From Curvibacter microcysteis (GTDB lineage Bacteria > Pseudomonadota > Gammaproteobacteria > Burkholderiales > Burkholderiaceae_C): 64,000 nucleotides of DNA. This document shows, in pieces, positions 1-64,000 of the stretch (its first letter is position 1; each line of letters begins with the position of its first letter). Under the pieces are notes generated by a model. It saw nothing but the letters and a program-made list of their open reading frames with translations. It had not been told where the DNA came from and made no database searches. The DNA is taken from assembly GCF_028649455.1 (NCBI RefSeq), contig NZ_JAQSIO010000005.1:124001-188000 (forward strand), read 5' to 3'. Position numbers and translations under genes: made by a program.

Positions 1-533
1 CGCCCTTGGGGGTCGTACAGGTAGGACCCCGCTGAGTGGTCCATGGTGTAGCTGGTGGGGGTCTTGCCCTCGACCTTCTTGTAATAAATCTTGAAGTCCT
101 TGGCCAAAGCCGTCAGTTGCTCGGGACTGTCGGCACGCAAAGCAATGAAGCTGGGGTCGAAATTGGCCATGTAGGCCTTCAACAGCTCAGGCGTGTCCCG
201 CGGTGGGTCGATGGAGATGAAAATGCCTTGCAGGCGTTCACCATCGGCGCCCAATTGACGCTTCACCTCCGCCAATTCGGACATGGTGGTGGGACACACG
301 TCCGGGCACTGGGTGTAGCCAAAGAACACCACCACAGCCTTGCCTTTGAAATCAGCCAGGGTGCGAATCTGGCCGTTCTGGTCGGGCAGGCTGAAGTTGC
401 GCGCGTACTCGGCCCCCGTGATGTCCACCGCCTTGAATTCGGTCTTGGCGGGGGCGCAGGCGGTGAGCACAGCAGCGCCTGCTGTGACGGCCAAGGCACT
501 GAGGATGAGGCGAAGGGCGTGGCGTTTGTGCAT
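1..533 (-). CDS. SCO1/SenC family copper chaperone, C-terminus cut by window edge
   Basis: Membrane-anchored thioredoxin-fold protein that delivers copper to the CuA site of cytochrome oxidase subunit II. The start is at 533 and the reading frame runs off the left edge, so the last residues are missing. A signal or anchor helix ends in a lipobox-like LTAC near residue 26, suggesting a lipoprotein. The copper motif CPDVC (CxxxC) and the downstream DHSAG histidine, the third copper ligand, are both present. It is the last gene of the ctaA-ctaB-sco run, starting 4 bp after the ctaB stop. Family assignment is firm; lipidation is inferred. Confidence 0.93.
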   Translation of the reverse strand, partial: MHKRHALRLILSALAVTAGAAVLTACAPAKTEFKAVDITGAEYARNFSLPDQNGQIRTLADFKGKAVVVFFGYTQCPDVCPTTMSELAEVKRQLGADGERLQGIFISIDPPRDTPELLKAYMANFDPSFIALRADSPEQLTALAKDFKIYYKKVEGKTPTSYTMDHSAGSYLYDPQG

Positions 534-537
534 GGCG

Positions 538-1434
538 TCAGAACAGGTAGTGGTCGATCAACAAGGCCGCAAACAGCAAGCTCAGGTGAATCAGAGAAAA
601 GCGGAAGGTGCGGCGCGCCAGCTCATCCGAGTACGAGCGCCACAGGGCGAAGGCGTAACCAATGAAACCCAGGCTCAGCACCACGGCGGCGGCCAGATAG
701 AACCACGAGCTCATGCCGTAGACAAAAGGCATCAAGCAGGCAGCCAAGAGCACAAAGGTGTAGAGCAAGACCTGCAAACGGGTGAATTCATTCCCGTGCG
801 TGACTGGCAGCATGGGCAGGCCCGACTTGCGGTAGTCCTCGACCCGATACAAGGCCAAGGCCCAGAAATGGGGCGGGGTCCACAAAAAGATGATCAGGAA
901 CAGGATCAAGGCTTCGGGGCCGACATCCCCGGTCATGGCGGCCCAACCCAGCACTGGCGGCATGGCGCCCGAGGCGCCACCAATGACGATGTTCTGGGGT
1001 GTCAGCGGCTTCAGGATCACGGTGTACACCACCGCATAGCCGACAAAGGTGGCAAAGGTCAGCCACATGGTCAATGGATTGACCCACACGTAAAGCAACA
1101 CCGAGCCCGCCGAGCACAGCAGCGCTGAGAAGATCAGCGCCTGGCGGTCGCTCAACTCGCCACGCGCCGTGGGCCGCCAGGAGGTGCGCTTCATCTTGGC
1201 ATCGATGCCTTTTTCAACCAGGCAATTGAAAGCGGCAGCTGCGCCCGCCACCAACCAGATGCCTGCGCAGGCAATGGCCGCCAATCGCAGGTCGTCCAAG
1301 TTGGGCAGGCCAGGGACGGCCAGCACCATGCCGATCAAGGCACAGAAGACGATCAGTTGCACCACACGGGGCTTGGTCAGGGCATAGAACTGCCGCACCA
1401 GGGAGGGGTAGGAAACAGGGGTGGCGACACTCAT
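538..1434 (-). CDS. ctaB: Protoheme IX farnesyltransferase (heme o synthase)
   Basis: Integral membrane prenyltransferase that adds a farnesyl group to heme b to give heme o, the first step toward the heme a used by the oxidase encoded next to it. The 298 residues match the family length. Visible are the N-terminal TKPRV motif, the polar loop ending in DAKMKRT with RP shortly after, a second loop motif NIVIGG, and multiple hydrophobic helices. The first acidic position of the polar loop is Glu rather than Asp. The start overlaps the end of ctaA by 4 bp (ATGA), indicating translational coupling. Confidence 0.96.
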
Positions 1435-2597
1435 GCGGACAGTCTCGATGCGCTCGGGGGAACAGGTTGAATTTCAGCTGGGGCCCACGGTGTGCACAGC
1501 ACCCGTGTCAGCACCAGAACCAGGGCGGCGGCTCCACCGGTGTGGGCCACAGCAGCCAACAAAGGCCAGCCCAGCACCACGTTGCTCAGACCGGTCAGCA
1601 ATTGCAGCAACAGCAAACCCGCCAGCCAGTGAGCCAGGCCTTGCAGACCAGACGTCTTTTTCAAGCGCCAGGCCAGGTAGCCCAGCACGACAAACACGAG
1701 GCAAGCTGATAAACGGTGGACGTAATGGATGCCCGTCAAGGCAGCAAATGAGATGTGCTCGCCGTTGGACAACAAGCCCAGGGGTCGCCACAACTCAAAG
1801 CCCTGGGCCAGGTTCATCTCAGGCCACCATTGGCCTTGGCATTGGGGAAAACTGGTGCAAGCCAGCACCGCGTAATTGGTGCTGACCCAACCGCCCAAAA
1901 GGATCTGAATGGCAAGCACCAACACGCCAAGCCAGACCCAAGGCAGCAAGTTGCGTGGCAGTCTCACTGGGGTCGGCATCGTCCACTGGGCCAGCCGGGC
2001 TGACTGGGCGGCCAGTAGCACCAGCAAGAGCAAACCGCCCGCCAAGTGCAAAGTCACGATGGCCGGGAACAGCTTCATGGTGACGGTCAAAGCGCCAAAA
2101 GCGCCTTGCACACAAACCCACACCAGAGTCAAGGCAGGCAAGAGCAGACCCAACTTGGGCTGACCCTGCGCGCTGCGACGCCGGGCCTCCTTGGCGCTCA
2201 TCACCAAGAGCCCAATGATCAAGACGCCGACACCGGTGGCCAGATAACGGTGCACCATTTCCACCCAAGCCTTGCTGTGGGTCACCGGGCCCGTGGGCAA
2301 AGCTTCTTGGGCTGCTGCGATGTCTTGGCGAGCCCCCACGGGGGTGGCCTGGCCATAGCAACCGGGCCAGTCAGGGCAGCCCAGCCCCGAGTCAGTCAAG
2401 CGGGTGAAAGCGCCGAACAAGACCAAATCAAAGGTCAGCAGCAGCGTGACCGCCGTGAGCGCTTGCAAACGCCCCAAAGGTGTGGCCGAACGGTGACGCA
2501 ACCACCACCACAGCAGGGGGCCGGAGGCCACCAGGGCACCCGTCAGCATCACCTGCAACAGCGGCGACAGATCGTACAGGGCTTGGGAGGTGTTCAT
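1431..2597 (-). CDS. ctaA: Heme A synthase (COX15/CtaA family)
   Basis: Membrane enzyme that oxidises the C8 methyl of heme o to the formyl group of heme a. At 388 residues with about eight hydrophobic helices it has the proteobacterial COX15 length. Four heme-ligand histidines can be placed in HRYLATG, HLAGG, HYVHRL and AHTGG. It lies between the SCO-like gene (4 bp gap upstream) and ctaB (4-bp overlap), so it is expressed as part of the SURF1-led assembly operon. Identification is firm. Confidence 0.95.
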
Positions 2598-2601
2598 GCG
2601 C

Positions 2602-3330
2602 TCAGCGCCCCGCCTCGTCCCAGGAGGCCGATGCGCGCATCAGGCGTTCCAAGTCTTTCTTGGCTTTGGCGGCACCCGCCAAGTCGAGCCGGGCCGGAAA
2701 GCGCATCATCCAGTGCCCCATCGGGTCCACCACATAAAGGTGGTCCGCGATCTGATGCCCCGAGGCGGGGCTCAGCCAAGCCGCAAGCGCTTCGGAAGGC
2801 ACTCGCAAAATGGTCGCCTGGTCCAGCGCGGGCAACAAGCTGCTTTTGACCGGTGCTTCATCGTTGACCAGCCAAACCCAGTCCATTCGGTCTTTGTCCT
2901 TGCCCAGGCTCTCTCTCAACTGGCGCTGCAGGTAGAGGTGCTGTTCGCACACGGACTCACAGGCCCCACTCGCCACACTGATCAACAGCCACTGGCCTTT
3001 GAGCTTGGGCAAGGGGACAGATTGCCCCTCCAGCGAGCGCGCCGCCACGCTGGGCAGCTCGCGCTGCGGCTCGATCAACTCGCCAAAGCTGCGCTGGCCG
3101 CTGGGACGCACCACGTAATAGGTGAAGTACGAAGCGATCACGGGCGCAGCACAGACCGCCAGCACCGCCAGCATCTTCAGACGCCCCAGGCGCGTACGTG
3201 GCCCCGCCACGTTGGCCGCCAATTGGTCGGCCGCCGGCAGGGTGTGAATCGTCAGCCCCAGTGGGGCTTCAGGGTCGGACTTCAGGGTCTGCGGAGCGGA
3301 AGAAGCGTCGGACAATTTGGAACCAGACAT
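2602..3330 (-). CDS. SCO-like membrane-anchored thioredoxin-fold protein of the cox cluster
   Basis: A protein of 242 residues with one membrane helix near residues 55-75 and a periplasmic domain. The domain carries CESVC (CxxxC) and, about 85 residues later, DHLYVVDP, which resembles the SCO histidine motif. Together these look like the three copper ligands of SCO proteins, in an otherwise divergent sequence. It overlaps the end of SURF1 by 62 bp and ends 4 bp before ctaA, so it is part of the oxidase assembly operon. An in-frame ATG at 3342 would add four residues; 3330 is preferred because it shortens the overlap. A copper or thiol-redox role in oxidase assembly is inferred. Homologues are usually annotated only as hypothetical membrane proteins. 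Confidence 0.8.
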   Translation of the reverse strand: MSGSKLSDASSAPQTLKSDPEAPLGLTIHTLPAADQLAANVAGPRTRLGRLKMLAVLAVCAAPVIASYFTYYVVRPSGQRSFGELIEPQRELPSVAARSLEGQSVPLPKLKGQWLLISVASGACESVCEQHLYLQRQLRESLGKDKDRMDWVWLVNDEAPVKSSLLPALDQATILRVPSEALAAWLSPASGHQIADHLYVVDPMGHWMMRFPARLDLAGAAKAKKDLERLMRASASWDEAGR

Positions 3331-4033
3331 AAAGAAGTGCAATCAGGCCGGCCAGGCCAAACCATTGAAAAGCGTAACCGTAGTGTTTCTCCGAGCCCGT
3401 CGCAGGCTCAAACCAGTCTCGAGAAAGTCCGTCGGCATTGGGATCGATCTGCACCATCGACCCCGCCAACAATGGCAAACCGGTTTCTTGCCGGAAAGCA
3501 TCCCAGTCCAGATTTTGCCGGATACGGGAAGACCCCTCGGCCGCACCGGCTGCCCCCAGCTCCAACAACTTCGCGGGCACGGTGGCGACACGCGCTCGCA
3601 CCATGACCTCCCCCTGGGGCGTCGGCACCTCAGACAAACGGGTCCGGTCGACAAAATCACGCGGCACCCAGCCCCGCTGCACGAGCACCACACCCCGCTC
3701 CCCCGACAAGGCCAGGGGCGTCAGCACAAAAAACCCGGGACGGCCCTTCATCTGCCGGTTGTCCAAGTACACATTGAACTGGGGCAGCCACACGCCCTTC
3801 AGGTTCACAGAACGATGCAACAAGGTCTGCCCATCCCGTACCGCCTGCAACCATTCGCGTTGGCTCAACTCGGGACGAGCTCGCTCCTGCTCCAAGGCGG
3901 CATGCAATGCTTCTTTTTCGGCTGCCCGCGACAGTTGCCAGCGGCCCAAGGACAGGGTTGTCATCAAGGCCAGGCCGGCCGCCAAGGTGATGAGCCAAAA
4001 GCGCCAAGAGCGCCACGCAAGAGAGGTGTTCAC
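3269..4033 (-). CDS. SURF1 family cytochrome oxidase assembly protein
   Basis: Assembly factor for heme a insertion into subunit I. The 254 residues show the SURF1 architecture: an N-terminal helix (about 12-30) ending in LGRWQLSRA, a periplasmic domain with the NRQM and QRGWVPR motifs, and a C-terminal helix containing YAFQWFGLA. The only plausible start is GTG at 4033, with no clear Shine-Dalgarno sequence. The next gene on the other strand begins only 6-15 bp away, so its promoter must lie within that neighbour. First gene of the SURF1, SCO-like, ctaA, ctaB, sco run. Confidence 0.92.
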   Translation of the reverse strand: MNTSLAWRSWRFWLITLAAGLALMTTLSLGRWQLSRAAEKEALHAALEQERARPELSQREWLQAVRDGQTLLHRSVNLKGVWLPQFNVYLDNRQMKGRPGFFVLTPLALSGERGVVLVQRGWVPRDFVDRTRLSEVPTPQGEVMVRARVATVPAKLLELGAAGAAEGSSRIRQNLDWDAFRQETGLPLLAGSMVQIDPNADGLSRDWFEPATGSEKHYGYAFQWFGLAGLIALLYVWFQIVRRFFRSADPEVRP

Positions 4034-4048
4034 AAGATAATGGAGTCC

Positions 4049-4273
4049 ATGAAATACCTCGTCATGCTAGCGTTTGCGGCCATCTTGCTGAGTCTGGGCT
4101 CCGCATTGTTTTTCATGATGAAGGGCGGCCCGGCCAAAGACCCGGACAAAAGCAGCTCCATGGTCAAGGCCTTGGCCTTGCGGGTCGGCCTCTCAGTCCT
4201 GCTGTTCATCTGTATCTTGGTGAGTTGGAAATTGGGCTGGATTCAACCGACGGGCATTGCCCCAGGCCAATAA
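4049..4273 (+). CDS. Twin transmembrane protein, DUF2909
   Basis: A protein of 74 residues with two hydrophobic helices (about 3-24 and 45-66) joined by a short basic and polar loop (GGPAKDPDKSS). This fits the small DUF2909 twin-transmembrane family found in betaproteobacterial oxidase clusters. Function is unknown; association with oxidase assembly or stability is inferred from context only. It is the only gene of the cluster on the plus strand and lies head to head with SURF1. ATG 4049 follows GGAG closely; ATG 4040, four residues longer at most, is the alternative. Confidence 0.8.
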   Translation: MKYLVMLAFAAILLSLGSALFFMMKGGPAKDPDKSSSMVKALALRVGLSVLLFICILVSWKLGWIQPTGIAPGQ

Positions 4274-4366
4274 AACACATCCCAGCACGACAGAGGGCTT
4301 CGAAGTACGCCCGTCAACGCCCCAGATTCAAAGAGCGTGTGGCCCCAATTTGCCGGCACGGACTAA

Positions 4367-4395
4367 CAAAAAAAGCGCCTGACGGCGCTTTTTTT
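4367..4395. terminator. Bidirectional intrinsic terminator
   Basis: An A-run, an AGCGCC/GGCGCT stem with a short loop, and a T-run lie between the stops of the DUF2909 gene (plus) and ctaE (minus). The symmetric A and T tracts would let it work for both converging transcripts. It separates the subunit operon from the SURF1-led assembly operon. Confidence 0.85.
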
Positions 4396-4409
4396 GAGAG
4401 TGATGACGC

Positions 4410-5291
4410 TCAGAACCAATACACCACGATGTAGAGGCCCAACCACACCACGTCCACAAAGTGCCAGTACCACGCGGCGCCTTCGAAGCCAAAGTGGCGA
4501 TCCTTCGTGAAATGGCCCTTTTGCAGGCGCAGGGTGATGAAAAACAGCATCAGCATGCCGACAAAAACGTGGAAACCGTGGAAACCCGTCAGCAAGTAGA
4601 AGGTGGAGCCATACACACCCGAGCTGAGCTTGAGGTTCATGTCGCTGTATGCGTGGGCGTATTCATAGCCTTGCACGAACAAGAAGATCACACCCAAGAT
4701 CACCGTCATCCACATGAAGGCGATCGTCTTGCTGCGCTCACCTGCCTGCAATGCGTGGTGGGCGATGGTCAGCGTCACGCCCGACGTCAGCAACAGAGCG
4801 GTGTTGATGGTGGGCAACCAGAACGGGGTCATGGTCTGGAAGGGTTCGATGGTGCCCGCGGGAGACGCTGTCACCCCGGCCGCCATGCTGGGCCACACGG
4901 CCTTGAAATCAGGCCACAGCAGCGCATTGTCCAGACTGCCAAGTGCCGGCACCGAGTGCGCCCGAGCCCACCACAAGGCTGCAAAGAAGGCCCCGAAAAA
5001 CATCACCTCGGAGAAGATGAACCAGCTCATGCTCCAGCGGTAAGACAGGTCAATCTTGCGGCTGTACAAGCCCCCTTCGCTCTCGGCGATGGCATCACGG
5101 AACCACTGAAACAACACACCCAACCACCAGACCATGCCCAGGGCCAGGGAGTACATGCCCCATTCAGCACCGTTGATCCACTGGCCTGCGCCCAGAATCA
5201 CAAAGAACAAGCCAATGGCCGCCATGACCGGATGGCGGGACTCGTGTGGAACGAAGTAGTAAGGGGTTCCACCGTGTGTTGTCGCACTCAT
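4410..5291 (-). CDS. ctaE: Cytochrome c oxidase subunit III
   Basis: Core membrane subunit III of the aa3-type oxidase, 293 residues with seven hydrophobic helices. Family signatures visible include YYFVPHESRHP at the N-terminus, the SEVMFFGAFFAALWWAR helix, GFHGFHVFVG and the C-terminal WYWHFVDVVWLGLY. ATG 5291 is chosen because AGGAG lies at the right distance before it; an upstream in-frame start at 5312 lacks this. It follows ctaG and DUF2970 and ends at the bidirectional terminator. Confidence 0.97.
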   Translation of the reverse strand: MSATTHGGTPYYFVPHESRHPVMAAIGLFFVILGAGQWINGAEWGMYSLALGMVWWLGVLFQWFRDAIAESEGGLYSRKIDLSYRWSMSWFIFSEVMFFGAFFAALWWARAHSVPALGSLDNALLWPDFKAVWPSMAAGVTASPAGTIEPFQTMTPFWLPTINTALLLTSGVTLTIAHHALQAGERSKTIAFMWMTVILGVIFLFVQGYEYAHAYSDMNLKLSSGVYGSTFYLLTGFHGFHVFVGMLMLFFITLRLQKGHFTKDRHFGFEGAAWYWHFVDVVWLGLYIVVYWF

Positions 5292-5337
5292 TTTTGCTCC
5301 TGACTCTCTCAAACTCTGATTTGGATTTAGAACCGGC

Positions 5338-5550
5338 TCAACGGACCACCCAGTTCACCAAGGCCACCAGGGCCAAGACGAACAGCATTGCGCCGACAAG
5401 GCCGACCGCAATGATGTGAAAAATATTCAACTTGGCCGTGTCTTCTTGGTAGTCACTGTTCTTGCGAATGCCAATGAATGACCAAGCCACGGCCTTCACC
5501 GTCCGCAGAATCGAACCCTTGCGGGCGGCGATGGACGAAGGCTCGCTCAT
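5338..5550 (-). CDS. DUF2970 small membrane protein
   Basis: A protein of 70 residues with a basic amphipathic N-terminal half (VKAVAWSFIGIRKN) and one C-terminal helix (about 47-68). This is the DUF2970 pattern seen in betaproteobacterial cox operons. The start overlaps the ctaG stop by 4 bp, so it is translationally coupled to the copper chaperone. Its role is unknown; its conserved position between ctaG and ctaE suggests an accessory function in oxidase assembly. Confidence 0.85.
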   Translation of the reverse strand: MSEPSSIAARKGSILRTVKAVAWSFIGIRKNSDYQEDTAKLNIFHIIAVGLVGAMLFVLALVALVNWVVR

Positions 5551-6167
5551 GAACCCACCTTCTCTGGCTGCAAAGGCGCTTGCGCAGTGCCGCCAGCAGG
5601 CGCGGGTGGGGTTTTGCCACCCACCTCAAAAAAGGTGTAGGACAAGGTGATGGTCGTCACGTCTTTGGACAGCTTGGGGTCCACCACAAAGGCCACGGGC
5701 CATTCCTTCTTCTCGCCAGGCTCCAGCGTGTACTGGTTGAAACAGAAACACTCCACCTTGTTGAAGTGCGCTGCTGCCTGACGGGGTGCGTAGCTCGGAA
5801 TGGCTTGTGCCGACATGCGGCGGTTTTGTACGTTTTGGAACTCGTACATCACCGTGGTCAATTCGCCTGGATGCACCTGCACCGATCGCTGAGCAGGCTT
5901 GAACTCCCAAGGGCCACGGGAATTGGCATCGAATTCCACCGTGATCGTGCGGGTGAGGTCCACCTGGGTGTTGTCAGGCAGGCGAACGTTCTTACCGACA
6001 GAGCCGACACCGGGCACTTCACGCTCGGCCAAAGCCAAGATGTTGATGCCCGTGAACTCGCAGATGGCCTGGTACATGGGCACCAAGGCGTACCCGAAAG
6101 CGAACATACCGGCCGCCACAACGACCAGTTTGCGCACCATGCGGGTGTTTTCACTGCGAAAGGACAT
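5547..6167 (-). CDS. ctaG: Cytochrome c oxidase assembly protein CtaG (Cox11)
   Basis: Periplasmic copper chaperone, anchored by one N-terminal helix, that supplies CuB of subunit I. The 206 residues include the anchor helix (about 12-32, ending near YQAICEFTGIN) and the diagnostic copper motif CFCF in a beta-rich domain, followed by the conserved Tyr-rich end (TLSYTFFEV). Lies in the operon order ctaC, ctaD, 37-residue protein, ctaG, DUF2970, ctaE. Confidence 0.97.
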   Translation of the reverse strand: MSFRSENTRMVRKLVVVAAGMFAFGYALVPMYQAICEFTGINILALAEREVPGVGSVGKNVRLPDNTQVDLTRTITVEFDANSRGPWEFKPAQRSVQVHPGELTTVMYEFQNVQNRRMSAQAIPSYAPRQAAAHFNKVECFCFNQYTLEPGEKKEWPVAFVVDPKLSKDVTTITLSYTFFEVGGKTPPAPAGGTAQAPLQPEKVGS

Positions 6168-6181
6168 GAAGAATTGCCTGC

Positions 6182-6295
6182 TCAGTGTTGGGACAACAAA
6201 ATCATCTTGGCCATGAACCCGACAAAGAAGACGGCTGCAATGGATGCCAGGATCAAGGCCAGGCGCAGGTTGTTTTTCTTTTGTTCAGCGTTCAT
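6182..6295 (-). CDS. 37-residue single-helix oxidase assembly mini-protein
   Basis: A very short gene between ctaD and ctaG: ATG at 6295, stop at 6182-6184, 37 residues. It has a charged N-terminus (EQKKNNLR) followed by one hydrophobic helix (about 12-34). Betaproteobacterial cox operons commonly carry a small assembly protein of this size in this slot, which is the basis of the call. It starts 17 bp after the ctaD stop and ends 14 bp before the ctaG start, so its expression would follow the operon. Confidence 0.8.
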   Translation of the reverse strand: MNAEQKKNNLRLALILASIAAVFFVGFMAKMILLSQH

Positions 6296-6312
6296 GACGG
6301 GTCTGACCTTGT

Positions 6313-7935
6313 TCAACCAATCACGCGGGTTGCGGTGGCATCCAGCTTGGGCGGGTTCTCAAAGGTGTGGAAAGGCGCCGGCGATGGCACTTCCCACTCC
6401 AGGCCTTCAGCGGCTTCCCACGGCTTCTGCGGGGCTTTTTCGCCCTTGCCCATCATGGTGGGCAGCACCACGAAGACAAAGAAGTAAACCTGAGCCAGAC
6501 CGAAAGCGAACGCACCAACCGAAGCGACTGCGTTGAAGTCAGCGAACTGCATGGGGTAGTCCGCGTAACGACGTGGCATGCCAGCCAGACCCAAGAAGTG
6601 CATCGGGAAGAAGGTCACGTTGAAAGCGATCAGGGACCACCAGAAGTGGATCTTGCCGCGGGTTTCGTTGTACATCACGCCGGTCCACTTGGGAGCCCAG
6701 TAGTAATAGCCAGCGAACAGGGCATACAAGGAGCCAGCCACCAACACGTAGTGGAAGTGGGCCACCACGTAGTACGTGTCTTGCAGCTGGATGTCGATCG
6801 GGGCCATGGCCAGGATCAGGCCGGTGAAACCGCCCATGGTGAACACGAAGATGAAGCCCACCGCAAACAGCATCGGGGTTTCAAAGGTCATCGAGCCCTG
6901 CCACATGGTGGCGATCCAGTTGAAAATCTTCACGGCGGTCGGCACGGCAATCAGCATCGTGGCGTACATGAAGAACAGCTGGCCAGTCACAGGCATGCCG
7001 GTCGTGAACATGTGGTGAGCCCACACGATGAAGGACAGGATGGCGATGGACGAGGTTGCGTACACCATGGAGGCGTAACCAAACAGCTTCTTACGAGCAA
7101 AGGCCGGCACGATCTGGCTAACGATGCCGAAGGCCGGCAAGATCATGATGTACACCTCGGGGTGACCGAAGAACCAGAAGATGTGTTGGTACATCACCGG
7201 GTCACCACCACCAGCAGGGTTGAAGAAGCTGGTACCAAAGTGGCGATCGGTCAGCGTCATGGTGATGGCACCGGCCAGCACGGGCATCACAGCGATCAGC
7301 AGGTAGGCCGTGATCAGCCAGGTCCAGGCGAACATCGGCATCTTCATCAAGGTCATGCCTGGGGCACGCATGTTGAGGATGGTGACAATGATGTTGATCG
7401 AACCCATGATCGAAGAAGCACCCAGGATGTGCATGGCGAAAATGCCCGCATCCATGGAGGGGCCCATTTGCAAGGTGAGCGGAGCGTAAAGCGTCCAACC
7501 GGCGGCTGGTGCCCCACCCGGCATGAAGAACGAGCCCGCCAGCATGATGGCTGCCGGGATCATCAGCCAGAAGCTGAAATTGTTCATGCGCGCAAAAGCC
7601 ATGTCGGACGCGCCAATTTGCAGCGGCAGCATCCAGTTCGCAAAGCCCACAAAGGCCGGCATGATGGCGCCGAACACCATGATCAGGCCATGCATGGTGG
7701 TGAGCTGGTTGAACAACTCAGGGTTCATCAGCTGCAAACCAGGCTGGAACAACTCGGCACGGATGCCCAATGCCAGCACACCGCCGATCATCAACATCGT
7801 GAAGCTGAACAGCAGGTACAGGGTGCCGATGTCTTTGTGGTTGGTCGCAAAGACCCAACGACGCCAGCCCGTGGGAGCGTGACCGTGGGCATGATCGTCG
7901 TGCGCATGATCGTGGTGGTCGAGAACTGCACTCAT
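6313..7935 (-). CDS. ctaD: Cytochrome c oxidase subunit I
   Basis: Catalytic subunit holding heme a and the heme a3-CuB oxygen site; 540 residues with twelve helices. Signatures include TNHKDIG near residue 31, GHPEVYI (CuB histidine, cross-linked Tyr and proton-channel Glu region), the AHHMFTTG histidine pair, and the VAHFHYVL heme-ligand segment. The N-terminus before the first helix is unusually rich in His and Asp (residues 6-19). It starts 39 bp after ctaC. Confidence 0.98.
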
Positions 7936-7974
7936 GGTGTTTCCTTGTCTGAATCGGGGGAAGGCGACGTCGGA

Positions 7975-9153
7975 TTACTTGCCGCGCAGCGCCAGCACTT
8001 CGGCGGGCTGAACCAATTGGCCAGTCTTGTTGGACCAGCTGTTCTTGGTGTAAGTCACAACAGCGGCAATGTCGGTGTCCGACAACTGCTTCCAAGCAGG
8101 CATGGTGCCGTTGTTTTGACCATTGAGCAGCACTGCGATCTGGCGAGCATGATCCGCATCCAGCACCGTGGCCGAGCCGTCCAGTGCCTTGATCGGGCCT
8201 GCGCCCTTGCCGTTGGGCTGATGGCAGGCGGCGCAATTGGCGGCGTACACCTTTTCACCGCGCTTGCTCAGGTCATCCAGCGCCCAGACCTTGCTCGGGT
8301 CGTCAGCCTTGGCCGCTGCCTTCTTCTTTTCAGCATTGACCCAGGCGGAATAATCTTCAGCCGACAGCACCTTCACGTGGATGGGCATGTAGGCGTGTTC
8401 TTTACCGCACAGCTCGGCGCACTGGCCGTAGAAGTCACCCACCTTTTCGGCGCGGAACCAGGTGTCACGCACGAAGCCTGGGATGGCGTCCTGCTTGATA
8501 CCAAAAGCCGGCACCATGAACGCGTGGATCACGTCGTTGGCGGTGGTGATCACGCGCACCTTCTTGTTGACCGGGACCACCAGGGGGTTGTCCACCTTCA
8601 AGAGGTAGTTGTCAGGAATGTCGCCCTTGGCGCCGTTGTCAGAAAGCGCGCGGTGCGAAGCGTCCAGCGTGGAAACGAAAGCCAGGCCTTCACCTTCGCC
8701 CTTGATGTAGTCGTAGCCCCACTTCCACTGGTAACCCGTGGCCTTGACAGTGAGGTCAGCGTTGGTGGTGTCTTTTTGGGCGACCAGCACCTTGGTGGCC
8801 GGCAGGGCCATCAGGATCACGATCACGAAAGGCGCAATGGTCCAGATGATTTCCACCGTCACCGACTCATGGAAGGTCGCGGGCTTGTAACCCAGCGACT
8901 TGCGGTGCTTGAGGATGGAATAGAACATGACACTGAACACTGCCACGAAGATCACCGTGCAGATGATCAACATCATCCAGTGCAGGAAATGCTGTTCTTC
9001 GGCAATCCGGGTGGCTGGCGGCGCCAGGTTGAGCTGTCGCACCGCTGGGCCGCCGGGCAAATCACTGACGGCATGCGCAGCCGAGCCCAGCAAGGCACCG
9101 GCGGTCAGCAGCAGCGAAGCCAACTTGTTGGAAATGCTCTTCATCGTGTTCAC
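7975..9153 (-). CDS. ctaC: Cytochrome c oxidase subunit II with fused cytochrome c domain
   Basis: Subunit carrying the binuclear CuA electron entry site. The 392 residues contain a signal peptide (about 1-28), two membrane helices, a cupredoxin domain with the CuA motif CAELCGKEHAYM, and a C-terminal class I cytochrome c domain with heme motif CAACH and a later methionine ligand region. The cytochrome extension makes this a caa3-like arrangement. GTG 9153 is followed three codons later by ATG 9144; either could be the start. Confidence 0.96.
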   Translation of the reverse strand: MNTMKSISNKLASLLLTAGALLGSAAHAVSDLPGGPAVRQLNLAPPATRIAEEQHFLHWMMLIICTVIFVAVFSVMFYSILKHRKSLGYKPATFHESVTVEIIWTIAPFVIVILMALPATKVLVAQKDTTNADLTVKATGYQWKWGYDYIKGEGEGLAFVSTLDASHRALSDNGAKGDIPDNYLLKVDNPLVVPVNKKVRVITTANDVIHAFMVPAFGIKQDAIPGFVRDTWFRAEKVGDFYGQCAELCGKEHAYMPIHVKVLSAEDYSAWVNAEKKKAAAKADDPSKVWALDDLSKRGEKVYAANCAACHQPNGKGAGPIKALDGSATVLDADHARQIAVLLNGQNNGTMPAWKQLSDTDIAAVVTYTKNSWSNKTGQLVQPAEVLALRGK

Positions 9154-9211
9154 TTCTTCATTGCCTCAATTTAACAAACCTCACACCGCAGACGGGCTGC
9201 CGTGTCAGACA

Positions 9212-9688
9212 TCACATGGCTCGCAATGCCCTTCGAATTTCGCTGGCCAAGGCCGGACGCAATTCGGGGCGCACGAAGCGCCCCACCTCAAACGTCCGCC
9301 CTTGACCTGACAACTCGATCAAGGACTGATGACCCACCTTGGGCTCAACCCGCACCCACTCGCGGAGAAACTCAACGCGCTGAAGTTGGCCAGCTTGCTC
9401 CAACTCCACCAGCAAACGCCCGCCCCGCAGGCTGATTCGCTCACCGTCCGCAGCGTGGCGCGCATACAGGAGGAACGCTACACCAATCGCCAGCAATTCG
9501 ATGCCCGTGAAAACCATCACAAGCCGCGCGCCCATGTGCCAGCACAGTGTGGCCACCGCCATGGAAACCAGACAAATTGAGCCGTAAAACCAAGCCAGTT
9601 GAGCGGGTGTTACAGAGCAGTTGCGTCGCAGTTGCCAGTCGATGCCTTGACCGGTGACTTGGGCGAATCGAAGAACCGGATTTGACAT
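9212..9688 (-). CDS. DUF2244 domain membrane protein
   Basis: A protein of 158 residues with two adjacent hydrophobic helices near residues 33-75, then a cytoplasmic basic domain rich in Arg and Glu. It matches the DUF2244 integral membrane family often located upstream of ctaC. Its function is unknown. It ends 58 bp before ctaC on the same strand, so it could be the first gene of the oxidase operon or have its own transcript. Confidence 0.85.
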   Translation of the reverse strand: MSNPVLRFAQVTGQGIDWQLRRNCSVTPAQLAWFYGSICLVSMAVATLCWHMGARLVMVFTGIELLAIGVAFLLYARHAADGERISLRGGRLLVELEQAGQLQRVEFLREWVRVEPKVGHQSLIELSGQGRTFEVGRFVRPELRPALASEIRRALRAM

Positions 9689-9750
9689 GCGTCAAGCCCC
9701 CGGAAAACAGATGCGCGGGAATATGCCCGAATGAAAACCGAGCGAATTTT

Positions 9751-9772
9751 AACCGAGTCAGTGCTCGGGTTT
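9751..9772 (-). terminator. Hairpin between the BioC-like gene and DUF2244
   Basis: On the minus strand AACC(C)GAG pairs with CTCGGTT, a 7-bp stem with one bulge and a 6-base loop, followed by TTAAAATT. It lies just after the stop of the methyltransferase gene, so a weak terminator is possible. It also lies where the DUF2244/oxidase promoter would be expected, so it might be an operator. Confidence 0.35.
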
Positions 9773-9780
9773 GACAATTC

Positions 9781-10695
9781 TCAAACAGGCGGCAAATTCT
9801 TTTTGTTGTGGCGCAACACCGTCTTCATTTCCTGCAGAGAAACAGCACTTTGGCTGCTCAAACGAATGCGCGGAACAGGCTTGAAAGCATGACCGTAAAT
9901 GATCTCGAACGTGAGGCTCAAACTGCCGGGCGCGGGCTCGGTTAAAGCCGGACTGGTGCGCAGCGCGTGCAGCAGTTGCGCATGCCAACTGCGCCCGCGG
10001 CACGCCGCAAAACGCGCAGGGTGGAGGTTTCGTCCCAATTCGCGCAGCTCCTTGAGCAGGCGTTCCGGACTTTCAAAGGTCAGCACCACACGCTCCATGT
10101 CCATGACGGGCTCGGCAAAGCCCGCCTCGACCAACATATCGCCCCAGTCATGCATGTCCGTGAAGACATGCCCTGGCGCAGGCCAGCCGGCCTGCGCATA
10201 CAGCGCGCGCAACTCCTGCAGGGTGTCCGGTCCGAGACAGGAAAACATCAAGAAACCGTCAACCGCCAAAGCTTTGTGCCATTGCCCAATCAAGTCTTGC
10301 GGTCGGTCGGTCGCATGCAACGCCATGTTGGACCAGACCATCTGCACGCTGCCATCGGTGGGCAGGCCAACCGCAGGCGCTCGTCCGCTCCAGCGGGCCG
10401 GTTGCCACCAGGCGGGTTCGTGGGTTTGCCGGGCCTTCGCAGCACGCGCCGGGACGGGCTCGTGCACATGCGCTCGGGCCTTGGGGTAGAGCTCCAGCAA
10501 CTTGGCGTGGCCTTGCAAGCCGCCCCAGGAGGGGGCCCAGTCCAACCACGCATCTGGCTGCAATTTGATCCACTGCAAGCGTTCAGCCATGCGGCGAGCC
10601 ACCTCTTCGTGCAGCCAGGGCGACTGGTCCAGAGGCAAACGCTCCAGGCGCTGCACGGCTGGGGGATCGATGGTCGGGGGCGAGGGGTGGTTCAT
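9781..10695 (-). CDS. BioC-like SAM-dependent methyltransferase
   Basis: A protein of 304 residues resembling malonyl-ACP O-methyltransferase BioC, which starts pimelate synthesis for biotin. The BioC-like features are the N-terminal LHEEVARRMAERL segment and the post-motif region VWSNMALH followed by LAVDGFLMFSCLGPDTLQELR. The SAM-binding motif I is poorly conserved (DWAPSWGGLQG in place of a DxGxGxG loop). No other biotin gene is nearby. ATG 10695 is chosen by homology to the BioC N-terminus; the frame extends upstream but without plausible protein. It is divergent from comF, with 39 bp between starts. Function as BioC is probable, not certain. Confidence 0.7.
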   Translation of the reverse strand: MNHPSPPTIDPPAVQRLERLPLDQSPWLHEEVARRMAERLQWIKLQPDAWLDWAPSWGGLQGHAKLLELYPKARAHVHEPVPARAAKARQTHEPAWWQPARWSGRAPAVGLPTDGSVQMVWSNMALHATDRPQDLIGQWHKALAVDGFLMFSCLGPDTLQELRALYAQAGWPAPGHVFTDMHDWGDMLVEAGFAEPVMDMERVVLTFESPERLLKELRELGRNLHPARFAACRGRSWHAQLLHALRTSPALTEPAPGSLSLTFEIIYGHAFKPVPRIRLSSQSAVSLQEMKTVLRHNKKNLPPV

Positions 10696-10734
10696 GGTCG
10701 GTCGATTCAATGCGCTGGCGAGTATATTGAGTCC

Positions 10735-11460
10735 ATGCTGTCGCGGCTTTTCAGCGCCTGGATGACCCGCCTGCCCAGTCAGTGCGCCATCTGCCGCGCC
10801 TGGCCAGCACAGCGGGTGTGTGAAACCTGCGTGCTGCGTTTTGCAGGTCCCCGCCCACGCTGCCGACGCTGTGCCTTGCCCTGCCCCGAAGGCGTTCAGG
10901 TGTGTGGCGTCTGCCTCCTCCAACCCGTCCCCTTGAACAGCTGCCACGCCGCCGTGGACTACGCCTACCCCTGGACTCAGTGCATTGCGGAGTTCAAGTT
11001 CCAGCAAGAGCCCGGCTGGGCACGAACCTTCGCGGCCCTGATGCTACAAAGCCCCAAGCTGCAAGACTGCGTGAGCCAAAGCGACTGGCTGCTGCCCATG
11101 CCCCTGGCCCCCGCCCGCTTGCAGGAGCGCGGCTACAACCAAGCCTTGGTGCTGGCCAAGCAACTGGCGCCCGCCAAAGTGCTGACAGAAGGCTTGCTGC
11201 GGCTGCGCCACACGCCCAGTCAACGCGAACTGACAAAACGCCAGCGGCAGGTCAACCTGCGCGGCGCCCTGCTGGCCAACCCACAGCACCTGAGCACCCT
11301 CCAGGGCGCTCGCCTGACCTTGATCGACGACGTCATGACCACCGGCGCGTCACTGGCAGCAGCGGCACAAGCCTTGCGCGCCGCTGGCGCGCAAGAAGTG
11401 CATGCCTGCGTCTTCGCTCGCACGCCCGACCCAACAGTGGAACGGGTGCACCGACAATAG
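10735..11460 (+). CDS. ComF family phosphoribosyltransferase-like protein
   Basis: A protein of 241 residues with an N-terminal cysteine-rich zinc-finger region (paired CxxC motifs between residues about 17 and 60) and a C-terminal type I phosphoribosyltransferase fold with the PRPP loop LIDDVMTTGAS. This is the ComF/GntX layout, linked to DNA uptake in competent bacteria although the biochemical activity is not established. trmL follows after 3 bp, so the two are cotranscribed. Confidence 0.9.
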   Translation: MLSRLFSAWMTRLPSQCAICRAWPAQRVCETCVLRFAGPRPRCRRCALPCPEGVQVCGVCLLQPVPLNSCHAAVDYAYPWTQCIAEFKFQQEPGWARTFAALMLQSPKLQDCVSQSDWLLPMPLAPARLQERGYNQALVLAKQLAPAKVLTEGLLRLRHTPSQRELTKRQRQVNLRGALLANPQHLSTLQGARLTLIDDVMTTGASLAAAAQALRAAGAQEVHACVFARTPDPTVERVHRQ

Positions 11461-11463
11461 GGC

Positions 11464-11940
11464 ATGTTTCACATTGTTCTTGTTCAACCCGAGATCCCCC
11501 CCAACACCGGCAACGTCATCCGGCTGGCAGCCAACACAGGGTGCACTTTGCACCTGATTGAGCCCCTGGGGTTTTCGATGGAAGACCGCTACATGCGGCG
11601 CGCAGGCCTCGACTACCACGAGTACGCCGAAGTTCAAAAACACGCCAGTTGGGACGCCTTCTTGAACACCAGCCAGGCGCCGGCGGAGCGCCTGTTCGCG
11701 ATGACCACGCACGGCTCACGCTCCGCCTTCGAATTGAGTTTCCAGCGCGGCGATTACTTTGTCTTTGGCTCCGAAACCCGGGGGCTGGCGCCCGAATTGC
11801 GTGAGCAATTCCCACTGTCGCAGCGCCTGCGCTTGCCCATGCAGGCGGGCCAGCGCAGCCTGAATCTGTCCAACGCTGTTGCCGTGACCGTGTTCGAAGC
11901 TTGGCGTCAAAACCAGTTTCAAGGCGGCGTGGCGGGCTGA
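11464..11940 (+). CDS. trmL: tRNA (cytidine/uridine-34-2'-O)-methyltransferase
   Basis: Small SPOUT-class enzyme that methylates the ribose of wobble nucleotide 34 in certain leucine tRNAs. The 158 residues match TrmL length. Knot-forming SPOUT motifs are visible: the N-terminal PEIPPNTGNVIR, the central FGSETRGL, and the C-terminal RLPMQAGQRSLNLSNA. It starts 3 bp after comF in an evident operon. Confidence 0.95.
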   Translation: MFHIVLVQPEIPPNTGNVIRLAANTGCTLHLIEPLGFSMEDRYMRRAGLDYHEYAEVQKHASWDAFLNTSQAPAERLFAMTTHGSRSAFELSFQRGDYFVFGSETRGLAPELREQFPLSQRLRLPMQAGQRSLNLSNAVAVTVFEAWRQNQFQGGVAG

Positions 11941-11989
11941 CCGCGGCAGGCGGCGACGCCATGCGAGCGGCGCCAGCGCTGCTGGAAGC

Positions 11990-12448
11990 TCAGGGATACT
12001 GACGGGCCAGCGACTCGGCCACACAGACGGGTTTGCTGCCGCCTTCGCGCTCGATCGTGACCTCCCACGCGAACTGGTAGCCCTGGTTGTCGATGGGACT
12101 GGCTTCCAGCAAACGCAAATGGGCCCGCAAGCGGCTGCCCACGGGCACAGGCGCCGGGAAGCGCACCTTGTTGAGGCCGTAGTTGACCCCCATGCGCGCC
12201 TCCAGGACCTCCAGCGTCGAGCCAAAAAACTGAGGAACCAGGGACAAGGTCAAGAAACCGTGCGCGATGGGCGCCCCAAACGGGCCGCTGCGGGCGCGCT
12301 CCACATCGATGTGGATCCATTGGTGGTCCCCGGTGGCGTCGGCGAATTGGTTCACCTGTTCCTGGGTGATGGTGACCCAGTCGCTGATGGCCACCTCTTG
12401 GCCCACGCAGGCCGCCAGATCGGAAAGGGTTTGGAAGGTTTTTTTCAT
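11990..12448 (-). CDS. MaoC family (R)-specific enoyl-CoA hydratase-like protein
   Basis: Hot-dog fold protein of 152 residues with the MaoC catalytic motif: DATGDHQWIHID (Asp and His dyad) followed by FGAPIAHGFLTLSL. Family members hydrate trans-2-enoyl-CoA to (R)-3-hydroxyacyl-CoA and can feed polyhydroxyalkanoate synthesis, but the substrate here cannot be told from sequence. ATG 12448 is used; a TTG two codons upstream is the only alternative. It stands alone, convergent to trmL. Confidence 0.9.
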   Translation of the reverse strand: MKKTFQTLSDLAACVGQEVAISDWVTITQEQVNQFADATGDHQWIHIDVERARSGPFGAPIAHGFLTLSLVPQFFGSTLEVLEARMGVNYGLNKVRFPAPVPVGSRLRAHLRLLEASPIDNQGYQFAWEVTIEREGGSKPVCVAESLARQYP

Positions 12449-12524
12449 GGGCAAACTTTAGCGGCGGACACCGCACAGCAATGTCGGCCAGGCGACATGG
12501 GCCCCCACAACAGCCCCCATGCGC

Positions 12525-13142
12525 TCAATCCTGCAACCAACGCAGCAAGGGCTGCCACTGCTGCAAGTCTTTCTCCACCCGCGCAGGTGCCACATCGAAC
12601 AAGGTCAAGCCCTGGGCCGCCAAGTGCACGTAGTTCTGTGTGTCACGCAAGCCGGTCAGGTAAGGCAGACCCAGGCTGTCGACAAATTCGCGCAGACGCT
12701 CGGCCGCAATCGTGCGCTCGTCCACCCGCATCCCGACGATGGCGATGTCCAAGCCCTGCGCGCGCTTCATTCCCGCGAGTTGATCCAAAAAATCACGCGT
12801 GGCAAACATGTCAAACACGCTGGGCTGCAAGGGCACAAGCACCTTGTCCGCCAGCTTGAGCACGTCTTTCAGCGCCCCGCCACTCAGGCCGGCAGGCGTG
12901 TCCAACACCGCATGCTGAAGGCCTTTGCGAGGGCGCCCTATCGCGCTGGGGTCCACTTTCCAGGCCTCAATCACCGCTGCTTGCGCAGGACGCAGCCCCA
13001 ACCACAAATGCGCCGACTGCTGGCGATCCAGGTCCCCCAAGGCCACCGCATGCCCCTGCGACGCCAGGGCGCCCGCCAGTTGGGTGCTCAGCGTGGATTT
13101 GCCCACGCCACCTTTGGGATTGGCCACCACGAAGATCGACAT
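12525..13142 (-). CDS. Orphan ParA family ATPase
   Basis: A protein of 205 residues with the deviant Walker A motif of ParA/MinD proteins, PKGGVGKST near residue 11, a switch motif VLDTPAGL, and Walker B-type hydrophobic strands. It lacks the N-terminal HTH of plasmid ParA proteins, and no parB-like gene or parS-like repeats are adjacent. A role in positioning a cellular cargo is possible; chromosome partitioning proper is unlikely. ATG 13142 is preceded by AAGGAG; a TTG five codons upstream is disfavoured. Confidence 0.88.
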   Translation of the reverse strand: MSIFVVANPKGGVGKSTLSTQLAGALASQGHAVALGDLDRQQSAHLWLGLRPAQAAVIEAWKVDPSAIGRPRKGLQHAVLDTPAGLSGGALKDVLKLADKVLVPLQPSVFDMFATRDFLDQLAGMKRAQGLDIAIVGMRVDERTIAAERLREFVDSLGLPYLTGLRDTQNYVHLAAQGLTLFDVAPARVEKDLQQWQPLLRWLQD

Positions 13143-13265
13143 GCGCTGCTCCTTCAAGCTGTTGCTGAGGACAGCATGTTAGCGATTGCCCATGATGAAG
13201 GGCGGCGCGCCCTGGCTGCAGACAAGATGGGTGGCGGCAGCTGGTTCACAGCCCATCCCAACTAC

Positions 13266-13278
13266 TTGACTGAGTCAA
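13266..13278. promoter_or_regulatory. Palindromic MarR-type operator candidate
   Basis: A perfect 6-1-6 palindrome, TTGACT-G-AGTCAA, lies 22 bp before the start of the MarR-GNAT gene. Its size and position suit a dimeric winged-helix MarR protein, so autoregulation is the likely meaning. Binding is inferred. Confidence 0.55.
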
Positions 13279-13300
13279 ATAAAAAGCCCAGCATGAGGAC

Positions 13301-14251
13301 ATGAACACCTCATCCTCGACCGATGCTGTCAGCGCATTGCACGCCGACATCGACAGCGTGCGCCGCTTCAGCCGCTTCTACACCCGCCAATTGGGCCTGC
13401 TCGACGAAGGCTTGCTGGCCACGGGGTTCACCCTGACCGAGGCACGGCTGCTGTATGAGCTGGCGCAAGGCGCTGAACTCACGGCCAGCCAATTGGTGCG
13501 CGAGCTGGCGCTGGACGCAGGCTACCTGAGCCGCTTGCTCAAGAAGTTCGAGCAACAGGGCTGGCTGCTGCGCGAGCCCGACCCCAGCGACGCAAGGCAA
13601 AGTCACTTGCAACTCAGCGCCAGTGGACAGGCTGCGTTTGCGCCACTGGATCGGGGCTCGCGTGAGCAGGTCCAACAGTGGCTGAAGACCCTCTCCCCCT
13701 TGCAACGGCAGGACTTGCAACACGCCATGCAAACCGTGCAGACCTTGCTCGCGGCCCCGCCCGCGCCGGCAGGTTCCCTGCACCTGCGCGGTCTGCGCCC
13801 GGGCGACCTGGGTTGGGTGGTGCACCGCCAAGCCCTGCTCTACAGCCACGAGTACGGCTGGGATGCCAGTTTCGAAGCCCTGGTGGCCGAGATCGTGGCC
13901 AAGTACCAGCAAAACTTCGACGCCAGCGGCGAAAACGCCTGGATCGCTGAGTGGCAGGGGCGCCCGGTGGGTTCGGTGTTTGTGGTGCGTGAATCAGCCA
14001 CGGTGGCCAAGCTCCGACTGCTCTACGTGGAAGCCGAGGCGCGCGGTCTGGGCCTGGGGCGCCAACTGGTGCAGCGCTGCATCGACTTCGCCCGTGAGCG
14101 GGGCTACCAAACCCTCAAGCTGTGGACCAACGACGTGTTGAGCAGCGCCCGCCACATCTACCAAAGCACTGGGTTTGAGCTGGTGGCCAGCGAGCCCCAT
14201 CACTCCTTTGGCCATGATCTGATCGGTGAGCACTGGACGCTGACGCTCTGA
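13301..14251 (+). CDS. MarR-type HTH regulator fused to GNAT acetyltransferase
   Basis: A protein of 316 residues with two domains. Residues about 15-150 form a MarR winged helix (the LDAGYLSRLLKKFEQQGWL recognition region and a DARQ wing). Residues about 160-316 form a GNAT acetyltransferase with the acetyl-CoA motif EARGLGLGRQLVQRC and the C-terminal KLWTNDVLSSARHIYQSTGF signature. This bifunctional architecture is known in proteobacteria, but the acetyl acceptor is generally unknown. The start follows AGGAC, and a palindrome 22 bp upstream suggests autoregulation. Confidence 0.9.
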   Translation: MNTSSSTDAVSALHADIDSVRRFSRFYTRQLGLLDEGLLATGFTLTEARLLYELAQGAELTASQLVRELALDAGYLSRLLKKFEQQGWLLREPDPSDARQSHLQLSASGQAAFAPLDRGSREQVQQWLKTLSPLQRQDLQHAMQTVQTLLAAPPAPAGSLHLRGLRPGDLGWVVHRQALLYSHEYGWDASFEALVAEIVAKYQQNFDASGENAWIAEWQGRPVGSVFVVRESATVAKLRLLYVEAEARGLGLGRQLVQRCIDFARERGYQTLKLWTNDVLSSARHIYQSTGFELVASEPHHSFGHDLIGEHWTLTL

Positions 14252-14320
14252 CCCAGGCGGTGCACGCAGCCTCCCCCAAAAGAACGGCCTCTTGGCCCTG
14301 GTTGGGGACGACTTGGCAAA

Positions 14321-14968
14321 ATGCCCCGCATGGAGACCTTCAACGCCTGGGCGCCCCTGCTGCGCCACCTGATCGAACTTGCCGCCATGCTGGCTTTTGC
14401 GCTTTCGGGCGTGCTGGAAGGGGCGCGCAAACGGCTGGACCCGGTGGGCGTTTGCGTGGTGGCTTTTCTGGCCGCCTTTGGCGGCGGCACCTTGCGTGAC
14501 CTGCTGCTGGACCAGCGGCCCTTTTTCTGGATCCGCCACAGCGACTACGTCTGGGGCATCTTGGGCCTCAGTGTCTGCGCCCTGCTGTTCATGCGTCAGC
14601 GCCACTTTGAGCCCACCGAGCGGGCCATTCAGATTCCCGACGCCATCGGCTTGGGCCTGTTCACGGCCGTGGGTGTGGACACCGCCCAGGCCCTGGGCAT
14701 GCCCAGCCTCATTGCGGTCTTGATGGGGGTGATCACCGGGGTGTTTGGCGGGGTGCTGCGCGACATCGTCTGCAATGAAATCCCCAAGGCCTTCAACGAC
14801 CACCGGCCCTACGCGGTCTGCGCGTTTGCAGGCGCATGGCTGTACCTGGGCTTGCGCAACGGCCAAGCCGACGAGACCACCGCGCTGGTGGCCTGCGTGC
14901 TGCTCACCGCTGGCTTGCGCGGCTTGGCGGTGTGGCGCAATTGGCAACTGCCGGGCTGGCGCCACTGA
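14321..14968 (+). CDS. Trimeric intracellular cation (TRIC) channel family protein, UPF0126
   Basis: Membrane protein of 215 residues made of two repeats of the UPF0126 unit, each with the glycine-rich signature (FGGGTLRDLLLDQRPFFW and FGGVLRDIVCNEIP). About seven helices are predicted by eye. Prokaryotic TRIC proteins form K+-permeable trimeric channels; the physiological role here is unknown. ATG 14330 is an alternative start three codons in. Confidence 0.92.
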   Translation: MPRMETFNAWAPLLRHLIELAAMLAFALSGVLEGARKRLDPVGVCVVAFLAAFGGGTLRDLLLDQRPFFWIRHSDYVWGILGLSVCALLFMRQRHFEPTERAIQIPDAIGLGLFTAVGVDTAQALGMPSLIAVLMGVITGVFGGVLRDIVCNEIPKAFNDHRPYAVCAFAGAWLYLGLRNGQADETTALVACVLLTAGLRGLAVWRNWQLPGWRH

Positions 14969-15004
14969 GGCCGGTGGCCAGCCCGGGTATCAAGCCATTG
15001 AGCG

Positions 15005-16207
15005 TCAAACGCGCTCGAGGATCAGCGCAATGCCTTGGCCCACGCCAATGCACATGGTGCACAGCGCATAGCGGCCACCGCTGCGGTGCAATTGATTGAC
15101 CGCCGTGGTCACCAAGCGCGCGCCGCTGGCGCCCAAGGGATGGCCCAGAGCGATGGCACCGCCATTGGGGTTGACGCGAGGGTCATCGTCTTGCAAGCCC
15201 AGTTGACGCAACACGGCCAGGCCTTGCGCGGCAAAGGCTTCGTTGAGCTCAATCACATCCATCTGCGCCAAGCTCAGGCCGGTCAAGGCCAGGACTTTTT
15301 GCGTGGCGGGTGCCGGGCCAATGCCCATGATGCGCGGAGCCACACCGGCCGTGGCCATGCCGACCACGCGGGCGCGCGGCGTCAGGCCATGCAGGGCGGC
15401 CGAACGCTCGTCGGCCAACAACAAGGCGCAAGCCCCGTCATTGACACCGCTGGCATTGCCAGCGGTCACGGTGCCGTCGGGGCGCACCACGCCTTTGAGC
15501 TTGGCCAGCGCTTCCAGCGAGGTGGACCGCGGGTGCTCGTCCTGGCTCACGATGATCGCGTCGCCCTTCTTCTGCGGCACCGACACCGGGGTGATTTCGG
15601 CATCGAAAACACCGGCTTGCTGCGCCGCCACCGCCTTGAGTTGGCTGGCCAAGGCCATGCGGTCCTGGGCTTCACGTTCGATGCCGTAGTCCGTGGCGAC
15701 GTTCTCTGCCGTCTCGGGCATGGCATCGACCCCGTACTGCGCTTTCATCAGCTTGTTGACGAAGCGCCATCCAATGGTGGTGTCATACACCGCATTGGCA
15801 CGGCTGAAGGCGCTTTCGGCCTTGGGCATGACAAAGGGTGCGCGGCTCATGCTTTCCACGCCGCCGGCAATCATCAGCCCAGCCTCACCGGCGCGGATGG
15901 CGCGGGCGGCCGTGCCGACCGCGTCCAAACCCGAACCGCAGAGGCGGTTCACGGTGGCGCCGGGCACTTCGATGGGCAGGCCCGCGAGCAAACTGGCCAT
16001 GCGCGCCACGTTGCGGTTGTCTTCGCCAGCCTGGTTGGCGCAGCCATAGATCACATCGGTCACTGCGGCCCAGTCCACGCCAGGGTTGCGGGCCATCAAG
16101 GCCTTCAGGGGAATGGCGCCCAGGTCATCGGCACGGATGCTGGACAGCGCGCCGCCATAGCGACCAAAAGGGGTGCGGATGGCATCGCAAATAAAGGCTT
16201 GGGTCAT
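15005..16207 (-). CDS. pcaF: 3-oxoadipyl-CoA thiolase
   Basis: Last enzyme of the beta-ketoadipate pathway, cleaving 3-oxoadipyl-CoA to succinyl-CoA and acetyl-CoA. The 400 residues carry the thiolase catalytic set: Cys90 in NRLCGSG, the His of GHPLGASG and the Cys of CMCIGVGQG. The N-terminal [14 protein letters not shown] is typical of the PcaF/PaaJ branch. Placement directly after pcaI and pcaJ supports PcaF over a general acetyl-CoA acetyltransferase. It starts 49 bp after pcaJ. Confidence 0.93.
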
Positions 16208-16256
16208 GGTTATTCCTTGTCTCTCTTGGGGGTTGGATTCAGATCTGGGTGCAGGC

Positions 16257-16901
16257 TCAATGGGCCAGCGGCAAGCCGATGAGCGCTTGCAGGGCCTCTG
16301 GCGTCAGCCCAGGCACCGCGTCCACCAGGCGCAAGCCCTCGGGGCTGCATTCCAGCGTGGCCAAATCGGTGTAGATGCGTTTCACGCAAGCCAGCCCGGT
16401 CAGGGGGTAGGTGCACGTCTGCACCACCTTGCTGACGCCTTGCTTGGTCAGCAGATCCATCATCACCCAGGTCTGGCGCGCGCCCGTGGCCAGGTCCATC
16501 GCGCCGCCCACTGCGGGAATGGAGCCTGGCTCGCCGGTGCTCCAGTTGGCCAGATCCCCGGTGGTCGAGACCTGAAATGCGCCCAACACGCAGATGTCGA
16601 TGTGGCCGCCGCGCATCATGGCAAAGCTGTCGGCATGGTGGAAGAAAGCGCCACCCGGCAGCAAGGTCACAGGCTGCTTGCCAGCGTTGATGAGGTCATA
16701 GTCTTCCAGACCGGGTGCGGGGGCGGGCCCCATGCCCAGGATGCCGTTTTCGCTTTGCAGAATCACTTCGCGGTCGGCGGGAATGTGGTTGGCCACCAGG
16801 GTTGGCATGCCGATGCCCAGGTTCACGATGGCGCCATCGTGGATGTCCAGCGCCACGCGGCGCGCCAGTTCGTCTTTGCTGCGGCGGGTGTAGTCACTCA
16901 T
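16257..16901 (-). CDS. pcaJ: 3-oxoadipate CoA-transferase subunit B
   Basis: Beta subunit of the succinyl-CoA:3-oxoadipate CoA-transferase. The 214 residues include the GIGMPTLV glycine loop and the SENGILGMGP motif holding the catalytic glutamate that forms the CoA thioester. It pairs with the alpha subunit encoded upstream (42 bp gap) and precedes the thiolase, giving the order pcaI-pcaJ-pcaF. Confidence 0.93.
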   Translation of the reverse strand: MSDYTRRSKDELARRVALDIHDGAIVNLGIGMPTLVANHIPADREVILQSENGILGMGPAPAPGLEDYDLINAGKQPVTLLPGGAFFHHADSFAMMRGGHIDICVLGAFQVSTTGDLANWSTGEPGSIPAVGGAMDLATGARQTWVMMDLLTKQGVSKVVQTCTYPLTGLACVKRIYTDLATLECSPEGLRLVDAVPGLTPEALQALIGLPLAH

Positions 16902-16943
16902 GTGAGGGCTTTCTGTTCGTAGAAGGGGCAGAGACCCGCTGGC

Positions 16944-17645
16944 TCAAGCCGCGGCCTTGAATCCACCGCCTTGGGTGGCCTGGCGTTCGATGCAGACCAC
17001 GCGGTCCACAAAAATACCGGGGGTGATGACGGTCTCTGGGTCGATCTGGCCCAACTCGGCCACCTCATACACCGACGCCACCGTGAAACGGGCGGCGGTG
17101 GCCATCACCGGTCCGAAATTGCGAGCCGATTGCCGGTAGGTGAGATTGCCCCAACGATCGCCACGCTCGGCCTTGATGAGGGCCACATCGCCGTGGATCG
17201 GGTGCTCCAGCACGTACTGGCGGCCGTTGATTTCACGCGTTTCCTTGCCCTGGGCCATCTCGGTGCCATACCCCGTGGGGGTGAAAAATGCACCGATGCC
17301 CGCCCCTGCGGCGCGCAGGCGCTCGGCCAGATTGCCCTGCGGCACCAGTTCGAGTTCGATCTTGCCACTGCGGTAAAGCGCATCAAAAATCTGGCTGTCC
17401 GCTTGGCGCGGAAAGCTGCAGATGATCTTGCGCACCCGACCCGCCTTGAGCAGGGCGGCCAAACCGGTCTCGCCATTGCCCGCGTTGTTGTTGACGACGG
17501 TGAGGTCGCGCGCACCCTGCTCAATCAAACCGTCGATCAGTTCGTTGGGGATGCCTGCTGTGCCAAAACCGCCTATCAGTACCGTACTACCGTCCGAAAC
17601 ATCCGCCAGGGCCTGAGCCACAGTGGGCACCCACTTATTGATCAT
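16944..17645 (-). CDS. pcaI: 3-oxoadipate CoA-transferase subunit A
   Basis: Alpha subunit of the CoA-transferase that activates 3-oxoadipate. The 233 residues begin with MINKWVPTVAQA and contain the CoA-binding GGFGTAGIPNELI motif and the NNNAG strand typical of the family. ATG 17645 is chosen over an upstream extension of the frame because it matches the family N-terminus and has GGAGA upstream. First gene of the pcaIJF operon, transcribed away from the IclR regulator. Confidence 0.93.
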   Translation of the reverse strand: MINKWVPTVAQALADVSDGSTVLIGGFGTAGIPNELIDGLIEQGARDLTVVNNNAGNGETGLAALLKAGRVRKIICSFPRQADSQIFDALYRSGKIELELVPQGNLAERLRAAGAGIGAFFTPTGYGTEMAQGKETREINGRQYVLEHPIHGDVALIKAERGDRWGNLTYRQSARNFGPVMATAARFTVASVYEVAELGQIDPETVITPGIFVDRVVCIERQATQGGGFKAAA

Positions 17646-17762
17646 GATGAGAGGTTCTCCAGAGAAGATGAGGCACAGTCGCTTGTTGTTCGCGACGCGC
17701 CCGAGGTGCCTGCCCCAAAGACCCCCAAGGGTCTTATTGCAAGCGTTGGCAAACCTCAAAAT

Positions 17763-17788
17763 TTGTTCTAGTATCGAACAATGGTTCG
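17763..17788. promoter_or_regulatory. Three-half-site operator between pcaI and the IclR regulator
   Basis: TTGTTC and GAACAA form a perfect 6-bp inverted repeat with a 7-base spacer (17763-17781). The second arm is followed after four bases by GTTCG, forming another inverted repeat with CGAAC (17775-17788). Three GTTC/GAAC half-sites at regular spacing recall operators of PcaU/PobR-type IclR activators. It could control both divergent transcripts. Confidence 0.6.
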
Positions 17789-17818
17789 CATAAAGAATTT
17801 TAAAAGATTGACGCTCTT

Positions 17819-18643
17819 ATGGCAATGACCCCAGACACCGACGTGACGCTCCCGGAAGCCGAGAGCAGCCCCCCACGCCCCAGCGACAGCTATGTCCAAT
17901 CCTTCGCAAGAGGGTTGGAAGTCATCCGGAGTTTCAGCGCCGAAGCCCCTCAACAAACACTCACTGAGGTCGCCACCCGCAGCGGCCTGACCCGGGCTGG
18001 CGCGCGACGCATCCTGCTGACCTTGCAAACCCTGGGCTATGTCGAAACCGATGGTCGCCAGTTCCGGCTGAGTCCGCGCATCCTGGACCTGGGTTTCGCC
18101 TACCTGTCCTCCATGCCGATCTGGAACCTGGCCGAACCCGTCATGGAAGGCTTGGTCGACCGGGTCAAAGAGTCATGCTCCGCGGCGGTGCTGGATGGCA
18201 GCGACATCGTCTACGTCCTGCGGGTGCCCACCCACAAGATCATGCGCATCACCCTGGGCGTGGGCACGCGCTTGCCCGCTTACTGCACCTCCATGGGCCG
18301 CATCCTGTTGGCCGGCCTGCCGGATGAAGAAGTCATTCGACGCCTGAACGCCAGCGCACTCAGCGGCCGCACCCGTTACACCGTCACCCACGCCGACGAG
18401 CTCATGGCCAAAGTCCGCCAGGCCCGTGACCAAGGGTGGTGTCTGGTGGACCAGGAACTGGAAGAAGGCCTGATCTCCATGGCCGCGCCCATCGTCAACC
18501 GCAATGGGCGGGTCATTGCCGCCCTCAATATCAGCGGGCAGGCCAACCGCACCAGCGCTTTTGAGATGCAAGACCGCATGCTGCCGCACCTGCTGCAGTC
18601 GGCCCAAGCGATCTCACGCATGCTCAGCAATCCCCGGGTGTGA
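17819..18643 (+). CDS. pcaR: IclR family regulator, PcaR/PobR type
   Basis: A protein of 274 residues with an N-terminal winged HTH (about 25-90; QTLTEVATRSGLTRAGARRILLTL) and a C-terminal IclR effector domain with the conserved GTRLPAYCTSMGRILLA and RDQGWCLVDQELEEGL segments. These segments are characteristic of the PcaR/PcaU/PobR subgroup that responds to beta-ketoadipate, protocatechuate or 4-hydroxybenzoate. Divergent position from pcaIJF supports control of that operon. The exact effector is not visible. ATG 17825 is an alternative start. Confidence 0.88.
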   Translation: MAMTPDTDVTLPEAESSPPRPSDSYVQSFARGLEVIRSFSAEAPQQTLTEVATRSGLTRAGARRILLTLQTLGYVETDGRQFRLSPRILDLGFAYLSSMPIWNLAEPVMEGLVDRVKESCSAAVLDGSDIVYVLRVPTHKIMRITLGVGTRLPAYCTSMGRILLAGLPDEEVIRRLNASALSGRTRYTVTHADELMAKVRQARDQGWCLVDQELEEGLISMAAPIVNRNGRVIAALNISGQANRTSAFEMQDRMLPHLLQSAQAISRMLSNPRV

Positions 18644-18710
18644 GCGGTCAAGGCCTGCGCTTGACCGCAGCCGAGCCGGGGCTTCAAAGGTGGTGATACC
18701 CTTGTGCCCC

Positions 18711-19145
18711 ATGTTCAGCCCCTCTCAGGACGACGTTCGTCGCTTTTTCTGCTCAGCCCACGCCAAGGCCCAGGCCGGTCAACCGATGGAAGCCATCGAG
18801 ACCCTGGCCAGCCAGTGGATCGCCGAGCACCCCGAATACCACGCCGACCTGGCCGATGCCGATGCGGCCGTGGCCCGCGTCTACGATGGCAAAAACCAAC
18901 AGGCCAACCCTTTTCTGCACCTGTCCATGCACCTGTCGATCAGCGAGCAGTGCAGCATCGACCAGCCGCGCGGCATCCGGCAGGCGGTGGAGCTGCTGAC
19001 GGCTCGGCGCGACTCCCTGCACGACGCCCACCACGAGGTGATGGAGTGCCTGGGACGCATGCTCTGGGAAAGCCAGCGCAGCGGACGCCCCCCAGACGGC
19101 CATGCCTACATCGATGCCGTGCAGCGAGCCGCCACCCGGGACTGA
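18711..19145 (+). CDS. DUF1841 family protein
   Basis: Soluble protein of 144 residues, start FSPSQDDVRRFF, with the central HLSMHLSISEQ and RHDAHHEVMECLGRMLWE-like segments typical of DUF1841, a betaproteobacterial and gammaproteobacterial family of unknown function. Several histidines (HLSMHL, DAHHEVM) could bind a metal, but this is speculation. It lies alone between pcaR and a terminator. Confidence 0.85.
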   Translation: MFSPSQDDVRRFFCSAHAKAQAGQPMEAIETLASQWIAEHPEYHADLADADAAVARVYDGKNQQANPFLHLSMHLSISEQCSIDQPRGIRQAVELLTARRDSLHDAHHEVMECLGRMLWESQRSGRPPDGHAYIDAVQRAATRD

Positions 19146-19197
19146 CGCCACATCACGCCTCCACAGGGGCGAACGCTCCAGCAGTGTCCCAAAAGTC

Positions 19198-19225
19198 AAA
19201 AAGCCGCTCCAGGAGCGGCTTTTTT
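19198..19225. terminator. Bidirectional intrinsic terminator
   Basis: A-run, AAGCCGCT stem, short CCAGG loop, AGCGGCTT and T-run, placed between the convergent DUF1841 gene and the c4-type cytochrome gene. The symmetric tracts suit termination in both directions. Confidence 0.85.
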
Positions 19226-19253
19226 GGCAACCAAGTCGGTTTGCTGGATTCGG

Positions 19254-19919
19254 TCAGCGGAACTTGTTCTGGGCCACGGTCTTGAGGTCGCCATCCAAGC
19301 TGCTGATGTAGCCTGCCAAGGCCTTCAGCTCGGCATGGCTGAACTGCTTGGCCACACCGCCCATGACGCCGTTGTTGCGACCCACTTGGGGGTTGTTATC
19401 CACTTGGTAAGCCTTCAAAGCCACAAACAGGTAGTCGCTGTATTGACCGGCCAACTTGGGGTAGGACGGATCGATCGGCTTGGCAAAGTTGTCGCCATGG
19501 CAGGACACGCAAGCGCCCTTCTTCAGCAGCTCACCCACCTTGGCGCTGGGTTCGCGCTTGGCCTTGTCCGGCAGGCTGGCGCCCTCGACTTGGCCCAGCT
19601 TGGCGTAATAAGCGGACACGTCGGTGATGTCTTGCTCGCTCAATGAATCGGCAATGCCGCGCATGGTGGGGTGCTTGCGCTCGCCCTTTTTGTACGCCGT
19701 CAAAGCCGCCGCGATGTACTTCTCGCCCTGGCCCGCGATGCGCGGCACCTTGTACACCTCGGGGAAGCTGGCTTGGTAGCCCTGGATGCCATGGCACCCA
19801 ATGCACATGGCCACCTTCGCTTGGATGTCCGTCTTGACCTCATCGGCGCGGACGGTCGTGGAGAAGGCCGTCACGGAAGCGACAGCAAGGGCAAATACCG
19901 TGGTCAACATCTTGTTCAT
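19254..19919 (-). CDS. Cytochrome c4-type diheme protein
   Basis: Periplasmic electron carrier of 221 residues with a signal peptide (about 1-25, ending VRADE) and two class I cytochrome domains with heme sites CIGCH and CVSCH. The two-domain layout with repeated MRGIADSLSEQDI and LKALAGYISSL helices is that of cytochrome c4, which feeds terminal oxidases. It could donate electrons to the oxidase encoded at the left end of the window. A perfect TATAAT lies on the minus strand at 19981-19986. Confidence 0.92.
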   Translation of the reverse strand: MNKMLTTVFALAVASVTAFSTTVRADEVKTDIQAKVAMCIGCHGIQGYQASFPEVYKVPRIAGQGEKYIAAALTAYKKGERKHPTMRGIADSLSEQDITDVSAYYAKLGQVEGASLPDKAKREPSAKVGELLKKGACVSCHGDNFAKPIDPSYPKLAGQYSDYLFVALKAYQVDNNPQVGRNNGVMGGVAKQFSHAELKALAGYISSLDGDLKTVAQNKFR

Positions 19920-19960
19920 TTTGCGAGCACAATCAAATGGATGATTGAGTACCGAGGGGA

Positions 19961-19988
19961 TTGAGAAAAATCAACGATTGATTATATC
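19961..19988 (+). promoter_or_regulatory. Promoter of moxR, overlapping a divergent TATAAT
   Basis: TTGAGA (19961-19966), a 16-bp spacer and TATATC (19983-19988) form a plausible sigma-70 promoter toward moxR. On the minus strand the same bases give a perfect TATAAT (19981-19986) pointing to the cytochrome gene. The spacer contains the inverted repeat ATCAA-CGA-TTGAT (19970-19982). Confidence 0.5.
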
Positions 19989-20030
19989 GAGCCCCGCTCC
20001 CGCAACACATCTGTTAAGCCAACACCGCCC

Positions 20031-20873
20031 ATGAAATTCCAAGGCTCCCAAAATTACGTCGCCACGCAAGACCTGATGCTCGCCGTGAATGCGGCCATTA
20101 CCTTGAAGCGCCCCTTGCTGGTCAAGGGCGAACCTGGCACCGGCAAGACCATGCTGGCCGAAGAAGTGTCCGAAGCGCTGGGCATGCCGTTGTTGCAATG
20201 GCACATCAAATCGACCACCAAAGCCCAGCAAGGCCTGTATGAATATGACGCGGTGAGTCGTCTGCGCGACTCGCAACTGGGTGACGAGCGGGTCAAGGAC
20301 ATCAACAACTACATCGTCAAAGGCGTGCTGTGGCAGGCCTTCACGGCGGACCAGCCGGTGGCCCTGCTGATTGACGAAATCGACAAGGCCGACATCGAGT
20401 TCCCGAACGACTTGCTGCGCGAAATCGACCGCATGGAGTTCTATTGCTACGAAACGCGCGAGATGATCCGCGCCAAGAACCGCCCGCTGGTTTTCATCAC
20501 CTCGAACAATGAGAAAGAGCTGCCCGACGCCTTCCTGCGCCGCTGCTTCTTCCACTACATCAAGTTCCCCGACGCCGAGACGATGAAGAAAATCGTCGAC
20601 GTGCACTTCCCCACCTTGAAGGCCGACTTGCTGACGGCCGCCATGAAAACCTTCTACGACGTGCGCAACCTGCCCGGCCTGAAGAAAAAGCCCAGCACCT
20701 CCGAGCTGCTGGACTGGCTCAAGCTGCTGGTGGCCGAGGACATCCCCCTCGAAGCCCTGCAAAGCGCCGACAGCAAGGTCAGCGTGCCGCCGCTGGTGGG
20801 CGCCCTGCTGAAAAACGAACAGGACGTGACCTTGTTCGAAAAGCTCGTGTTCATGAACCAGCGCAACCGCTGA
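20031..20873 (+). CDS. MoxR family AAA ATPase
   Basis: A protein of 280 residues with Walker A GEPGTGKTMLAEE (about residue 36), Walker B ALLIDEIDKAD, sensor 1 FITSNNEKELPDAFLRRC, and a C-terminal lid. MoxR ATPases act as chaperones, usually with a von Willebrand A domain partner that brings the client protein. Such a partner is encoded two genes downstream. The client is unknown. Confidence 0.93.
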   Translation: MKFQGSQNYVATQDLMLAVNAAITLKRPLLVKGEPGTGKTMLAEEVSEALGMPLLQWHIKSTTKAQQGLYEYDAVSRLRDSQLGDERVKDINNYIVKGVLWQAFTADQPVALLIDEIDKADIEFPNDLLREIDRMEFYCYETREMIRAKNRPLVFITSNNEKELPDAFLRRCFFHYIKFPDAETMKKIVDVHFPTLKADLLTAAMKTFYDVRNLPGLKKKPSTSELLDWLKLLVAEDIPLEALQSADSKVSVPPLVGALLKNEQDVTLFEKLVFMNQRNR

Positions 20874-20904
20874 ACCCTGCGCGACTGAGCACTGGAGAGC
20901 ACAC

Positions 20905-21510
20905 ATGGCATATGTGGAACCCGTCACCCTGAGCCTGAACGGCGTCAAGCTGGTGCCCCTGGGTCTGGAACACGAGGCAGGCCTGGCCGCCGCCGCTGCC
21001 GACGGCGAACTGTGGAACCTGCGCATCACCTCGGTGCCCGCGCCCGGGGAGACCCGCGCCTACATCGAGACCGCCCTGCAAATGCGCGAGTCGGGCCACC
21101 GCTTTGCCTTCGCGGTGGTCGACGAGGCCAGTGGGCGCGTGCTGGGAAGCACCAGCTACCACGACATCGTGCCGGCGATCCAGCGCGTGGAGATTGGTTA
21201 CACCTGGTACGCCAAGAGCGTGCAACGCAGCCACGTCAACAGCAGCTGCAAGCTCATGATGATGGGCCACGCCTTCGACACCCTGGGCTGTGCCGTGGTG
21301 GGCTGGCGCACTGACAATTTCAACCACGCCTCGCAACGTGCCATCGAACGCCTGGGCGCGCGCAAGGACGGGGTGCTGCGCCACCACGCCCTGCGCCGCG
21401 ACGGCACGGTGCGCGACACGGTGATGTACAGCATGCGCGCCGGCGAATGGCCCGAAGCCAAGGCCCAACTGTTGTACCTGCAGGCCCAGCGCGCCAGCGC
21501 CGGGCACTGA
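20905..21510 (+). CDS. RimJ/RimL-type GNAT acetyltransferase
   Basis: A protein of 201 residues of the GNAT family that acetylates amines, with the RimJ-like segments VLGSTSYHDIVPAIQRVEIG, TWYAKSVQRSHVN and the C-terminal TDNFNHASQRAIERLGARKDGVLR. It lies between moxR (31 bp gap) and the vWA gene (24 bp gap) on the same strand, so it is probably cotranscribed. The substrate is unknown. Confidence 0.9.
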   Translation: MAYVEPVTLSLNGVKLVPLGLEHEAGLAAAAADGELWNLRITSVPAPGETRAYIETALQMRESGHRFAFAVVDEASGRVLGSTSYHDIVPAIQRVEIGYTWYAKSVQRSHVNSSCKLMMMGHAFDTLGCAVVGWRTDNFNHASQRAIERLGARKDGVLRHHALRRDGTVRDTVMYSMRAGEWPEAKAQLLYLQAQRASAGH

Positions 21511-21534
21511 CCCCGTTCCTCGCAGGAGCCGCCC

Positions 21535-22725
21535 ATGCTGATCGACTTTTTCTACACCTTGCGCAGCGCCAAGCTGCCCGTCTCGGTCAAGGAGTACCTG
21601 ACCCTGCTCGAAGCCCTGCAGGCCGATGTGGTGGGGCCCAACTCCGACAACGCCTGGAAGATCGACGACTTCTATTACCTGTCGCGCACGGCGCTGGTGA
21701 AGGACGAGAAACACTACGACAAGTTCGACCGCGCCTTTGCCGCCTATTTCAAGGGCGTCGAAATGCTGGCCGACTTCACCAAAGACGTTCCGCTGGAATG
21801 GCTGCGCAAAAACCTGGAGCTGGAGCTCAGTCCCGAAGAAAAAGCCAAAATCGAAAAACTCGGCTGGGATGAGCTCATGGAAACGCTGAAAAAGCGTTTT
21901 GAAGAGCAAAAAGAACGCCACGAAGGCGGCAGCAAATGGATTGGCACGGGCGGCACCAGCCCCTTTGGCGCCAACGGCTACAACCCACAAGGCATCCGCA
22001 TCGGGCAGGACAAGGGCCGCAACAAAAGCGCCGTCAAAGTGTGGGACCAGCGCGCATACAAGGACTACGACGACACGCAAGAGCTGGGCACCCGCAACAT
22101 CAAGGTGGCGCTGCGCCGCCTGCGCAAGTTCGCCCGGGAGGGCTCGGCCGAGGAACTGGACCTGCCCGACACCATCCGCTCCACCGCGGCCAACGCTGGC
22201 TGGCTGGACATCAAGATGGTGCCCGAGCGCCACAACAACGTGAAGGTGCTGCTGCTCATGGACGTGGGCGGCACCATGGATGAGCACATTGCGCGCGTCG
22301 AAGAGATGTTCTCCGCCGCCAAGGCCGAGTTCAAACACCTGGAGTTCTATTACTTCCACAACTGCGTCTACGACTACATGTGGAAGAACAACAAGCGCCG
22401 CTTCTCGGAGAAGTTCGCCACCTGGGACATCATCCGCAAGTACAACAAGGACTACAAGCTGATCTTCATCGGGGACGCCACCATGAGCCCCTATGAGATC
22501 CTGCAGCCTGGCGGCAGCGTGGAATACAACAACGAAGAGCCAGGCGCCGAGTGGATGCAGCGCCTCACCAATGCGTTCCCCAAGTTCGCCTGGATCAACC
22601 CCGAGCCGCAAGGCGTGTGGCAATACCGGCAAAGCATTGCGGTGATCCAGCAGCTGGTGAACCAACGCATGTTCCCCCTGACCTTGAAGGGCCTCGAAGA
22701 CGCGATGCGCATGCTGTCAAAATAG
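21535..22725 (+). CDS. von Willebrand A (CoxE-like) domain protein
   Basis: A protein of 396 residues whose C-terminal half (about 235-396) is a von Willebrand A domain, with a long helical and charged N-terminal region. The metal-adhesion site reads DVGGTMD, so the usual DxSxS has Gly at the first Ser position and Thr at the second. A later GDATMSP supplies the distal Asp and Thr. It is the expected partner of the MoxR ATPase encoded upstream. It is followed after 4 bp by tamA. Confidence 0.9.
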   Translation: MLIDFFYTLRSAKLPVSVKEYLTLLEALQADVVGPNSDNAWKIDDFYYLSRTALVKDEKHYDKFDRAFAAYFKGVEMLADFTKDVPLEWLRKNLELELSPEEKAKIEKLGWDELMETLKKRFEEQKERHEGGSKWIGTGGTSPFGANGYNPQGIRIGQDKGRNKSAVKVWDQRAYKDYDDTQELGTRNIKVALRRLRKFAREGSAEELDLPDTIRSTAANAGWLDIKMVPERHNNVKVLLLMDVGGTMDEHIARVEEMFSAAKAEFKHLEFYYFHNCVYDYMWKNNKRRFSEKFATWDIIRKYNKDYKLIFIGDATMSPYEILQPGGSVEYNNEEPGAEWMQRLTNAFPKFAWINPEPQGVWQYRQSIAVIQQLVNQRMFPLTLKGLEDAMRMLSK

Positions 22726-22729
22726 ACGC

Positions 22730-24631
22730 ATGTTCGGATTCAGGCGAGGCAAGCCGGCGCACACGCCGGCTTTTTTGTGGCTGCTGTGGCTGGCCCTCTT
22801 CACCCTGGGCAATGCCTGGGCGGCCGACCCACGCCCCGCCACCGCCCCTGCCGCCTTCGACCTGCAAGTCCAAGCGCCCGACGCACTGCGCGAACACCTG
22901 ATGCGCCACCTCGAATTGCTGCAGTACCGGGAGCTTCAGGACCTGGACCGTGAGGAGCTGGACCGCCTGCTGGGCAGTGCCCACGACAACGCCCTCGAAT
23001 TGCTGGCCACCCAAGGCTATTTCAGCGCCACCGTCGAACTGAGCGTGCAGGACCCCGGCCTGCCAGAGGCCCTGGCCGCAGCGGCCAGCACCCCATCCAC
23101 GACCGACGCCAGCGCCAAGCCCCAGCAGCCCGGCCCGCGCTGGACGGTGCTGCTCAAGGTGCAGCCCGGCGAGCCAGTGCGCATCAGCCGCTTCAGCCTT
23201 CAATTGCAAGGTGAGATCCTCAACAGCAACGCCCTGGCGGCACAACAAAAAGACTTGGAAGACAGCTGGGCCCTGCGCCCCGGCACCCTTTTCACCCAGG
23301 CCGCATGGGACCAGGCCAAGACCGAGGCCTTGCGCCGCCTGACGGCCAACCGCTTCCCCACCGGCCACCTGCTGCGCAGCGAAGCCGCCATCGACACCGA
23401 CCTGCACGAGGCGGTGCTCAGCCTGACGTTGGACTCCGGCCCCGACTACCGCTTTGGTGACATCGTGGTCGAAGGCACACGCTTGCACGATCCCGAGCTG
23501 GTGCGTCGCCTGGCCCAGATCCCACCAGGCACGGTCTACACCCAGACCCGCCTGCTGGAGGCCCAGCAACGCGTGGCCGACAGCGGCTACTTTGACTCCG
23601 TGTTCATGTCGCTGGACACCCAAGGCGACCCGCAAAACGCCACCGTGCGCGTGCAGGTGCGCGAAGCCAAGCTGCACAAATGGGTGCTGGGCATTGGCGC
23701 CAGCACCGACAGCGGCGCACGCCTGTCCAGCGAATACACGCACCGCAAACTGCCCTGGCTGGACTGGCGTGCAGTCAGCAAGTTGTCGCTGGACCGTGAA
23801 ACCAAAACCCTGGGCACCGAACTCACCGGCCAGCCCGACACCGACAACTGGCGCGCCACCACCTCGGCCCAGCTGCAGCGCCAGCTCGGCGGCAGCGCAC
23901 CGGTCAACAGCCTGATGCTGCGCGCCGGCCGCAGCAAAACCGAGGAACGCTACGACCGCAACCTGTTCCTGCAGTACGACCACGCCATCACCCAAAGCAG
24001 CCCGCCCGAAAACGCCTCCAGCGTGTCCGCCAACTACGCCTGGACGCGGCGCAACTTCAACACCCTGCCCTTCCCCACCCAGGGCTTCGGCCTGGCGGTG
24101 GAACTGGGCGCGGGCCTGACCCTGGGCGCCCAGCGTGAGCCCTACCTGCGCAGCCGGGCCCGCATCCTGGGCTTTTTGCCGATCGGGGTCAGCCCCGAGC
24201 GCAGCCTGGCCAGCACCCCCCGCCTGGCTTGGCGCGCTGAAGGCGGCGCCATTGGCGCGCGCAGCAACGTGGTTCTGCCCAGCACCCAGCGCTTTTTGAC
24301 CGGTGGCGACACCACCGTGCGCGGCTACGGCTACCGCGAAATCGGCGTCGTGCAGGCCGACGGCAGCCTGTCGGCCGGGCGCTACCTGGCCGTCGGCAGC
24401 CTGGAATGGCAGCAACCGCTGCGCAGCCAGGGCCGCACCACCGCCTGGGATGCCGCCGTGTTTGTCGATGCCGGCGCCGTGGCCAACCAGGCCAGCGAAC
24501 TCAAGGCCAAAGTGGGCCTGGGCGTGGGAGCACGCTGGCGCAGCCCCGTGGGCCCGCTGGCCCTGGACCTCGCCTGGGGCGCCGCCACGCACCGTTGGCG
24601 CCTGCACATGAACCTGGGCTTCAGCTTCTGA
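22730..24631 (+). CDS. tamA: Outer membrane translocation protein TamA (Omp85 family)
   Basis: Outer membrane member of the TamA-TamB module that helps insert and deliver outer membrane components. The 633 residues show a signal peptide cleaved after AWA (about residue 34), POTRA domains (about 40-260, FGDIVVEGTRLHDPELV), and a C-terminal 16-strand barrel with the DTTVRGYGYREIG Omp85 motif and a terminal aromatic strand ending in Phe. It starts 4 bp after the vWA stop and is followed by tamB after 17 bp. Confidence 0.92.
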   Translation: MFGFRRGKPAHTPAFLWLLWLALFTLGNAWAADPRPATAPAAFDLQVQAPDALREHLMRHLELLQYRELQDLDREELDRLLGSAHDNALELLATQGYFSATVELSVQDPGLPEALAAAASTPSTTDASAKPQQPGPRWTVLLKVQPGEPVRISRFSLQLQGEILNSNALAAQQKDLEDSWALRPGTLFTQAAWDQAKTEALRRLTANRFPTGHLLRSEAAIDTDLHEAVLSLTLDSGPDYRFGDIVVEGTRLHDPELVRRLAQIPPGTVYTQTRLLEAQQRVADSGYFDSVFMSLDTQGDPQNATVRVQVREAKLHKWVLGIGASTDSGARLSSEYTHRKLPWLDWRAVSKLSLDRETKTLGTELTGQPDTDNWRATTSAQLQRQLGGSAPVNSLMLRAGRSKTEERYDRNLFLQYDHAITQSSPPENASSVSANYAWTRRNFNTLPFPTQGFGLAVELGAGLTLGAQREPYLRSRARILGFLPIGVSPERSLASTPRLAWRAEGGAIGARSNVVLPSTQRFLTGGDTTVRGYGYREIGVVQADGSLSAGRYLAVGSLEWQQPLRSQGRTTAWDAAVFVDAGAVANQASELKAKVGLGVGARWRSPVGPLALDLAWGAATHRWRLHMNLGFSF

Positions 24632-24648
24632 GCCCGCCGCCTCCCACC

Positions 24649-27600
24649 ATGTCGACCTCCCAAGCCCCCAGCCCCCAGACCACTCCGGCCACCCTGCCAG
24701 CGCCCCACCGGGCGCGGCGCTGGCTGGGTGGCGCTGCGCTGTTCGTGGGACTGCCCCTGGCCCTGCTGGGTGGGCTGGGCTGGTGGGCCGGCAGCGAGGG
24801 CTCGCTCGCCACCATGGCCGAACAAGCCCCGCGCTTCCTGCCTGCGGGCCAGACACTGAGCCTGCGCGGTGTGCGCGGCAGCCTGCTGCGCGGCGGCCAG
24901 ATTGACGAACTCCAATGGGCCCAGCCCGGCACGGCGCTGACCCTGAGCGATCTGACAATCGCCTGGGACTGGCGCCCCTTGCTGGACCGGCACCTGGCCC
25001 TGAGCCAGTTGGAGGCGCGCAGCCTCGAGATCCGGACCGAAGACAGCGCCACGCCCGCCAGCCCCCCGCTGACCGAGCTGCGCCTGCCGCTGACCATTGA
25101 CACCCCCCTGAGCCTGGGGGAGCTCAAGCTGCCTGCTGCGGCCGGCCTGCAGGTGAAGGACTTCTCGGGCCACTACCACTACGACGGTCAGCAGCACCAC
25201 CTGCAGTGGGGCGAGCTGAACCTGGCAGCGGGTCACTACCACGGCGACATCCGCTTGCAAGCCGACGCCCCCATGGCACTGACAGCGCGCATCGAGGGCG
25301 AAGTGCCCACGCCACTCAAAGCCCCGGCGCCAGCGGCCGTGCAGGCCCGTGTGCTGCTGCAAGGCAGCCTGTCGGGCCCGAACGCCACCCTGCAACTGCA
25401 GGCCGAACTCAGCCCAGAAGCCGACGAGGCCAGCCACACGCACGCCGACACGCCCCCGCCAAGCCCATTGAAAAAGGCCCCCAGCCAGGCGACGGCCAGC
25501 GCCCGGGCCCACCCGCACCAGCCTGCAGCCTCCCCCATGAGCGCCCACCTGAGCGCCCAGGTCCGGCCCTGGGCGCGCCAACCGCTGCACCAGGCTCAGC
25601 TGCAACTCAGCGCCATCGACCTCAGCCTGCTGTGGCCGCAAGCCCCGGTCACCGCCCTGTCGGGCACGGTTGACGTGCAGCCCCCAGCCCCAGACGCCGC
25701 GCCAGCCCAGTGGGGAGCCCGGCTGAAACTCCACAACGCCGCACCCGGCCCCTGGGACCTGCAGCGCTTGCCTGTCACGCAGCTGAGCGCCACCGTGCGC
25801 CAGGAGCCCCACCCTGAAGGCAGCACCTGGCTGGCCGAGGACATGCAAGTGCAACTGGGCACCGGCCTGCTGCGCCTGAACGCCCGCTGGCCCCAGGCCG
25901 CCCCCGGCCAAAGCCCGGCATGGCGCGTCCAATCCCAGCTGCAAGGGATCAACCCCGCCGCCTTGCTCAGCACCCTGCCCCCCGCCGCCATTGACGGCCA
26001 GCTCAGTGCCCAGGGCCTGAGCGGCCCCGGCAGCCAGGTGGACGACCTGAGCTTCAGCACCGACCTGCAAGCCCGAGCGCTGAGCGCCAACCCCAAGACC
26101 CCAGCCGCCCCATCGGCCGCCCTCTGGAGCGCACTGCAACTGAAACAAGCCCGCGCCACTGGCCGCTGGCAGGCCGGCGAGTTGCAACTCGACGGCCTGC
26201 GCCTGGAGCTGGCCGAGGCCTCGCTCACTGGCCAGTTGCGGGCCCAAACCGCCCCCCTGGGCGGCAGTGCCCAGCTGCAATGGCAAGCCCCCGGTCTGAA
26301 CGCCGAGCTCAAAGGTCAGCTCAGCGCCCAGCAAGGCCAGGGCCAATGGTTGGTCAAACTGCAAGACGCTGCCGCCCTGAGCCGCTGGTTGCAAGGCCTG
26401 CCCGGCCTCAGCGCCCTGCGCAGCAGCCTGCCCGTGGCGGGCCAGGGCCAGTTGCAAGGCGACTGGCAAGGCGGTTGGGCCAGCCTGCTGGCCAACTGGA
26501 ACGGCGAGCGCCCCCCCAGCACCGCACGCCCCCTGAGCCTGAATGTGCAACTCGACCTGCCCCGCCTGGACTGGGCCGCCGAGGGTCCCGCCGCCGGCCT
26601 GCGCGTGCAGCAACTGCAGGCCCGCCTCGCCGGCAGCCTGCCCGGTGCGCCCGGCGCCCTGCCGTTGCAACTGAGCCTGCAAGGCGTGCTGGCCCAAGGA
26701 GGCCACAGCCTGCGGGCCCAAGTCCAGGCCCAGGCCGGCCAGGCCGCCACCAGCGGGCCCCAGGCCAGCCGCTGGACCGCCCTGCTGCAAACACTGAGCC
26801 TGCAGACCTCGGGTCAAGTGCCCGGCGGCCCCTGGACCCTGGGTTTGACAGCGCCCGTGAGCCTGCAACTCAGCCACAGCCCCCAGCAAGCCCTGACTGA
26901 ACTCAGCTTGGCCCCGGGCCAAGCCGTGCTCCAAGGCAGCAGCCCGACGCCCGCCGAACTGCAGTGGCAGGCCGCGCGCTGGTCCAGCCTGAAGGGGCAA
27001 GCCCGCTGGGACAGCCAGGGCCAGCTGCGCCACATTCCGCAGGCCTGGCTGGAAGCCTTGGCGGCCCTGCGCGGTGACGGCAGCGGCCTGGGCGTGGCAG
27101 GCGACCTGGTGCTCAACGCCGACTGGAAGGCCCGCCTCGACCAGCGCGTGCAGGCCAGCCTGCGCGTGGCCCGACACAGTGGCGACCTGCAACTGCAAGC
27201 CGACGACCTGCCCCCCGGCACCCAAGCCACCGCGGCACAGCGCAGCGCCGGGGTGCGCCAGGCCGAGCTGAACCTGCAGCTCGACGGTGAGCAAGTCGAG
27301 GCCCAACTGCGCTGGGACAGCGAGCGCGCCGGCCAAGTGCAAGCGCGCCTGAGCACCCGCTTGCGCCAGGACGCCCAAGGCTGGCAGTGGCCACCGGACG
27401 CTCCGCTGTCGGGCGAACTCAAGGCCCAGCTGCCGCAGCTCGGCGCCTGGTCCATGCTGGCGCCACCGGGCTGGCGCCTGCGCGGCACCCTGGACGCGCA
27501 GGCCAGCCTGCAAGGCACGCTGCAGAGCCCCCGTTGGACGGGCGAAATCCGCGCCAGCAACCTGGCCTTGCGCTCTGTGGTCGAAGGGGTGGAGCTGCGC

Positions 27601-28734
27601 GAAGGCAAGTTGCGGGCCCAGCTCAGTGGCGACCAGATCGACATCCGCGAGTTCACCCTGCGGGGCGCCCCCGGCGGCGGCGGTGGCGATGGCGGCACGC
27701 TGAGCGCCACTGGCCAGGCCCGCTGGACCGGCCAGGCCCTTGAAGTTGACCTGCAAACCCAGGCTGAACGCCTGCGGGTTTCAGCGCGGGCGGACCGGCG
27801 CCTGGCCGTGTCCGGCCAGATCGGTATGCGCCTGCGTGACGGCCAGTTGAAGGTGCGCGGCGCACTCAAGGCCGACCAGGCCCTGTTCATCCTGCCGGAC
27901 GAAACCGCCCCCACCCTGGGCGCTGACGTCAAAGTCAGCTCCTCCCAGCGCCGCGCCAACGCCCCCCTCGCGCCCCCAGGTCAGCCCAAGCCAGCCACTG
28001 CAGCACCCGCCGCCAAAGCCGGCCCTGACGTGCAGGTCAGCTTTGACTTGGGCGATGACTTCCGAGTCCAGGGCCGGGGCCTGAGCACCCGCTTGCGCGG
28101 CACCTTGACCCTGCGCGTCCTTGCCAGTGGCGGCGACCCCCAGGTCACGGGCGAACTGCGCACCGACCAGGGCCGCTACAAGGCCTATGGCCAGCAGCTC
28201 ACCATCGAGACCGGGGTGCTGCGCTTCAGTGGCCGCTACGACGACCCCGCGCTGGAGGTGCTGGCGATCCGGCCCAACCTCTCGACGCGCGTGGGCGTGC
28301 AAATCACCGGCACGGTGCTGTCGCCCCGCGTGCGCTTGTTCTCCGAGCCGGAAATGGCGGACGCCGACAAACTGGCCTGGCTGGTGCTGGGCCGGGCCGC
28401 CGCCAGCGGCGCCGCGGAATCCGCCCTGCTGCAGCAGGCCGCCCTGGCCTTGCTCGGAGGCGGGCGCAGCCTGTCCGATGGGCTGGCCCAGTCGCTGGGC
28501 CTGGACGAGGTGTCCTTCAGCGGCGTGCGCAACACCGACACTGGCGTGACCAGCGCTGCCCTGACCCTGGGCAAGCGCCTGTCCAAGGACTTTTATGTGT
28601 CCTACGAACGCAGCCTGGCCGGCACCATGGGCACGTTCTACATCTTCTACGACCTGACCCGGCGCCTCACCCTGCGCGCGCAGACGGGTGAAAAAAGCGC
28701 CGTGGACCTGATCTTCACGGTGAGCTACGACTGA
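24649..28734 (+). CDS. tamB: Translocation and assembly module inner membrane protein TamB
   Basis: AsmA/TamB-type bridge protein of 1361 residues: an N-terminal membrane anchor (about 25-48), a long periplasmic region of repetitive beta-strands rich in Leu, Gln and Ala, and the C-terminal DUF490 domain (LAWLVLGRAAASG near residue 1240 onward, ending FTVSYD). TamB forms a hydrophobic groove linking inner and outer membranes for lipid or protein traffic. Start ATG 24649 is placed 17 bp after tamA. Its last 10 bp overlap the convergent chemoreceptor gene. Confidence 0.93.
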   Translation: MSTSQAPSPQTTPATLPAPHRARRWLGGAALFVGLPLALLGGLGWWAGSEGSLATMAEQAPRFLPAGQTLSLRGVRGSLLRGGQIDELQWAQPGTALTLSDLTIAWDWRPLLDRHLALSQLEARSLEIRTEDSATPASPPLTELRLPLTIDTPLSLGELKLPAAAGLQVKDFSGHYHYDGQQHHLQWGELNLAAGHYHGDIRLQADAPMALTARIEGEVPTPLKAPAPAAVQARVLLQGSLSGPNATLQLQAELSPEADEASHTHADTPPPSPLKKAPSQATASARAHPHQPAASPMSAHLSAQVRPWARQPLHQAQLQLSAIDLSLLWPQAPVTALSGTVDVQPPAPDAAPAQWGARLKLHNAAPGPWDLQRLPVTQLSATVRQEPHPEGSTWLAEDMQVQLGTGLLRLNARWPQAAPGQSPAWRVQSQLQGINPAALLSTLPPAAIDGQLSAQGLSGPGSQVDDLSFSTDLQARALSANPKTPAAPSAALWSALQLKQARATGRWQAGELQLDGLRLELAEASLTGQLRAQTAPLGGSAQLQWQAPGLNAELKGQLSAQQGQGQWLVKLQDAAALSRWLQGLPGLSALRSSLPVAGQGQLQGDWQGGWASLLANWNGERPPSTARPLSLNVQLDLPRLDWAAEGPAAGLRVQQLQARLAGSLPGAPGALPLQLSLQGVLAQGGHSLRAQVQAQAGQAATSGPQASRWTALLQTLSLQTSGQVPGGPWTLGLTAPVSLQLSHSPQQALTELSLAPGQAVLQGSSPTPAELQWQAARWSSLKGQARWDSQGQLRHIPQAWLEALAALRGDGSGLGVAGDLVLNADWKARLDQRVQASLRVARHSGDLQLQADDLPPGTQATAAQRSAGVRQAELNLQLDGEQVEAQLRWDSERAGQVQARLSTRLRQDAQGWQWPPDAPLSGELKAQLPQLGAWSMLAPPGWRLRGTLDAQASLQGTLQSPRWTGEIRASNLALRSVVEGVELREGKLRAQLSGDQIDIREFTLRGAPGGGGGDGGTLSATGQARWTGQALEVDLQTQAERLRVSARADRRLAVSGQIGMRLRDGQLKVRGALKADQALFILPDETAPTLGADVKVSSSQRRANAPLAPPGQPKPATAAPAAKAGPDVQVSFDLGDDFRVQGRGLSTRLRGTLTLRVLASGGDPQVTGELRTDQGRYKAYGQQLTIETGVLRFSGRYDDPALEVLAIRPNLSTRVGVQITGTVLSPRVRLFSEPEMADADKLAWLVLGRAAASGAAESALLQQAALALLGGGRSLSDGLAQSLGLDEVSFSGVRNTDTGVTSAALTLGKRLSKDFYVSYERSLAGTMGTFYIFYDLTRRLTLRAQTGEKSAVDLIFTVSYD

Positions 28735-30272
28735 GCGCTCAGGTGAAAGCGGCTGACCGCACCTGCCAGGTGATGCGCCTCTTGCTGCAGTGAGTCAGCC
28801 GCCTGGGTGGCTTCGTCCACCAGGTGGGCGTTGTCCCGGGTCATGGCGTCGAGCTGGCCCAGGCCGGTATTCACCCCTGTGATGCCCTGGCTCTGCTCGG
28901 CGGTGGTGGCCGAGATTTCGCTGATGGTTTGCGACACCCGGTGCACGCAGGCCACGATCTCGTCCATGGCGGCGCTGGCGTCCTTGACCTGCAAGGTGCC
29001 TGCTTCGACCCGCTCCACGTTGCTGGTGATCAAGCCCTTGATTTCCCGGGCCGCCGAGGCACTGCGCTGGGCCAGCGTGCGCACTTCGCTGGCCACCACC
29101 GCAAAGCCCCGCCCTTGTTCGCCCGCGCGGGCGGCCTCCACGGCGGCGTTCAGGGCCAGGATGTTGGTTTGGAAGGCAATGCCATCGATCACACCCACGA
29201 TGTCGGTGATGCGCCGGCTGGCCTCCGAAATGGTGTCCATGGTGGCCGTCACCTGGCCCACCACCTGACCGCCCCGGCCTGCGGCTTGCGTGGCCTGGGT
29301 GGCCAATTGGTGGGCGCTGGCAGCCGAGGCCGCGGAGTGGCTCAATCCCTGCTGCAGGTGGGCCATGGCCTCTGCTGTGCTTTGCAGGTGGGCCGCGGAG
29401 TCCTCGGTGCGCCGCTGCAGGTCCTGGTTGCCTGAAGCGATGTGGTTCGAGGCCGAAGCCACCAAACTGCCCGACTGCTGGATGGTGTGCAAGGTGCTGC
29501 TCAAGGTGCTGCGCATGGTCTCCAGCGCACGCACCAAGTCGCCCAGTTCGTCGTTGCGTTCGCTGTGGGCGGGCCGGGTCAGGTCGCCAGACGCAATGGC
29601 CTGCGCGGTGTTGAGGCAGACCGTGATGGCCGCCGCAATGCGACGCCCAACGCTCAGGGCCACGACAAACCCCAAGCCGATGGCCAAAGCCGCCAAGGCC
29701 AGGGCCAGCATCTCGATGCGATGGCGTTGCTGCTCAAACGCCAGGGCCTGCTCGCGGGCCCCTTGCTCGACGCGGCTCAAGTGGGCGTCCATGGCCTTGA
29801 GTTGCTCATCGACCTTGGGTTTGAGCTCCTTGCTCACCCCCAGCACGGCCCGGGCCAGTTCGCCGGACTGCTTCATGGCCTGGAGCTTGCCGATCAACTG
29901 GCCAATCTCCCGGCCTTGCTGCAGCACCAAGGCCAAGGAGGCTTGCTCTTCCGGGCTGCGCTGGGTCTGCCCCAGCGACTCCACCAACTTGGCCAACTGG
30001 GCCGAACTGGTCTGCACGCGTTGGTCCAAGACGCCTTGCGCCACGGGGTTGGTGTTCATGATGGCGGACAGCGCCGCGTCATTGCTCACGCGCACTTCGG
30101 CCTGCCAGCGCGTGGTCAGCAGCAAACGGTCCGTGACCTGCTGGCTGGCCACCCGAGCCTGCTCGTCACTCCAGCCCACCGCCAACACCGCCGCCGCGCC
30201 GACCAAGGTGCAGCCGGCGACCAAGCCCAGGATCAGGGCGAATAACTGGTTCTTCAATTGGCCCCGACGCAT
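28725..30272 (-). CDS. Methyl-accepting chemotaxis protein
   Basis: Transmembrane chemoreceptor of 515 residues: TM1 (about 11-32), a four-helix-bundle-like periplasmic sensor (about 35-185), TM2 (about 192-212), HAMP, and a cytoplasmic signalling domain with the highly conserved hairpin GVIDGIAFQTNILALNAAVE followed by GFAVVASEVRTLAQRSA. There is no C-terminal NWETF-type tether for CheR. ATG 30272 is chosen because the protein then begins directly before TM1. No chemotaxis genes adjoin it. The ligand is unknown. Confidence 0.93.
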   Translation of the reverse strand: MRRGQLKNQLFALILGLVAGCTLVGAAAVLAVGWSDEQARVASQQVTDRLLLTTRWQAEVRVSNDAALSAIMNTNPVAQGVLDQRVQTSSAQLAKLVESLGQTQRSPEEQASLALVLQQGREIGQLIGKLQAMKQSGELARAVLGVSKELKPKVDEQLKAMDAHLSRVEQGAREQALAFEQQRHRIEMLALALAALAIGLGFVVALSVGRRIAAAITVCLNTAQAIASGDLTRPAHSERNDELGDLVRALETMRSTLSSTLHTIQQSGSLVASASNHIASGNQDLQRRTEDSAAHLQSTAEAMAHLQQGLSHSAASAASAHQLATQATQAAGRGGQVVGQVTATMDTISEASRRITDIVGVIDGIAFQTNILALNAAVEAARAGEQGRGFAVVASEVRTLAQRSASAAREIKGLITSNVERVEAGTLQVKDASAAMDEIVACVHRVSQTISEISATTAEQSQGITGVNTGLGQLDAMTRDNAHLVDEATQAADSLQQEAHHLAGAVSRFHLSAQS

Positions 30273-30561
30273 CGATGGCCCGCTTAACGCTGCTTGGTGC
30301 ACCCTTGTCCTCCTCGCTGAAAATGGCATGAATAACCGGATTGAACCACAGGTTTATTTCGCTCATGACGAGGTGCAGGCAGGTGCCCCGCACCAGCCGG
30401 GAACCGTGGCGTGTACCCCATGCAGACCTGCGCGCCCCTGGCGCCCAGGCCTCGCGCAGAGTGACTCTTGGCGCGCTGTCGGGGCCACCGACAGCCGCCC
30501 GAGCCCGGGCCACAGTGCAAACTGAGCGCATGGACACCGCATGCCCCTGGAGACCTCACCG

Positions 30562-31539
30562 ATGGAATTGAAACAACTGCGGTATTTTTTACGCATCGTG
30601 GAGCAAGGCTCGATGAGCCGCGCCGCCCTCGACCTGAACATGGTGCAGTCGGCCCTGAGCCAACAGATCACCCGCCTGGAAAGCGAGTTGTGCACCCGCC
30701 TGCTGCACCGCACGCCGCGCGGGGTCACGCCCACGGAGGCGGGCCTGGCCTTCTACCGTGAGGCCCAACTGACCCTGCGACACGCCGAACAGGCGGTGCG
30801 CGCGGCCCAACAGGCGCGCCTGTCCGGCACCGTGACGGTGGGCTTGGCGCCGACCACCTCGGCCGTGCTGGGCCTGCCCCTGATGCAAGCCATGCGCGAG
30901 CGCTACCCCGACGTGCGCCTGCACATGGTGGAGAGCATGTCGGGCCACCTGACGGGCATGCTGAACGCGCGCGAGCTGGACCTGGCCCTGCTCTTCGACA
31001 CCCGGCTGCACCAGGTGCAGCAAGCCGCCAGCGCCCGTCACTGGGAGATCCAGCCCTTGCTGGAGGAGGACTTGTTCCTGATGCGCAGTGCCAGCGCCCC
31101 CCGCTTGGACGCAGACATCCCGCTGGCGGCGCTGGCGGCAGAACCCTTGATCCTGCCCACTGGCCCCCACGGCCTGCGCAGCACGCTGGACACCGCCTTC
31201 GCCAACGCCGGCCTGACGCCCCATGTGGTGTTGGAAGTGGACTCGCTGGCCATGGTCATGGCGGCGGTCGACGCCGGGCTGGGCTCGACCCTGCAGCCCT
31301 GGGCGGCACTGGGCCGCTACCCGGACGCGGCGCAGCGCTTTCAATGCGCCCGGCTCACCGGCGTGCCGGCGCGGCGCGTGAACTTGCTGTGCAGCCTGCC
31401 GGAGACCGAGCTGTCGCCCGCAGCCCTGGCCGCGCGCGTGGTCCTCCGGGATTGCGCGCGCCAGTTGGTCAACAGCGGCCGCTGGCAGGGCGCCCAGCTC
31501 AGCCTGCCCACGCCCGACTCAGCCCATCACGCTTTGTGA
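30562..31539 (+). CDS. LysR family regulator of the tcu locus
   Basis: A protein of 325 residues with an N-terminal winged HTH (1-60; MELKQLRYFLRIVEQGSMSR) and a two-lobe periplasmic-binding-type effector domain. The position upstream of tcuA and tcuB, same strand with 105 bp between, matches tcuR of enteric bacteria, which activates tricarballylate genes. The codon before the chosen ATG is preceded by other in-frame ATG codons (30541); 30562 fits the family N-terminus. The effector is inferred from context only. Confidence 0.88.
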   Translation: MELKQLRYFLRIVEQGSMSRAALDLNMVQSALSQQITRLESELCTRLLHRTPRGVTPTEAGLAFYREAQLTLRHAEQAVRAAQQARLSGTVTVGLAPTTSAVLGLPLMQAMRERYPDVRLHMVESMSGHLTGMLNARELDLALLFDTRLHQVQQAASARHWEIQPLLEEDLFLMRSASAPRLDADIPLAALAAEPLILPTGPHGLRSTLDTAFANAGLTPHVVLEVDSLAMVMAAVDAGLGSTLQPWAALGRYPDAAQRFQCARLTGVPARRVNLLCSLPETELSPAALAARVVLRDCARQLVNSGRWQGAQLSLPTPDSAHHAL

Positions 31540-31644
31540 TACCCCCATCGCCGGGCCCGGCTGCACGCCAGGCGAGGGTCTGCCTACGATCGCGCTCATG
31601 CCGGATGCCCTCCGGCGCTTCCCTGAGCGTTCCGAAGGAGACCC

Positions 31645-33099
31645 ATGTCGACCCAACCCGATGTCCTGGTGATTGGCGGTGGCAATGCCGCGCTGTGCGC
31701 CGCCCTGATGGCGCGCGAGGCCGGTGCCAGCGTGCTGCTGCTGGAGGCTGCCCCGCGTGCTTGGCGCGGCGGTAACTCCAGCCACACCCGCAACCTGCGC
31801 TGCATGCACGATGCCCCGCAGGACGTGCTGGTCGACACCTACCCCGAAGAGGAGTACTGGCAAGACCTGCTCAAAGTGACAGGCGGCCTGACCAATGAGC
31901 ACCTGGCGCGTCTGGTGATCCGCGCCTCGTCGACCTGCCGCGACTGGATGCGCCAACACGGCGTGCACTTTCAGCCGCCGCTGTCCGGCGCGCTGCATGT
32001 GGCGCGCACCAACGCCTTCTTCATGGGTGGCGGCAAGGCCCTGGTGAACGCCTATTACCGCAGTGCCGAAAAGCTGGGTGTGCAAGTGCGCTACGAAGCC
32101 CCGGTGGAGCGGCTGGAGATCGTCGACGGCCGCTTTGTGGCGGCCCACTGCCTGGTGCAGGGCCGGCCTGAGCGCATCACGGCCAAGGCCTGCGTGCTGG
32201 CCGCCGGTGGCTTCGAATCCAACCGCGACTGGCTGCGCGAGGCCTGGGGCCAGAATGAGCGCGGTGAGTGGCCCTCGGACAACTTCTTGATCCGAGGCAC
32301 CGCCTACAACCAGGGCGTGCTGCTGCGCCACCTGCTGGAAGACCACGGCGCCGACCGCATCGGCGACCCCACCCAGGCCCACATGGTGGCCATCGATGCG
32401 CGCGCACCGCTTTACGACGGCGGCATCTGCACGCGCATCGACTGCGTGTCGCTGGGCGTGGTGCTGAACCGCGACGGCCAACGCTTCTACGACGAAGGTG
32501 AGGACTTCTGGCCCAAGCGCTACGCCATCTGGGGTCGCCTGGTGGCGCAACAGCCCGGGCAGATTGGTTACTCGATCATCGACAGCCAAGCCATCGGGCG
32601 CTTCATGCCGCCGGTGTTCCAGGGCGTGCAGGCCAACACCCTGCCCGAACTGGCGCGCCAGCTCGGCCTGCCCGAGGACGCCTTCATGCACACGCTGGAC
32701 AGCTACAACGCCGCCTGCCGCGTGGGCCGCTTCAACCACACCGAGCTGGACGACTGCCACACCGAGGGCATCACACCCGCCAAGACCCACTGGGCGCGCC
32801 CCATCGACACCGCGCCTTTCTATGGCTATGCGCTCAAACCAGGCGTGACCTTCACCTACCTGGGCTTGCACACGGACGACACCGCCGCCGTGCGCTTCAA
32901 CCAGGTCCCCAGCAGCAACCTCTTTGTGGCCGGCGAAATGATGGCTGGCAACGTCCTCGGCAAAGGCTACACCGCCGGGGTCGGCATGAGCATCGGCACC
33001 GCCTTTGGCCGCATCGCCGGCACCCAGGCCGCGGCCGCAGCGCTGCACCCCCAGCAGCCCACCCACTTGAATCAAGGAGCCTCCCATGCAATCGCTTGA
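31645..33099 (+). CDS. tcuA: FAD-dependent tricarballylate dehydrogenase
   Basis: Flavoprotein of 484 residues that oxidises tricarballylate to cis-aconitate, a citric acid cycle intermediate. It begins with the dinucleotide-binding loop [13 protein letters not shown] and an acidic strand end, and ends with the FAD contact region [21 protein letters not shown], as in the fumarate reductase flavoprotein family. The downstream tcuB and the upstream LysR gene support TcuA over other family members. AAGGAG lies before the ATG; the end overlaps tcuB by 14 bp. Confidence 0.92.
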
Positions 33100-34279
33100 A
33101 GCCCTGGCGCGCGATGCGCGGGCACTGGCCAACGGCGACATCGTTCCCGAACAGCCTCTGTCGCCGGCCGAAGCCGAAGTGGCACGCCAACTGCAGATCT
33201 GCAACGCCTGCCGCTACTGCGAAGGCTTTTGTGCGGTCTTCCCGGCCATGACCCGGCGGCTGGAATTTCCCAAGGCGGACATCCACTTCCTGGCCAACCT
33301 GTGCCACAACTGCGGCGCCTGTCTGCACGCCTGCCAGTACGCGCCGCCCCACGAGTTTGCCGTCAACATCCCGCAGTCCATGGCCCAGGTGCGCGGCCAA
33401 ACCTATGCGGACTACGCCTGGCCGCCCGCGCTGGGCACGCTGTACCAGCGCAACGGCCTGACTGTGTCGCTGGCCCTGGCCGCTGGTCTGGCCCTGTTCC
33501 TGGTGCTGGCCATCGTCTTGCAAGGCCAAGGTTGGGCAGTGCTGTGGCGCGCCCAGGCTGGTGGCTTTTATGGCCTGTTCCCGCACAACCTGCTGGTGAG
33601 CTTGTTCGCCCCGGTGTTCTTGTTCGCCGCCCTGGCGCTGAGCCTGGGCGTGCGGCGCTTCTGGCGTGACATCACCCCGGCCACCAGTGGCGCACCCTTG
33701 ACGGCCCCCGCCGCCACCGAAGCCACCGACGCGGTGCTGCGCCTGCGCTACCTGGACGGCGGGCACGGCGAGGGCTGCGCCAACGAAGACGATGCCTACA
33801 CCCTGGCCCGCCGACGCTGCCACCACCTGACCTTCTATGGGTTCATGTTGTGCTTTGCGGCCACCAGCGTGGCCACGGCCTACCATTACCTGCTGGGCCT
33901 GCCCGCCCCCTACGACCTGCCCAGCCTGCCCAAGCTGCTGGGCGGCCTGGGCGGCCTGAGCCTGGCTGTCGGCACGGCGGGCCTGTGGCGCCTGAACCTG
34001 CGTCGCCACCCCCAGCACGGTGACGCCGCGCAAAAGCCCATGGACCGCGGCTTCATCGCCTTGCTCTTCCTCATCGCCACCAGCGGCCTGGCCCTGTGGG
34101 CCGTGCGCGACCGGCCTGCCCTGCCGCTGATGCTGTGCCTGCACCTGGGCGCCGTGATGGCTTTGTTCGCCACCCTGCCCTACGGCAAGTTTGCCCACGG
34201 CATCTTCCGCACCGCCTCGCTGTTGCGCCACGCCGTGGAAAAGCGCCAACCCAACCCCATCGGACTGGGTGCGGACTGA
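33086..34279 (+). CDS. tcuB: Tricarballylate utilisation iron-sulfur membrane protein TcuB
   Basis: Re-oxidises the flavin of TcuA and passes electrons to the quinone pool. The 397 residues have two N-terminal [4Fe-4S] cysteine clusters ([11 protein letters not shown] and [11 protein letters not shown] with an outlying Cys), followed by about six membrane helices with candidate heme or quinone histidines. This is the CitB/TcuB layout. It overlaps tcuA by 14 bp, so the pair is translationally coupled. Confidence 0.92.
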
Positions 34280-34345
34280 GCACGGTCCGCGCGCCCAGCC
34301 CCCATCACCGCAGACCAACAACACCCCCAAAAGGAGACCTCCCTC

Positions 34346-35317
34346 ATGCCAAGCTGTCACTTGCAGCGCGCCCTCGGGCTCGCCATCGCCGCCCTGGCCC
34401 TGAGCGCCAGTGCCCAGGACTTTCCCCCCAAGAAACCAGTCACCCTGGTGGTGGGCTTTGCGGCCGGCGGTGCCGCAGACGCTGCGGCCCGCCTGATCGC
34501 CAAGAAGCTGGGCGAGAACATCGGCCAGTCGGTGGTGGTGGACAACAAGGCCGGCGCGGGCGGCAACATCGCCCACCAGCAGGTGGCCCATGCCGCCACC
34601 GATGGCTCGGTGCTGTTGCTGGGCTCGGTGGGCCCGCTGACCATCGCCCCGCACCTGATGAAAGTGGGCTACGACCCGGTCAAGGACTTGGCCCCGGTCT
34701 CGGGCGGCGTTTACTTTCCGAACGTGCTGGTCGTGCACAAAGGGGCCAAGGTCAAGACCCTGGCGGAGTATGTGCAGCTGTCCAAGGCCAAGCCGGGCAG
34801 CGTGGACTTTGCCTCCACGGGCGCGGGCTCGGCCTCCCACCTGGCAGGCGAACTGCTGAACGAGCGCGCGGGCATCGATATGACGCACGTCCCCTACAAG
34901 GGCGGCGGCCCGGCGCTGCAAGACCTGCTGGGCGAGCGCGTGACCTCGTACTTCTCGGCCCCGCCCACCGCCCTGCCCCACATCGAGGCCGGCAAGCTGA
35001 TTCCCATCGCTACCACAGGGCTGACGCGCCCGCCCTACCTGCCCAACATCCCCACCGTGGCCGAGGCGGGCTACCCGGGCTTCGAGGCGCTGAACTGGTA
35101 CGCCTTTGTGGCCCCCAGCAAAACCCCGGCGCCGGTCCTGGACCGATGGAACCAGGAAATCGTCAAGGTGCTGAACGACCCCAAGGTGAAAGAAGCCCTG
35201 CTGAAACACGGCCTGACCCCGCAGCCCACGGGCCGCGCCGAACTGGCCACCTTCATGAAAAATGAATCGGCCAAATGGGGGGCGATCATCAAGGAGCGCA
35301 AGATCGCGGCGGAGTGA
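34346..35317 (+). CDS. Bug/TctC-type tripartite tricarboxylate transporter receptor
   Basis: Periplasmic solute-binding protein of 323 residues with a signal peptide cleaved after ASA (about residue 24), then the Bug-family start PVTLVVGFAAGGAADAAARL and the DNKAGAGGNIA and PYKGGGPALQDLLGERV motifs. Bug proteins bind carboxylates such as citrate. Following tcuAB after 66 bp, it probably binds tricarballylate or a related acid. No TctA or TctB membrane subunits are encoded nearby, so its transporter partner must lie elsewhere. Confidence 0.93.
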   Translation: MPSCHLQRALGLAIAALALSASAQDFPPKKPVTLVVGFAAGGAADAAARLIAKKLGENIGQSVVVDNKAGAGGNIAHQQVAHAATDGSVLLLGSVGPLTIAPHLMKVGYDPVKDLAPVSGGVYFPNVLVVHKGAKVKTLAEYVQLSKAKPGSVDFASTGAGSASHLAGELLNERAGIDMTHVPYKGGGPALQDLLGERVTSYFSAPPTALPHIEAGKLIPIATTGLTRPPYLPNIPTVAEAGYPGFEALNWYAFVAPSKTPAPVLDRWNQEIVKVLNDPKVKEALLKHGLTPQPTGRAELATFMKNESAKWGAIIKERKIAAE

Positions 35318-35384
35318 GGGCTTGACGCCTTTCGACAGCAGAAGCGGCCACTGCCGAGCCAGACGCAGAGCGGGTTCTTGAGGT

Positions 35385-35399
35385 CAGACGAGGCGTCTG
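35385..35399. terminator. Hairpin after the Bug gene and tRNA-Arg
   Basis: CAGACG-AGG-CGTCTG forms a perfect 6-bp stem with a 3-base loop, between the stop of the Bug gene (plus) and the 3' end of the tRNA gene (minus). There is no T-run, so a factor-independent terminator is only a possibility. Confidence 0.35.
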
Positions 35400-35411
35400 G
35401 AGATGATGAAT

Positions 35412-35706
35412 TGGTCCCCCCGACAGGAATCGAACCTGTATCTAGCGCTTCATACCACTTCGGCTTTCGCCGCCGCATCATGCGTTCGTGGTCTGGACTA
35501 TGCCTTTGCCATGGGCCCTGGGGGCCGGTAGGCAGGAGCCGTCTAGTCTCTACACCTTCCCGAAGACCGGGCTTGGTTCGGCGTTGCCACGGGGCCTTGA
35601 ATAGGCCCCAGAGGGTTCACCGAGTTTGACTCCATTCAGCCGAGGCTTTCGCGTCCGGCTGCCCATTGAAAGGAGGCACTTGTTCTATCCATTGAACTAC
35701 GAGGAG
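35412..35706 (-). tRNA. tRNA-Arg(CCU) interrupted by a group I intron
   Basis: The two exons are 35671-35706 (5') and 35412-35450 (3', including encoded CCA at 35412-35414). After splicing they form a complete cloverleaf. The acceptor stem is 7 bp (C1-G72 to G7-C66 with two G-U pairs). The D stem is GTTC/GAAC, the anticodon stem AGTGC/GCGCT, the anticodon loop CTCCTAA with anticodon CCT, the variable loop AGAT, the T stem ACAGG/CCTGT with TTCGATT loop, and the discriminator A73. The anticodon CCU reads the arginine codon AGG. The interruption lies between positions 36 and 37. A standard tRNA search may miss the gene because of the 220-nt insert. Confidence 0.95.
35451..35670 (-). other. Group I (IC3-like) self-splicing intron in tRNA-Arg(CCU)
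   Basis: 220 nt, intron position 1 at 35670. Elements seen by eye: IGS GGG (positions 7-9) pairing with anticodon CCU through the required U-G wobble. P2 is CAGCCG/CGGCTG (10-15/29-34) capped by a GAAA tetraloop. P3 is GGAG/CTCC (38-41/133-136). P5 is GGGGCC/GGCCCC (62-67/75-80). P7 is GACTA/TAGTC (123-127/171-175). P9 is a hairpin CGGC-GAAA-GCCG (199-210), and G220 is terminal (omega G). The core segments around 112-132 and 167-177 closely resemble, from memory, the Azoarcus tRNA-Ile intron. There is no endonuclease gene inside. Self-splicing is inferred. Confidence 0.93.
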
Positions 35707-35714
35707 AGCCCCCT

Positions 35715-35723
35715 ATGCTAACA
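35715..35723 (-). promoter_or_regulatory. Extended -10 of tRNA-Arg(CCU)
   Basis: On the minus strand TGTTAGCAT gives a TGn-extended -10 box about 9-14 bp before the mature 5' end, followed by a G-rich discriminator typical of stringently controlled tRNA promoters. No good -35 is visible. Confidence 0.35.
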
Positions 35724-35808
35724 GCGGCCAGCCCCCGCTTCGGACAGCAGGTGCCGAAAACTTGTCCACACCGCCGCACCACACAGCGCTGGCCCAAGCT
35801 GCCCCCGC

Positions 35809-37203
35809 TCAACTGGCCATGAAGCCCAGGTTGGGCGTGCTGAAGTTGCGCAAATTGGGCAAGACCGTGGCCAGGTCGGTGTTGGACACGCCAAACCAAG
35901 TGGCCAAGGTGGCGCCCAACTGGTCAACGGCCAAGCGGGGCAGCAAGCGGCCTTGGCCCACGTCGTCGGGCCCGTTGTTGGCCATCACTGGCGGCGTGCC
36001 GACAAAGCTCTGGCCCTTGACCGCGTCGCCCAGCACCCAGTGCATGCTGCCCCAGCCGTGGTCTGAGCCATCGCTGTTGCTGACCAGGGTGCGGCCAAAG
36101 TCCGAAGCCGTGAAGCTGGTCACCTGGTTGGCCACGCCCAACTCCACGGTGGCTTGGTAAAACGCCGCCATCGCATTGCCCACGTTCTTGAGCAAGCCGG
36201 GGTGGGTGGTCAGCAAACCGTCGTGGGTGTCAAAACCGCCCAGCGAGACAAAAAACACCTGCCGCTTGGCCCCCAGGGAAGAGCGCGCCGCGATCAGGCG
36301 GGCCACCATTTTGAGTTGGTCCGCCAGCGAGTTGCCGGTCGGAAACGCGGTCGCCAAATTGACGCCGCTCAGGGCGGCCGTCATTTGGGCATTGGCATCG
36401 ATGGAGCGCGCGCCCACGCGGGCGTACTCGTTTTCAAACAGGTTGACGCGCGAGGCCGTCATCAATTGACGCAAAGCCGCGCTGCAGGCCGAGGAGCCAA
36501 ACAGCGGCGACTGCAAGCCGGTGACGGGCACCGAGCCGCTGGTCGACACCTGGTACTGCACGGCGCTCTTGCCAGACAGGTACACCGCATTGCCGGACAC
36601 GCTGATGCAAGTGAAGGTGGCATTGCCGTTGCCCGAAGTAAACAAGTCGCCCATGCGCCCGCCCCAGCCCGAAGCGGCGCCCTCGGGCGACTCCGACTGC
36701 CAATACGACTGCTGGTCGTTGTGCGAGAACAGCTTGGGCGGCAAGGGCACCGAGGCCGCGCTGTACTGCGCCTTGCTGGTGGGCTGGATCAAGGTGCCCA
36801 CATTGAGCAGCACACTCATGCGCCCGGCGTTGAACAGGGGCAGCAAAGGGTCCAACCCGGGCGCCAAGGCGTACTGGCGCCCATTGGGCAAGGCGGTGCT
36901 GGGGTTGAGCAGCAAGGGCGTGAGCGCATTGCGGTCAATCGCCAGGTTGCTGCGGAACTGCAGTTGCGTGTTGTAGCTGCTCTGGTCGTAAGGAACCAAG
37001 GTGTTGGCGTAGTCGTTGCCGCCATACAAGAACACGCAGACCAGGGCCTTGTAGTCGGTGGCCGTGGCCGCCGCGGCCTCCCCCATAGCGGCCAGGCTCA
37101 GGGCCCAAGGCGTGGCGCTGCCCGCCAGGGACAGGGCTGCACCGCGGCGCAGGAACGCACGACGCGAGGCGTTGTCGGGCGCGATATCGGGAAAGTGGTT
37201 CAT
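35809..37203 (-). CDS. DUF1501 family secreted protein
   Basis: A protein of 464 residues with a twin-arginine signal (SRRAFLRRGA near residue 13, cleavage near residue 45) and the DUF1501 fold, related to sulfatase/alkaline phosphatase-like enzymes (VFLYGGNDYANTLVPYD at the start of the mature domain, FFVSLGGFDTHDGLL and SDHGWGSMHWVLGDAVKG later). The gene is paired with DUF1800 (8 bp gap), a pairing widespread in bacteria but of unknown function. Tat export suggests folding or metal loading in the cytoplasm. Confidence 0.9.
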   Translation of the reverse strand: MNHFPDIAPDNASRRAFLRRGAALSLAGSATPWALSLAAMGEAAAATATDYKALVCVFLYGGNDYANTLVPYDQSSYNTQLQFRSNLAIDRNALTPLLLNPSTALPNGRQYALAPGLDPLLPLFNAGRMSVLLNVGTLIQPTSKAQYSAASVPLPPKLFSHNDQQSYWQSESPEGAASGWGGRMGDLFTSGNGNATFTCISVSGNAVYLSGKSAVQYQVSTSGSVPVTGLQSPLFGSSACSAALRQLMTASRVNLFENEYARVGARSIDANAQMTAALSGVNLATAFPTGNSLADQLKMVARLIAARSSLGAKRQVFFVSLGGFDTHDGLLTTHPGLLKNVGNAMAAFYQATVELGVANQVTSFTASDFGRTLVSNSDGSDHGWGSMHWVLGDAVKGQSFVGTPPVMANNGPDDVGQGRLLPRLAVDQLGATLATWFGVSNTDLATVLPNLRNFSTPNLGFMAS

Positions 37204-37211
37204 GCGCGACC

Positions 37212-38942
37212 TCACTTCTGAGCGATGTATTCGGGTGCGGCCAGCACCAGGACCAGCGCCGCGTGAATGCGGTTGAGCAGCTGCGCCTGGGTGCCTGACG
37301 GCAAGGTGTTGAGCGCGCTTTGCAGGGTGGCCAAGGTTGCCGCTGACAGCTGACTGCCTGCCAGTACCTGGTTGATTTCCTGCAGCAAATCGCCCGCATT
37401 GGCGGCCAGCGGCAGCAAGCTGCTGTAGTCGGCGCGCACATCCCCGATGCTGCTGCCCGCCACCACACGCTGCATCCAATTGATGTACCCCGCGACCGAG
37501 GACTCGTTGGTGATTTGAAACTCGGGCCCCGTCAGCCCTTGGGTAGTCAGTGCCGTGCCGGGCGGCACGTAACCCGGTCGAAAGAAGTTGAACACCGAGC
37601 CCGAGCGCATGGGGCTTTGCCCCAGGCGGCTGGCCGGGTCGGAGGTGTCGCCCACGGCCCACTGCCCGGAAGGCGAGTTGGCGCCAAAGGCACGCGCCCA
37701 ATTCAGAAAGCGCACCACCGGCTCGCGCAACTTGCCGTAGCTGGGGCTGGCGGCCAGCGTGGCGTCGCGCGCTTCCGCATCCAACAGAACCGCCCGCAGC
37801 ACCGCCTGCAGATCACCGCGAACCCCTGAGCCGTTGTTGGCGAAGGCCGCGGCCACGCGCGCCACATAGGCCGCACTGGGGTTGCTGGTGACCAGGCGTT
37901 GAATCAACTGGCGTCCCACGAAGGGCGGCAGATTGGGGTGCTGGAACAAGGTGTCCAGTGCAGTGTTCAGCGCCTCGGTGGCCGAGCCGCCCGCGGCGAT
38001 GGTGGTGCCCAAAAAGCTTTTGCTGCCGGTCTCGTAACGGCTGGCCGTGTTGACCATGGGGCGCCACTGCACATCGGGCGGGTAAGGGGTGCTCAGGCCG
38101 GCCACGTCGAGGTTCCAGCCGGTGAAGACCCGCGCCAGGCCGCTCACGTCGGCTTGCTGGTAGCTTTCCAGGGGCTGGCCGTTGCTGCCGGTCTTGACGC
38201 TGCCGTCCGCATTCAGCTGCACCAGGCCGATGGTGAACAGCTGCATCAGTTCGCGCGCGTAGTTCTCGTCTGGTTGGCTGCCAGTGGCGGCGTTGGCTTT
38301 GAGGTTGCCCCGGTAGGTCAGGTAGTAGCCCATGGCCGGGCTGAGGGTGATTTGCTGCAGCAGGGTGCGGTAATTGCCGAAAGCGTGGGCCTCCAGCACA
38401 TCCAGGTAATTGGCCACCGAAAACTGCCGCCACTGGGCGTTGATGCCCAGCACCGACACCACACACATCTCCGACAAGGCCAACACCATGCGCTGGCGCA
38501 AAGGGTCGCCCGAGCTGATGAACTTGCGCCAAATGGTGTTGTCCAGCCCCGCCGTGCTGTTGATGTAACTGGCATCGGCATAGCCATTGGCCTTGAGCCA
38601 GTCGACATGGCTGAGGCTTTGCGGGGCTTTGAACTGCGCAGTGATCCAGTCGCTGTAGCTGCTGGCCATCAGCGCATTCAGGTCGGCCCGCGAATAGCCC
38701 AGGGTGGCCTGGCTCAAAAACCGGCCGGCCTCGGCCGCGCTGAGCTGGGGACCGGGCACGACCACGGGTGGGTTGGGGGTGCTTGAGCTCCCGCCGCCGC
38801 CACCACCACAGGCAGCCAGCGCGGTGGGCAGGGTGACGGACAACAAGGCGTGCCGATGCGTGCCCCGATCAGGCCCAGGCGTTTCAGGGATGAGAGGCGC
38901 GGTGGCCAAGGGGTCAGGGCCGCGGTCAAGTTGGATTGGCAT
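37212..38942 (-). CDS. DUF1800 family lipoprotein
   Basis: A protein of 576 residues with a lipobox-like LAAC followed by a Gly/Ser-rich linker near residues 45-55. The DUF1800 domain starts at AAEAGRFLSQATLGYSRADL and contains NFFRPGYVPPGTALTTQG. It is largely helical. No activity is established for the family; it always seems to travel with DUF1501, as here. ATG 38942 is used. The N-terminus before the lipobox is long (about 45 residues) and proline-rich, so the true start may be internal. Confidence 0.87.
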   Translation of the reverse strand: MPIQLDRGPDPLATAPLIPETPGPDRGTHRHALLSVTLPTALAACGGGGGGSSSTPNPPVVVPGPQLSAAEAGRFLSQATLGYSRADLNALMASSYSDWITAQFKAPQSLSHVDWLKANGYADASYINSTAGLDNTIWRKFISSGDPLRQRMVLALSEMCVVSVLGINAQWRQFSVANYLDVLEAHAFGNYRTLLQQITLSPAMGYYLTYRGNLKANAATGSQPDENYARELMQLFTIGLVQLNADGSVKTGSNGQPLESYQQADVSGLARVFTGWNLDVAGLSTPYPPDVQWRPMVNTASRYETGSKSFLGTTIAAGGSATEALNTALDTLFQHPNLPPFVGRQLIQRLVTSNPSAAYVARVAAAFANNGSGVRGDLQAVLRAVLLDAEARDATLAASPSYGKLREPVVRFLNWARAFGANSPSGQWAVGDTSDPASRLGQSPMRSGSVFNFFRPGYVPPGTALTTQGLTGPEFQITNESSVAGYINWMQRVVAGSSIGDVRADYSSLLPLAANAGDLLQEINQVLAGSQLSAATLATLQSALNTLPSGTQAQLLNRIHAALVLVLAAPEYIAQK

Positions 38943-39262
38943 GGCAGTCACAAGAACATCCTTTCGGCCGAGAGGACGACGGCTGCCCATTCACACCAAG
39001 CTCAGCCGCCTGCAGCGGCGCCGGCGCAGGTCAATGCGGGGCGGCCAGATCTGCGCACAAAGCGAACACCCTGGCAATGTAAAGCGGTTTCGTGACGGAC
39101 GGGAGAGGAATTGCACCAAGAACTTGATCCAAGCGCTGACCCAGGCCCCCAGAACCACCTGAAGCGCGCGACGTCCTTGGCCGAACGACGCCGGTCCCTT
39201 GCCTGAGCGGTCGAGGCTGCCGCCACCCTGCTTGGGTGCGCTGGCCGCAGGTTCAGCCCAGC
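38943..39262. other. 320-bp intergenic region without a recognised gene
   Basis: Lies between the start of the DUF1800 gene and the stop of the YitT gene, both minus strand. No convincing coding frame, tRNA or terminator was seen. A TACATT box on the minus strand (39078-39083) is the best -10 candidate for the DUF1800-DUF1501 operon, but no matching -35 was found. Confidence 0.5.
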
Positions 39263-39892
39263 TCAGCGCCCCACATACCGGCCTGGCCGGTGGCTGATCC
39301 AGAGAAACACGCTCATCACCACCGCCGCCAACACCGAGTAAGCCACGCGCTCCAGTGGCACCACGGCCAAAGACAGCAGCAGCACGCTGCAGTCGATCAA
39401 CATCTGGGCCTTGCCGGCACGGATGCCAAATCGGTCTTGCAGGTACAGCGACACCACGGTGGCACCACCCAGGCTGGACTTGTGGCGCGCCAAAAACAAG
39501 CAACCCGTGCCCAGCAGCAAGCCCCCCAGCAAGGCCGCAAACAAAGGATTGAGGTAGTCCACATGGATCACATGCGGGAACAGCTCGACCAGAGCCGACA
39601 GCAAAGCCACCGAGAAAAAGGTCTTGAGCGTGAACTCCCGGCCCATGCGCGTCCAGGCAAACCAGTAAAACGGCAAATTGACCACGAAGAACAGCTTGCC
39701 GAAGGAGATGCCTGTCAGGTAATGCAGCAAGAACCCGATCCCGGCCGTGCCGCCAATCAAGAGGCCTGACTGGTTGAACAACATCAAGGCCATGGCCACG
39801 AAGAGCGTGCCGGCCAGCAAGGCCTGGGCATCTTCATAAGCACCGTGGCGCAAAGACGGCGGTAGCGCGGGGGTCGGCGAAGTGGGGGTCAT
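39263..39892 (-). CDS. YitT family membrane protein
   Basis: A protein of 209 residues with five to six hydrophobic helices and YitT-type motifs (SGLLIGGTAGIGFLLHYL near the N-terminus, GLLLGTGCLFLARHKSSLGG, QDRFGIRAGKAQM). It lacks the C-terminal soluble DUF2179 domain found in longer Firmicute members. Substrate is unknown. ATG 39892 starts just before a proline-rich leader; an upstream extension of the frame is not convincing. Confidence 0.88.
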   Translation of the reverse strand: MTPTSPTPALPPSLRHGAYEDAQALLAGTLFVAMALMLFNQSGLLIGGTAGIGFLLHYLTGISFGKLFFVVNLPFYWFAWTRMGREFTLKTFFSVALLSALVELFPHVIHVDYLNPLFAALLGGLLLGTGCLFLARHKSSLGGATVVSLYLQDRFGIRAGKAQMLIDCSVLLLSLAVVPLERVAYSVLAAVVMSVFLWISHRPGRYVGR

Positions 39893-40024
39893 GACAAGAG
39901 CAAAAGGGCAACCATCGGGTGGACAGTGCACACAAACCGAGCGCCAGGCCCCCTTGTGGGGAGACGAGGCAGCGAAGCCTCGATTGTCGCTGGATTGCGT
40001 GCCAACCTAGTGAAAACCCTAGCA

Positions 40025-40264
40025 TTAGACGTGCCAATGGTCTGGGACACCCGTGGCGGGCTCGGGCGACACCCCCAGCACCAAATGACAGCGCTCGCAG
40101 CGCGCATAGAGCGCCGGGTCGTTGGGGGGCCAGGCCAGGTGCTTGTCGCGGGTGGGTGCGCCGCAGAACACCGCCTCGTCGATCTCCACCAGGCCGACGC
40201 TGCGGCAGCGAGGACAGGCCTGGGTGGACAAAGAAATGTTGAAGGCAGCGGCTTTGTTGGGCAT
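40025..40264 (-). CDS. Zinc-ribbon-like mini-protein
   Basis: A protein of 79 residues with two CxxC pairs (CPRC at 17-20 and CERC at 56-59) plus Cys34 and nearby histidines, suggesting a single zinc-ribbon fold. It has no signal or membrane segment. GGAG precedes the ATG. No characterised family was recognised. It stands alone between the YitT and sensor kinase genes. Confidence 0.65.
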   Translation of the reverse strand: MPNKAAAFNISLSTQACPRCRSVGLVEIDEAVFCGAPTRDKHLAWPPNDPALYARCERCHLVLGVSPEPATGVPDHWHV

Positions 40265-40540
40265 GGGAACTCTCCGTCGGCCCCTCTGCGCCCGGCGGGC
40301 CAGGCGGGGCCTGATCGGCAACACCCCCGATCCAGCATGCCGGTGGTTGGTGACGACGGCTTCATATTGGGTCAAATGCTGCATTGCAGCAATTTTAAAA
40401 AGGCAATGCCCAAGCTGCCCATGGGGTTGATTGAGGGGATCAGTGCAAATATTCAGCGTTGACCCGTCCGCTGGCATACCAACAACTGCCGTTGATCCTG
40501 ATCCATTTATGATGGGACCCTCCCCGCCCCAAGCCACACC

Positions 40541-42322
40541 ATGCCCGCCTCGACCCTGCCCCCGCTGGCCTCCGCCGAAGCAACCCCGCTGAGTGGCCCG
40601 GCCTTGTTCCGGGGCTTCACGGGCTCCCGGCTGAGTTGGATGGTGGGCCTGTCGGTGCTGGGGATGCTGTTTGCGGCCTGGATTGCCGTGGCCTTGATGC
40701 TCAACCTCAAGGCGCGCGATGCGATTGATGCCGAGGTTCGGCAAAACATCAACCTGGCCCGCGTGCTGCAGGAGCAAACCGTGCGCGTGCTGGCCACGGT
40801 GGATCAAGCCACCCTGCGCCTGCGCGACGCCGTGATCGCCGGCAACGTCTCGCCCGCGGACCTCATCAGCATCGCCAATGAAACCGGCCTGGTGCCCCAA
40901 ATCCTGACCCAACTGTCCTTGATTGGCCCCGATGGCCGCTTTCAGGGCAGCAACATCGACCCCACGGGCGAAAAGACAGGCCACGTCGACCTGTCCAGCC
41001 GCGAGCACGTTCAGGTGCACCTGCGCCCCGAGTCGGTGCCTGCAGCGGCCCAACAGATGAGCGAGAACGGCTTGTTCATCGGCAAGCCGGTGCTCGGCAA
41101 GGTGTCGGGCAAATGGACGATTCAGCTGTCCCGCAAGATCACCCGGCCCGATGGGCAGCTGATCGGCGTGGTGGTGGCCTCGGTCAACCCGGCCTACTTC
41201 GAGCAGGTCTACCAGGGTGTGAACCTGGGCACGCAAGGTGGCGTCACCTTGCTGGGCGATGACCGGAGCGTGCGCGCCCGCGTGATTGGTGGCCAGCCGA
41301 TGGGCATGGGCAGTGAAATCCCACTCAACCCCAAAGCCACCAGCGGCAACGGCAACACCGCCATCCAGGGCAGCTCCATCTCGGTCAGCCAACTGGACAA
41401 GATCGAACGCGTCTCGGCCTACCACCGGGTGGGCAGCTACCCGCTGCGGGTGTTTGTACTGACCAGCACCGACAGTGCGCTGGCCGACTGGCGCAGCCTG
41501 CGCAACCTGTCCATCGTGCTGACGGGTTTGTTCACCTTGGCTTGCCTGACAGGGGCTGGGATTTTCCTGGCCGGGGTGCGGCGCCTGGAAGCCCAGAACC
41601 GCGCCTTGGCCATCAGCGAGGCCCAGGCCCAATCGGCCAGCCGCGCCAAGAGCGAATTCATGGCCGCCATCTCGCACGAGCTGCGCACCCCACTGACCAG
41701 CATCCGGGGCTTTGCCGAGTTGATGGAGATGCGGCTGGAACAACCCCGCTTCAAGGAGCAGGCGGGCCTGATCCGCAAGGCGGCAGAACACCTGAACGCC
41801 TTGCTGTCTGAAATTCTGGACCTGGCCAAGGTCGAAGCTGGCGCCATGCCCATCACGCCTGAGCCCATCGACCTGCCCGATGTGCTCAAGTCCACCTTGG
41901 ACCTCTTCGGGGTCACCGCCGTGCAAAAAGGCCTGGACCTGCGCTTGGAGTTGGCCCCTGAAGCGCCCGCGGAACTGGTGTGCGACAGCCTGCGGCTCAA
42001 GCAAGTCCTGAACAACCTGCTGTCCAACGCCTTGAAGTTCACCAAAGAAGGGTCGATCACCGTGGCCGTGGACGCCACGCCAGAGCTGGTGCGCTTCCAT
42101 GTGATCGACACCGGACCCGGCATTCCCGCCCACCTGCACGAGACCATTTTTGAGCGCTTCCGCCAAGGCAATGACCGCGTCAGTTACGAGCACGGCGGCA
42201 CCGGCCTGGGCCTGGCCTTGTCGCGGGCCCTGGCCGGCTTGATGGGCGGCACCTTGGAAGTGCAGTCGGTCGAAGGCGAAGGCGCCCGCTTCACCCTGAA
42301 CCTGCCGCTCCAAGCGGCCTGA
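40541..42322 (+). CDS. Orphan membrane sensor histidine kinase with Cache-like sensor
   Basis: A protein of 593 residues: TM1 (about 33-55), a periplasmic region (about 60-320) resembling the dCache/PDC sensor of the ligand-binding kinase and diguanylate cyclase families, TM2 (about 325-347), HisKA with the phospho-acceptor His379 in SHELRTP, and an HATPase domain with N-box NNLLSNALKF, G1 DTGPGIP and G2 GGTGLGLALS. No receiver domain is fused and no response regulator gene adjoins, so the partner is unknown. It is convergent with plsC. Confidence 0.92.
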   Translation: MPASTLPPLASAEATPLSGPALFRGFTGSRLSWMVGLSVLGMLFAAWIAVALMLNLKARDAIDAEVRQNINLARVLQEQTVRVLATVDQATLRLRDAVIAGNVSPADLISIANETGLVPQILTQLSLIGPDGRFQGSNIDPTGEKTGHVDLSSREHVQVHLRPESVPAAAQQMSENGLFIGKPVLGKVSGKWTIQLSRKITRPDGQLIGVVVASVNPAYFEQVYQGVNLGTQGGVTLLGDDRSVRARVIGGQPMGMGSEIPLNPKATSGNGNTAIQGSSISVSQLDKIERVSAYHRVGSYPLRVFVLTSTDSALADWRSLRNLSIVLTGLFTLACLTGAGIFLAGVRRLEAQNRALAISEAQAQSASRAKSEFMAAISHELRTPLTSIRGFAELMEMRLEQPRFKEQAGLIRKAAEHLNALLSEILDLAKVEAGAMPITPEPIDLPDVLKSTLDLFGVTAVQKGLDLRLELAPEAPAELVCDSLRLKQVLNNLLSNALKFTKEGSITVAVDATPELVRFHVIDTGPGIPAHLHETIFERFRQGNDRVSYEHGGTGLGLALSRALAGLMGGTLEVQSVEGEGARFTLNLPLQAA

Positions 42323-42349
42323 GCCCCAGACCGCCGCCGGGGCTGGCGG

Positions 42350-43117
42350 TCACTCGCTGAGGCGGCTCACGGTTTGCTGCAACTCGGCCGCCCAGGCGCG
42401 GCGCTCGCGGCCCTCGGCCAACTCGGGCTCGCCAAAGCGCACCACCGCGGCAATTGGGTCACTGCTCAGGGTGCGCCACAGCGACCCCAGCAGCGTGTCG
42501 TCACCGATGTAGCACGGCGCCAGCGAACGTTGGCCTGAGGCCGCCTCGACAAACTTCAGCGCCACGGGCTGCACAGGCGCGCCAGCGGACACCGCAGCCT
42601 GGAGCAAATTGGCGTGGAAAGGCAAGACCTGCAGGCCGTCGCCCGTGGTGCCTTCCGGAAACACCGCCAGCACATCGCCCGCGGCCAGGCTGGCGCGCAT
42701 GTCGTGCACCACGCGCAGGGCGTCGCGGCGCGAGGCGCGCTCGATGAACAAAGTGCCGGCCGCTGCGGCCATGGGGCCGATCAAGGGCCAATGGCGAACC
42801 TCCGACTTGGACACAAAGCGGCAATGCCGGCTCGCGTGCAAGACCAGGATGTCCAGCCAGGAGATATGGTTGCTGACCAGCAAAGCCGGCCCTTGGGGCA
42901 CAGGCTGGCCCAGCACGCGCAGCTCGATGCCCAGCACCTGCAGCATCTGGGCTGACCACAGCTGCACCTGGTCCGCGCGCTGTTCTTCGTTGAGGGTCGG
43001 AAAGCGCCGCGTCACCGTGTGCAGGCCACGCAGCACCTGGCCCAACACGCGCAGCAGGCGCCACACCACACGTGGTGCCCGCGCCCAGCGCACAGGGGGA
43101 CGGCTGGACGCGCTCAT
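42350..43117 (-). CDS. plsC: 1-acyl-sn-glycerol-3-phosphate acyltransferase
   Basis: Membrane-associated enzyme that acylates lysophosphatidate to phosphatidate. The 255 residues contain the catalytic HX4D box (NHISWLD, His84 and Asp89) and the substrate motif FPEGTT, with a hydrophobic N-terminal segment. Several paralogues usually exist, so the essential PlsC role is probable but not certain. It is the last gene of the pyrimidine cluster, 38 bp after the dihydroorotase-like gene. Confidence 0.9.
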   Translation of the reverse strand: MSASSRPPVRWARAPRVVWRLLRVLGQVLRGLHTVTRRFPTLNEEQRADQVQLWSAQMLQVLGIELRVLGQPVPQGPALLVSNHISWLDILVLHASRHCRFVSKSEVRHWPLIGPMAAAAGTLFIERASRRDALRVVHDMRASLAAGDVLAVFPEGTTGDGLQVLPFHANLLQAAVSAGAPVQPVALKFVEAASGQRSLAPCYIGDDTLLGSLWRTLSSDPIAAVVRFGEPELAEGRERRAWAAELQQTVSRLSE

Positions 43118-43155
43118 GCGTGCTCAGCCCACGCCAACGGGCGCCACCCCACGGC

Positions 43156-44463
43156 TCAGGCCCGCTCGAAAGCCAGTTGGCCACCCACCACGGTGTAGCG
43201 CACCTGGCCGGGCATGGCGCTGCCGCTGAGCTCGTAGGCGAAAGGCGTGTGCTTGCCTTGGCTGCGCAGGGCCTGCGAGGTGACCTGCCAAGTCGCGGCC
43301 GGGTCGAACACGCACAAGTCCGCCACACCGCCTTCGACGATCTGGCCGATGCTGGCCTGTAAGGTGCCCAGGGCCGAGCCCAGCACGCGGGCCGGTTCAC
43401 GCGTCAGCACAGCCAGCGCGCGCGGCAGGCCGGCACCGGTTTCCTCGCCCCACTTGAGGGCCAGGCTCAACAGCAACTCAAAGCCGGTGGCGCCCGGCTC
43501 GCTCTCGGCGAAGGGCAAGGTCTTGGCGTCTTCGTCGACCGGGTTGTGGTCGGACACCAGGGCGTCGATGGTGCCGTCCTTGAGCGCCTCGCGCAGGGCC
43601 TCGCGGTCGCGCTGCTGGCGCAGCGGCGGGGTCAGGCGGGCGCGGCTGTCAAAGAAGCCGATGTCGGCGTCGATCAGATGCAGCGAGTTGATGCTCACGT
43701 CACAGCTCACCGCCAGGCCTTCGGCCTTGGCCTGGCGCACCAGGGCCACACCGGCCGCACTGCTCAGGCGGCACAGGTGGACCCGTGCGCCGGTGCTGCG
43801 CTGCAATTCGAAGATGGTGTGCAGGGCAATGGTCTCGGCGGCCACCGGGACGCCGCTCAGGCCCAGGCGCGTCGCCAGCGGGCCGCTGGCGGCCACGCCC
43901 TTGCCCAGGTACAGCTCTTGCGGGCGCAGCCACACGGTGTAGCCAAAGGTGCTGGCGTACTGCATCGCGCGCTGCAGCACCTGGGTGCTGACCAGGGGCA
44001 CTTCGGCCTGGCCAAAGCCAATGCAGCCGGCCTCGGTCAGCTCGGCCATTTCGGTCAACACTTCGCCGGCTAGGTTGCGCGTCAGGGCCCCCAGCGGGAA
44101 CAGGCGCGACTGGTGCAGCTTCTCGGCGCGGAACTTGAGCATCTCCACCAGGCCAGGCTCGTCGAGCACGGGGTCGGTGTCGGGCAGGCAAACCACGCTG
44201 GTCACGCCGCCGGCCACGGCGGCGGCCATTTCGGACTCCAGCATGCCTTCGTGTTCATGGCCCGGCTCGCGCAGGCGCGCGGCCAGGTCGACCAGGCCCG
44301 GGGCCACCACCAGGCCACTGGCGTCGATGACGCGCTGGGGCGTGAATTCGCCGCGCACCGGGCCAATGGAAACAATGCGGCCCGCGGCCACGGCCACATC
44401 GGCCACTTCATCGCGGCCCGAGCTGGGGTCAAGCACGCGTCCGTTCGTGATCAGTAAGTTCAT
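43156..44463 (-). CDS. pyrX: Dihydroorotase-like non-catalytic subunit PyrC' (PyrX)
   Basis: Amidohydrolase-fold protein of 435 residues homologous to dihydroorotase, located next to pyrB. The metal-binding signature DxHxHxR is altered: residues 59-65 read DLAARLR, so both zinc-ligand histidines are replaced by Ala61 and Arg63. The later TPHH-type motif is replaced by INSLH, while the catalytic Asp region SDHNP is kept. This is the pattern of the inactive DHOase-like subunit that stabilises aspartate transcarbamoylase in Pseudomonas-type complexes. An active PyrC should exist elsewhere. It starts 19 bp after pyrB. Confidence 0.9.
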   Translation of the reverse strand: MNLLITNGRVLDPSSGRDEVADVAVAAGRIVSIGPVRGEFTPQRVIDASGLVVAPGLVDLAARLREPGHEHEGMLESEMAAAVAGGVTSVVCLPDTDPVLDEPGLVEMLKFRAEKLHQSRLFPLGALTRNLAGEVLTEMAELTEAGCIGFGQAEVPLVSTQVLQRAMQYASTFGYTVWLRPQELYLGKGVAASGPLATRLGLSGVPVAAETIALHTIFELQRSTGARVHLCRLSSAAGVALVRQAKAEGLAVSCDVSINSLHLIDADIGFFDSRARLTPPLRQQRDREALREALKDGTIDALVSDHNPVDEDAKTLPFAESEPGATGFELLLSLALKWGEETGAGLPRALAVLTREPARVLGSALGTLQASIGQIVEGGVADLCVFDPAATWQVTSQALRSQGKHTPFAYELSGSAMPGQVRYTVVGGQLAFERA

Positions 44464-44482
44464 GGGGGGTTAGCTCCTGTGC

Positions 44483-45445
44483 TCAGGCTTCGTGGCTGGC
44501 GACGATGCTCATCACGGCCATGCGGACCGCGATGCCGAAGGTGACCTGGGGCAGGATCACCGACTGCTTGCCATCGACCACGGCGGAGTCGATCTCCACG
44601 CCTCGGTTGATGGGGCCCGGGTGCATCACGATGGCGTCAGGCTTGGCCAGTTGCAGCTTCTCCTCGGTCAGACCGAAGCTCTTGAAAAATTCTTGGCTGG
44701 AGGGCAGCAGTGCGCCGCTCATGCGCTCGTTTTGCAGGCGCAGCATGATCACCACGTCGCAGTCCTTGATGCCTTCTTCCAGCGTGTGGAAGACCTTCAC
44801 GCCCATTTGAGCCATGTCGCTGGGCACCAGGGTCTTGGGGCCCACGACGCGCACCTCGGCACAGCCCAGGGTGGTCAGGCCGTGGATGTCGGAGCGAGCG
44901 ACCCGCGAATGCAGCACATCGCCCACGATGGCCACGGTGAGGTTGGAGAAGTCTTTCTTGTAGTGCCGGATGGTGTACATGTCCAGCAGGCCTTGCGTGG
45001 GGTGCGCATGGCGGCCGTCACCGGCGTTGATCACGTGCACATGGGGTGCCACATGCTGGGCGATCAGGTAGGGCGCGCCCGACTCGCTGTGGCGCACCAC
45101 GAACAGGTCGGCCGCCATGGCCGACAGGTTGGCGATGGTGTCGAGCAGCGACTCGCCCTTGGAGGCCGAGGAGCGCGCGATGTCCAGGTTCAGCACGTCG
45201 GCCGACAGGCGCTTGGCCGCGATCTCGAAGGTCGTGCGGGTGCGGGTGCTGTTCTCGAAGAACAGGTTGAAGACGCTCTTGCCACGCAGCAAAGGCACCT
45301 TCTTGACCTCGCGGTCGTTGACGCTGACGAAGTTGGCCGCCGTGTCCAGGATGTGGGTGACGATGTCCTTGGGCAGGCCTTCGATGGAGAGCAGGTGGTT
45401 CAGCTCACCGTGTTTGTTGAGTTGTGGATTTCGTTTGTAGAGCAT
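44483..45445 (-). CDS. pyrB: Aspartate carbamoyltransferase catalytic subunit
   Basis: Catalyses the committed step of pyrimidine synthesis. The 320 residues include the carbamoyl-phosphate loop [11 protein letters not shown] (about residue 65), SSASKGES, the [11 protein letters not shown] segment and the C-terminal MHPGPINRG motif. There is no regulatory-subunit gene; instead the neighbour encodes a DHOase-like partner, as in class A transcarbamoylases. ATG 45445 fits the family N-terminus; the frame extends upstream without homology. Confidence 0.96.
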
Positions 45446-45476
45446 GGCGGTTCCCAGGGTCAGGACAGACAGCGGT

Positions 45477-45989
45477 TCAGGCAGCGGCTTCGACGTGGAA
45501 GCGGAAGATCCCGGCCTCGTCGCGTGCCAAGGCCAGTTGGCTGCCCGCCGGCAAGGCCACGCGGGCGGCGGCGAAGTCGGCCTGGATGGGCAGTTGGCGC
45601 CCGCCTCGGTCAACCAGCACGGCCAGGCGCACGGACGCCGGGCGACCGTAGTCGAACAACTCGTTGATCACCGCACGCAGCGTGCGACCGGTGTAGAGCA
45701 CATCGTCGAGCAGCAAGATGTCAGCGCCGTTAACGTCAAACGGCAAGGTGGTTTGGCCGGCGGAGCTGAGGCCACGCTGGGCAAAGTCGTCGCGGTGCAG
45801 GGCCGACGAAATGACGCCCGGCTTGCCCGCCAGACCCAGGTCTTTTTGCAGGCGTTCGACCAGCCAGGCACCGCCCGAGGTGATGCCCACCAGGCGGGTT
45901 TCGGGGCCCATCAGGGAACGGACACCGCGCAGCAACTCGCGGTACAGTGCTTCGGCATCGAGCACCAGGCTTCCGGTTGGCGAACTCAA
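45477..45989 (-). CDS. pyrR: PyrR bifunctional pyr regulator/uracil phosphoribosyltransferase
   Basis: A protein of 170 residues with a type I phosphoribosyltransferase fold and PRPP loop [16 protein letters not shown]. In Bacillus PyrR binds mRNA to cause attenuation. In betaproteobacteria and pseudomonads the gene is linked to pyrB, but its regulatory mechanism is less clear. No obvious attenuator was seen in the 31 bp before pyrB. The start overlaps the ruvX stop by 4 bp. Confidence 0.93.
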
Positions 45990-46411
45990 GGCAGACTCCT
46001 CAAAAACTGTTCAAGAATGATGCACGCCGAGGCCGCGTCGGCATCGCGCGCGCCCAGGGCGTGGGCTTCGGTGGTGCTGTAACGCTCATCCACCTCGTAC
46101 ACGGTGAGGCCGAAACGGCCGTTCAATTGGCGCGCAAAACGGCGCGCCTTGCGGGTGTTCTCGTGCTCGGCCCCGTCGGGGTGAAAAGGCACGCCCACCA
46201 CCAGCGCGTCGGGCTGCCACTCGCGGATGCGCGCGCCAATGGCCTCGAAGCGGCGGTCGCCTTCGATGGCGATCGTGGTCTGCGGCGTGGCCGAGCGCGT
46301 GAAGCGGTTGCCCACCGCCACGCCGGTGCGTTTGACACCGAAATCAAAGGCCAGGAACGATTGGAACTGGGCGGGAACCACCGGCACGGGCAGGCCGTCG
46401 GCAGCGCTCAT
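45986..46411 (-). CDS. ruvX: RuvX/YqgF family resolvase-like nuclease
   Basis: RNase H-fold protein of 141 residues with the N-terminal AFDFGVKRTGVAVG strand-loop and the later DERYSTTEA motif, both holding candidate metal-binding acids. Members process 16S rRNA precursors and were proposed as Holliday junction resolvases. It overlaps yqgE and pyrR by 4 bp on either side. Confidence 0.94.
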   Translation of the reverse strand: MSAADGLPVPVVPAQFQSFLAFDFGVKRTGVAVGNRFTRSATPQTTIAIEGDRRFEAIGARIREWQPDALVVGVPFHPDGAEHENTRKARRFARQLNGRFGLTVYEVDERYSTTEAHALGARDADAASACIILEQFLRSLP

Positions 46412-47007
46412 GCGTGCCCCGCTTCGGGCGACAGCATCCAGCTTTGCAGGCCCAGCAGGGCCAGCGCCTGGTCGTAGCGCTCGTGAATGGGGGTCTCGAA
46501 GATCAGGCGGCTGTCGGCGTCCACGGTGAGCCAGTTGTTCTCGGCCAATTCGGACTCGAGCTGACCACCGCCCCAGGACGAGTAGCCCAGGGTGACGATG
46601 ACGCGGCGCGGGCCGGCGCCCGTGGACAGGGCCTCCAACACATCGCGCGAGGTGGTCATCTCCAAGCCCCCGGGGATGGACATGGTGGAGGCATAGGCCG
46701 ACTGGTCGGCCTCGGGGGTGCCGGCCAGCATGGCGTCGTGAAGAACAAAACCGCGCTCGGTCTGCACCGGGCCGCCGTGCAGCACGGGCGCCTCGCTGAG
46801 ATCGGTGCGGCGCAAAGAAAGATCAACCTTATCGAACAGCGCCTTGAGGCTGATGTCGCTTGGCTTGTTGATGATGAGGCCCAGAGCACCACGTTCGCTG
46901 TGCTCGCACAGGTAGACCACGCTGCGCGCAAAAGCCTCATCCTCCAGCCCGGGCATGGCGATCAGGAAATGATTCGTCAGGTTGATGGGGGCAGAATCAG
47001 AGGGCAT
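46408..47007 (-). CDS. yqgE: YqgE/AlgH family protein
   Basis: Protein of 199 residues matching the DUF179 (YqgE/AlgH) family: NLTNHFLIAMPGLEDEAFARSV at the start, GALGLIINKP, HGGPVQTERGFVLHD and LGYSSWGGGQLESELAENNWL. Function is unknown, but the pairing with ruvX is one of the most conserved in proteobacteria. It is the first gene of the yqgE-ruvX-pyrR-pyrB-pyrC' series; its start lies 21 bp from the divergent photolyase start. Confidence 0.95.
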   Translation of the reverse strand: MPSDSAPINLTNHFLIAMPGLEDEAFARSVVYLCEHSERGALGLIINKPSDISLKALFDKVDLSLRRTDLSEAPVLHGGPVQTERGFVLHDAMLAGTPEADQSAYASTMSIPGGLEMTTSRDVLEALSTGAGPRRVIVTLGYSSWGGGQLESELAENNWLTVDADSRLIFETPIHERYDQALALLGLQSWMLSPEAGHA

Positions 47008-47028
47008 CCCTCGATTTTAACGGTCCCC

Positions 47029-48498
47029 ATGCCCAAGCCTTACCACTCTGGTCTTTTCTGGATCCGCCGCGACCTGCGCGCGCACGACAACGCCGGCCTG
47101 CACCAGGCCCTGAGCGAGTGCGACCAGGTGCACTGCGTCTTTGTCCTGGACCGCGACATCCTGGACCCGCTGCCCCGCCAGGACCGCCGCGTGGAGTTCA
47201 TCGTGCACAGCCTGGCCGAGCTCGACACCGAGCTGCGCGAGCTGGCCCAGCGCCCCGGTGTGGGCCTGCGCGTGGAACATGCCCGTGCCAGTGAGGCCGT
47301 GCCTGCCCTGGCCCAGCGCCTGGGCGTGCAAGCCGTGTTTTGCAACCACGACGACGAGCCCGCCGCGCTGGCGCGTGACGCCCAGGTGCGAACCACCTTG
47401 GCCCGCCAGGGCCAGGCCTTTCACACCCGCAAAGACCATGTGATTTTTGAGCGCCAAGAGGTGCTGACCCAGTCCGGCACGGTGTACGGCGTGTTCACGC
47501 CCTACAAAAACGCCTGGCTCAAGAAGCTCACACCTTTCTACCTGAAGCCCTATCCGGTGGCGCGCCATGCGGCGGCTCTGGCCGACTGGCCTGAAGGCCC
47601 ACCCGCGCCGGTGCCCAGCCTGGCCGACATTGGCTTTGAGCCCAGCAACTTGGGCGCGCTGCGCCTGCCCACCGGCAGCCGAGGCGCCCAGGCCCTGCTG
47701 ACCGACTTCCTGCCCCGACTGCCCGCCTATGGCCAGGCGCGCGACTTCCCGGCGGTGAAAGGGCCCAGCTACCTCAGCGTGCACCTGCGCTTTGGCACGG
47801 TGTCGATCCGCCAGTTGGCCGGGCTGGCCCACGAACGCGCACAGCAAGGCTGTGCAGGCGCGGCCACCTGGCTGTCCGAGCTGATCTGGCGCGACTTCTA
47901 TGTGCAGATCCTGGCCAACCACCCGCGCGTCGTGGAGCGCAGCTTCAAGCCCGAGTACGACGCCATCGAATGGGAGCAAGGCCCGCAGGCCGAGGCTTTG
48001 TTCCAGGCCTGGTGTGAGGGCCGCACCGGCTACCCCCTGGTGGACGCGGCCATGCTGCAACTCAACCAGACCGGCTACATGCACAACCGCCTGCGCATGG
48101 TGGTGGCGAGCTTCCTGGTCAAGGACCTGGGCATCGACTGGCGCTGGGGCGAGCGCTACTTTGCGCAACAACTCAATGACTTTGACCTGTCGGCCAACAA
48201 CGGCGGCTGGCAATGGGCCAGCTCCAGCGGCTGCGATGCCCAGCCCTACTTCCGCATCTTCAACCCCATCAGCCAGAGCGAGAAGTTCGATGCCGAGGGC
48301 AAATTCATCCGCCGCTACCTGCCCCAGTTGGCGGCCCTGCCGAACGCCGACCTGCACGCGCCCTGGCTGGCTCGGCCGCTGACGCTGCAAGCCACGGGCC
48401 TGCAACTGGGACGGGACTACCCGTTGCCCATCGTGCAGCACGACGAGGCCCGCGAGCGCACGCTGGCACGCTACGCGGTGGTTAAGAAAAAGGCCTGA
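47029..48498 (+). CDS. phrB: Deoxyribodipyrimidine photolyase
   Basis: Light-driven DNA repair flavoprotein of 489 residues. It has the N-terminal alpha/beta antenna domain (FWIRRDLRAHDNAGL) and the C-terminal FAD domain with LSELIWRDFYVQIL, NQTGYMHNRLRMVVASFL and NDFDLSANNGGWQWASS motifs of class I CPD photolyases. ATG 47029 is placed 21 bp from the divergent yqgE start. Confidence 0.95.
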   Translation: MPKPYHSGLFWIRRDLRAHDNAGLHQALSECDQVHCVFVLDRDILDPLPRQDRRVEFIVHSLAELDTELRELAQRPGVGLRVEHARASEAVPALAQRLGVQAVFCNHDDEPAALARDAQVRTTLARQGQAFHTRKDHVIFERQEVLTQSGTVYGVFTPYKNAWLKKLTPFYLKPYPVARHAAALADWPEGPPAPVPSLADIGFEPSNLGALRLPTGSRGAQALLTDFLPRLPAYGQARDFPAVKGPSYLSVHLRFGTVSIRQLAGLAHERAQQGCAGAATWLSELIWRDFYVQILANHPRVVERSFKPEYDAIEWEQGPQAEALFQAWCEGRTGYPLVDAAMLQLNQTGYMHNRLRMVVASFLVKDLGIDWRWGERYFAQQLNDFDLSANNGGWQWASSSGCDAQPYFRIFNPISQSEKFDAEGKFIRRYLPQLAALPNADLHAPWLARPLTLQATGLQLGRDYPLPIVQHDEARERTLARYAVVKKKA

Positions 48499-48570
48499 GA
48501 CCGTCCCCCGCCGCCGCCTCGCGCCCCTGCCCCGAGGGGCCAGGCCACAGGCCCGCGACCGAGGCCCCGC

Positions 48571-51500
48571 TCAGGCGGCGTCGGTGGCGGCGGCCTGGGC
48601 CGCGTAGCGGCGCACCAGGCTCAGCAGCTCTTCTTCCGAGTAGGGCTTGCCCAGGTAGTGGTTGACGCCCAGCTCCAGGGCATGCTCGCGGTGCTTGGAC
48701 GCAATGCGCGAGGTGATCATGACGATGGGCAGGTCGCGCAGGGCTGCGTCGTGGCGGATGTTGCGGGTCAGGTCAAAGCCGTCCATGCGCGGCATCTCGA
48801 TGTCCGACAAGACCACCACCGGCCGTTCTTCCTGCAAGCGCTCCAGCGCCTGCAAGCCGTCTGAAGCCAGGGCCACACGGTAGCCTTCGCGCTGCAGCAG
48901 GCGCTGGGTGACGCGGCGCACGGTGATGGAATCGTCCACCACCAACACCAAGGGCACCTGGGCCAGGGCCGCACCGGCAGACGGACTGGCCGCAGCCGGC
49001 AGATCGGGGTTTTGCGGGTCCAGCGCGGCCTGCTCTGCCTGGGCCAGGCGCTGTTGCTCGGTGGTGCGCCGGATCTGATCGCCATACACCGTGGCCAGGG
49101 CCACCGGGTTGTAAATCATCACCACCGCGCCCGAAGCCAGCACCGACATGCCGGCCAAACCGGGCAAGCGCGCCAACTGCGGGCCCAGGTTCTTGACCAC
49201 CACTTCCTGGTTGCCCAGCACTTCATCGACGTGCACCGCGATGCGCTGGGCCGCACTGCGGAAAATCACCACCGGGCGCGTGCGCGCCGCCGGCTCAGCC
49301 GCCGAAGGCGCGATTTGCAGCAAGGCGCTGGCGGTGAAGAAGGGCACCCATTCCACGCCCAGATCGAACTGAGCGGACTGGTAAGACGCCCCCAACTCCT
49401 CGGGGCCAACACGGCGCACGATCTCCACCAAACTGGCGGGCACGCCCACCGTGACCTGGCCGCAGCGCAGCATGACCACCTGGGTCACCGCCGTGGTCAG
49501 GGGCAGCACCAGCTTGAACTGGCTGCCTTCACCAGCGCGGGTGTGGGTCTCGATGCGGCCCCCCAAGGCATTGACCTCGGTGCGCACCACGTCCATGCCG
49601 ATGCCGCGCCCGGCCAGCTCCGTCACCTCGGTCATGGTGGTGAAACCGGGTGTGAAGATCAACTGGGCCGCATCCTCGTCGGACAGGGCCTGCCCCGGCG
49701 ACAACAGGCCTTGGGACTCGGCCCGGGCGCGGATGCGCGCCAGGTCCAGCCCCGCACCATCGTCGGCAAACTCCACCGACACGTCGTTGCCGCTTTGCGC
49801 CACCGCAATGGTGATGGTGCCGGCCGCCGGCTTGCCTTCGGCCAGGCGCTGCTCGGGCAGCTCCACGCCGTGGGCCACCGCATTGCGCAGCAGGTGCTCG
49901 AAGGCGGGCGTCATGCGGTCCAGCACACCCCGGTCCATCTCGATGCTGCCGCCCGTGATGTCGAGCTTGATCTGCTTGCCTGTCTCCTTGGCCGACTGGC
50001 GCGCGATCGCGTACAGGCGCTCGGACACGCCGTCAAACTCCACCATGCGGGTGCGCAGCAGGTCGCGCTGCAGCTCGCGGGCCTGGCGGGCCTGGGCGAT
50101 CAATTCGTCTTCCGTGCCTTCCACCGTGCGCTGCAGATTGCGCTGCACCGTGGCCACGTCGTTGACCGACTCGGCCATCATGCGGGTCAGTTCCTGCACG
50201 CGGGTGAAGCGGTCGAACTCCAGCGGATCAAAGCCCGCTGCGCTGTCCTTTGCCTGCGCCAGACGCGACTGCATCTGCGACTCGGCCTGCACCTCGATGT
50301 CACGCAGCTGTTGACGCAAGCGGTCCAGGTTGCCCGTCAGCTCGCCCAGCGAGCCCCGCAGCTGGCCCATGCGGGCTTCCAGGCGCGAGCGCGAAATCAT
50401 CACCTCGCCGGCCTGGTTGACCAGGCGGTCCAGCAGTTGCGAGCGCACGCGCACCGACTGCCCCGACAAGGCTTTGGCCGGCAGCAGTTGCACCGTGGGC
50501 GGGAAATGCAGCACCGGGGCGGCGGCGACCGGCTCGGCGACGGCCTCGGGCAAGGCGCTGTCGGCCACCGGAAGGTCGACCGGCGTGAGCGCGGCTTCAG
50601 CGGCCTGCTGGCTGTAGTCGCGCAAGGCATCAAAGCTGTCTTGCATGGCGTCAAAGCGGGCCATCAAGGTGTCCAGCGCGGCGGCATCGGCCCCGTCTTC
50701 ACCCAGGCCTTCGATCAGCGACTCCATGCGGTGCGCCATCTCGCCCAGGCGCAAGGCCCCGGCCAGGCGGGCACTGCCCTTCAGGGTGTGCAGCAAACGC
50801 AGCACCTCGGGGCGTTCGGAGGAGCGGCCCGCCGCGCCTTGCCAATGGCGCAGGCTGGCGCCCAGGCGCGGCAGCAACTCCAGCGCTTCTTCTTCAAAAA
50901 TCGGGAACAGGTCGGGGTCGATCACGTCGACCGCATCGATGTCGTCCTCCAGTTCGGCACGGGCTGGGGCGCTGACCGGCGCAGGTGCGGGGACCAGGGG
51001 CTCGGGTGCTGCTTCCAGATGGGCATCGGACTCGACCTCAGGCGCTGGTTCAGACGCCGCCTGGGGTTCGGACTCGGCCTCGGGCTGCGGCGCCAACTCT
51101 GCCTGGGGTTCAGACACGGGTTCGGGTTCAGGCAGCGGTTCCGGGTCCGGTTCAGGTTCTGGTTCTGCTGCGGCCTCCAGCAGGTCCACGGGATCGGCCA
51201 GGTCAGCCGGCGTGTCGGCCAGATCGTCGAGGCCGGTGTCCGGCGCGCTGGTCAGCCCGGGCTCGGTCTGCTCGACCTCGACCTCGACTTCAGCCTCAGC
51301 CTCAGCCGCAGGGGCGACTTCGCTGAGCGCATCAGGCGCGTTCAAGGCCTCATCGAAGGCCGGCTCATTGGAGGCCGGCTCGCTGAGCAGCTCGGACAGA
51401 TCCAGAGGCTCCTCATCCAGCGTCAAATCCGGCAGCAGGGGGGCTTCGGCCTCCGGCTCGGTGGCGAGGATGTCCAGCAGGGCCTGCACGACCTCGGCCT

Positions 51501-54500
51501 GGGGCTCTTTGAGGAAGCCCGCAGCGAACTGGTGCAGCAGGCGCCGGATCTCGTCGGCGGCATCCACAAAGGCTTGCGCCTGCTGGCTGCGGCCCTGGCT
51601 TTGCAGCTGCACATGTTGCAACGCATGCTCCAGCGTGCGGGCCAGGGCGGACAAAGACTTGAAGCCCACGGTGCCGGAACTGCCCGCCAGCGAGTGCGCG
51701 TAGGTGATGGCGTTGTCGGGCACAGGCTCGTGCAGCTCCAGCGCCCACTCACCCAGGCTGGTTTGCAGGCGGCGCGACCACTCGTCGGCCTCATTGAGGT
51801 AGACGTTGTAGAGCGGAATGCTCAGGCGCAGATCGCCAATCACCTTGATGGATTCGTTGGCAATGGCCTCGGCAAACACGGTGTCGGGGCCCGCCACGGC
51901 GTCCGCGGAGGCCTCGGGCGCAGGCGCTGGCGCCGCCACCGGGCTGGCCCCGGGCAGGATGTAGGGCGCGGGCTCCAGGCGCAAGTCAAAGTCAAATGGC
52001 GCCTCGGTCTCGGCGGGCGCTTCCTCGTCGCTGGCGGGCGGCGGGGCGTCGGCGGACGACAGGTCCAGATCCGGCAGGTCCAGGTCGGGCAGGTCGCTGG
52101 GCCAGGCGGGACTGGAGCTCGCCGGGGCCGACTCGGGGCTGGCGAATTCGGGCGCGGTGGGCAGCTCGGGGTTGAGGGCTTGCTCCAGCGCTTGCTCGAT
52201 CGGGTCCACCGCGGGCGTTTCGTCCAGGCCGGCCTGCAGTTCGGCCTCGAACTGCGCGAAGTCGATGTCGTCCACCTGCCAATCGACGGCGGTCGGCGTG
52301 GGCTCGGTCGCTGCGGCGCGGTCTTGCGGGTCCAGCAGGCGGGTGGGCGCGAAATCGGGCAGTGGCTCGTCCTCGGCCGGGGCGGCAGGCGGCGCGATCT
52401 CCGGCAGGTCCAGCGAAAACGCATCGGGCAGCAGGTCGACCGCTTCGGGCTCGGGCAAGGCCAGCTCCGGGGCGTCCTCGGCGGGGGGCGCCGGGGGCAA
52501 ACCAAAGTCCAGCGCGAAGTCGAGATCGGCAAAGTCGGGTTCGGTCGCGGGCGCGGGCAGCAGTTCGGCGTCCTCGCCAGAACCGACATCGAGTTGGGCC
52601 GCGAGCTCGGGCTCGGGCAGATCGAGGGCCGGCAGTTCGGGCAGCGCCGGCAGATCAGGCAATGCATCGCCCCCCTCCACCAGCGACACCGCGTCGGCGT
52701 CGGTGACGGGATCGAGCCCAGCCTCGCTCGCGCCGGCCTCCGCGCCCTCGGACGCAGGCAGCAACAAACGGTCTTCCAGGCGCAGGGCATCCGCCAGCTC
52801 GCGCAGCGGCTGAGCGCGCCAGGCTTGGGCCTGGTGGGCGGCGATGTCGTCCGTCCACTGGGCCAACTGGGCCAGCGCATGGCGGCACACGCTCAGCAAG
52901 GCGGGGCTGGCGGGCTTTTGCTCGGCCAGCCAAGCGTTGAGCAATTGCTCCAGGGCCCAGGCCGCCTCGCCGTACTCCGTCAGGCCCACCATGCGGGAGC
53001 TGCCCTTGAGGGTGTGGAAGGCACGGCGCAGCACGGTCTGCTCGGTCAGTTGGCGGGGCTCGTCGGCCAGGGTGTGGACGGCGGCCTGGCCGGTGCTCAG
53101 CACCTCACGGGCCTCCTCCAGAAAGACGTCGATCAGGTCGTCTTCTTCCAGGGCGGGCTCGGGCTCGGCCAAAGCGCCACTGGCGGTGACCGGTGTGGGC
53201 ACAGGCAGGGCTGGCGCGGCCAGTTCGTCCAGCGCGGCCCACGCGTCCATGGCCGACTCACGGGCTTCGGTGTGGGCCTCATCGGGTTGGGCTTCAAACG
53301 CGGCCTGAGGCAGCTCGGCCTGGAAGTCACTGGCGGGCAAGCCTGGCAGCGCGGGCGCTGTGGCCGGAGCGGCCTCATCGAGGTCGGCGGCCGCATCGGT
53401 CGGCGCCGCCACCTGTTGGCGCTGGCGTCCGCCCAGGAACTTGAGCTCGCCGGCTTCTTCGTCATAGACGAAGAGCTTGCGCGCCAGGCTGCGCTGGTAG
53501 CTCAGCATGTCGATCAAAAAGCCCAGCGCGCCCAGGCTGTTGCCCAGTCGCTCGAAGGTGCCGGCGCGCACGGCGTCGTCGGTCACCTCATCGACCATCA
53601 GGCGCTCCACGCTGTCGCGCATGCGCATGGCCGCGTGGGCGGCCTGGTCCAGGCCGAGCACCGACAAGACGCCGCGCATCTGCGACAGCTTGGCGGGCAC
53701 TTCGCTGAGCACCTGACTGTCGGTGGGTTGGCGGAAGAAGCTGTCCAGGGACTTCTCCACCTCGGTCAGAGTCGAGCGCAGTTCTTCCACCACGCTGCCC
53801 ATGGTCTGGCGGTCGCTGACGCGGCGGTACAGCTCTTCCATCCAGGGTTCGAGCGCCCCCACCTCATCGCCTTCCAGCACACGCTGCAGGCGCTGGGCCA
53901 GGGCGCCAGCGCGCTCGGCCATGACGGCTTCGTCGGTGTCCAGGTCTTGGTAGCAGGCCTGCAAGAACAAAATCGCCGTGGCCACTTCCATGGCCAAGGC
54001 CGGGCTGGGCAACTCGCCCTGCTCAGCCGTGACCAGGGCCGTGTGCTGCAGGGCTTCGCCCAGGGCCACGCTGGCCGGGTGCAGCTTGCGCAGGGATTCA
54101 CCGACCAGGTTGAACTGGTCCACCGCGCTGCGCAGCTTGTTGCGGTCACCGCCCGCCAGGGCCGACCAAGTGTCGGTGGCGGTGGCAATGCGCTTGCGGG
54201 CCTGCACCAGCACGGAAGGGTCGAAGCGGCCAAAGCGGCGCGCCTCGTAATCGGCGCTGGGGTGGTCGGCCAGGCCAAAGGCTTCGCGCACCGGGCGCAG
54301 CAAGGGGGCCTCGTGCTCGGGCGTCAGCTGGGCCTGGGCGCAGTAGAACAACAGGTCTTGAAACAGGCGCTCGGACACGGCTGCATCGCCGCGAGACAGC
54401 GCGGTGTACTGCACCAGCACGCGCGAGATCACGCGTTTGACATACACATCCAGCGGCACCAGCCCCAGGGAAATGCCTTCAAAAAAGCCAGCCGCAACCT

Positions 54501-55182
54501 TCCAGAACAGCTTGCTGCCCTGGCTGCCGGCATCGGCCAAGCCCGCCGCCAGCTGGCCCATGGCGCGCGCGCCGGCAGGCCGGCCGGTTTTGACCAGGCG
54601 CAGCATGGCGTGGTCAAAGCGCGAGCGCACATCAGGGCTGTAGGCCAGGGGCTTGATGTCCTCGGGCAGCGCGGGGTCGGCCAGGCGACGCTCAGGGGTC
54701 CAGAGGTCGGCCGGGTGAACCCGCTCTGCGCCCAGCCATTGCTGCACGTCACGGTATTGGGGAAACAGGGCCACGGGCGATACCGCGTGGCCAGCCAGCA
54801 CGGCTTCCAGGTATTCGCTGATGGCGAAGCTGGCGCGCTCGATGTGGCCGATCACGGTCTCATCGCACAGCTGCGGGCTTTGGATCAGTTTTTGCGCCAC
54901 ACCTTCCATGGCGCGCAGCATCAGGGCCACGGGCGGCTGCCCCACCATCTCGAGCGCACCGGTGGCCTGGTGCAATTGCTGGCGAGCCAGGCGCAAGGCG
55001 CTGACATCGGGGGCACTCAGCTCCGCGCCCGCACTTTGCGCGGCCTCGCGCACAAAACGCCGCAGCGCCTTGACCGAGCCCTCAAGGGATTTGCGCAGCT
55101 CGTCGAGCACCCAGGCCAAGGGGCCCAGGTCGTGATCCGCGGCATCGGGGCCGACAGAGGCCTCTGCTTCAGTGGGTCGCAT
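48571..55182 (-). CDS. chpA: Giant Pil-Chp hybrid sensor kinase ChpA/PilL
   Basis: CheA-like kinase of 2203 residues controlling type IV pili. Visible domains: an N-terminal FimL/Hpt-like helical region (1-600); Hpt domains with candidate phospho-histidines His723 (FHTLKGSS), His1163 (AHSLAGSS) and His1465 (LHTLKGSA); a CheA dimerisation and HATPase core (HLLRNAVAHGVE; GRGIGMDVV) around 1600-1900; a CheW-like domain; and a C-terminal receiver with Asp2127 (LSDIEMP). Acidic Pro/Glu-rich linkers separate the Hpt units. It is the last gene of the pilGHIJ-chpA operon and is convergent with phrB. Confidence 0.95.
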   Translation of the reverse strand: MRPTEAEASVGPDAADHDLGPLAWVLDELRKSLEGSVKALRRFVREAAQSAGAELSAPDVSALRLARQQLHQATGALEMVGQPPVALMLRAMEGVAQKLIQSPQLCDETVIGHIERASFAISEYLEAVLAGHAVSPVALFPQYRDVQQWLGAERVHPADLWTPERRLADPALPEDIKPLAYSPDVRSRFDHAMLRLVKTGRPAGARAMGQLAAGLADAGSQGSKLFWKVAAGFFEGISLGLVPLDVYVKRVISRVLVQYTALSRGDAAVSERLFQDLLFYCAQAQLTPEHEAPLLRPVREAFGLADHPSADYEARRFGRFDPSVLVQARKRIATATDTWSALAGGDRNKLRSAVDQFNLVGESLRKLHPASVALGEALQHTALVTAEQGELPSPALAMEVATAILFLQACYQDLDTDEAVMAERAGALAQRLQRVLEGDEVGALEPWMEELYRRVSDRQTMGSVVEELRSTLTEVEKSLDSFFRQPTDSQVLSEVPAKLSQMRGVLSVLGLDQAAHAAMRMRDSVERLMVDEVTDDAVRAGTFERLGNSLGALGFLIDMLSYQRSLARKLFVYDEEAGELKFLGGRQRQQVAAPTDAAADLDEAAPATAPALPGLPASDFQAELPQAAFEAQPDEAHTEARESAMDAWAALDELAAPALPVPTPVTASGALAEPEPALEEDDLIDVFLEEAREVLSTGQAAVHTLADEPRQLTEQTVLRRAFHTLKGSSRMVGLTEYGEAAWALEQLLNAWLAEQKPASPALLSVCRHALAQLAQWTDDIAAHQAQAWRAQPLRELADALRLEDRLLLPASEGAEAGASEAGLDPVTDADAVSLVEGGDALPDLPALPELPALDLPEPELAAQLDVGSGEDAELLPAPATEPDFADLDFALDFGLPPAPPAEDAPELALPEPEAVDLLPDAFSLDLPEIAPPAAPAEDEPLPDFAPTRLLDPQDRAAATEPTPTAVDWQVDDIDFAQFEAELQAGLDETPAVDPIEQALEQALNPELPTAPEFASPESAPASSSPAWPSDLPDLDLPDLDLSSADAPPPASDEEAPAETEAPFDFDLRLEPAPYILPGASPVAAPAPAPEASADAVAGPDTVFAEAIANESIKVIGDLRLSIPLYNVYLNEADEWSRRLQTSLGEWALELHEPVPDNAITYAHSLAGSSGTVGFKSLSALARTLEHALQHVQLQSQGRSQQAQAFVDAADEIRRLLHQFAAGFLKEPQAEVVQALLDILATEPEAEAPLLPDLTLDEEPLDLSELLSEPASNEPAFDEALNAPDALSEVAPAAEAEAEVEVEVEQTEPGLTSAPDTGLDDLADTPADLADPVDLLEAAAEPEPEPDPEPLPEPEPVSEPQAELAPQPEAESEPQAASEPAPEVESDAHLEAAPEPLVPAPAPVSAPARAELEDDIDAVDVIDPDLFPIFEEEALELLPRLGASLRHWQGAAGRSSERPEVLRLLHTLKGSARLAGALRLGEMAHRMESLIEGLGEDGADAAALDTLMARFDAMQDSFDALRDYSQQAAEAALTPVDLPVADSALPEAVAEPVAAAPVLHFPPTVQLLPAKALSGQSVRVRSQLLDRLVNQAGEVMISRSRLEARMGQLRGSLGELTGNLDRLRQQLRDIEVQAESQMQSRLAQAKDSAAGFDPLEFDRFTRVQELTRMMAESVNDVATVQRNLQRTVEGTEDELIAQARQARELQRDLLRTRMVEFDGVSERLYAIARQSAKETGKQIKLDITGGSIEMDRGVLDRMTPAFEHLLRNAVAHGVELPEQRLAEGKPAAGTITIAVAQSGNDVSVEFADDGAGLDLARIRARAESQGLLSPGQALSDEDAAQLIFTPGFTTMTEVTELAGRGIGMDVVRTEVNALGGRIETHTRAGEGSQFKLVLPLTTAVTQVVMLRCGQVTVGVPASLVEIVRRVGPEELGASYQSAQFDLGVEWVPFFTASALLQIAPSAAEPAARTRPVVIFRSAAQRIAVHVDEVLGNQEVVVKNLGPQLARLPGLAGMSVLASGAVVMIYNPVALATVYGDQIRRTTEQQRLAQAEQAALDPQNPDLPAAASPSAGAALAQVPLVLVVDDSITVRRVTQRLLQREGYRVALASDGLQALERLQEERPVVVLSDIEMPRMDGFDLTRNIRHDAALRDLPIVMITSRIASKHREHALELGVNHYLGKPYSEEELLSLVRRYAAQAAATDAA
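51030..51180 (-). repeat. Glu-Pro repeat tract inside chpA
   Basis: Imperfect repeats encode a run of EPEP, EPDP and SEPQ units between Hpt modules. It is a low-complexity linker, likely disordered and strongly negative. The length could vary between strains by slippage. Confidence 0.6.
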
Positions 55183-55222
55183 GGAGTCGTCCGGTGGGGC
55201 GGGAAAGCGGGGCCGTCGTCAA

Positions 55223-57550
55223 TCAGGCGATCTTGAAACGCGCCACGGACTGACGCAGTTCCTCGGCCATGTGGGACAGCTCGCGCACCTGCTGGGCCGT
55301 GCTGCGCGTGCCCTCGCCGGTCTGCTCGGTCACCGCAAAAATGTGCTGGATGTTGTCCGCCACCTCGTTGGCCAGGGTGGCTTCGTTCGAAGCCGAGGAG
55401 GAAATCTGCTCAATCAGCTCGGCCAGGCGGCGTGACACGCTGTCGATCTCGGTCAGTGCGGTGCCGGCGCTGTCGGACAGGCGCGCCCCTTCGACCACCC
55501 CTTGCGTGGAGCGCTCCATGGCGGCCACCGCGTCTTGGGTGTCGGTCTGAATGGCTTTCACCAGGGCCGAAATCTGGCGCGTGGCGTCAGCGGAGCGTTC
55601 CGCCAGGCGCTGCACTTCTTCAGCCACCACCGAGAAGCCGCGACCGGCTTCACCGGCCGAGGCGGCCTGGATGGCGGCGTTCAGGGCCAGCACGTTGGTT
55701 TGCTCGGTGATGTCCGAAATCAGTTCGGTGATTTCACCGATCTCCTGGGACGATTCGCCCAGGCGCTTGATGCGCTTGGAGGTGTCCTGGATCTGGTCGC
55801 GGATGGCGTTCATACCGCCGATGGCGTTTTGCACAGCTTGCAGACCGGAGTCGGCGGCTTGCAGCGACTGGCGCGCCACCGAGGCGGATTCTTGCGCCTG
55901 GGCCGACACGCCGTTGATTCGGGTCGCCATGTCCAGCACGGAGCGGCCCGTTTCGCGGATTTCGCGCAGCTGTTCGGTGGAGGCGGCCAGCAGCTCGGTC
56001 GAGGTGTTGTCCACCTGGGCCGTGGTCTGGGCCACCCGGGTGGCCGTGTTTTGCACGTTGCCCACCAGCACCCGCAGTTCTTCCACGGTGTAGTTGACCG
56101 AGTCGGCGATGGCGCCGGTGATGTCTTCGGTCACGGTGGCTTCTTGCGTCAAATCGCCTTCAGCCACGGTCTGCAATTCGTTCATGAGCCGCAAAATCGC
56201 GGCCTGGTTGGCGTCGTTGACGCGCTTGGCTTCCTGCTCTTGGCGCTGCGCTTCGAGCTGCTGCAACTCGGCTGAGGTCTGGCGGTTGCGGCTGTCGAGC
56301 AGCTGCACGCGGGCCAAGCCGAAGGCGCAGATCAACACGAAGAACGACGCCACCACCAGGGACAGGATGGAGGTCAGGCTCAAACCGGTTTGCGAAGACA
56401 GACGACCTTGCAGCTCTTCGAGGTCGCGGCGCAGCGGCTCGCTGTCGCCCAGGATGGCCGCCTGGGCCTCGCGTGCCGACACCAGGCCTTGCAGGTTGCC
56501 CAGAATGGCGCCGGCCTGGGTTCGGGTCTGCTCGTAGACCTTGATCAGGGCTTCCAGTTGCTCGCGGGTCTGGCCGTCCTTGGACGAGCCCAGGCGCAGC
56601 TCGGGGCTGCCGTTGAGCAGGCCCTGGGCGATTTCGCGGAAGGAGTTCAAGTCCTTGCCCAGCAAGAACACCGCCTCAGGGCTGACGCCCTCTGTGGTCT
56701 GGAACTCGTTGGCCGACTTGCCAATGCGCTGGGTCAGCATCACCAACTGGCCGGCGGCCGAGATTTCCGAGGCTGGTGCGTTCTGCTGCAGCTTCAGGGA
56801 GGAGATGGTCTCAGCGATTTCCAGCAAGTCCGCAGACTGGCGGTTGATGGTGCGCAGCGCGTCGCCCACCTGGGTCAGGATTTTTTGCTGGCCCATGACC
56901 ACGCCAGCATTGCGCTCGGCGCGCTCGATCAGGGGCATGACCTTGTCGAGCTCAGGCTTGAAGCTGTCGTTCAGGGGCTCCAGCCGCATTTGCTCGTCAC
57001 CCGAGCCCAGGCCACGCACGGCCTTGACCAGCACGCCCGAGCTTTCGACCACGTCGGGGAAGGCCTGGGGGCTGCCCACCAGCGCCTGCGACACCGACTT
57101 GGCCAAGCGTTGCGACTGCATCAGCGACTGGCCGGTGGCGGCGAGCTGCTGGGCCACTTTGTCGGCCTGGCTCAGCGCATAACCGGCGATGGCGGCCAGC
57201 ACCAGCATGGCCACCCCCAGCAAGATGAACAAGATGCGCTGATGGCGCGCCACCGAGCCACGGCCCAGCAGGGGCAGGTCGATCAGGCCTTCGGTCGCGT
57301 CCTTGATGTCGGACTCGGCCAAGCGGGTTTCAGCAAAGCCCCCGACGCGGTTGTCCATCTCGGTGCTGGGCGCCAGGGACTCCGGCAAGGACAGGCCCGA
57401 CTCCTGATGGGTGTCATGGCGTGCGCCAAAAGCCTGCTCGGTGATGGCCTCGTCCTGACGCGTATCAGGCACCCCGATGGACACCGAGGAATCGGCCTCC
57501 GTCGAGGTCTTCTTGGCAAACAGCTTTCCTAATTTGTCGACAAATGACAT
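55223..57550 (-). CDS. pilJ: Twitching motility chemoreceptor PilJ
   Basis: Methyl-accepting protein of 775 residues. A long cytoplasmic N-terminus (about 1-110) precedes TM1 (about 115-135), a periplasmic PilJ-type domain (about 140-400), TM2 (about 430-450), HAMP and the signalling hairpin [33 protein letters not shown]. PilJ senses surface or pilus retraction and feeds ChpA. ATG 57550 fits the family start [11 protein letters not shown]. Lies between pilI and chpA. Confidence 0.94.
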
Positions 57551-57572
57551 GGCACGACCTTGGCTGAAAAAC

Positions 57573-58118
57573 TCAGGCACTGATACTGAGGAACTGGGCG
57601 GATTGCGACAGCAGCTGGAGTTTGATCTCCTGCCAGCGGTCGCCTTGGGCATCGGTGTAGACCCCGCCCAAAAAGGCCGGCGCGCCGGGCTCTGGGGGGG
57701 TGGAAGAGACAAAGGCGTCGGGGCTGCGCAAGCCGGCCAGACGGTCCACCACCAGGGCGGCATTGACGTCGAGGGCGGTGTTGAGCGCCAGCAGGCTGCA
57801 GCTGGATTGGGCCAGCTCGGTGCGCGGCAGCGGGCGGGGGGCACCCGACCAGGCCTCGGCCAGGAAGGCCGAGAGATCCACAATGCCGGCCAGGCTGCCA
57901 CGCAGATTGGCCACGCCCCAGAACCAGGCCTGGGTGTAGGGCACGGCCTGCACCGGTGCCCAGGGGAAGATCTCGCCCGACTGGGCCAAGGGCATCAGGT
58001 AGCGGCCCGCGCCGGCTTCGACCGCCAACCAGGCAATGGAGGGGCCATCTGACTGAGCCGCTTGCAAACGCACCGCGAGACGGCTCTGGAGTTCACGAAG
58101 GGCTTCACGATTGGCCAT
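57573..58118 (-). CDS. pilI: CheW-like adaptor PilI
   Basis: CheW-domain protein of 181 residues coupling PilJ to ChpA. It begins with an extra N-terminal helix ([19 protein letters not shown]) and shows the CheW core segments [22 protein letters not shown] and the C-terminal [16 protein letters not shown]. It is flanked by pilH and pilJ in the usual order. Confidence 0.92.
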
Positions 58119-58136
58119 TGCGATTGGGTTCTGCGC

Positions 58137-58505
58137 TCAGTTCAGCGCGTTGATCTTGGCTTTGAGTTCCGCTGGATCGACCGGCTTGGTGATGTAGCCC
58201 CTCGCCCCTTGGCGCAGGCCCCAGACCCGGTCGGTCTCTTGGTTCTTGCTGGTGCACATGATGATGGGCACGTCGGCGAACTTGGGGTCGCGGCTGATCG
58301 AGCGGGTCAGCTGGAACCCGTTTTGCCCGGGCATGACCACGTCCATCAGGATCAGGTCGGGCTTGTCTTCGGCCAGGCGCTTGAAAGCCTCATCGGCGTT
58401 CTCGGCCGTGCGCACTTGCATGCCATTCTTTTGCAGCAGATCGGACAAAAACAGCAACTCTGTTTTTGAATCGTCCACGATCAGCACCTTGTGAATGGGC
58501 ATCAC
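58137..58505 (-). CDS. pilH: Response regulator PilH
   Basis: Single-domain CheY-like receiver of 122 residues. Acidic pair Asp11-Asp12 and phospho-acceptor Asp55 in LILMDVVMP, with the conserved Thr/Ser and Lys (TKP) later. Partner output of the ChpA kinase. Overlaps the pilG stop by 4 bp; ATG 58502 is an equally possible start. Confidence 0.93.
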   Translation of the reverse strand: MMPIHKVLIVDDSKTELLFLSDLLQKNGMQVRTAENADEAFKRLAEDKPDLILMDVVMPGQNGFQLTRSISRDPKFADVPIIMCTSKNQETDRVWGLRQGARGYITKPVDPAELKAKINALN

Positions 58506-58903
58506 CTCGCTCCTTGGGTCTGCATGCCGAACTGCCGCACAGCTTGCAGCAGTTGGTCTTTGGTAAATGGTTTGGTGAGGTAGTCCTGACAGCCCACCAT
58601 GCGGCCGCGCGCCTTATCGAACACGCCATCCTTGGAAGACAGCATGACCACCGGCGTGGCCGCAAAACGCTCATTGCGCTTGATGATGGCACACGTTTGG
58701 TAGCCATCCAGCTTGGGCATCAGGATGTCGCAAAAGATCAGTTGAGGCTCGTAGTCGCTGACTTTGGCCAACGCGTCGAAACCGTCGTCGGCGAGCATGA
58801 CCTCATAGCCGCCCTGCTTCAGAAAAATTTCGGCGCTGCGCCGGATGGTGTTGCTGTCGTCCACCACCAGGACCTTGAGTCCTGAACTGTCACCGGGCAT
58901 CAA
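58502..58903 (-). CDS. pilG: Response regulator PilG
   Basis: Single-domain receiver of 133 residues with acidic pair Asp15-Asp16, phospho-acceptor Asp59 in LIFCDILMP and the LTKPF lysine. Promotes pilus extension when phosphorylated by ChpA in Pseudomonas. First of the chemotaxis genes, 48 bp after the rubredoxin gene. Confidence 0.93.
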   Translation of the reverse strand: MMPGDSSGLKVLVVDDSNTIRRSAEIFLKQGGYEVMLADDGFDALAKVSDYEPQLIFCDILMPKLDGYQTCAIIKRNERFAATPVVMLSSKDGVFDKARGRMVGCQDYLTKPFTKDQLLQAVRQFGMQTQGAR

Positions 58904-58951
58904 TGGGTTCCTCCTGTCGCCAGATTCGACGCCAGCAAGGGAGTCAGCTTG

Positions 58952-59125
58952 TCAGATCTGGACCATTTCAAAATCTTCTTTGCGGGCGCCGCACTCGGGG
59001 CAAGTCCAGTTCATGGGGACTTGTTCCCAGGGGGTGCCGGGGGCAATGCCCTCTTCCGGCGAGCCTGTCGCTTCGTCGTAAATCCAACCGCAAATAAGAC
59101 ACATCCAAGTTTTATTATCAGTCAC
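58952..59125 (-). CDS. Rubredoxin
   Basis: A protein of 57 residues starting with GTG at 59125. Two iron-binding CxxC motifs, MCLICGWIYDEATG and WTCPECGARKEDFEM, form the Fe(Cys)4 site of a class I rubredoxin. The family usually has a few residues before the first motif, which supports the GTG start; the first ATG would remove them. It heads the pilGHIJ-chpA series on the same strand, a common arrangement in betaproteobacteria. It is divergent from thiD, with 92 bp between starts. Confidence 0.93.
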   Translation of the reverse strand: MTDNKTWMCLICGWIYDEATGSPEEGIAPGTPWEQVPMNWTCPECGARKEDFEMVQI

Positions 59126-59144
59126 AGCTTAAAGGGCCTTCAAT

Positions 59145-59167
59145 TAGAATGCAACGATTGTATCGAG
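59145..59167. promoter_or_regulatory. Divergent promoter region of rubredoxin and thiD with CAACGATTG box
   Basis: TAGAAT (59145-59150) is a -10 candidate toward thiD, and TACAAT on the minus strand (59157-59162) is one toward rubredoxin. The segment CAACGATTG followed by TATCGAG (59152-59167) is shared with the moxR/cytochrome c4 intergenic region. No good -35 boxes were found. Confidence 0.4.
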
Positions 59168-59217
59168 TCCTGCGGCAGGTTCTGCCACCCTGCAAAGGCT
59201 GCCCTTTTCCGGACTTC

Positions 59218-60150
59218 ATGACCACGTTCACCCCCCCCGAATCCCCCCTTCTGACCTCTGACGAAGAAGGCACGCCCGCCTGTGTCATGGTGTTCAACGG
59301 CAGCGATCCCAGCGGCGCGGGTGGCCTGGGGGCCGACATCACCACCATCGCCTCCGTGGGCGGACACGCGCTGCCCGTGGTCACGGGTGCGTACATCCGA
59401 GACACGGCAGAAATCTTTGACCACGCGGCCTTTGACGACGAAGTCGTCACCGAGCAAGCCCGCACCGCCCTGGAAGACATGCCGGTGCAGGTGATCAAGG
59501 TGGGCTTTGTCGGCGACCCGGAAAACATCAGCGCCATCGCCAGCATCAGCGCCGACTACCCAGACATCCCGCTCGTGGCCTACATGCCCAACCTGTCGTG
59601 GTGGGAAGAAGACCGCATCGACAGCTACCTCGATGCGTTTGCTGAGCTGCTGCTGCCCCAGACCTCGGTGTTGGTCGGCAACCACAGCACCTTGTGGCGC
59701 TGGCTGCTGCCCGACTGGAGCCATGAGCGCTCGCCGACCGCGCGTGACATCGCCGCGGCGGCATCTGAAAAAGGCGTGCCCTACACCCTGGTGACCGGCA
59801 TCCCCCTGCCCGACCAGCATGTGGACAACGTGCTGGCCAGCCCGCAGACCACGCTGGGCCATGTGCAGTTCGAACTGTTTGACGCGGTGTTTGCCGGCGC
59901 TGGCGACACCTTGTCCGCGGCCCTGGCCGCCCTGCTGGCCACGGGCATGGACCTGGGCGAGGCGACCAGCGAAGCCTTGAGCTACCTGGACCGCTGCCTG
60001 GACTCGGGCTTTCGACCGGGCATGGGCCATGTGGTGCCCGACCGCCTGTTCTGGGCTCAGCCCGAAGACGACGAAGAAGACGACGACCCCACCGAGCCCA
60101 GCGACCCGCTGGCCGGTTTTGTGATTCCACCCCATGACACCAAGCACTGA
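59218..60150 (+). CDS. thiD: Hydroxymethylpyrimidine/phosphomethylpyrimidine kinase-like protein
   Basis: Ribokinase-fold protein of 310 residues. The N-terminal [24 protein letters not shown] and the C-terminal anion-hole motif [19 protein letters not shown] match ThiD, which phosphorylates HMP for thiamine. It is divergent from Escherichia coli ThiD (aspartate in GAGDT where ThiD often has cysteine) and ends in an acidic tail of about 25 residues. The 3' end overlaps hemL by 17 bp. ATG 59218 is preferred over upstream starts that add a Cys-rich non-homologous leader. Confidence 0.8.
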
Positions 60151-61447
60151 TCTGAACCTGCCCCTGTTCGAACGCGCCAAGCGCGTCATCCCCGGCGGCG
60201 TGAACTCGCCGGTTCGCGCTTTCCGCGCCGTGGGCGGCACGCCCCGCTTTGTGAAGCGCGCCGAGGGCGCCTACTTCTGGGACGCCAACGACCAGCGCTA
60301 CATCGACTACATCGGCTCCTGGGGCCCCATGATCCTGGGTCACGGCCACCCGGCCGTGCTCGAAGCCGTGCAAAAGGCCGCATTGGATGGCTTCTCCTTC
60401 GGCGCCCCAACCGAGCGCGAAATCGAACTGGCCGAAGAAATCCTCGGCCTCATGCCCTCGATGGACATGGTGCGCCTGGTCAGCTCGGGCACCGAAGCCG
60501 GCATGAGCGCGATCCGCCTGGCGCGCGGCGCCACCGGCCGCAGCAAGCTGATCAAGTTTGAAGGCTGCTACCACGGCCACGCCGATGCGCTGCTGGTCAA
60601 GGCCGGTTCCGGTCTGGCCACCTTTGGCACCTCGACCAGCGCGGGTGTGCCCCCTGAAGTGGTGCAACACACCCTGGTGCTCGAGTTCAACAACATCGCC
60701 CAACTCGAAGAAGCCTTTGCCGTGCACGGCCGCGAACTGGCCTGCCTGATGATCGAGCCGATCGCCGGCAACATGAACTTTGTGCGCGCCTCGGTGCCCT
60801 TCATGAAGCGCTGCCGTGAGCTGTGCACCGAATACGGCGCGCTGCTGATCCTGGACGAAGTGATGACCGGCTTCCGCGTCGCGCTGGGCAGCGCGCAAAG
60901 CGTGTACGCCCAGTCCATCCCGGGCTTCAAGCCCGACATCACGGTGCTGGGCAAGGTGATTGGTGGCGGCATGCCGCTGGCGGCGTTTGGCGCCCCGCGC
61001 GCCATCATGGAACACCTGGCGCCCTTGGGCGGCGTCTACCAGGCCGGCACCCTGTCGGGCAACCCGGTGGCGACGGCCTGCGGCTTGACCACCTTGCGCG
61101 AGATCCGCAAGCCTGGCTTTTTTGAAGCCCTGTCGGCCCGCACCCAAAGCCTGGTCGACGGCCTGCGTGCCGCTGCCGCGGCCGAAGGCGTGGCCTTCAG
61201 CGCCGACTGCCAGGGTGGCATGTTCGGCTTCTTCCTGCTGCCCGAGCTGCCGCAGAACTACGCCAAAGTCATGACCAGCGACAGCCCGCGCTTCAACCGC
61301 CTGTTCCACGGCCTGCTGGACCGTGGCGTCTACATCGCTCCAGCGCTGTACGAAGCCGGTTTTGTCAGCGGCGCCCACACCGAGGCCGACATCGCCGAGA
61401 CCGTGGCTGCCGCGCGCGCCGTGTTCAAGGAACTGGCCGCCGGCTGA
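60134..61447 (+). CDS. hemL: Glutamate-1-semialdehyde 2,1-aminomutase
   Basis: PLP enzyme that converts glutamate-1-semialdehyde to 5-aminolevulinate, the start of tetrapyrrole synthesis by the C5 route. The 437 residues carry the substrate loop [25 protein letters not shown], the cofactor Asp in [11 protein letters not shown] and the PLP lysine Lys274 in [11 protein letters not shown]. Coupled to thiD by overlap and followed by a terminator. Confidence 0.97.
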
Positions 61448-61488
61448 GCACCCCACACGCGTCGGCCGCGCAGCCGACACGTCCAAGC

Positions 61489-61516
61489 AAAAAGCGGCCC
61501 GCAGGCCGCTTTTTTT
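61489..61516. terminator. Intrinsic terminator between hemL and purH
   Basis: A-run, GCGGCC/GGCCGC stem, CGCA loop and a T-run, following hemL. The symmetric A and T tracts allow action on the convergent purH transcript as well. Confidence 0.88.
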
Positions 61517-61555
61517 CGTCCGGGGGCAGCAGGCCAGGGCCCGCTGCGTCAGACC

Positions 61556-63142
61556 TCAGTGGCGGAAGTGGCGCACACCGCTGAACACCATGGCCACGCC
61601 ACGCTCGTTGGCGGCGTCGATCACTTCCTGGTCGCGCATCGAGCCACCGGGCTGGATCACGCAGGTGGCACCTGCGTCCACCACCACGTCCAGGCCGTCA
61701 CGGAAGGGGAAGAAGGCGTCGCTCGCCACGGCCGTGCCTTGCAGGCTCAGGCTGGCGTGGCCGGCCTTGATGCTGGCGATGCGGGCCGAGTCCAGGCGGC
61801 TCATTTGGCCAGCGCCCACCCCCATGGTCATGCCGCCCTTGCAGAACACAATGGCGTTGCTCTTGACGTACTTGGCGACCTTCCAGGCGAACAGCAGGTC
61901 TTGCAGTTCTTCGGCCGTGGGCTGCTTGGTGGTGACGACCTTGAGGTCGGCCAGTTGCAGCTCGTGGTTGTCGGCGGTCTGCATGAGCAGGCCCGAGCCA
62001 ATGCGCTTGACGTCGACCAGGTTCTGGCCCTTGTCCCAGGCGGTGCTGCCACCCGTGGGCAGCGCGATCTTGAGCAGGCGCACATTGACCTTGCTCTTGA
62101 AGACTTCCAGCGCTTCGACGCTGAAGTCAGGCGCCATCAGCACTTCCACAAATTGCTTGCTGACTTGCTGCGCGGCCACGCCGTCGAGCGGGCGGTTGAA
62201 GGCGATGATGCCGCCGAAGGCCGAGGTCGGGTCGGTCTGGAAAGCCTTGCTGTAGGCCTCGAGCGGGTTGGCGCCCACGGCCACGCCGCAGGGGTTGGCG
62301 TGCTTGACGATGACGCAGGCAGGCGCGTCGAAGCTCTTCACGCATTCCCACGCAGCGTCGGCGTCGGCGATGTTGTTGTAGCTCAGTTCCTTGCCTTGCA
62401 CCTGGGTGGCCGTGACCAGCGAGCCCGGCGCCGGGTACAGGTCCCGGTAGAAGGCGGCTTGCTGGTGCGGGTTCTCGCCGTAGCGCAGGTCTTGCAGCTT
62501 GACGAAGCGGCCATTGCTCTGGGCCGGGAACAACTGCTGCGAAGGCGTGTTGTTGCCTTCTTCAAAGTTCAGTGCCGACAGGTAGTCGCTGATGGCGCCG
62601 TCGTATTGGCTGATGCGGTTGAAGGCGGCCACCGACAGGGCAAAACGGGTCTTGTCGGTCAGCTTGCCGGCGCTCTTGAGCTCGGCCAGCACGCCGGCGT
62701 ATTGCGACGCGTCGGTCAGCACGCCCACGTCCTTCCAGTTCTTGGCGGCGCTGCGCACCATGGCCGGGCCACCGATGTCGATGTTCTCGATCGCGTCTTC
62801 CAGCGTGCAGCCGGGCTTGGCCACGGTGGCTTCAAACGGGTAGAGGTTGACCACCAGCAGGTCGATGGTGTCGATGCCGTGCGCGGCCAGGGCGGCCATG
62901 TGCTCGGGCACGTCGCGGCGGGCCAGCAGGCCGCCGTGCACCTTGGGGTGCAGGGTCTTGACGCGGCCGTCCAGCATTTCAGGGAAGGCGGTCACTTCAG
63001 CCACTTCGGTGACCGGCAGGCCTTGTTCGGCCAGCAGCTTGGCGGTGCCGCCGGTGGAGATCAGCTTGATGCCGAGGGCATGCAGTTCCCGGGCCAATTC
63101 GACGATGCCGGTCTTGTCGGAAACAGAGAGGAGTGCGTTCAT
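61556..63142 (-). CDS. purH: Bifunctional AICAR transformylase/IMP cyclohydrolase
   Basis: Carries out the last two steps of IMP synthesis. The 528 residues comprise the N-terminal MGS-fold cyclohydrolase ([32 protein letters not shown]) and the C-terminal transformylase with [11 protein letters not shown] and the [17 protein letters not shown] end. It follows fis after 74 bp in the dusB-fis-purH order. Confidence 0.97.
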
Positions 63143-63216
63143 GCGAGGTCTTCTGGTTGGAATGTGGAAAGGGGGTGGTGACCAGGCCGGAGCCGGGCCA
63201 CCTGCAGTTCAAAAAG

Positions 63217-63453
63217 TCATTTGAGCAATTGGTGCTCGAGCAGCTTCTTGCGCAAGGTGTTGCGGTTCAGGCCCAGCCATTCGGCGGCGCGCGACTGGTT
63301 TTGCTCGGCCTGGGCCATGACCACTTCCAGCAGCGGCTTTTCGACCAAGCGGATCAGCATGTCGTGCATGCCGTGGGGCTCTTCGCCGTGCAGGTCGCGG
63401 AAGTACTCCAGCAGGTTGTCACGGACACAGTCTTCGATGTTCTTATTGCTCAT
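63217..63453 (-). CDS. fis: Fis family nucleoid-associated protein
   Basis: DNA-bending protein of 78 residues with the C-terminal HTH of Fis (NQSRAAEWLGLNRNTLRKKL). It is shorter than the 98-residue enteric Fis, as is usual in betaproteobacteria, mainly because the N-terminal beta-hairpin arm is reduced. The start overlaps the dusB stop by 4 bp, the classic dusB-fis operon. Confidence 0.95.
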   Translation of the reverse strand: MSNKNIEDCVRDNLLEYFRDLHGEEPHGMHDMLIRLVEKPLLEVVMAQAEQNQSRAAEWLGLNRNTLRKKLLEHQLLK

Positions 63454-64000
63454 GCAGCGATTTCCATTGTTTCTTCGTCCACGCCCACAGCGGCCGCACC
63501 TGCCCACTCCGGCAGGCGCTCCATCCGGTCGCCCAAAGCGTCAAAATACCCCGCCACCGCAGCCCACTGCTGGGCGCTGTCTTCGATGCCATTGATCTGC
63601 TGGCGCAAGTCCTCGCCCTGGGGCAAGCCCTTGACGTACCAGCCGATGTGCTTGCGCGCCGAGCGCACGCCGGTGAATTCACCGTACAGGCTGTAGTGCT
63701 CCTGCAGGTGCTCGAGCAGCCAGTGCCGCACCTCGGCCACGCGGGGCGGCGCCAGCAGCGTGCCCGTGGCCAGGAAGTGCGCGATCTCGCGGAAGATCCA
63801 AGGCCGGCCCTGGGCGGCGCGACCAATCATGATCGCATCGGCCCCGGTGCGCTGCAGCACCTCCAGCGCCTTGTGCGGGCTGTCAATGTCGCCATTGGCC
63901 ACCACCGGGATGGCGACTGCGGCCTTGACGGCGGCAATCGTCTCGTACTCGGCCTGGCCTTTGTAGCCCTGCTCGCGGGTGCGGCCGTGCACGGTCAGCA
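63450..64000 (-). CDS. dusB: tRNA-dihydrouridine synthase DusB, N-terminus beyond window
   Basis: C-terminal part (about 180 residues) of a flavin-dependent enzyme that reduces uridine in tRNA D-loops. Visible are VHGRTREQGYKG, the phosphate-binding PVVANGDI and GADAIMIGRAAQGRPWIF motifs, and the helical tRNA-binding domain. The gene begins outside the right edge. Coupling to fis identifies it as DusB rather than DusA or DusC. Confidence 0.95.
   Translation of the reverse strand, partial: LTVHGRTREQGYKGQAEYETIAAVKAAVAIPVVANGDIDSPHKALEVLQRTGADAIMIGRAAQGRPWIFREIAHFLATGTLLAPPRVAEVRHWLLEHLQEHYSLYGEFTGVRSARKHIGWYVKGLPQGEDLRQQINGIEDSAQQWAAVAGYFDALGDRMERLPEWAGAAAVGVDEETMEIAA

Follow-up and report, generated by a model that had tools for sequence, protein, structure and literature searches.

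The sole tRNA-Arg(CCU) gene found in Curvibacter microcysteis is interrupted by a group IC3-like intron and probably derives from a tRNA-splitting integrative element

Introduction

Why should a tRNA gene found in a single copy be interrupted in its anticodon loop by a group I intron, and where did such a gene come from? The question is raised by a locus of Curvibacter microcysteis (assembly GCF_028649455.1; 4.82 Mb, 99.99% complete; G000 below). The window analysed here is a stretch of 64,000 nt, positions 124,001-188,000 of the forward strand of contig NZ_JAQSIO010000005.1, and coordinates without a contig label are positions in this window. A first-pass annotation of the window had proposed a tRNA-Arg(CCU) gene split by a compact group I intron.

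Group I introns in tRNA-Arg(CCU) are already known. According to PMC7717549, the intron of the Bartonella gene, BbgpI, splices in vivo and in vitro, and PMC8450103 describes introns in the tRNA-Ile2 genes of Acidovorax and Burkholderia. The new part is the context, which for the window copy is probably the wake of integrative elements.

Results

The gene and its boundaries

Default ARAGORN finds no tRNA in the window. When the minus-strand stretches 35706-35671 and 35450-35412 are joined and 220 nt are removed, the program recognises a 75-nt tRNA-Arg(cct) with a complete cloverleaf, a CCU anticodon and an encoded CCA. The 5' exon (35671-35706, minus strand) covers tRNA positions 1-36 and ends with the anticodon CCU, while the 3' exon (35412-35450, minus strand) runs from position 37 to the CCA. 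Between them lies a group IC3-like intron of 220 nt (35451-35670, minus strand) that contains no ORF.

The 295-nt gene was used as a query against 299 genomes of the family, with some match in 257. In two members of the genus (G092, G194), query positions 1-36 and 257-295 match directly abutting positions, and according to ARAGORN this junction locus is an intact tRNA-Arg(CCU). The intron of the window therefore occupies gene positions 37-256, after U36. Exon 1 is 97% identical to the intronless alleles in the same genus, and exon 2 shows the same identity to intronless alleles. The removal of 220 nt between positions 36 and 37, as first proposed, is exact by both the joined exons and the intronless alleles. 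If introns are allowed, ARAGORN instead calls a tRNA-His(atg), which is the same intron slid by 3 nt and is excluded by the intronless alleles, the U.G pair at the 5' splice site and the terminal G. A third member of the genus, G268, keeps an interrupted tRNA-Arg(CCU) with an intron of 241 nt.

A promoter and terminator scan of the window gene found nothing. Next to the tRNA, at 30541-35317, is a row consisting of a LysR regulator, an FAD-dependent oxidoreductase, a protein that matches 4Fe-4S weakly and a TctC receptor, which resembles a cluster for the use of tricarballylate.

Group I structure and covariation

All structural elements are on the minus strand. The internal guide sequence GGG (35662-35664) pairs with the exon CCU to form P1, with a U.G pair at the 5' splice site, and is followed by the P2 hairpin with its GAAA loop (35637-35661, by inspection). 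The two strands of P3 are at 35628-35633 and 35535-35540, and in four of the six pairs both sides change among the aligned cores. P4 is formed by 35618-35623 and 35578-35583 and encloses the P5 hairpin (35587-35615), two inner pairs of which entered the covariation test while its extent was set by inspection. Then follow P6/P6a and J6/7 (35547-35577), the 5' strand of P7, GACTA (35544-35548), which pairs with TAGTC at 35496-35500, and P8 (35503-35534). The P9 region, with a GAAA loop (35454-35492), was assigned by inspection, outside the covariation test, and the intron ends with a terminal guanosine, the omega G, at 35451, read from the sequence. The guide, the GAAA tetraloops of P2 and P9, P3, P5, P7 and the omega G are all located where the first-pass annotation had placed them.

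To the core we applied a covariation test with 24 aligned intron cores (8 Arg, 6 Ile, 2 Thr and 8 Leu). A structure of 29 pairs, including the P3/P7 pseudoknot, is paired in 99.9% of the 696 cells, both sides change in 11 of the 29 pairs, and the covariation score is reached by 0 out of 500 shuffles. In the Arg, Ile and Thr cores P7 reads GACTA/TAGTC, against GAGCA/TGCTC in the Leu cores. The guide follows the host: with loci labelled by host, all 29 parsed Arg introns have the triplet GGG (4 of 33 could not be parsed), all 18 Ile introns have GTG (with GGGC as well in one) and all 27 Leu introns have GAG. The fold energy of the window intron (z = -2.1) is weak evidence taken alone. By its core, guide, terminal G and junction, the window intron is assigned to group I, subgroup IC3, the subgroup of tRNA introns. 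The intron of the Azoarcus tRNA-Ile(CAU) presumably has the same compact core. Compared with the Ile introns of Azoarcus, Acidovorax and Burkholderia, the window intron differs in its host, Arg(CCU), and in its guide, GGG instead of GUG.

The check proposed at the outset, a search with Rfam RF00028 and a tRNA model, gave a divided answer. The joined exons are a tRNA-Arg(CCU) by ARAGORN, but the intron fails the gathering score of RF00028, with a weak match of 18.2 bits for a 241-base query against a cut-off of 50. Searches over 1.3 kb around the gene returned nothing, either at the gathering cut-off or at E<=1. Five of six relatives tested also miss the cut-off, therefore the Rfam failure is no refutation of the window intron; at its cut-off, RF00028 is largely blind to this compact class of tRNA introns. 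A gathering score is a property of the model and no defining feature of a ribozyme. The exact junction, the covarying core and the guide matched to the host support the proposal of a compact group I intron splitting tRNA-Arg(CCU), and the suspicion that gene finders had missed both tRNA and intron was also right, given the silence of default ARAGORN and the sub-threshold RF00028 score.

The tRNA-Leu(CAA) genes in L106, L108, L110, L112-L114, L116, L118, L211, L226 and L228 are interrupted after C34, seemingly with a C-G pair at the 5' splice site, where U.G is normal for group I introns. In tRNA-Thr(UGU) (L060, L061, L238, L243) group I introns are found at two places, after U34 and after U36.

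Apparent dependence of the genome on interrupted tRNAs

The genome contains 49 tRNA matches above the Rfam cut-off. No Arg(CCU) or Leu(UAA) anticodon is present among these intact tRNAs. Three of them have the anticodon CAU and are, by sequence, two initiator and one elongator Met; therefore the 49 include no intact Ile(CAU) either. RF00028 finds two further introns in the genome (one at 47.9 bits, just under the cut-off), located in tRNA-Ile(CAU) (L001) and tRNA-Leu(UAA) (L002). Arg(CCU), Ile(CAU) and Leu(UAA) are each found in this genome only as a group I-interrupted gene, and no second, uninterrupted tRNA-Arg(CCU) was found in it. AUA needs Ile(CAU) and UUA needs Leu(UAA), and the decoding rules offer no evident substitute for either. 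The expectation that the genome would appear to have no tRNA decoding AGG stands in so far as its sole Arg(CCU) gene is interrupted, but an intact tRNA-Arg(UCU) is present (L010), and such a tRNA could read AGG by wobble.

The interrupted tRNA-Leu(UAA) (C4:60974-61258) has its intron between positions 31 and 32. There is no plain U.G pair at the tRNA boundary of its 5' splice site, a form also seen in L151 and L154, and an integrase lies 0.9 kb away.

Distribution and phylogeny

The first-pass annotation considered group I introns in bacterial tRNA genes rare. The counts say otherwise: a model of the 24 cores has at least one match in 66 out of 299 genomes of the family (46 out of 141 genera), in 55 out of 349 genomes of the order and in 42 out of 398 of the phylum. 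Among the 80 family matches, 77 can be read as lying inside a tRNA gene, while L119, L129 and L150 gave no tRNA call. Judged by the exons, the introns interrupt Ile(CAU) at two sites as well as Arg(CCU), Leu(UAA), Leu(CAA), Thr(UGU) and Ser(UGA); a few hosts are uncertain.

Eight of the 299 family genomes were found to have an interrupted Arg(CCU) gene. A scan for such genes across named genomes gave at least 116 stretches. Among the 80 loci listed, in only part of which the strict core motif was seen, none has an intact tRNA-Arg(CCU) at the match. The listed loci are mostly cyanobacterial, and others come from Herbaspirillum, Ottowia thiooxydans, Variovorax ginsengisoli, Polaromonas, Ramlibacter and Acidiferrobacter. 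All eight cyanobacterial loci tested match the 24-core model.

A tree was built from 100 cores and 136 columns, in which many forks are unresolved. The window intron is placed nearest to that of G268, then to other Comamonadaceae Arg introns, and together with introns from Arg, Ile and Leu hosts in its own order. Monophyly of the Comamonadaceae Arg introns is not rejected (p 0.30).

Split tRNA genes beside interrupted copies

Outside the genus, the nearest relatives of the window intron are those of G181 (90% by BLAST) and G075 (86%). In both genomes the intron-bearing gene has a decayed half of an intronless tRNA-Arg(CCU) on either side and follows the 5' half at 154 bp (G181) and 188 bp (G075). 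The inserted segment is 2.4 kb in G181, with dehydrogenase and TetR genes, and 5 kb in G075, with DndB-like, unknown and DNA methyltransferase genes; no PF00589 integrase was found in either. In G109 a 5' half adjoins an interrupted gene of a different exon type. What looked like a 3' half there is a tRNA-Arg(UCU) cut by the contig end and was dropped, so that only the 5' half counts. No clear native halves were found in G115, G020 and G232. Around the window copy the search was equally negative: no half-tRNA-Arg(CCU) lies beside it in the window or elsewhere in the genome, and no PF00589 match is present on its contig. Also G268 has no halves.

The interrupted tRNA-Ile(CAU) of the same genome gives a different picture. 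A 26-kb defence island (C7:176096-202381; L547/L567) splits an intronless tRNA-Ile(CAU) in the anticodon loop and carries an interrupted tRNA-Ile(CAU). The 5' half is located at C7:176096-176132, the interrupted gene downstream of it at C7:176354-176694, and the 3' half, 26.2 kb from the 5' half, at C7:202337-202381. The halves share the core CTCATAATC, the middle of which is the intron site. Their acceptor strands (GGGGCGT and ACGCCCT) fit each other and not those of the replacement (GGGCCGT and ACGGCCT). Two tyrosine recombinases (integrases) are found just inside the right end, and the cargo matches Lamassu LmuA/LmuB, AbiE and a type III methyltransferase. Two halves with a short shared core, enclosing a cognate tRNA and an integrase, form the signature of tRNA-dependent integration, and this Ile locus shows each part of it. 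G120 and G269 likewise have both Ile halves, 21 and 31 kb apart, with an interrupted gene inside, and in G260 a weaker 3' half is found about 10 kb away.

Two further loci are more complicated. G184 (L537-L539) has three matches to the intron model within 32 kb, two of them in Ile(CAU) genes, interleaved with integrases; the third is L119. In G189 (L540-L541) two interrupted Ile(CAU) genes lie within 16 kb, with integrases between them. Both loci look like stacked elements.

We also searched from the split genes, without requiring an intron. The pattern for Ile was a 5' half of an intronless tRNA-Ile(CAU) that no longer follows the native sequence beyond AATC. It matched once in each of 10 out of 298 genomes, and the reversed pattern matched in none of the 298. 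In eight of the ten split genes an interrupted Ile(CAU) lies at most 0.5 kb downstream on the same strand, and an intact copy is near none of them (1.5 kb flanks; in G019 only about 0.1 kb downstream, at a contig end). In G108 no interrupted copy is near the split gene, and an intronless CAU tRNA lies inside a 33-kb element. The corresponding pattern for Leu(UAA) was found in 8 out of 289 genomes, six with an adjacent interrupted gene and none with an intact copy within 1.5 kb; in the remaining two (G079, G057) neither kind of copy is found within this distance. The six Leu cases with a copy have common flanking sequence and may be one element lineage. Taken together, an intron-bearing copy is adjacent to 14 of the 18 split genes and an intact copy to 0 of the 18. 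The halves read through the intron site, therefore the gene that was split was intronless.

A census was then taken from the opposite side, with 82 distinct intron-bearing tRNAs and flanks of up to 1.4 kb. Loci without an intron-bearing ARAGORN call at the core motif, those overlapping an intact tRNA and exact duplicates were excluded, and hits at six loci that do not end around the anticodon loop were left out of the count of halves. Of the 82, 18 are accompanied by a half of the same isoacceptor, ending or beginning around the anticodon loop (15 5' halves and 3 3' halves). Thirteen of the 15 5' halves are upstream on the same strand, at 147-221 bp. The other 64 have no half within 1.4 kb. 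Near intact control tRNAs 0 out of 49 have a half (Fisher p = 1e-4 against 18/82), where the controls come mostly from the genome of the window and from other isoacceptors, and related elements are not independent.

Phages and plasmids

At least 80 IMG/VR loci contain the exact core motif (L378-L457), and in 61 of the 80 listed an intron-bearing tRNA surrounds it. These 61 comprise 35 Leu(UAA) and 16 called "Tyr(ata)", which we read as Leu(UAA) with a slid boundary. Several of the 19 other listed loci share a recurrent flank, which may be a protein gene. In its account of phage introns, a 2014 review places those then known in protein genes only (PMC3984707). The data do not support a general association between phage tRNA introns and integrases: among 37 records tested out of the 61 with intron-bearing tRNAs, taken from the matches listed, three have a PF00589 integrase.

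The Gordonia phage Daredevil is described in PMC10865867 as integrating at tRNA-Lys-TTT, having no tRNA of its own and forming clear plaques. Its genome (NC_048021) has a tRNA-Lys(UUU) missing from the annotation, interrupted after U34 by a 238-nt intron with the same core (about 2339-2650 in L498; core match at 41865-41970), about 0.6 kb from the integrase gp54.

Among 72,556 plasmid records, 1272 contain a stretch resembling the intron core, with 60-80% identity in 1271 of the 1272; most are conjugative enterobacterial plasmids. One such stretch, unannotated, is found in pCTX-M3 (L499, 61943-62072).

Discussion

The boundaries, the covarying core, the guide matched to its host and the single copy of the window intron are direct observations. 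Our explanation is that the window holds the sole tRNA-Arg(CCU) gene of the genome, interrupted by a splicing group IC3 intron, and that this gene is a replacement copy from an integrative element that splits tRNA genes; we regard this as probable. The chemistry would be that of the family. After folding of the precursor, a guanosine bound in P7 would attack after U36, held as U.G by the guide GGG, and the freed 3' hydroxyl of exon 1 would then attack after the terminal G, joining CCU to AA. The product would be a normal tRNA reading AGG. As to its origin, an integrative element would enter an intronless tRNA gene at the anticodon loop, splitting the gene, and would bring an intron-bearing replacement. 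This setting is visible around the Arg genes of the relatives and the Ile gene of the same genome, and from these we infer it for the window copy.

A comparable process is tRNA-dependent lysogeny, in which, as described by Guerrero-Bustamante and Hatfull (2024, PMC10865867), phages divide a tRNA gene at a core of about 10 bp and bring the cognate tRNA themselves. As far as that description goes, the present islands agree with it in splitting a resident tRNA via a short core and in providing the cognate tRNA. They differ in that the former are actinobacterial phages, while here the elements are islands of Comamonadaceae-like genomes, and the core in their replacement tRNA is interrupted midway by a group I intron. 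The window copy differs further, as no split resident tRNA-Arg(CCU) is seen near it. Archaeal tRNA introns are spliced by proteins, and a suggestion exists that they protect against integration. PMC8371274 reports a proposal (Sugahara 2012) in which the attP of archaeal elements contains tRNA introns. As reported there, a mobile element is the vector of a tRNA intron, as we propose here, but the introns are proposed to enter the target tRNA itself. Among the titles listed in literature searches, none deals with introns in the replacement tRNAs of bacterial integrative elements.

The most serious alternative is that the intron is simply a selfish group I element, passed on together with its tRNA locus or spread between tRNA genes by reverse splicing, and that the split genes near some relatives are a by-product of the role of tRNA genes as integration hot spots. 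The introns cluster by host tRNA (13 label changes in the 100-core tree, against a minimum of 10 and a shuffled mean of 56.5). The Leu(CAA) introns fall among the Leu(UAA) introns as a single supported group (97/92), and the guide suits either host, which is what a jump would produce. No att remnant accompanies the window copy, and the 64 census tRNAs without a nearby half point the same way. However, the surveys that started from split genes met intron-bearing neighbours and no intact ones, the census 5' halves keep a narrow upstream distance on the same strand, and the genes that were split had no intron. On balance we consider the selfish intron possible, with a chance clearly below even.

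Direct descent from the tRNA-Arg(CCU) introns of alphaproteobacteria (Agrobacterium, Bartonella) seems improbable. These introns have the same tRNA and guide and likewise hide it from annotation, and the Arg(CCU) introns from other classes of the phylum, presumably alphaproteobacteria, sit at the same site after U36. BbgpI is flanked by CCT repeats, which the window intron does not have. In the tree, a weak test, the alphaproteobacterial family appears as a different lineage: a topology uniting Comamonadaceae and other-class Arg introns in one clade is rejected, though weakly (p-AU 0.026, with 136 columns and a group named post hoc), and outside the Arg group the closest row is an Ile intron from the family of the window genome (L059). 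In this tree the window intron groups within its own order, and it probably does not provide the link between the Agrobacterium and Azoarcus lineages that had been suggested.

Finally, a decaying gene, whose intron no longer splices while tRNA-Arg(UCU) reads AGG, would fit the two G-U pairs of the acceptor stem, the bare detection by RF00028 and the intact tRNA-Arg(UCU), but is very improbable in view of the intact core pairs and guide, the conserved exon 2, the retention of the gene in G268 with a different intron length and the apparent dependence of the genome on two more interrupted tRNAs, Ile(CAU) and Leu(UAA).

If the interrupted gene came as a replacement, what would its intron do there? 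We propose that such introns ride in, and perhaps shield, replacement tRNAs. The element would split a tRNA via an anticodon-loop core of about 9 bp (in Ile, CTCAT|AATC), and in the replacement this core would be broken by a self-splicing intron. The replacement would be functional as RNA and offer no DNA target to the same integrase. That anticodon-loop group I introns are a camouflage of attachment sites, with the three interrupted tRNAs of this genome as legacies of takeovers, is a tentative idea that we hold with less than even confidence. As to whether the intron is a shield or a mere passenger, the intronless tRNA inside the element of G108, the 64 of 82 tRNAs with no half nearby and the few integrases in the viral records speak against a general rule.

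Under the replacement reading there is a testable explanation for the presence of self-splicing introns in anticodon loops: the introns would mark replacement tRNAs brought by integrative elements and may protect these tRNAs from reintegration. The Rfam cut-off and the tRNA finder used here miss most such introns, so that genomes look short of tRNAs. The replacement tRNAs of mobile elements go unseen in the same way, as the interrupted tRNA-Lys(UUU) beside the integrase of Daredevil exemplifies.
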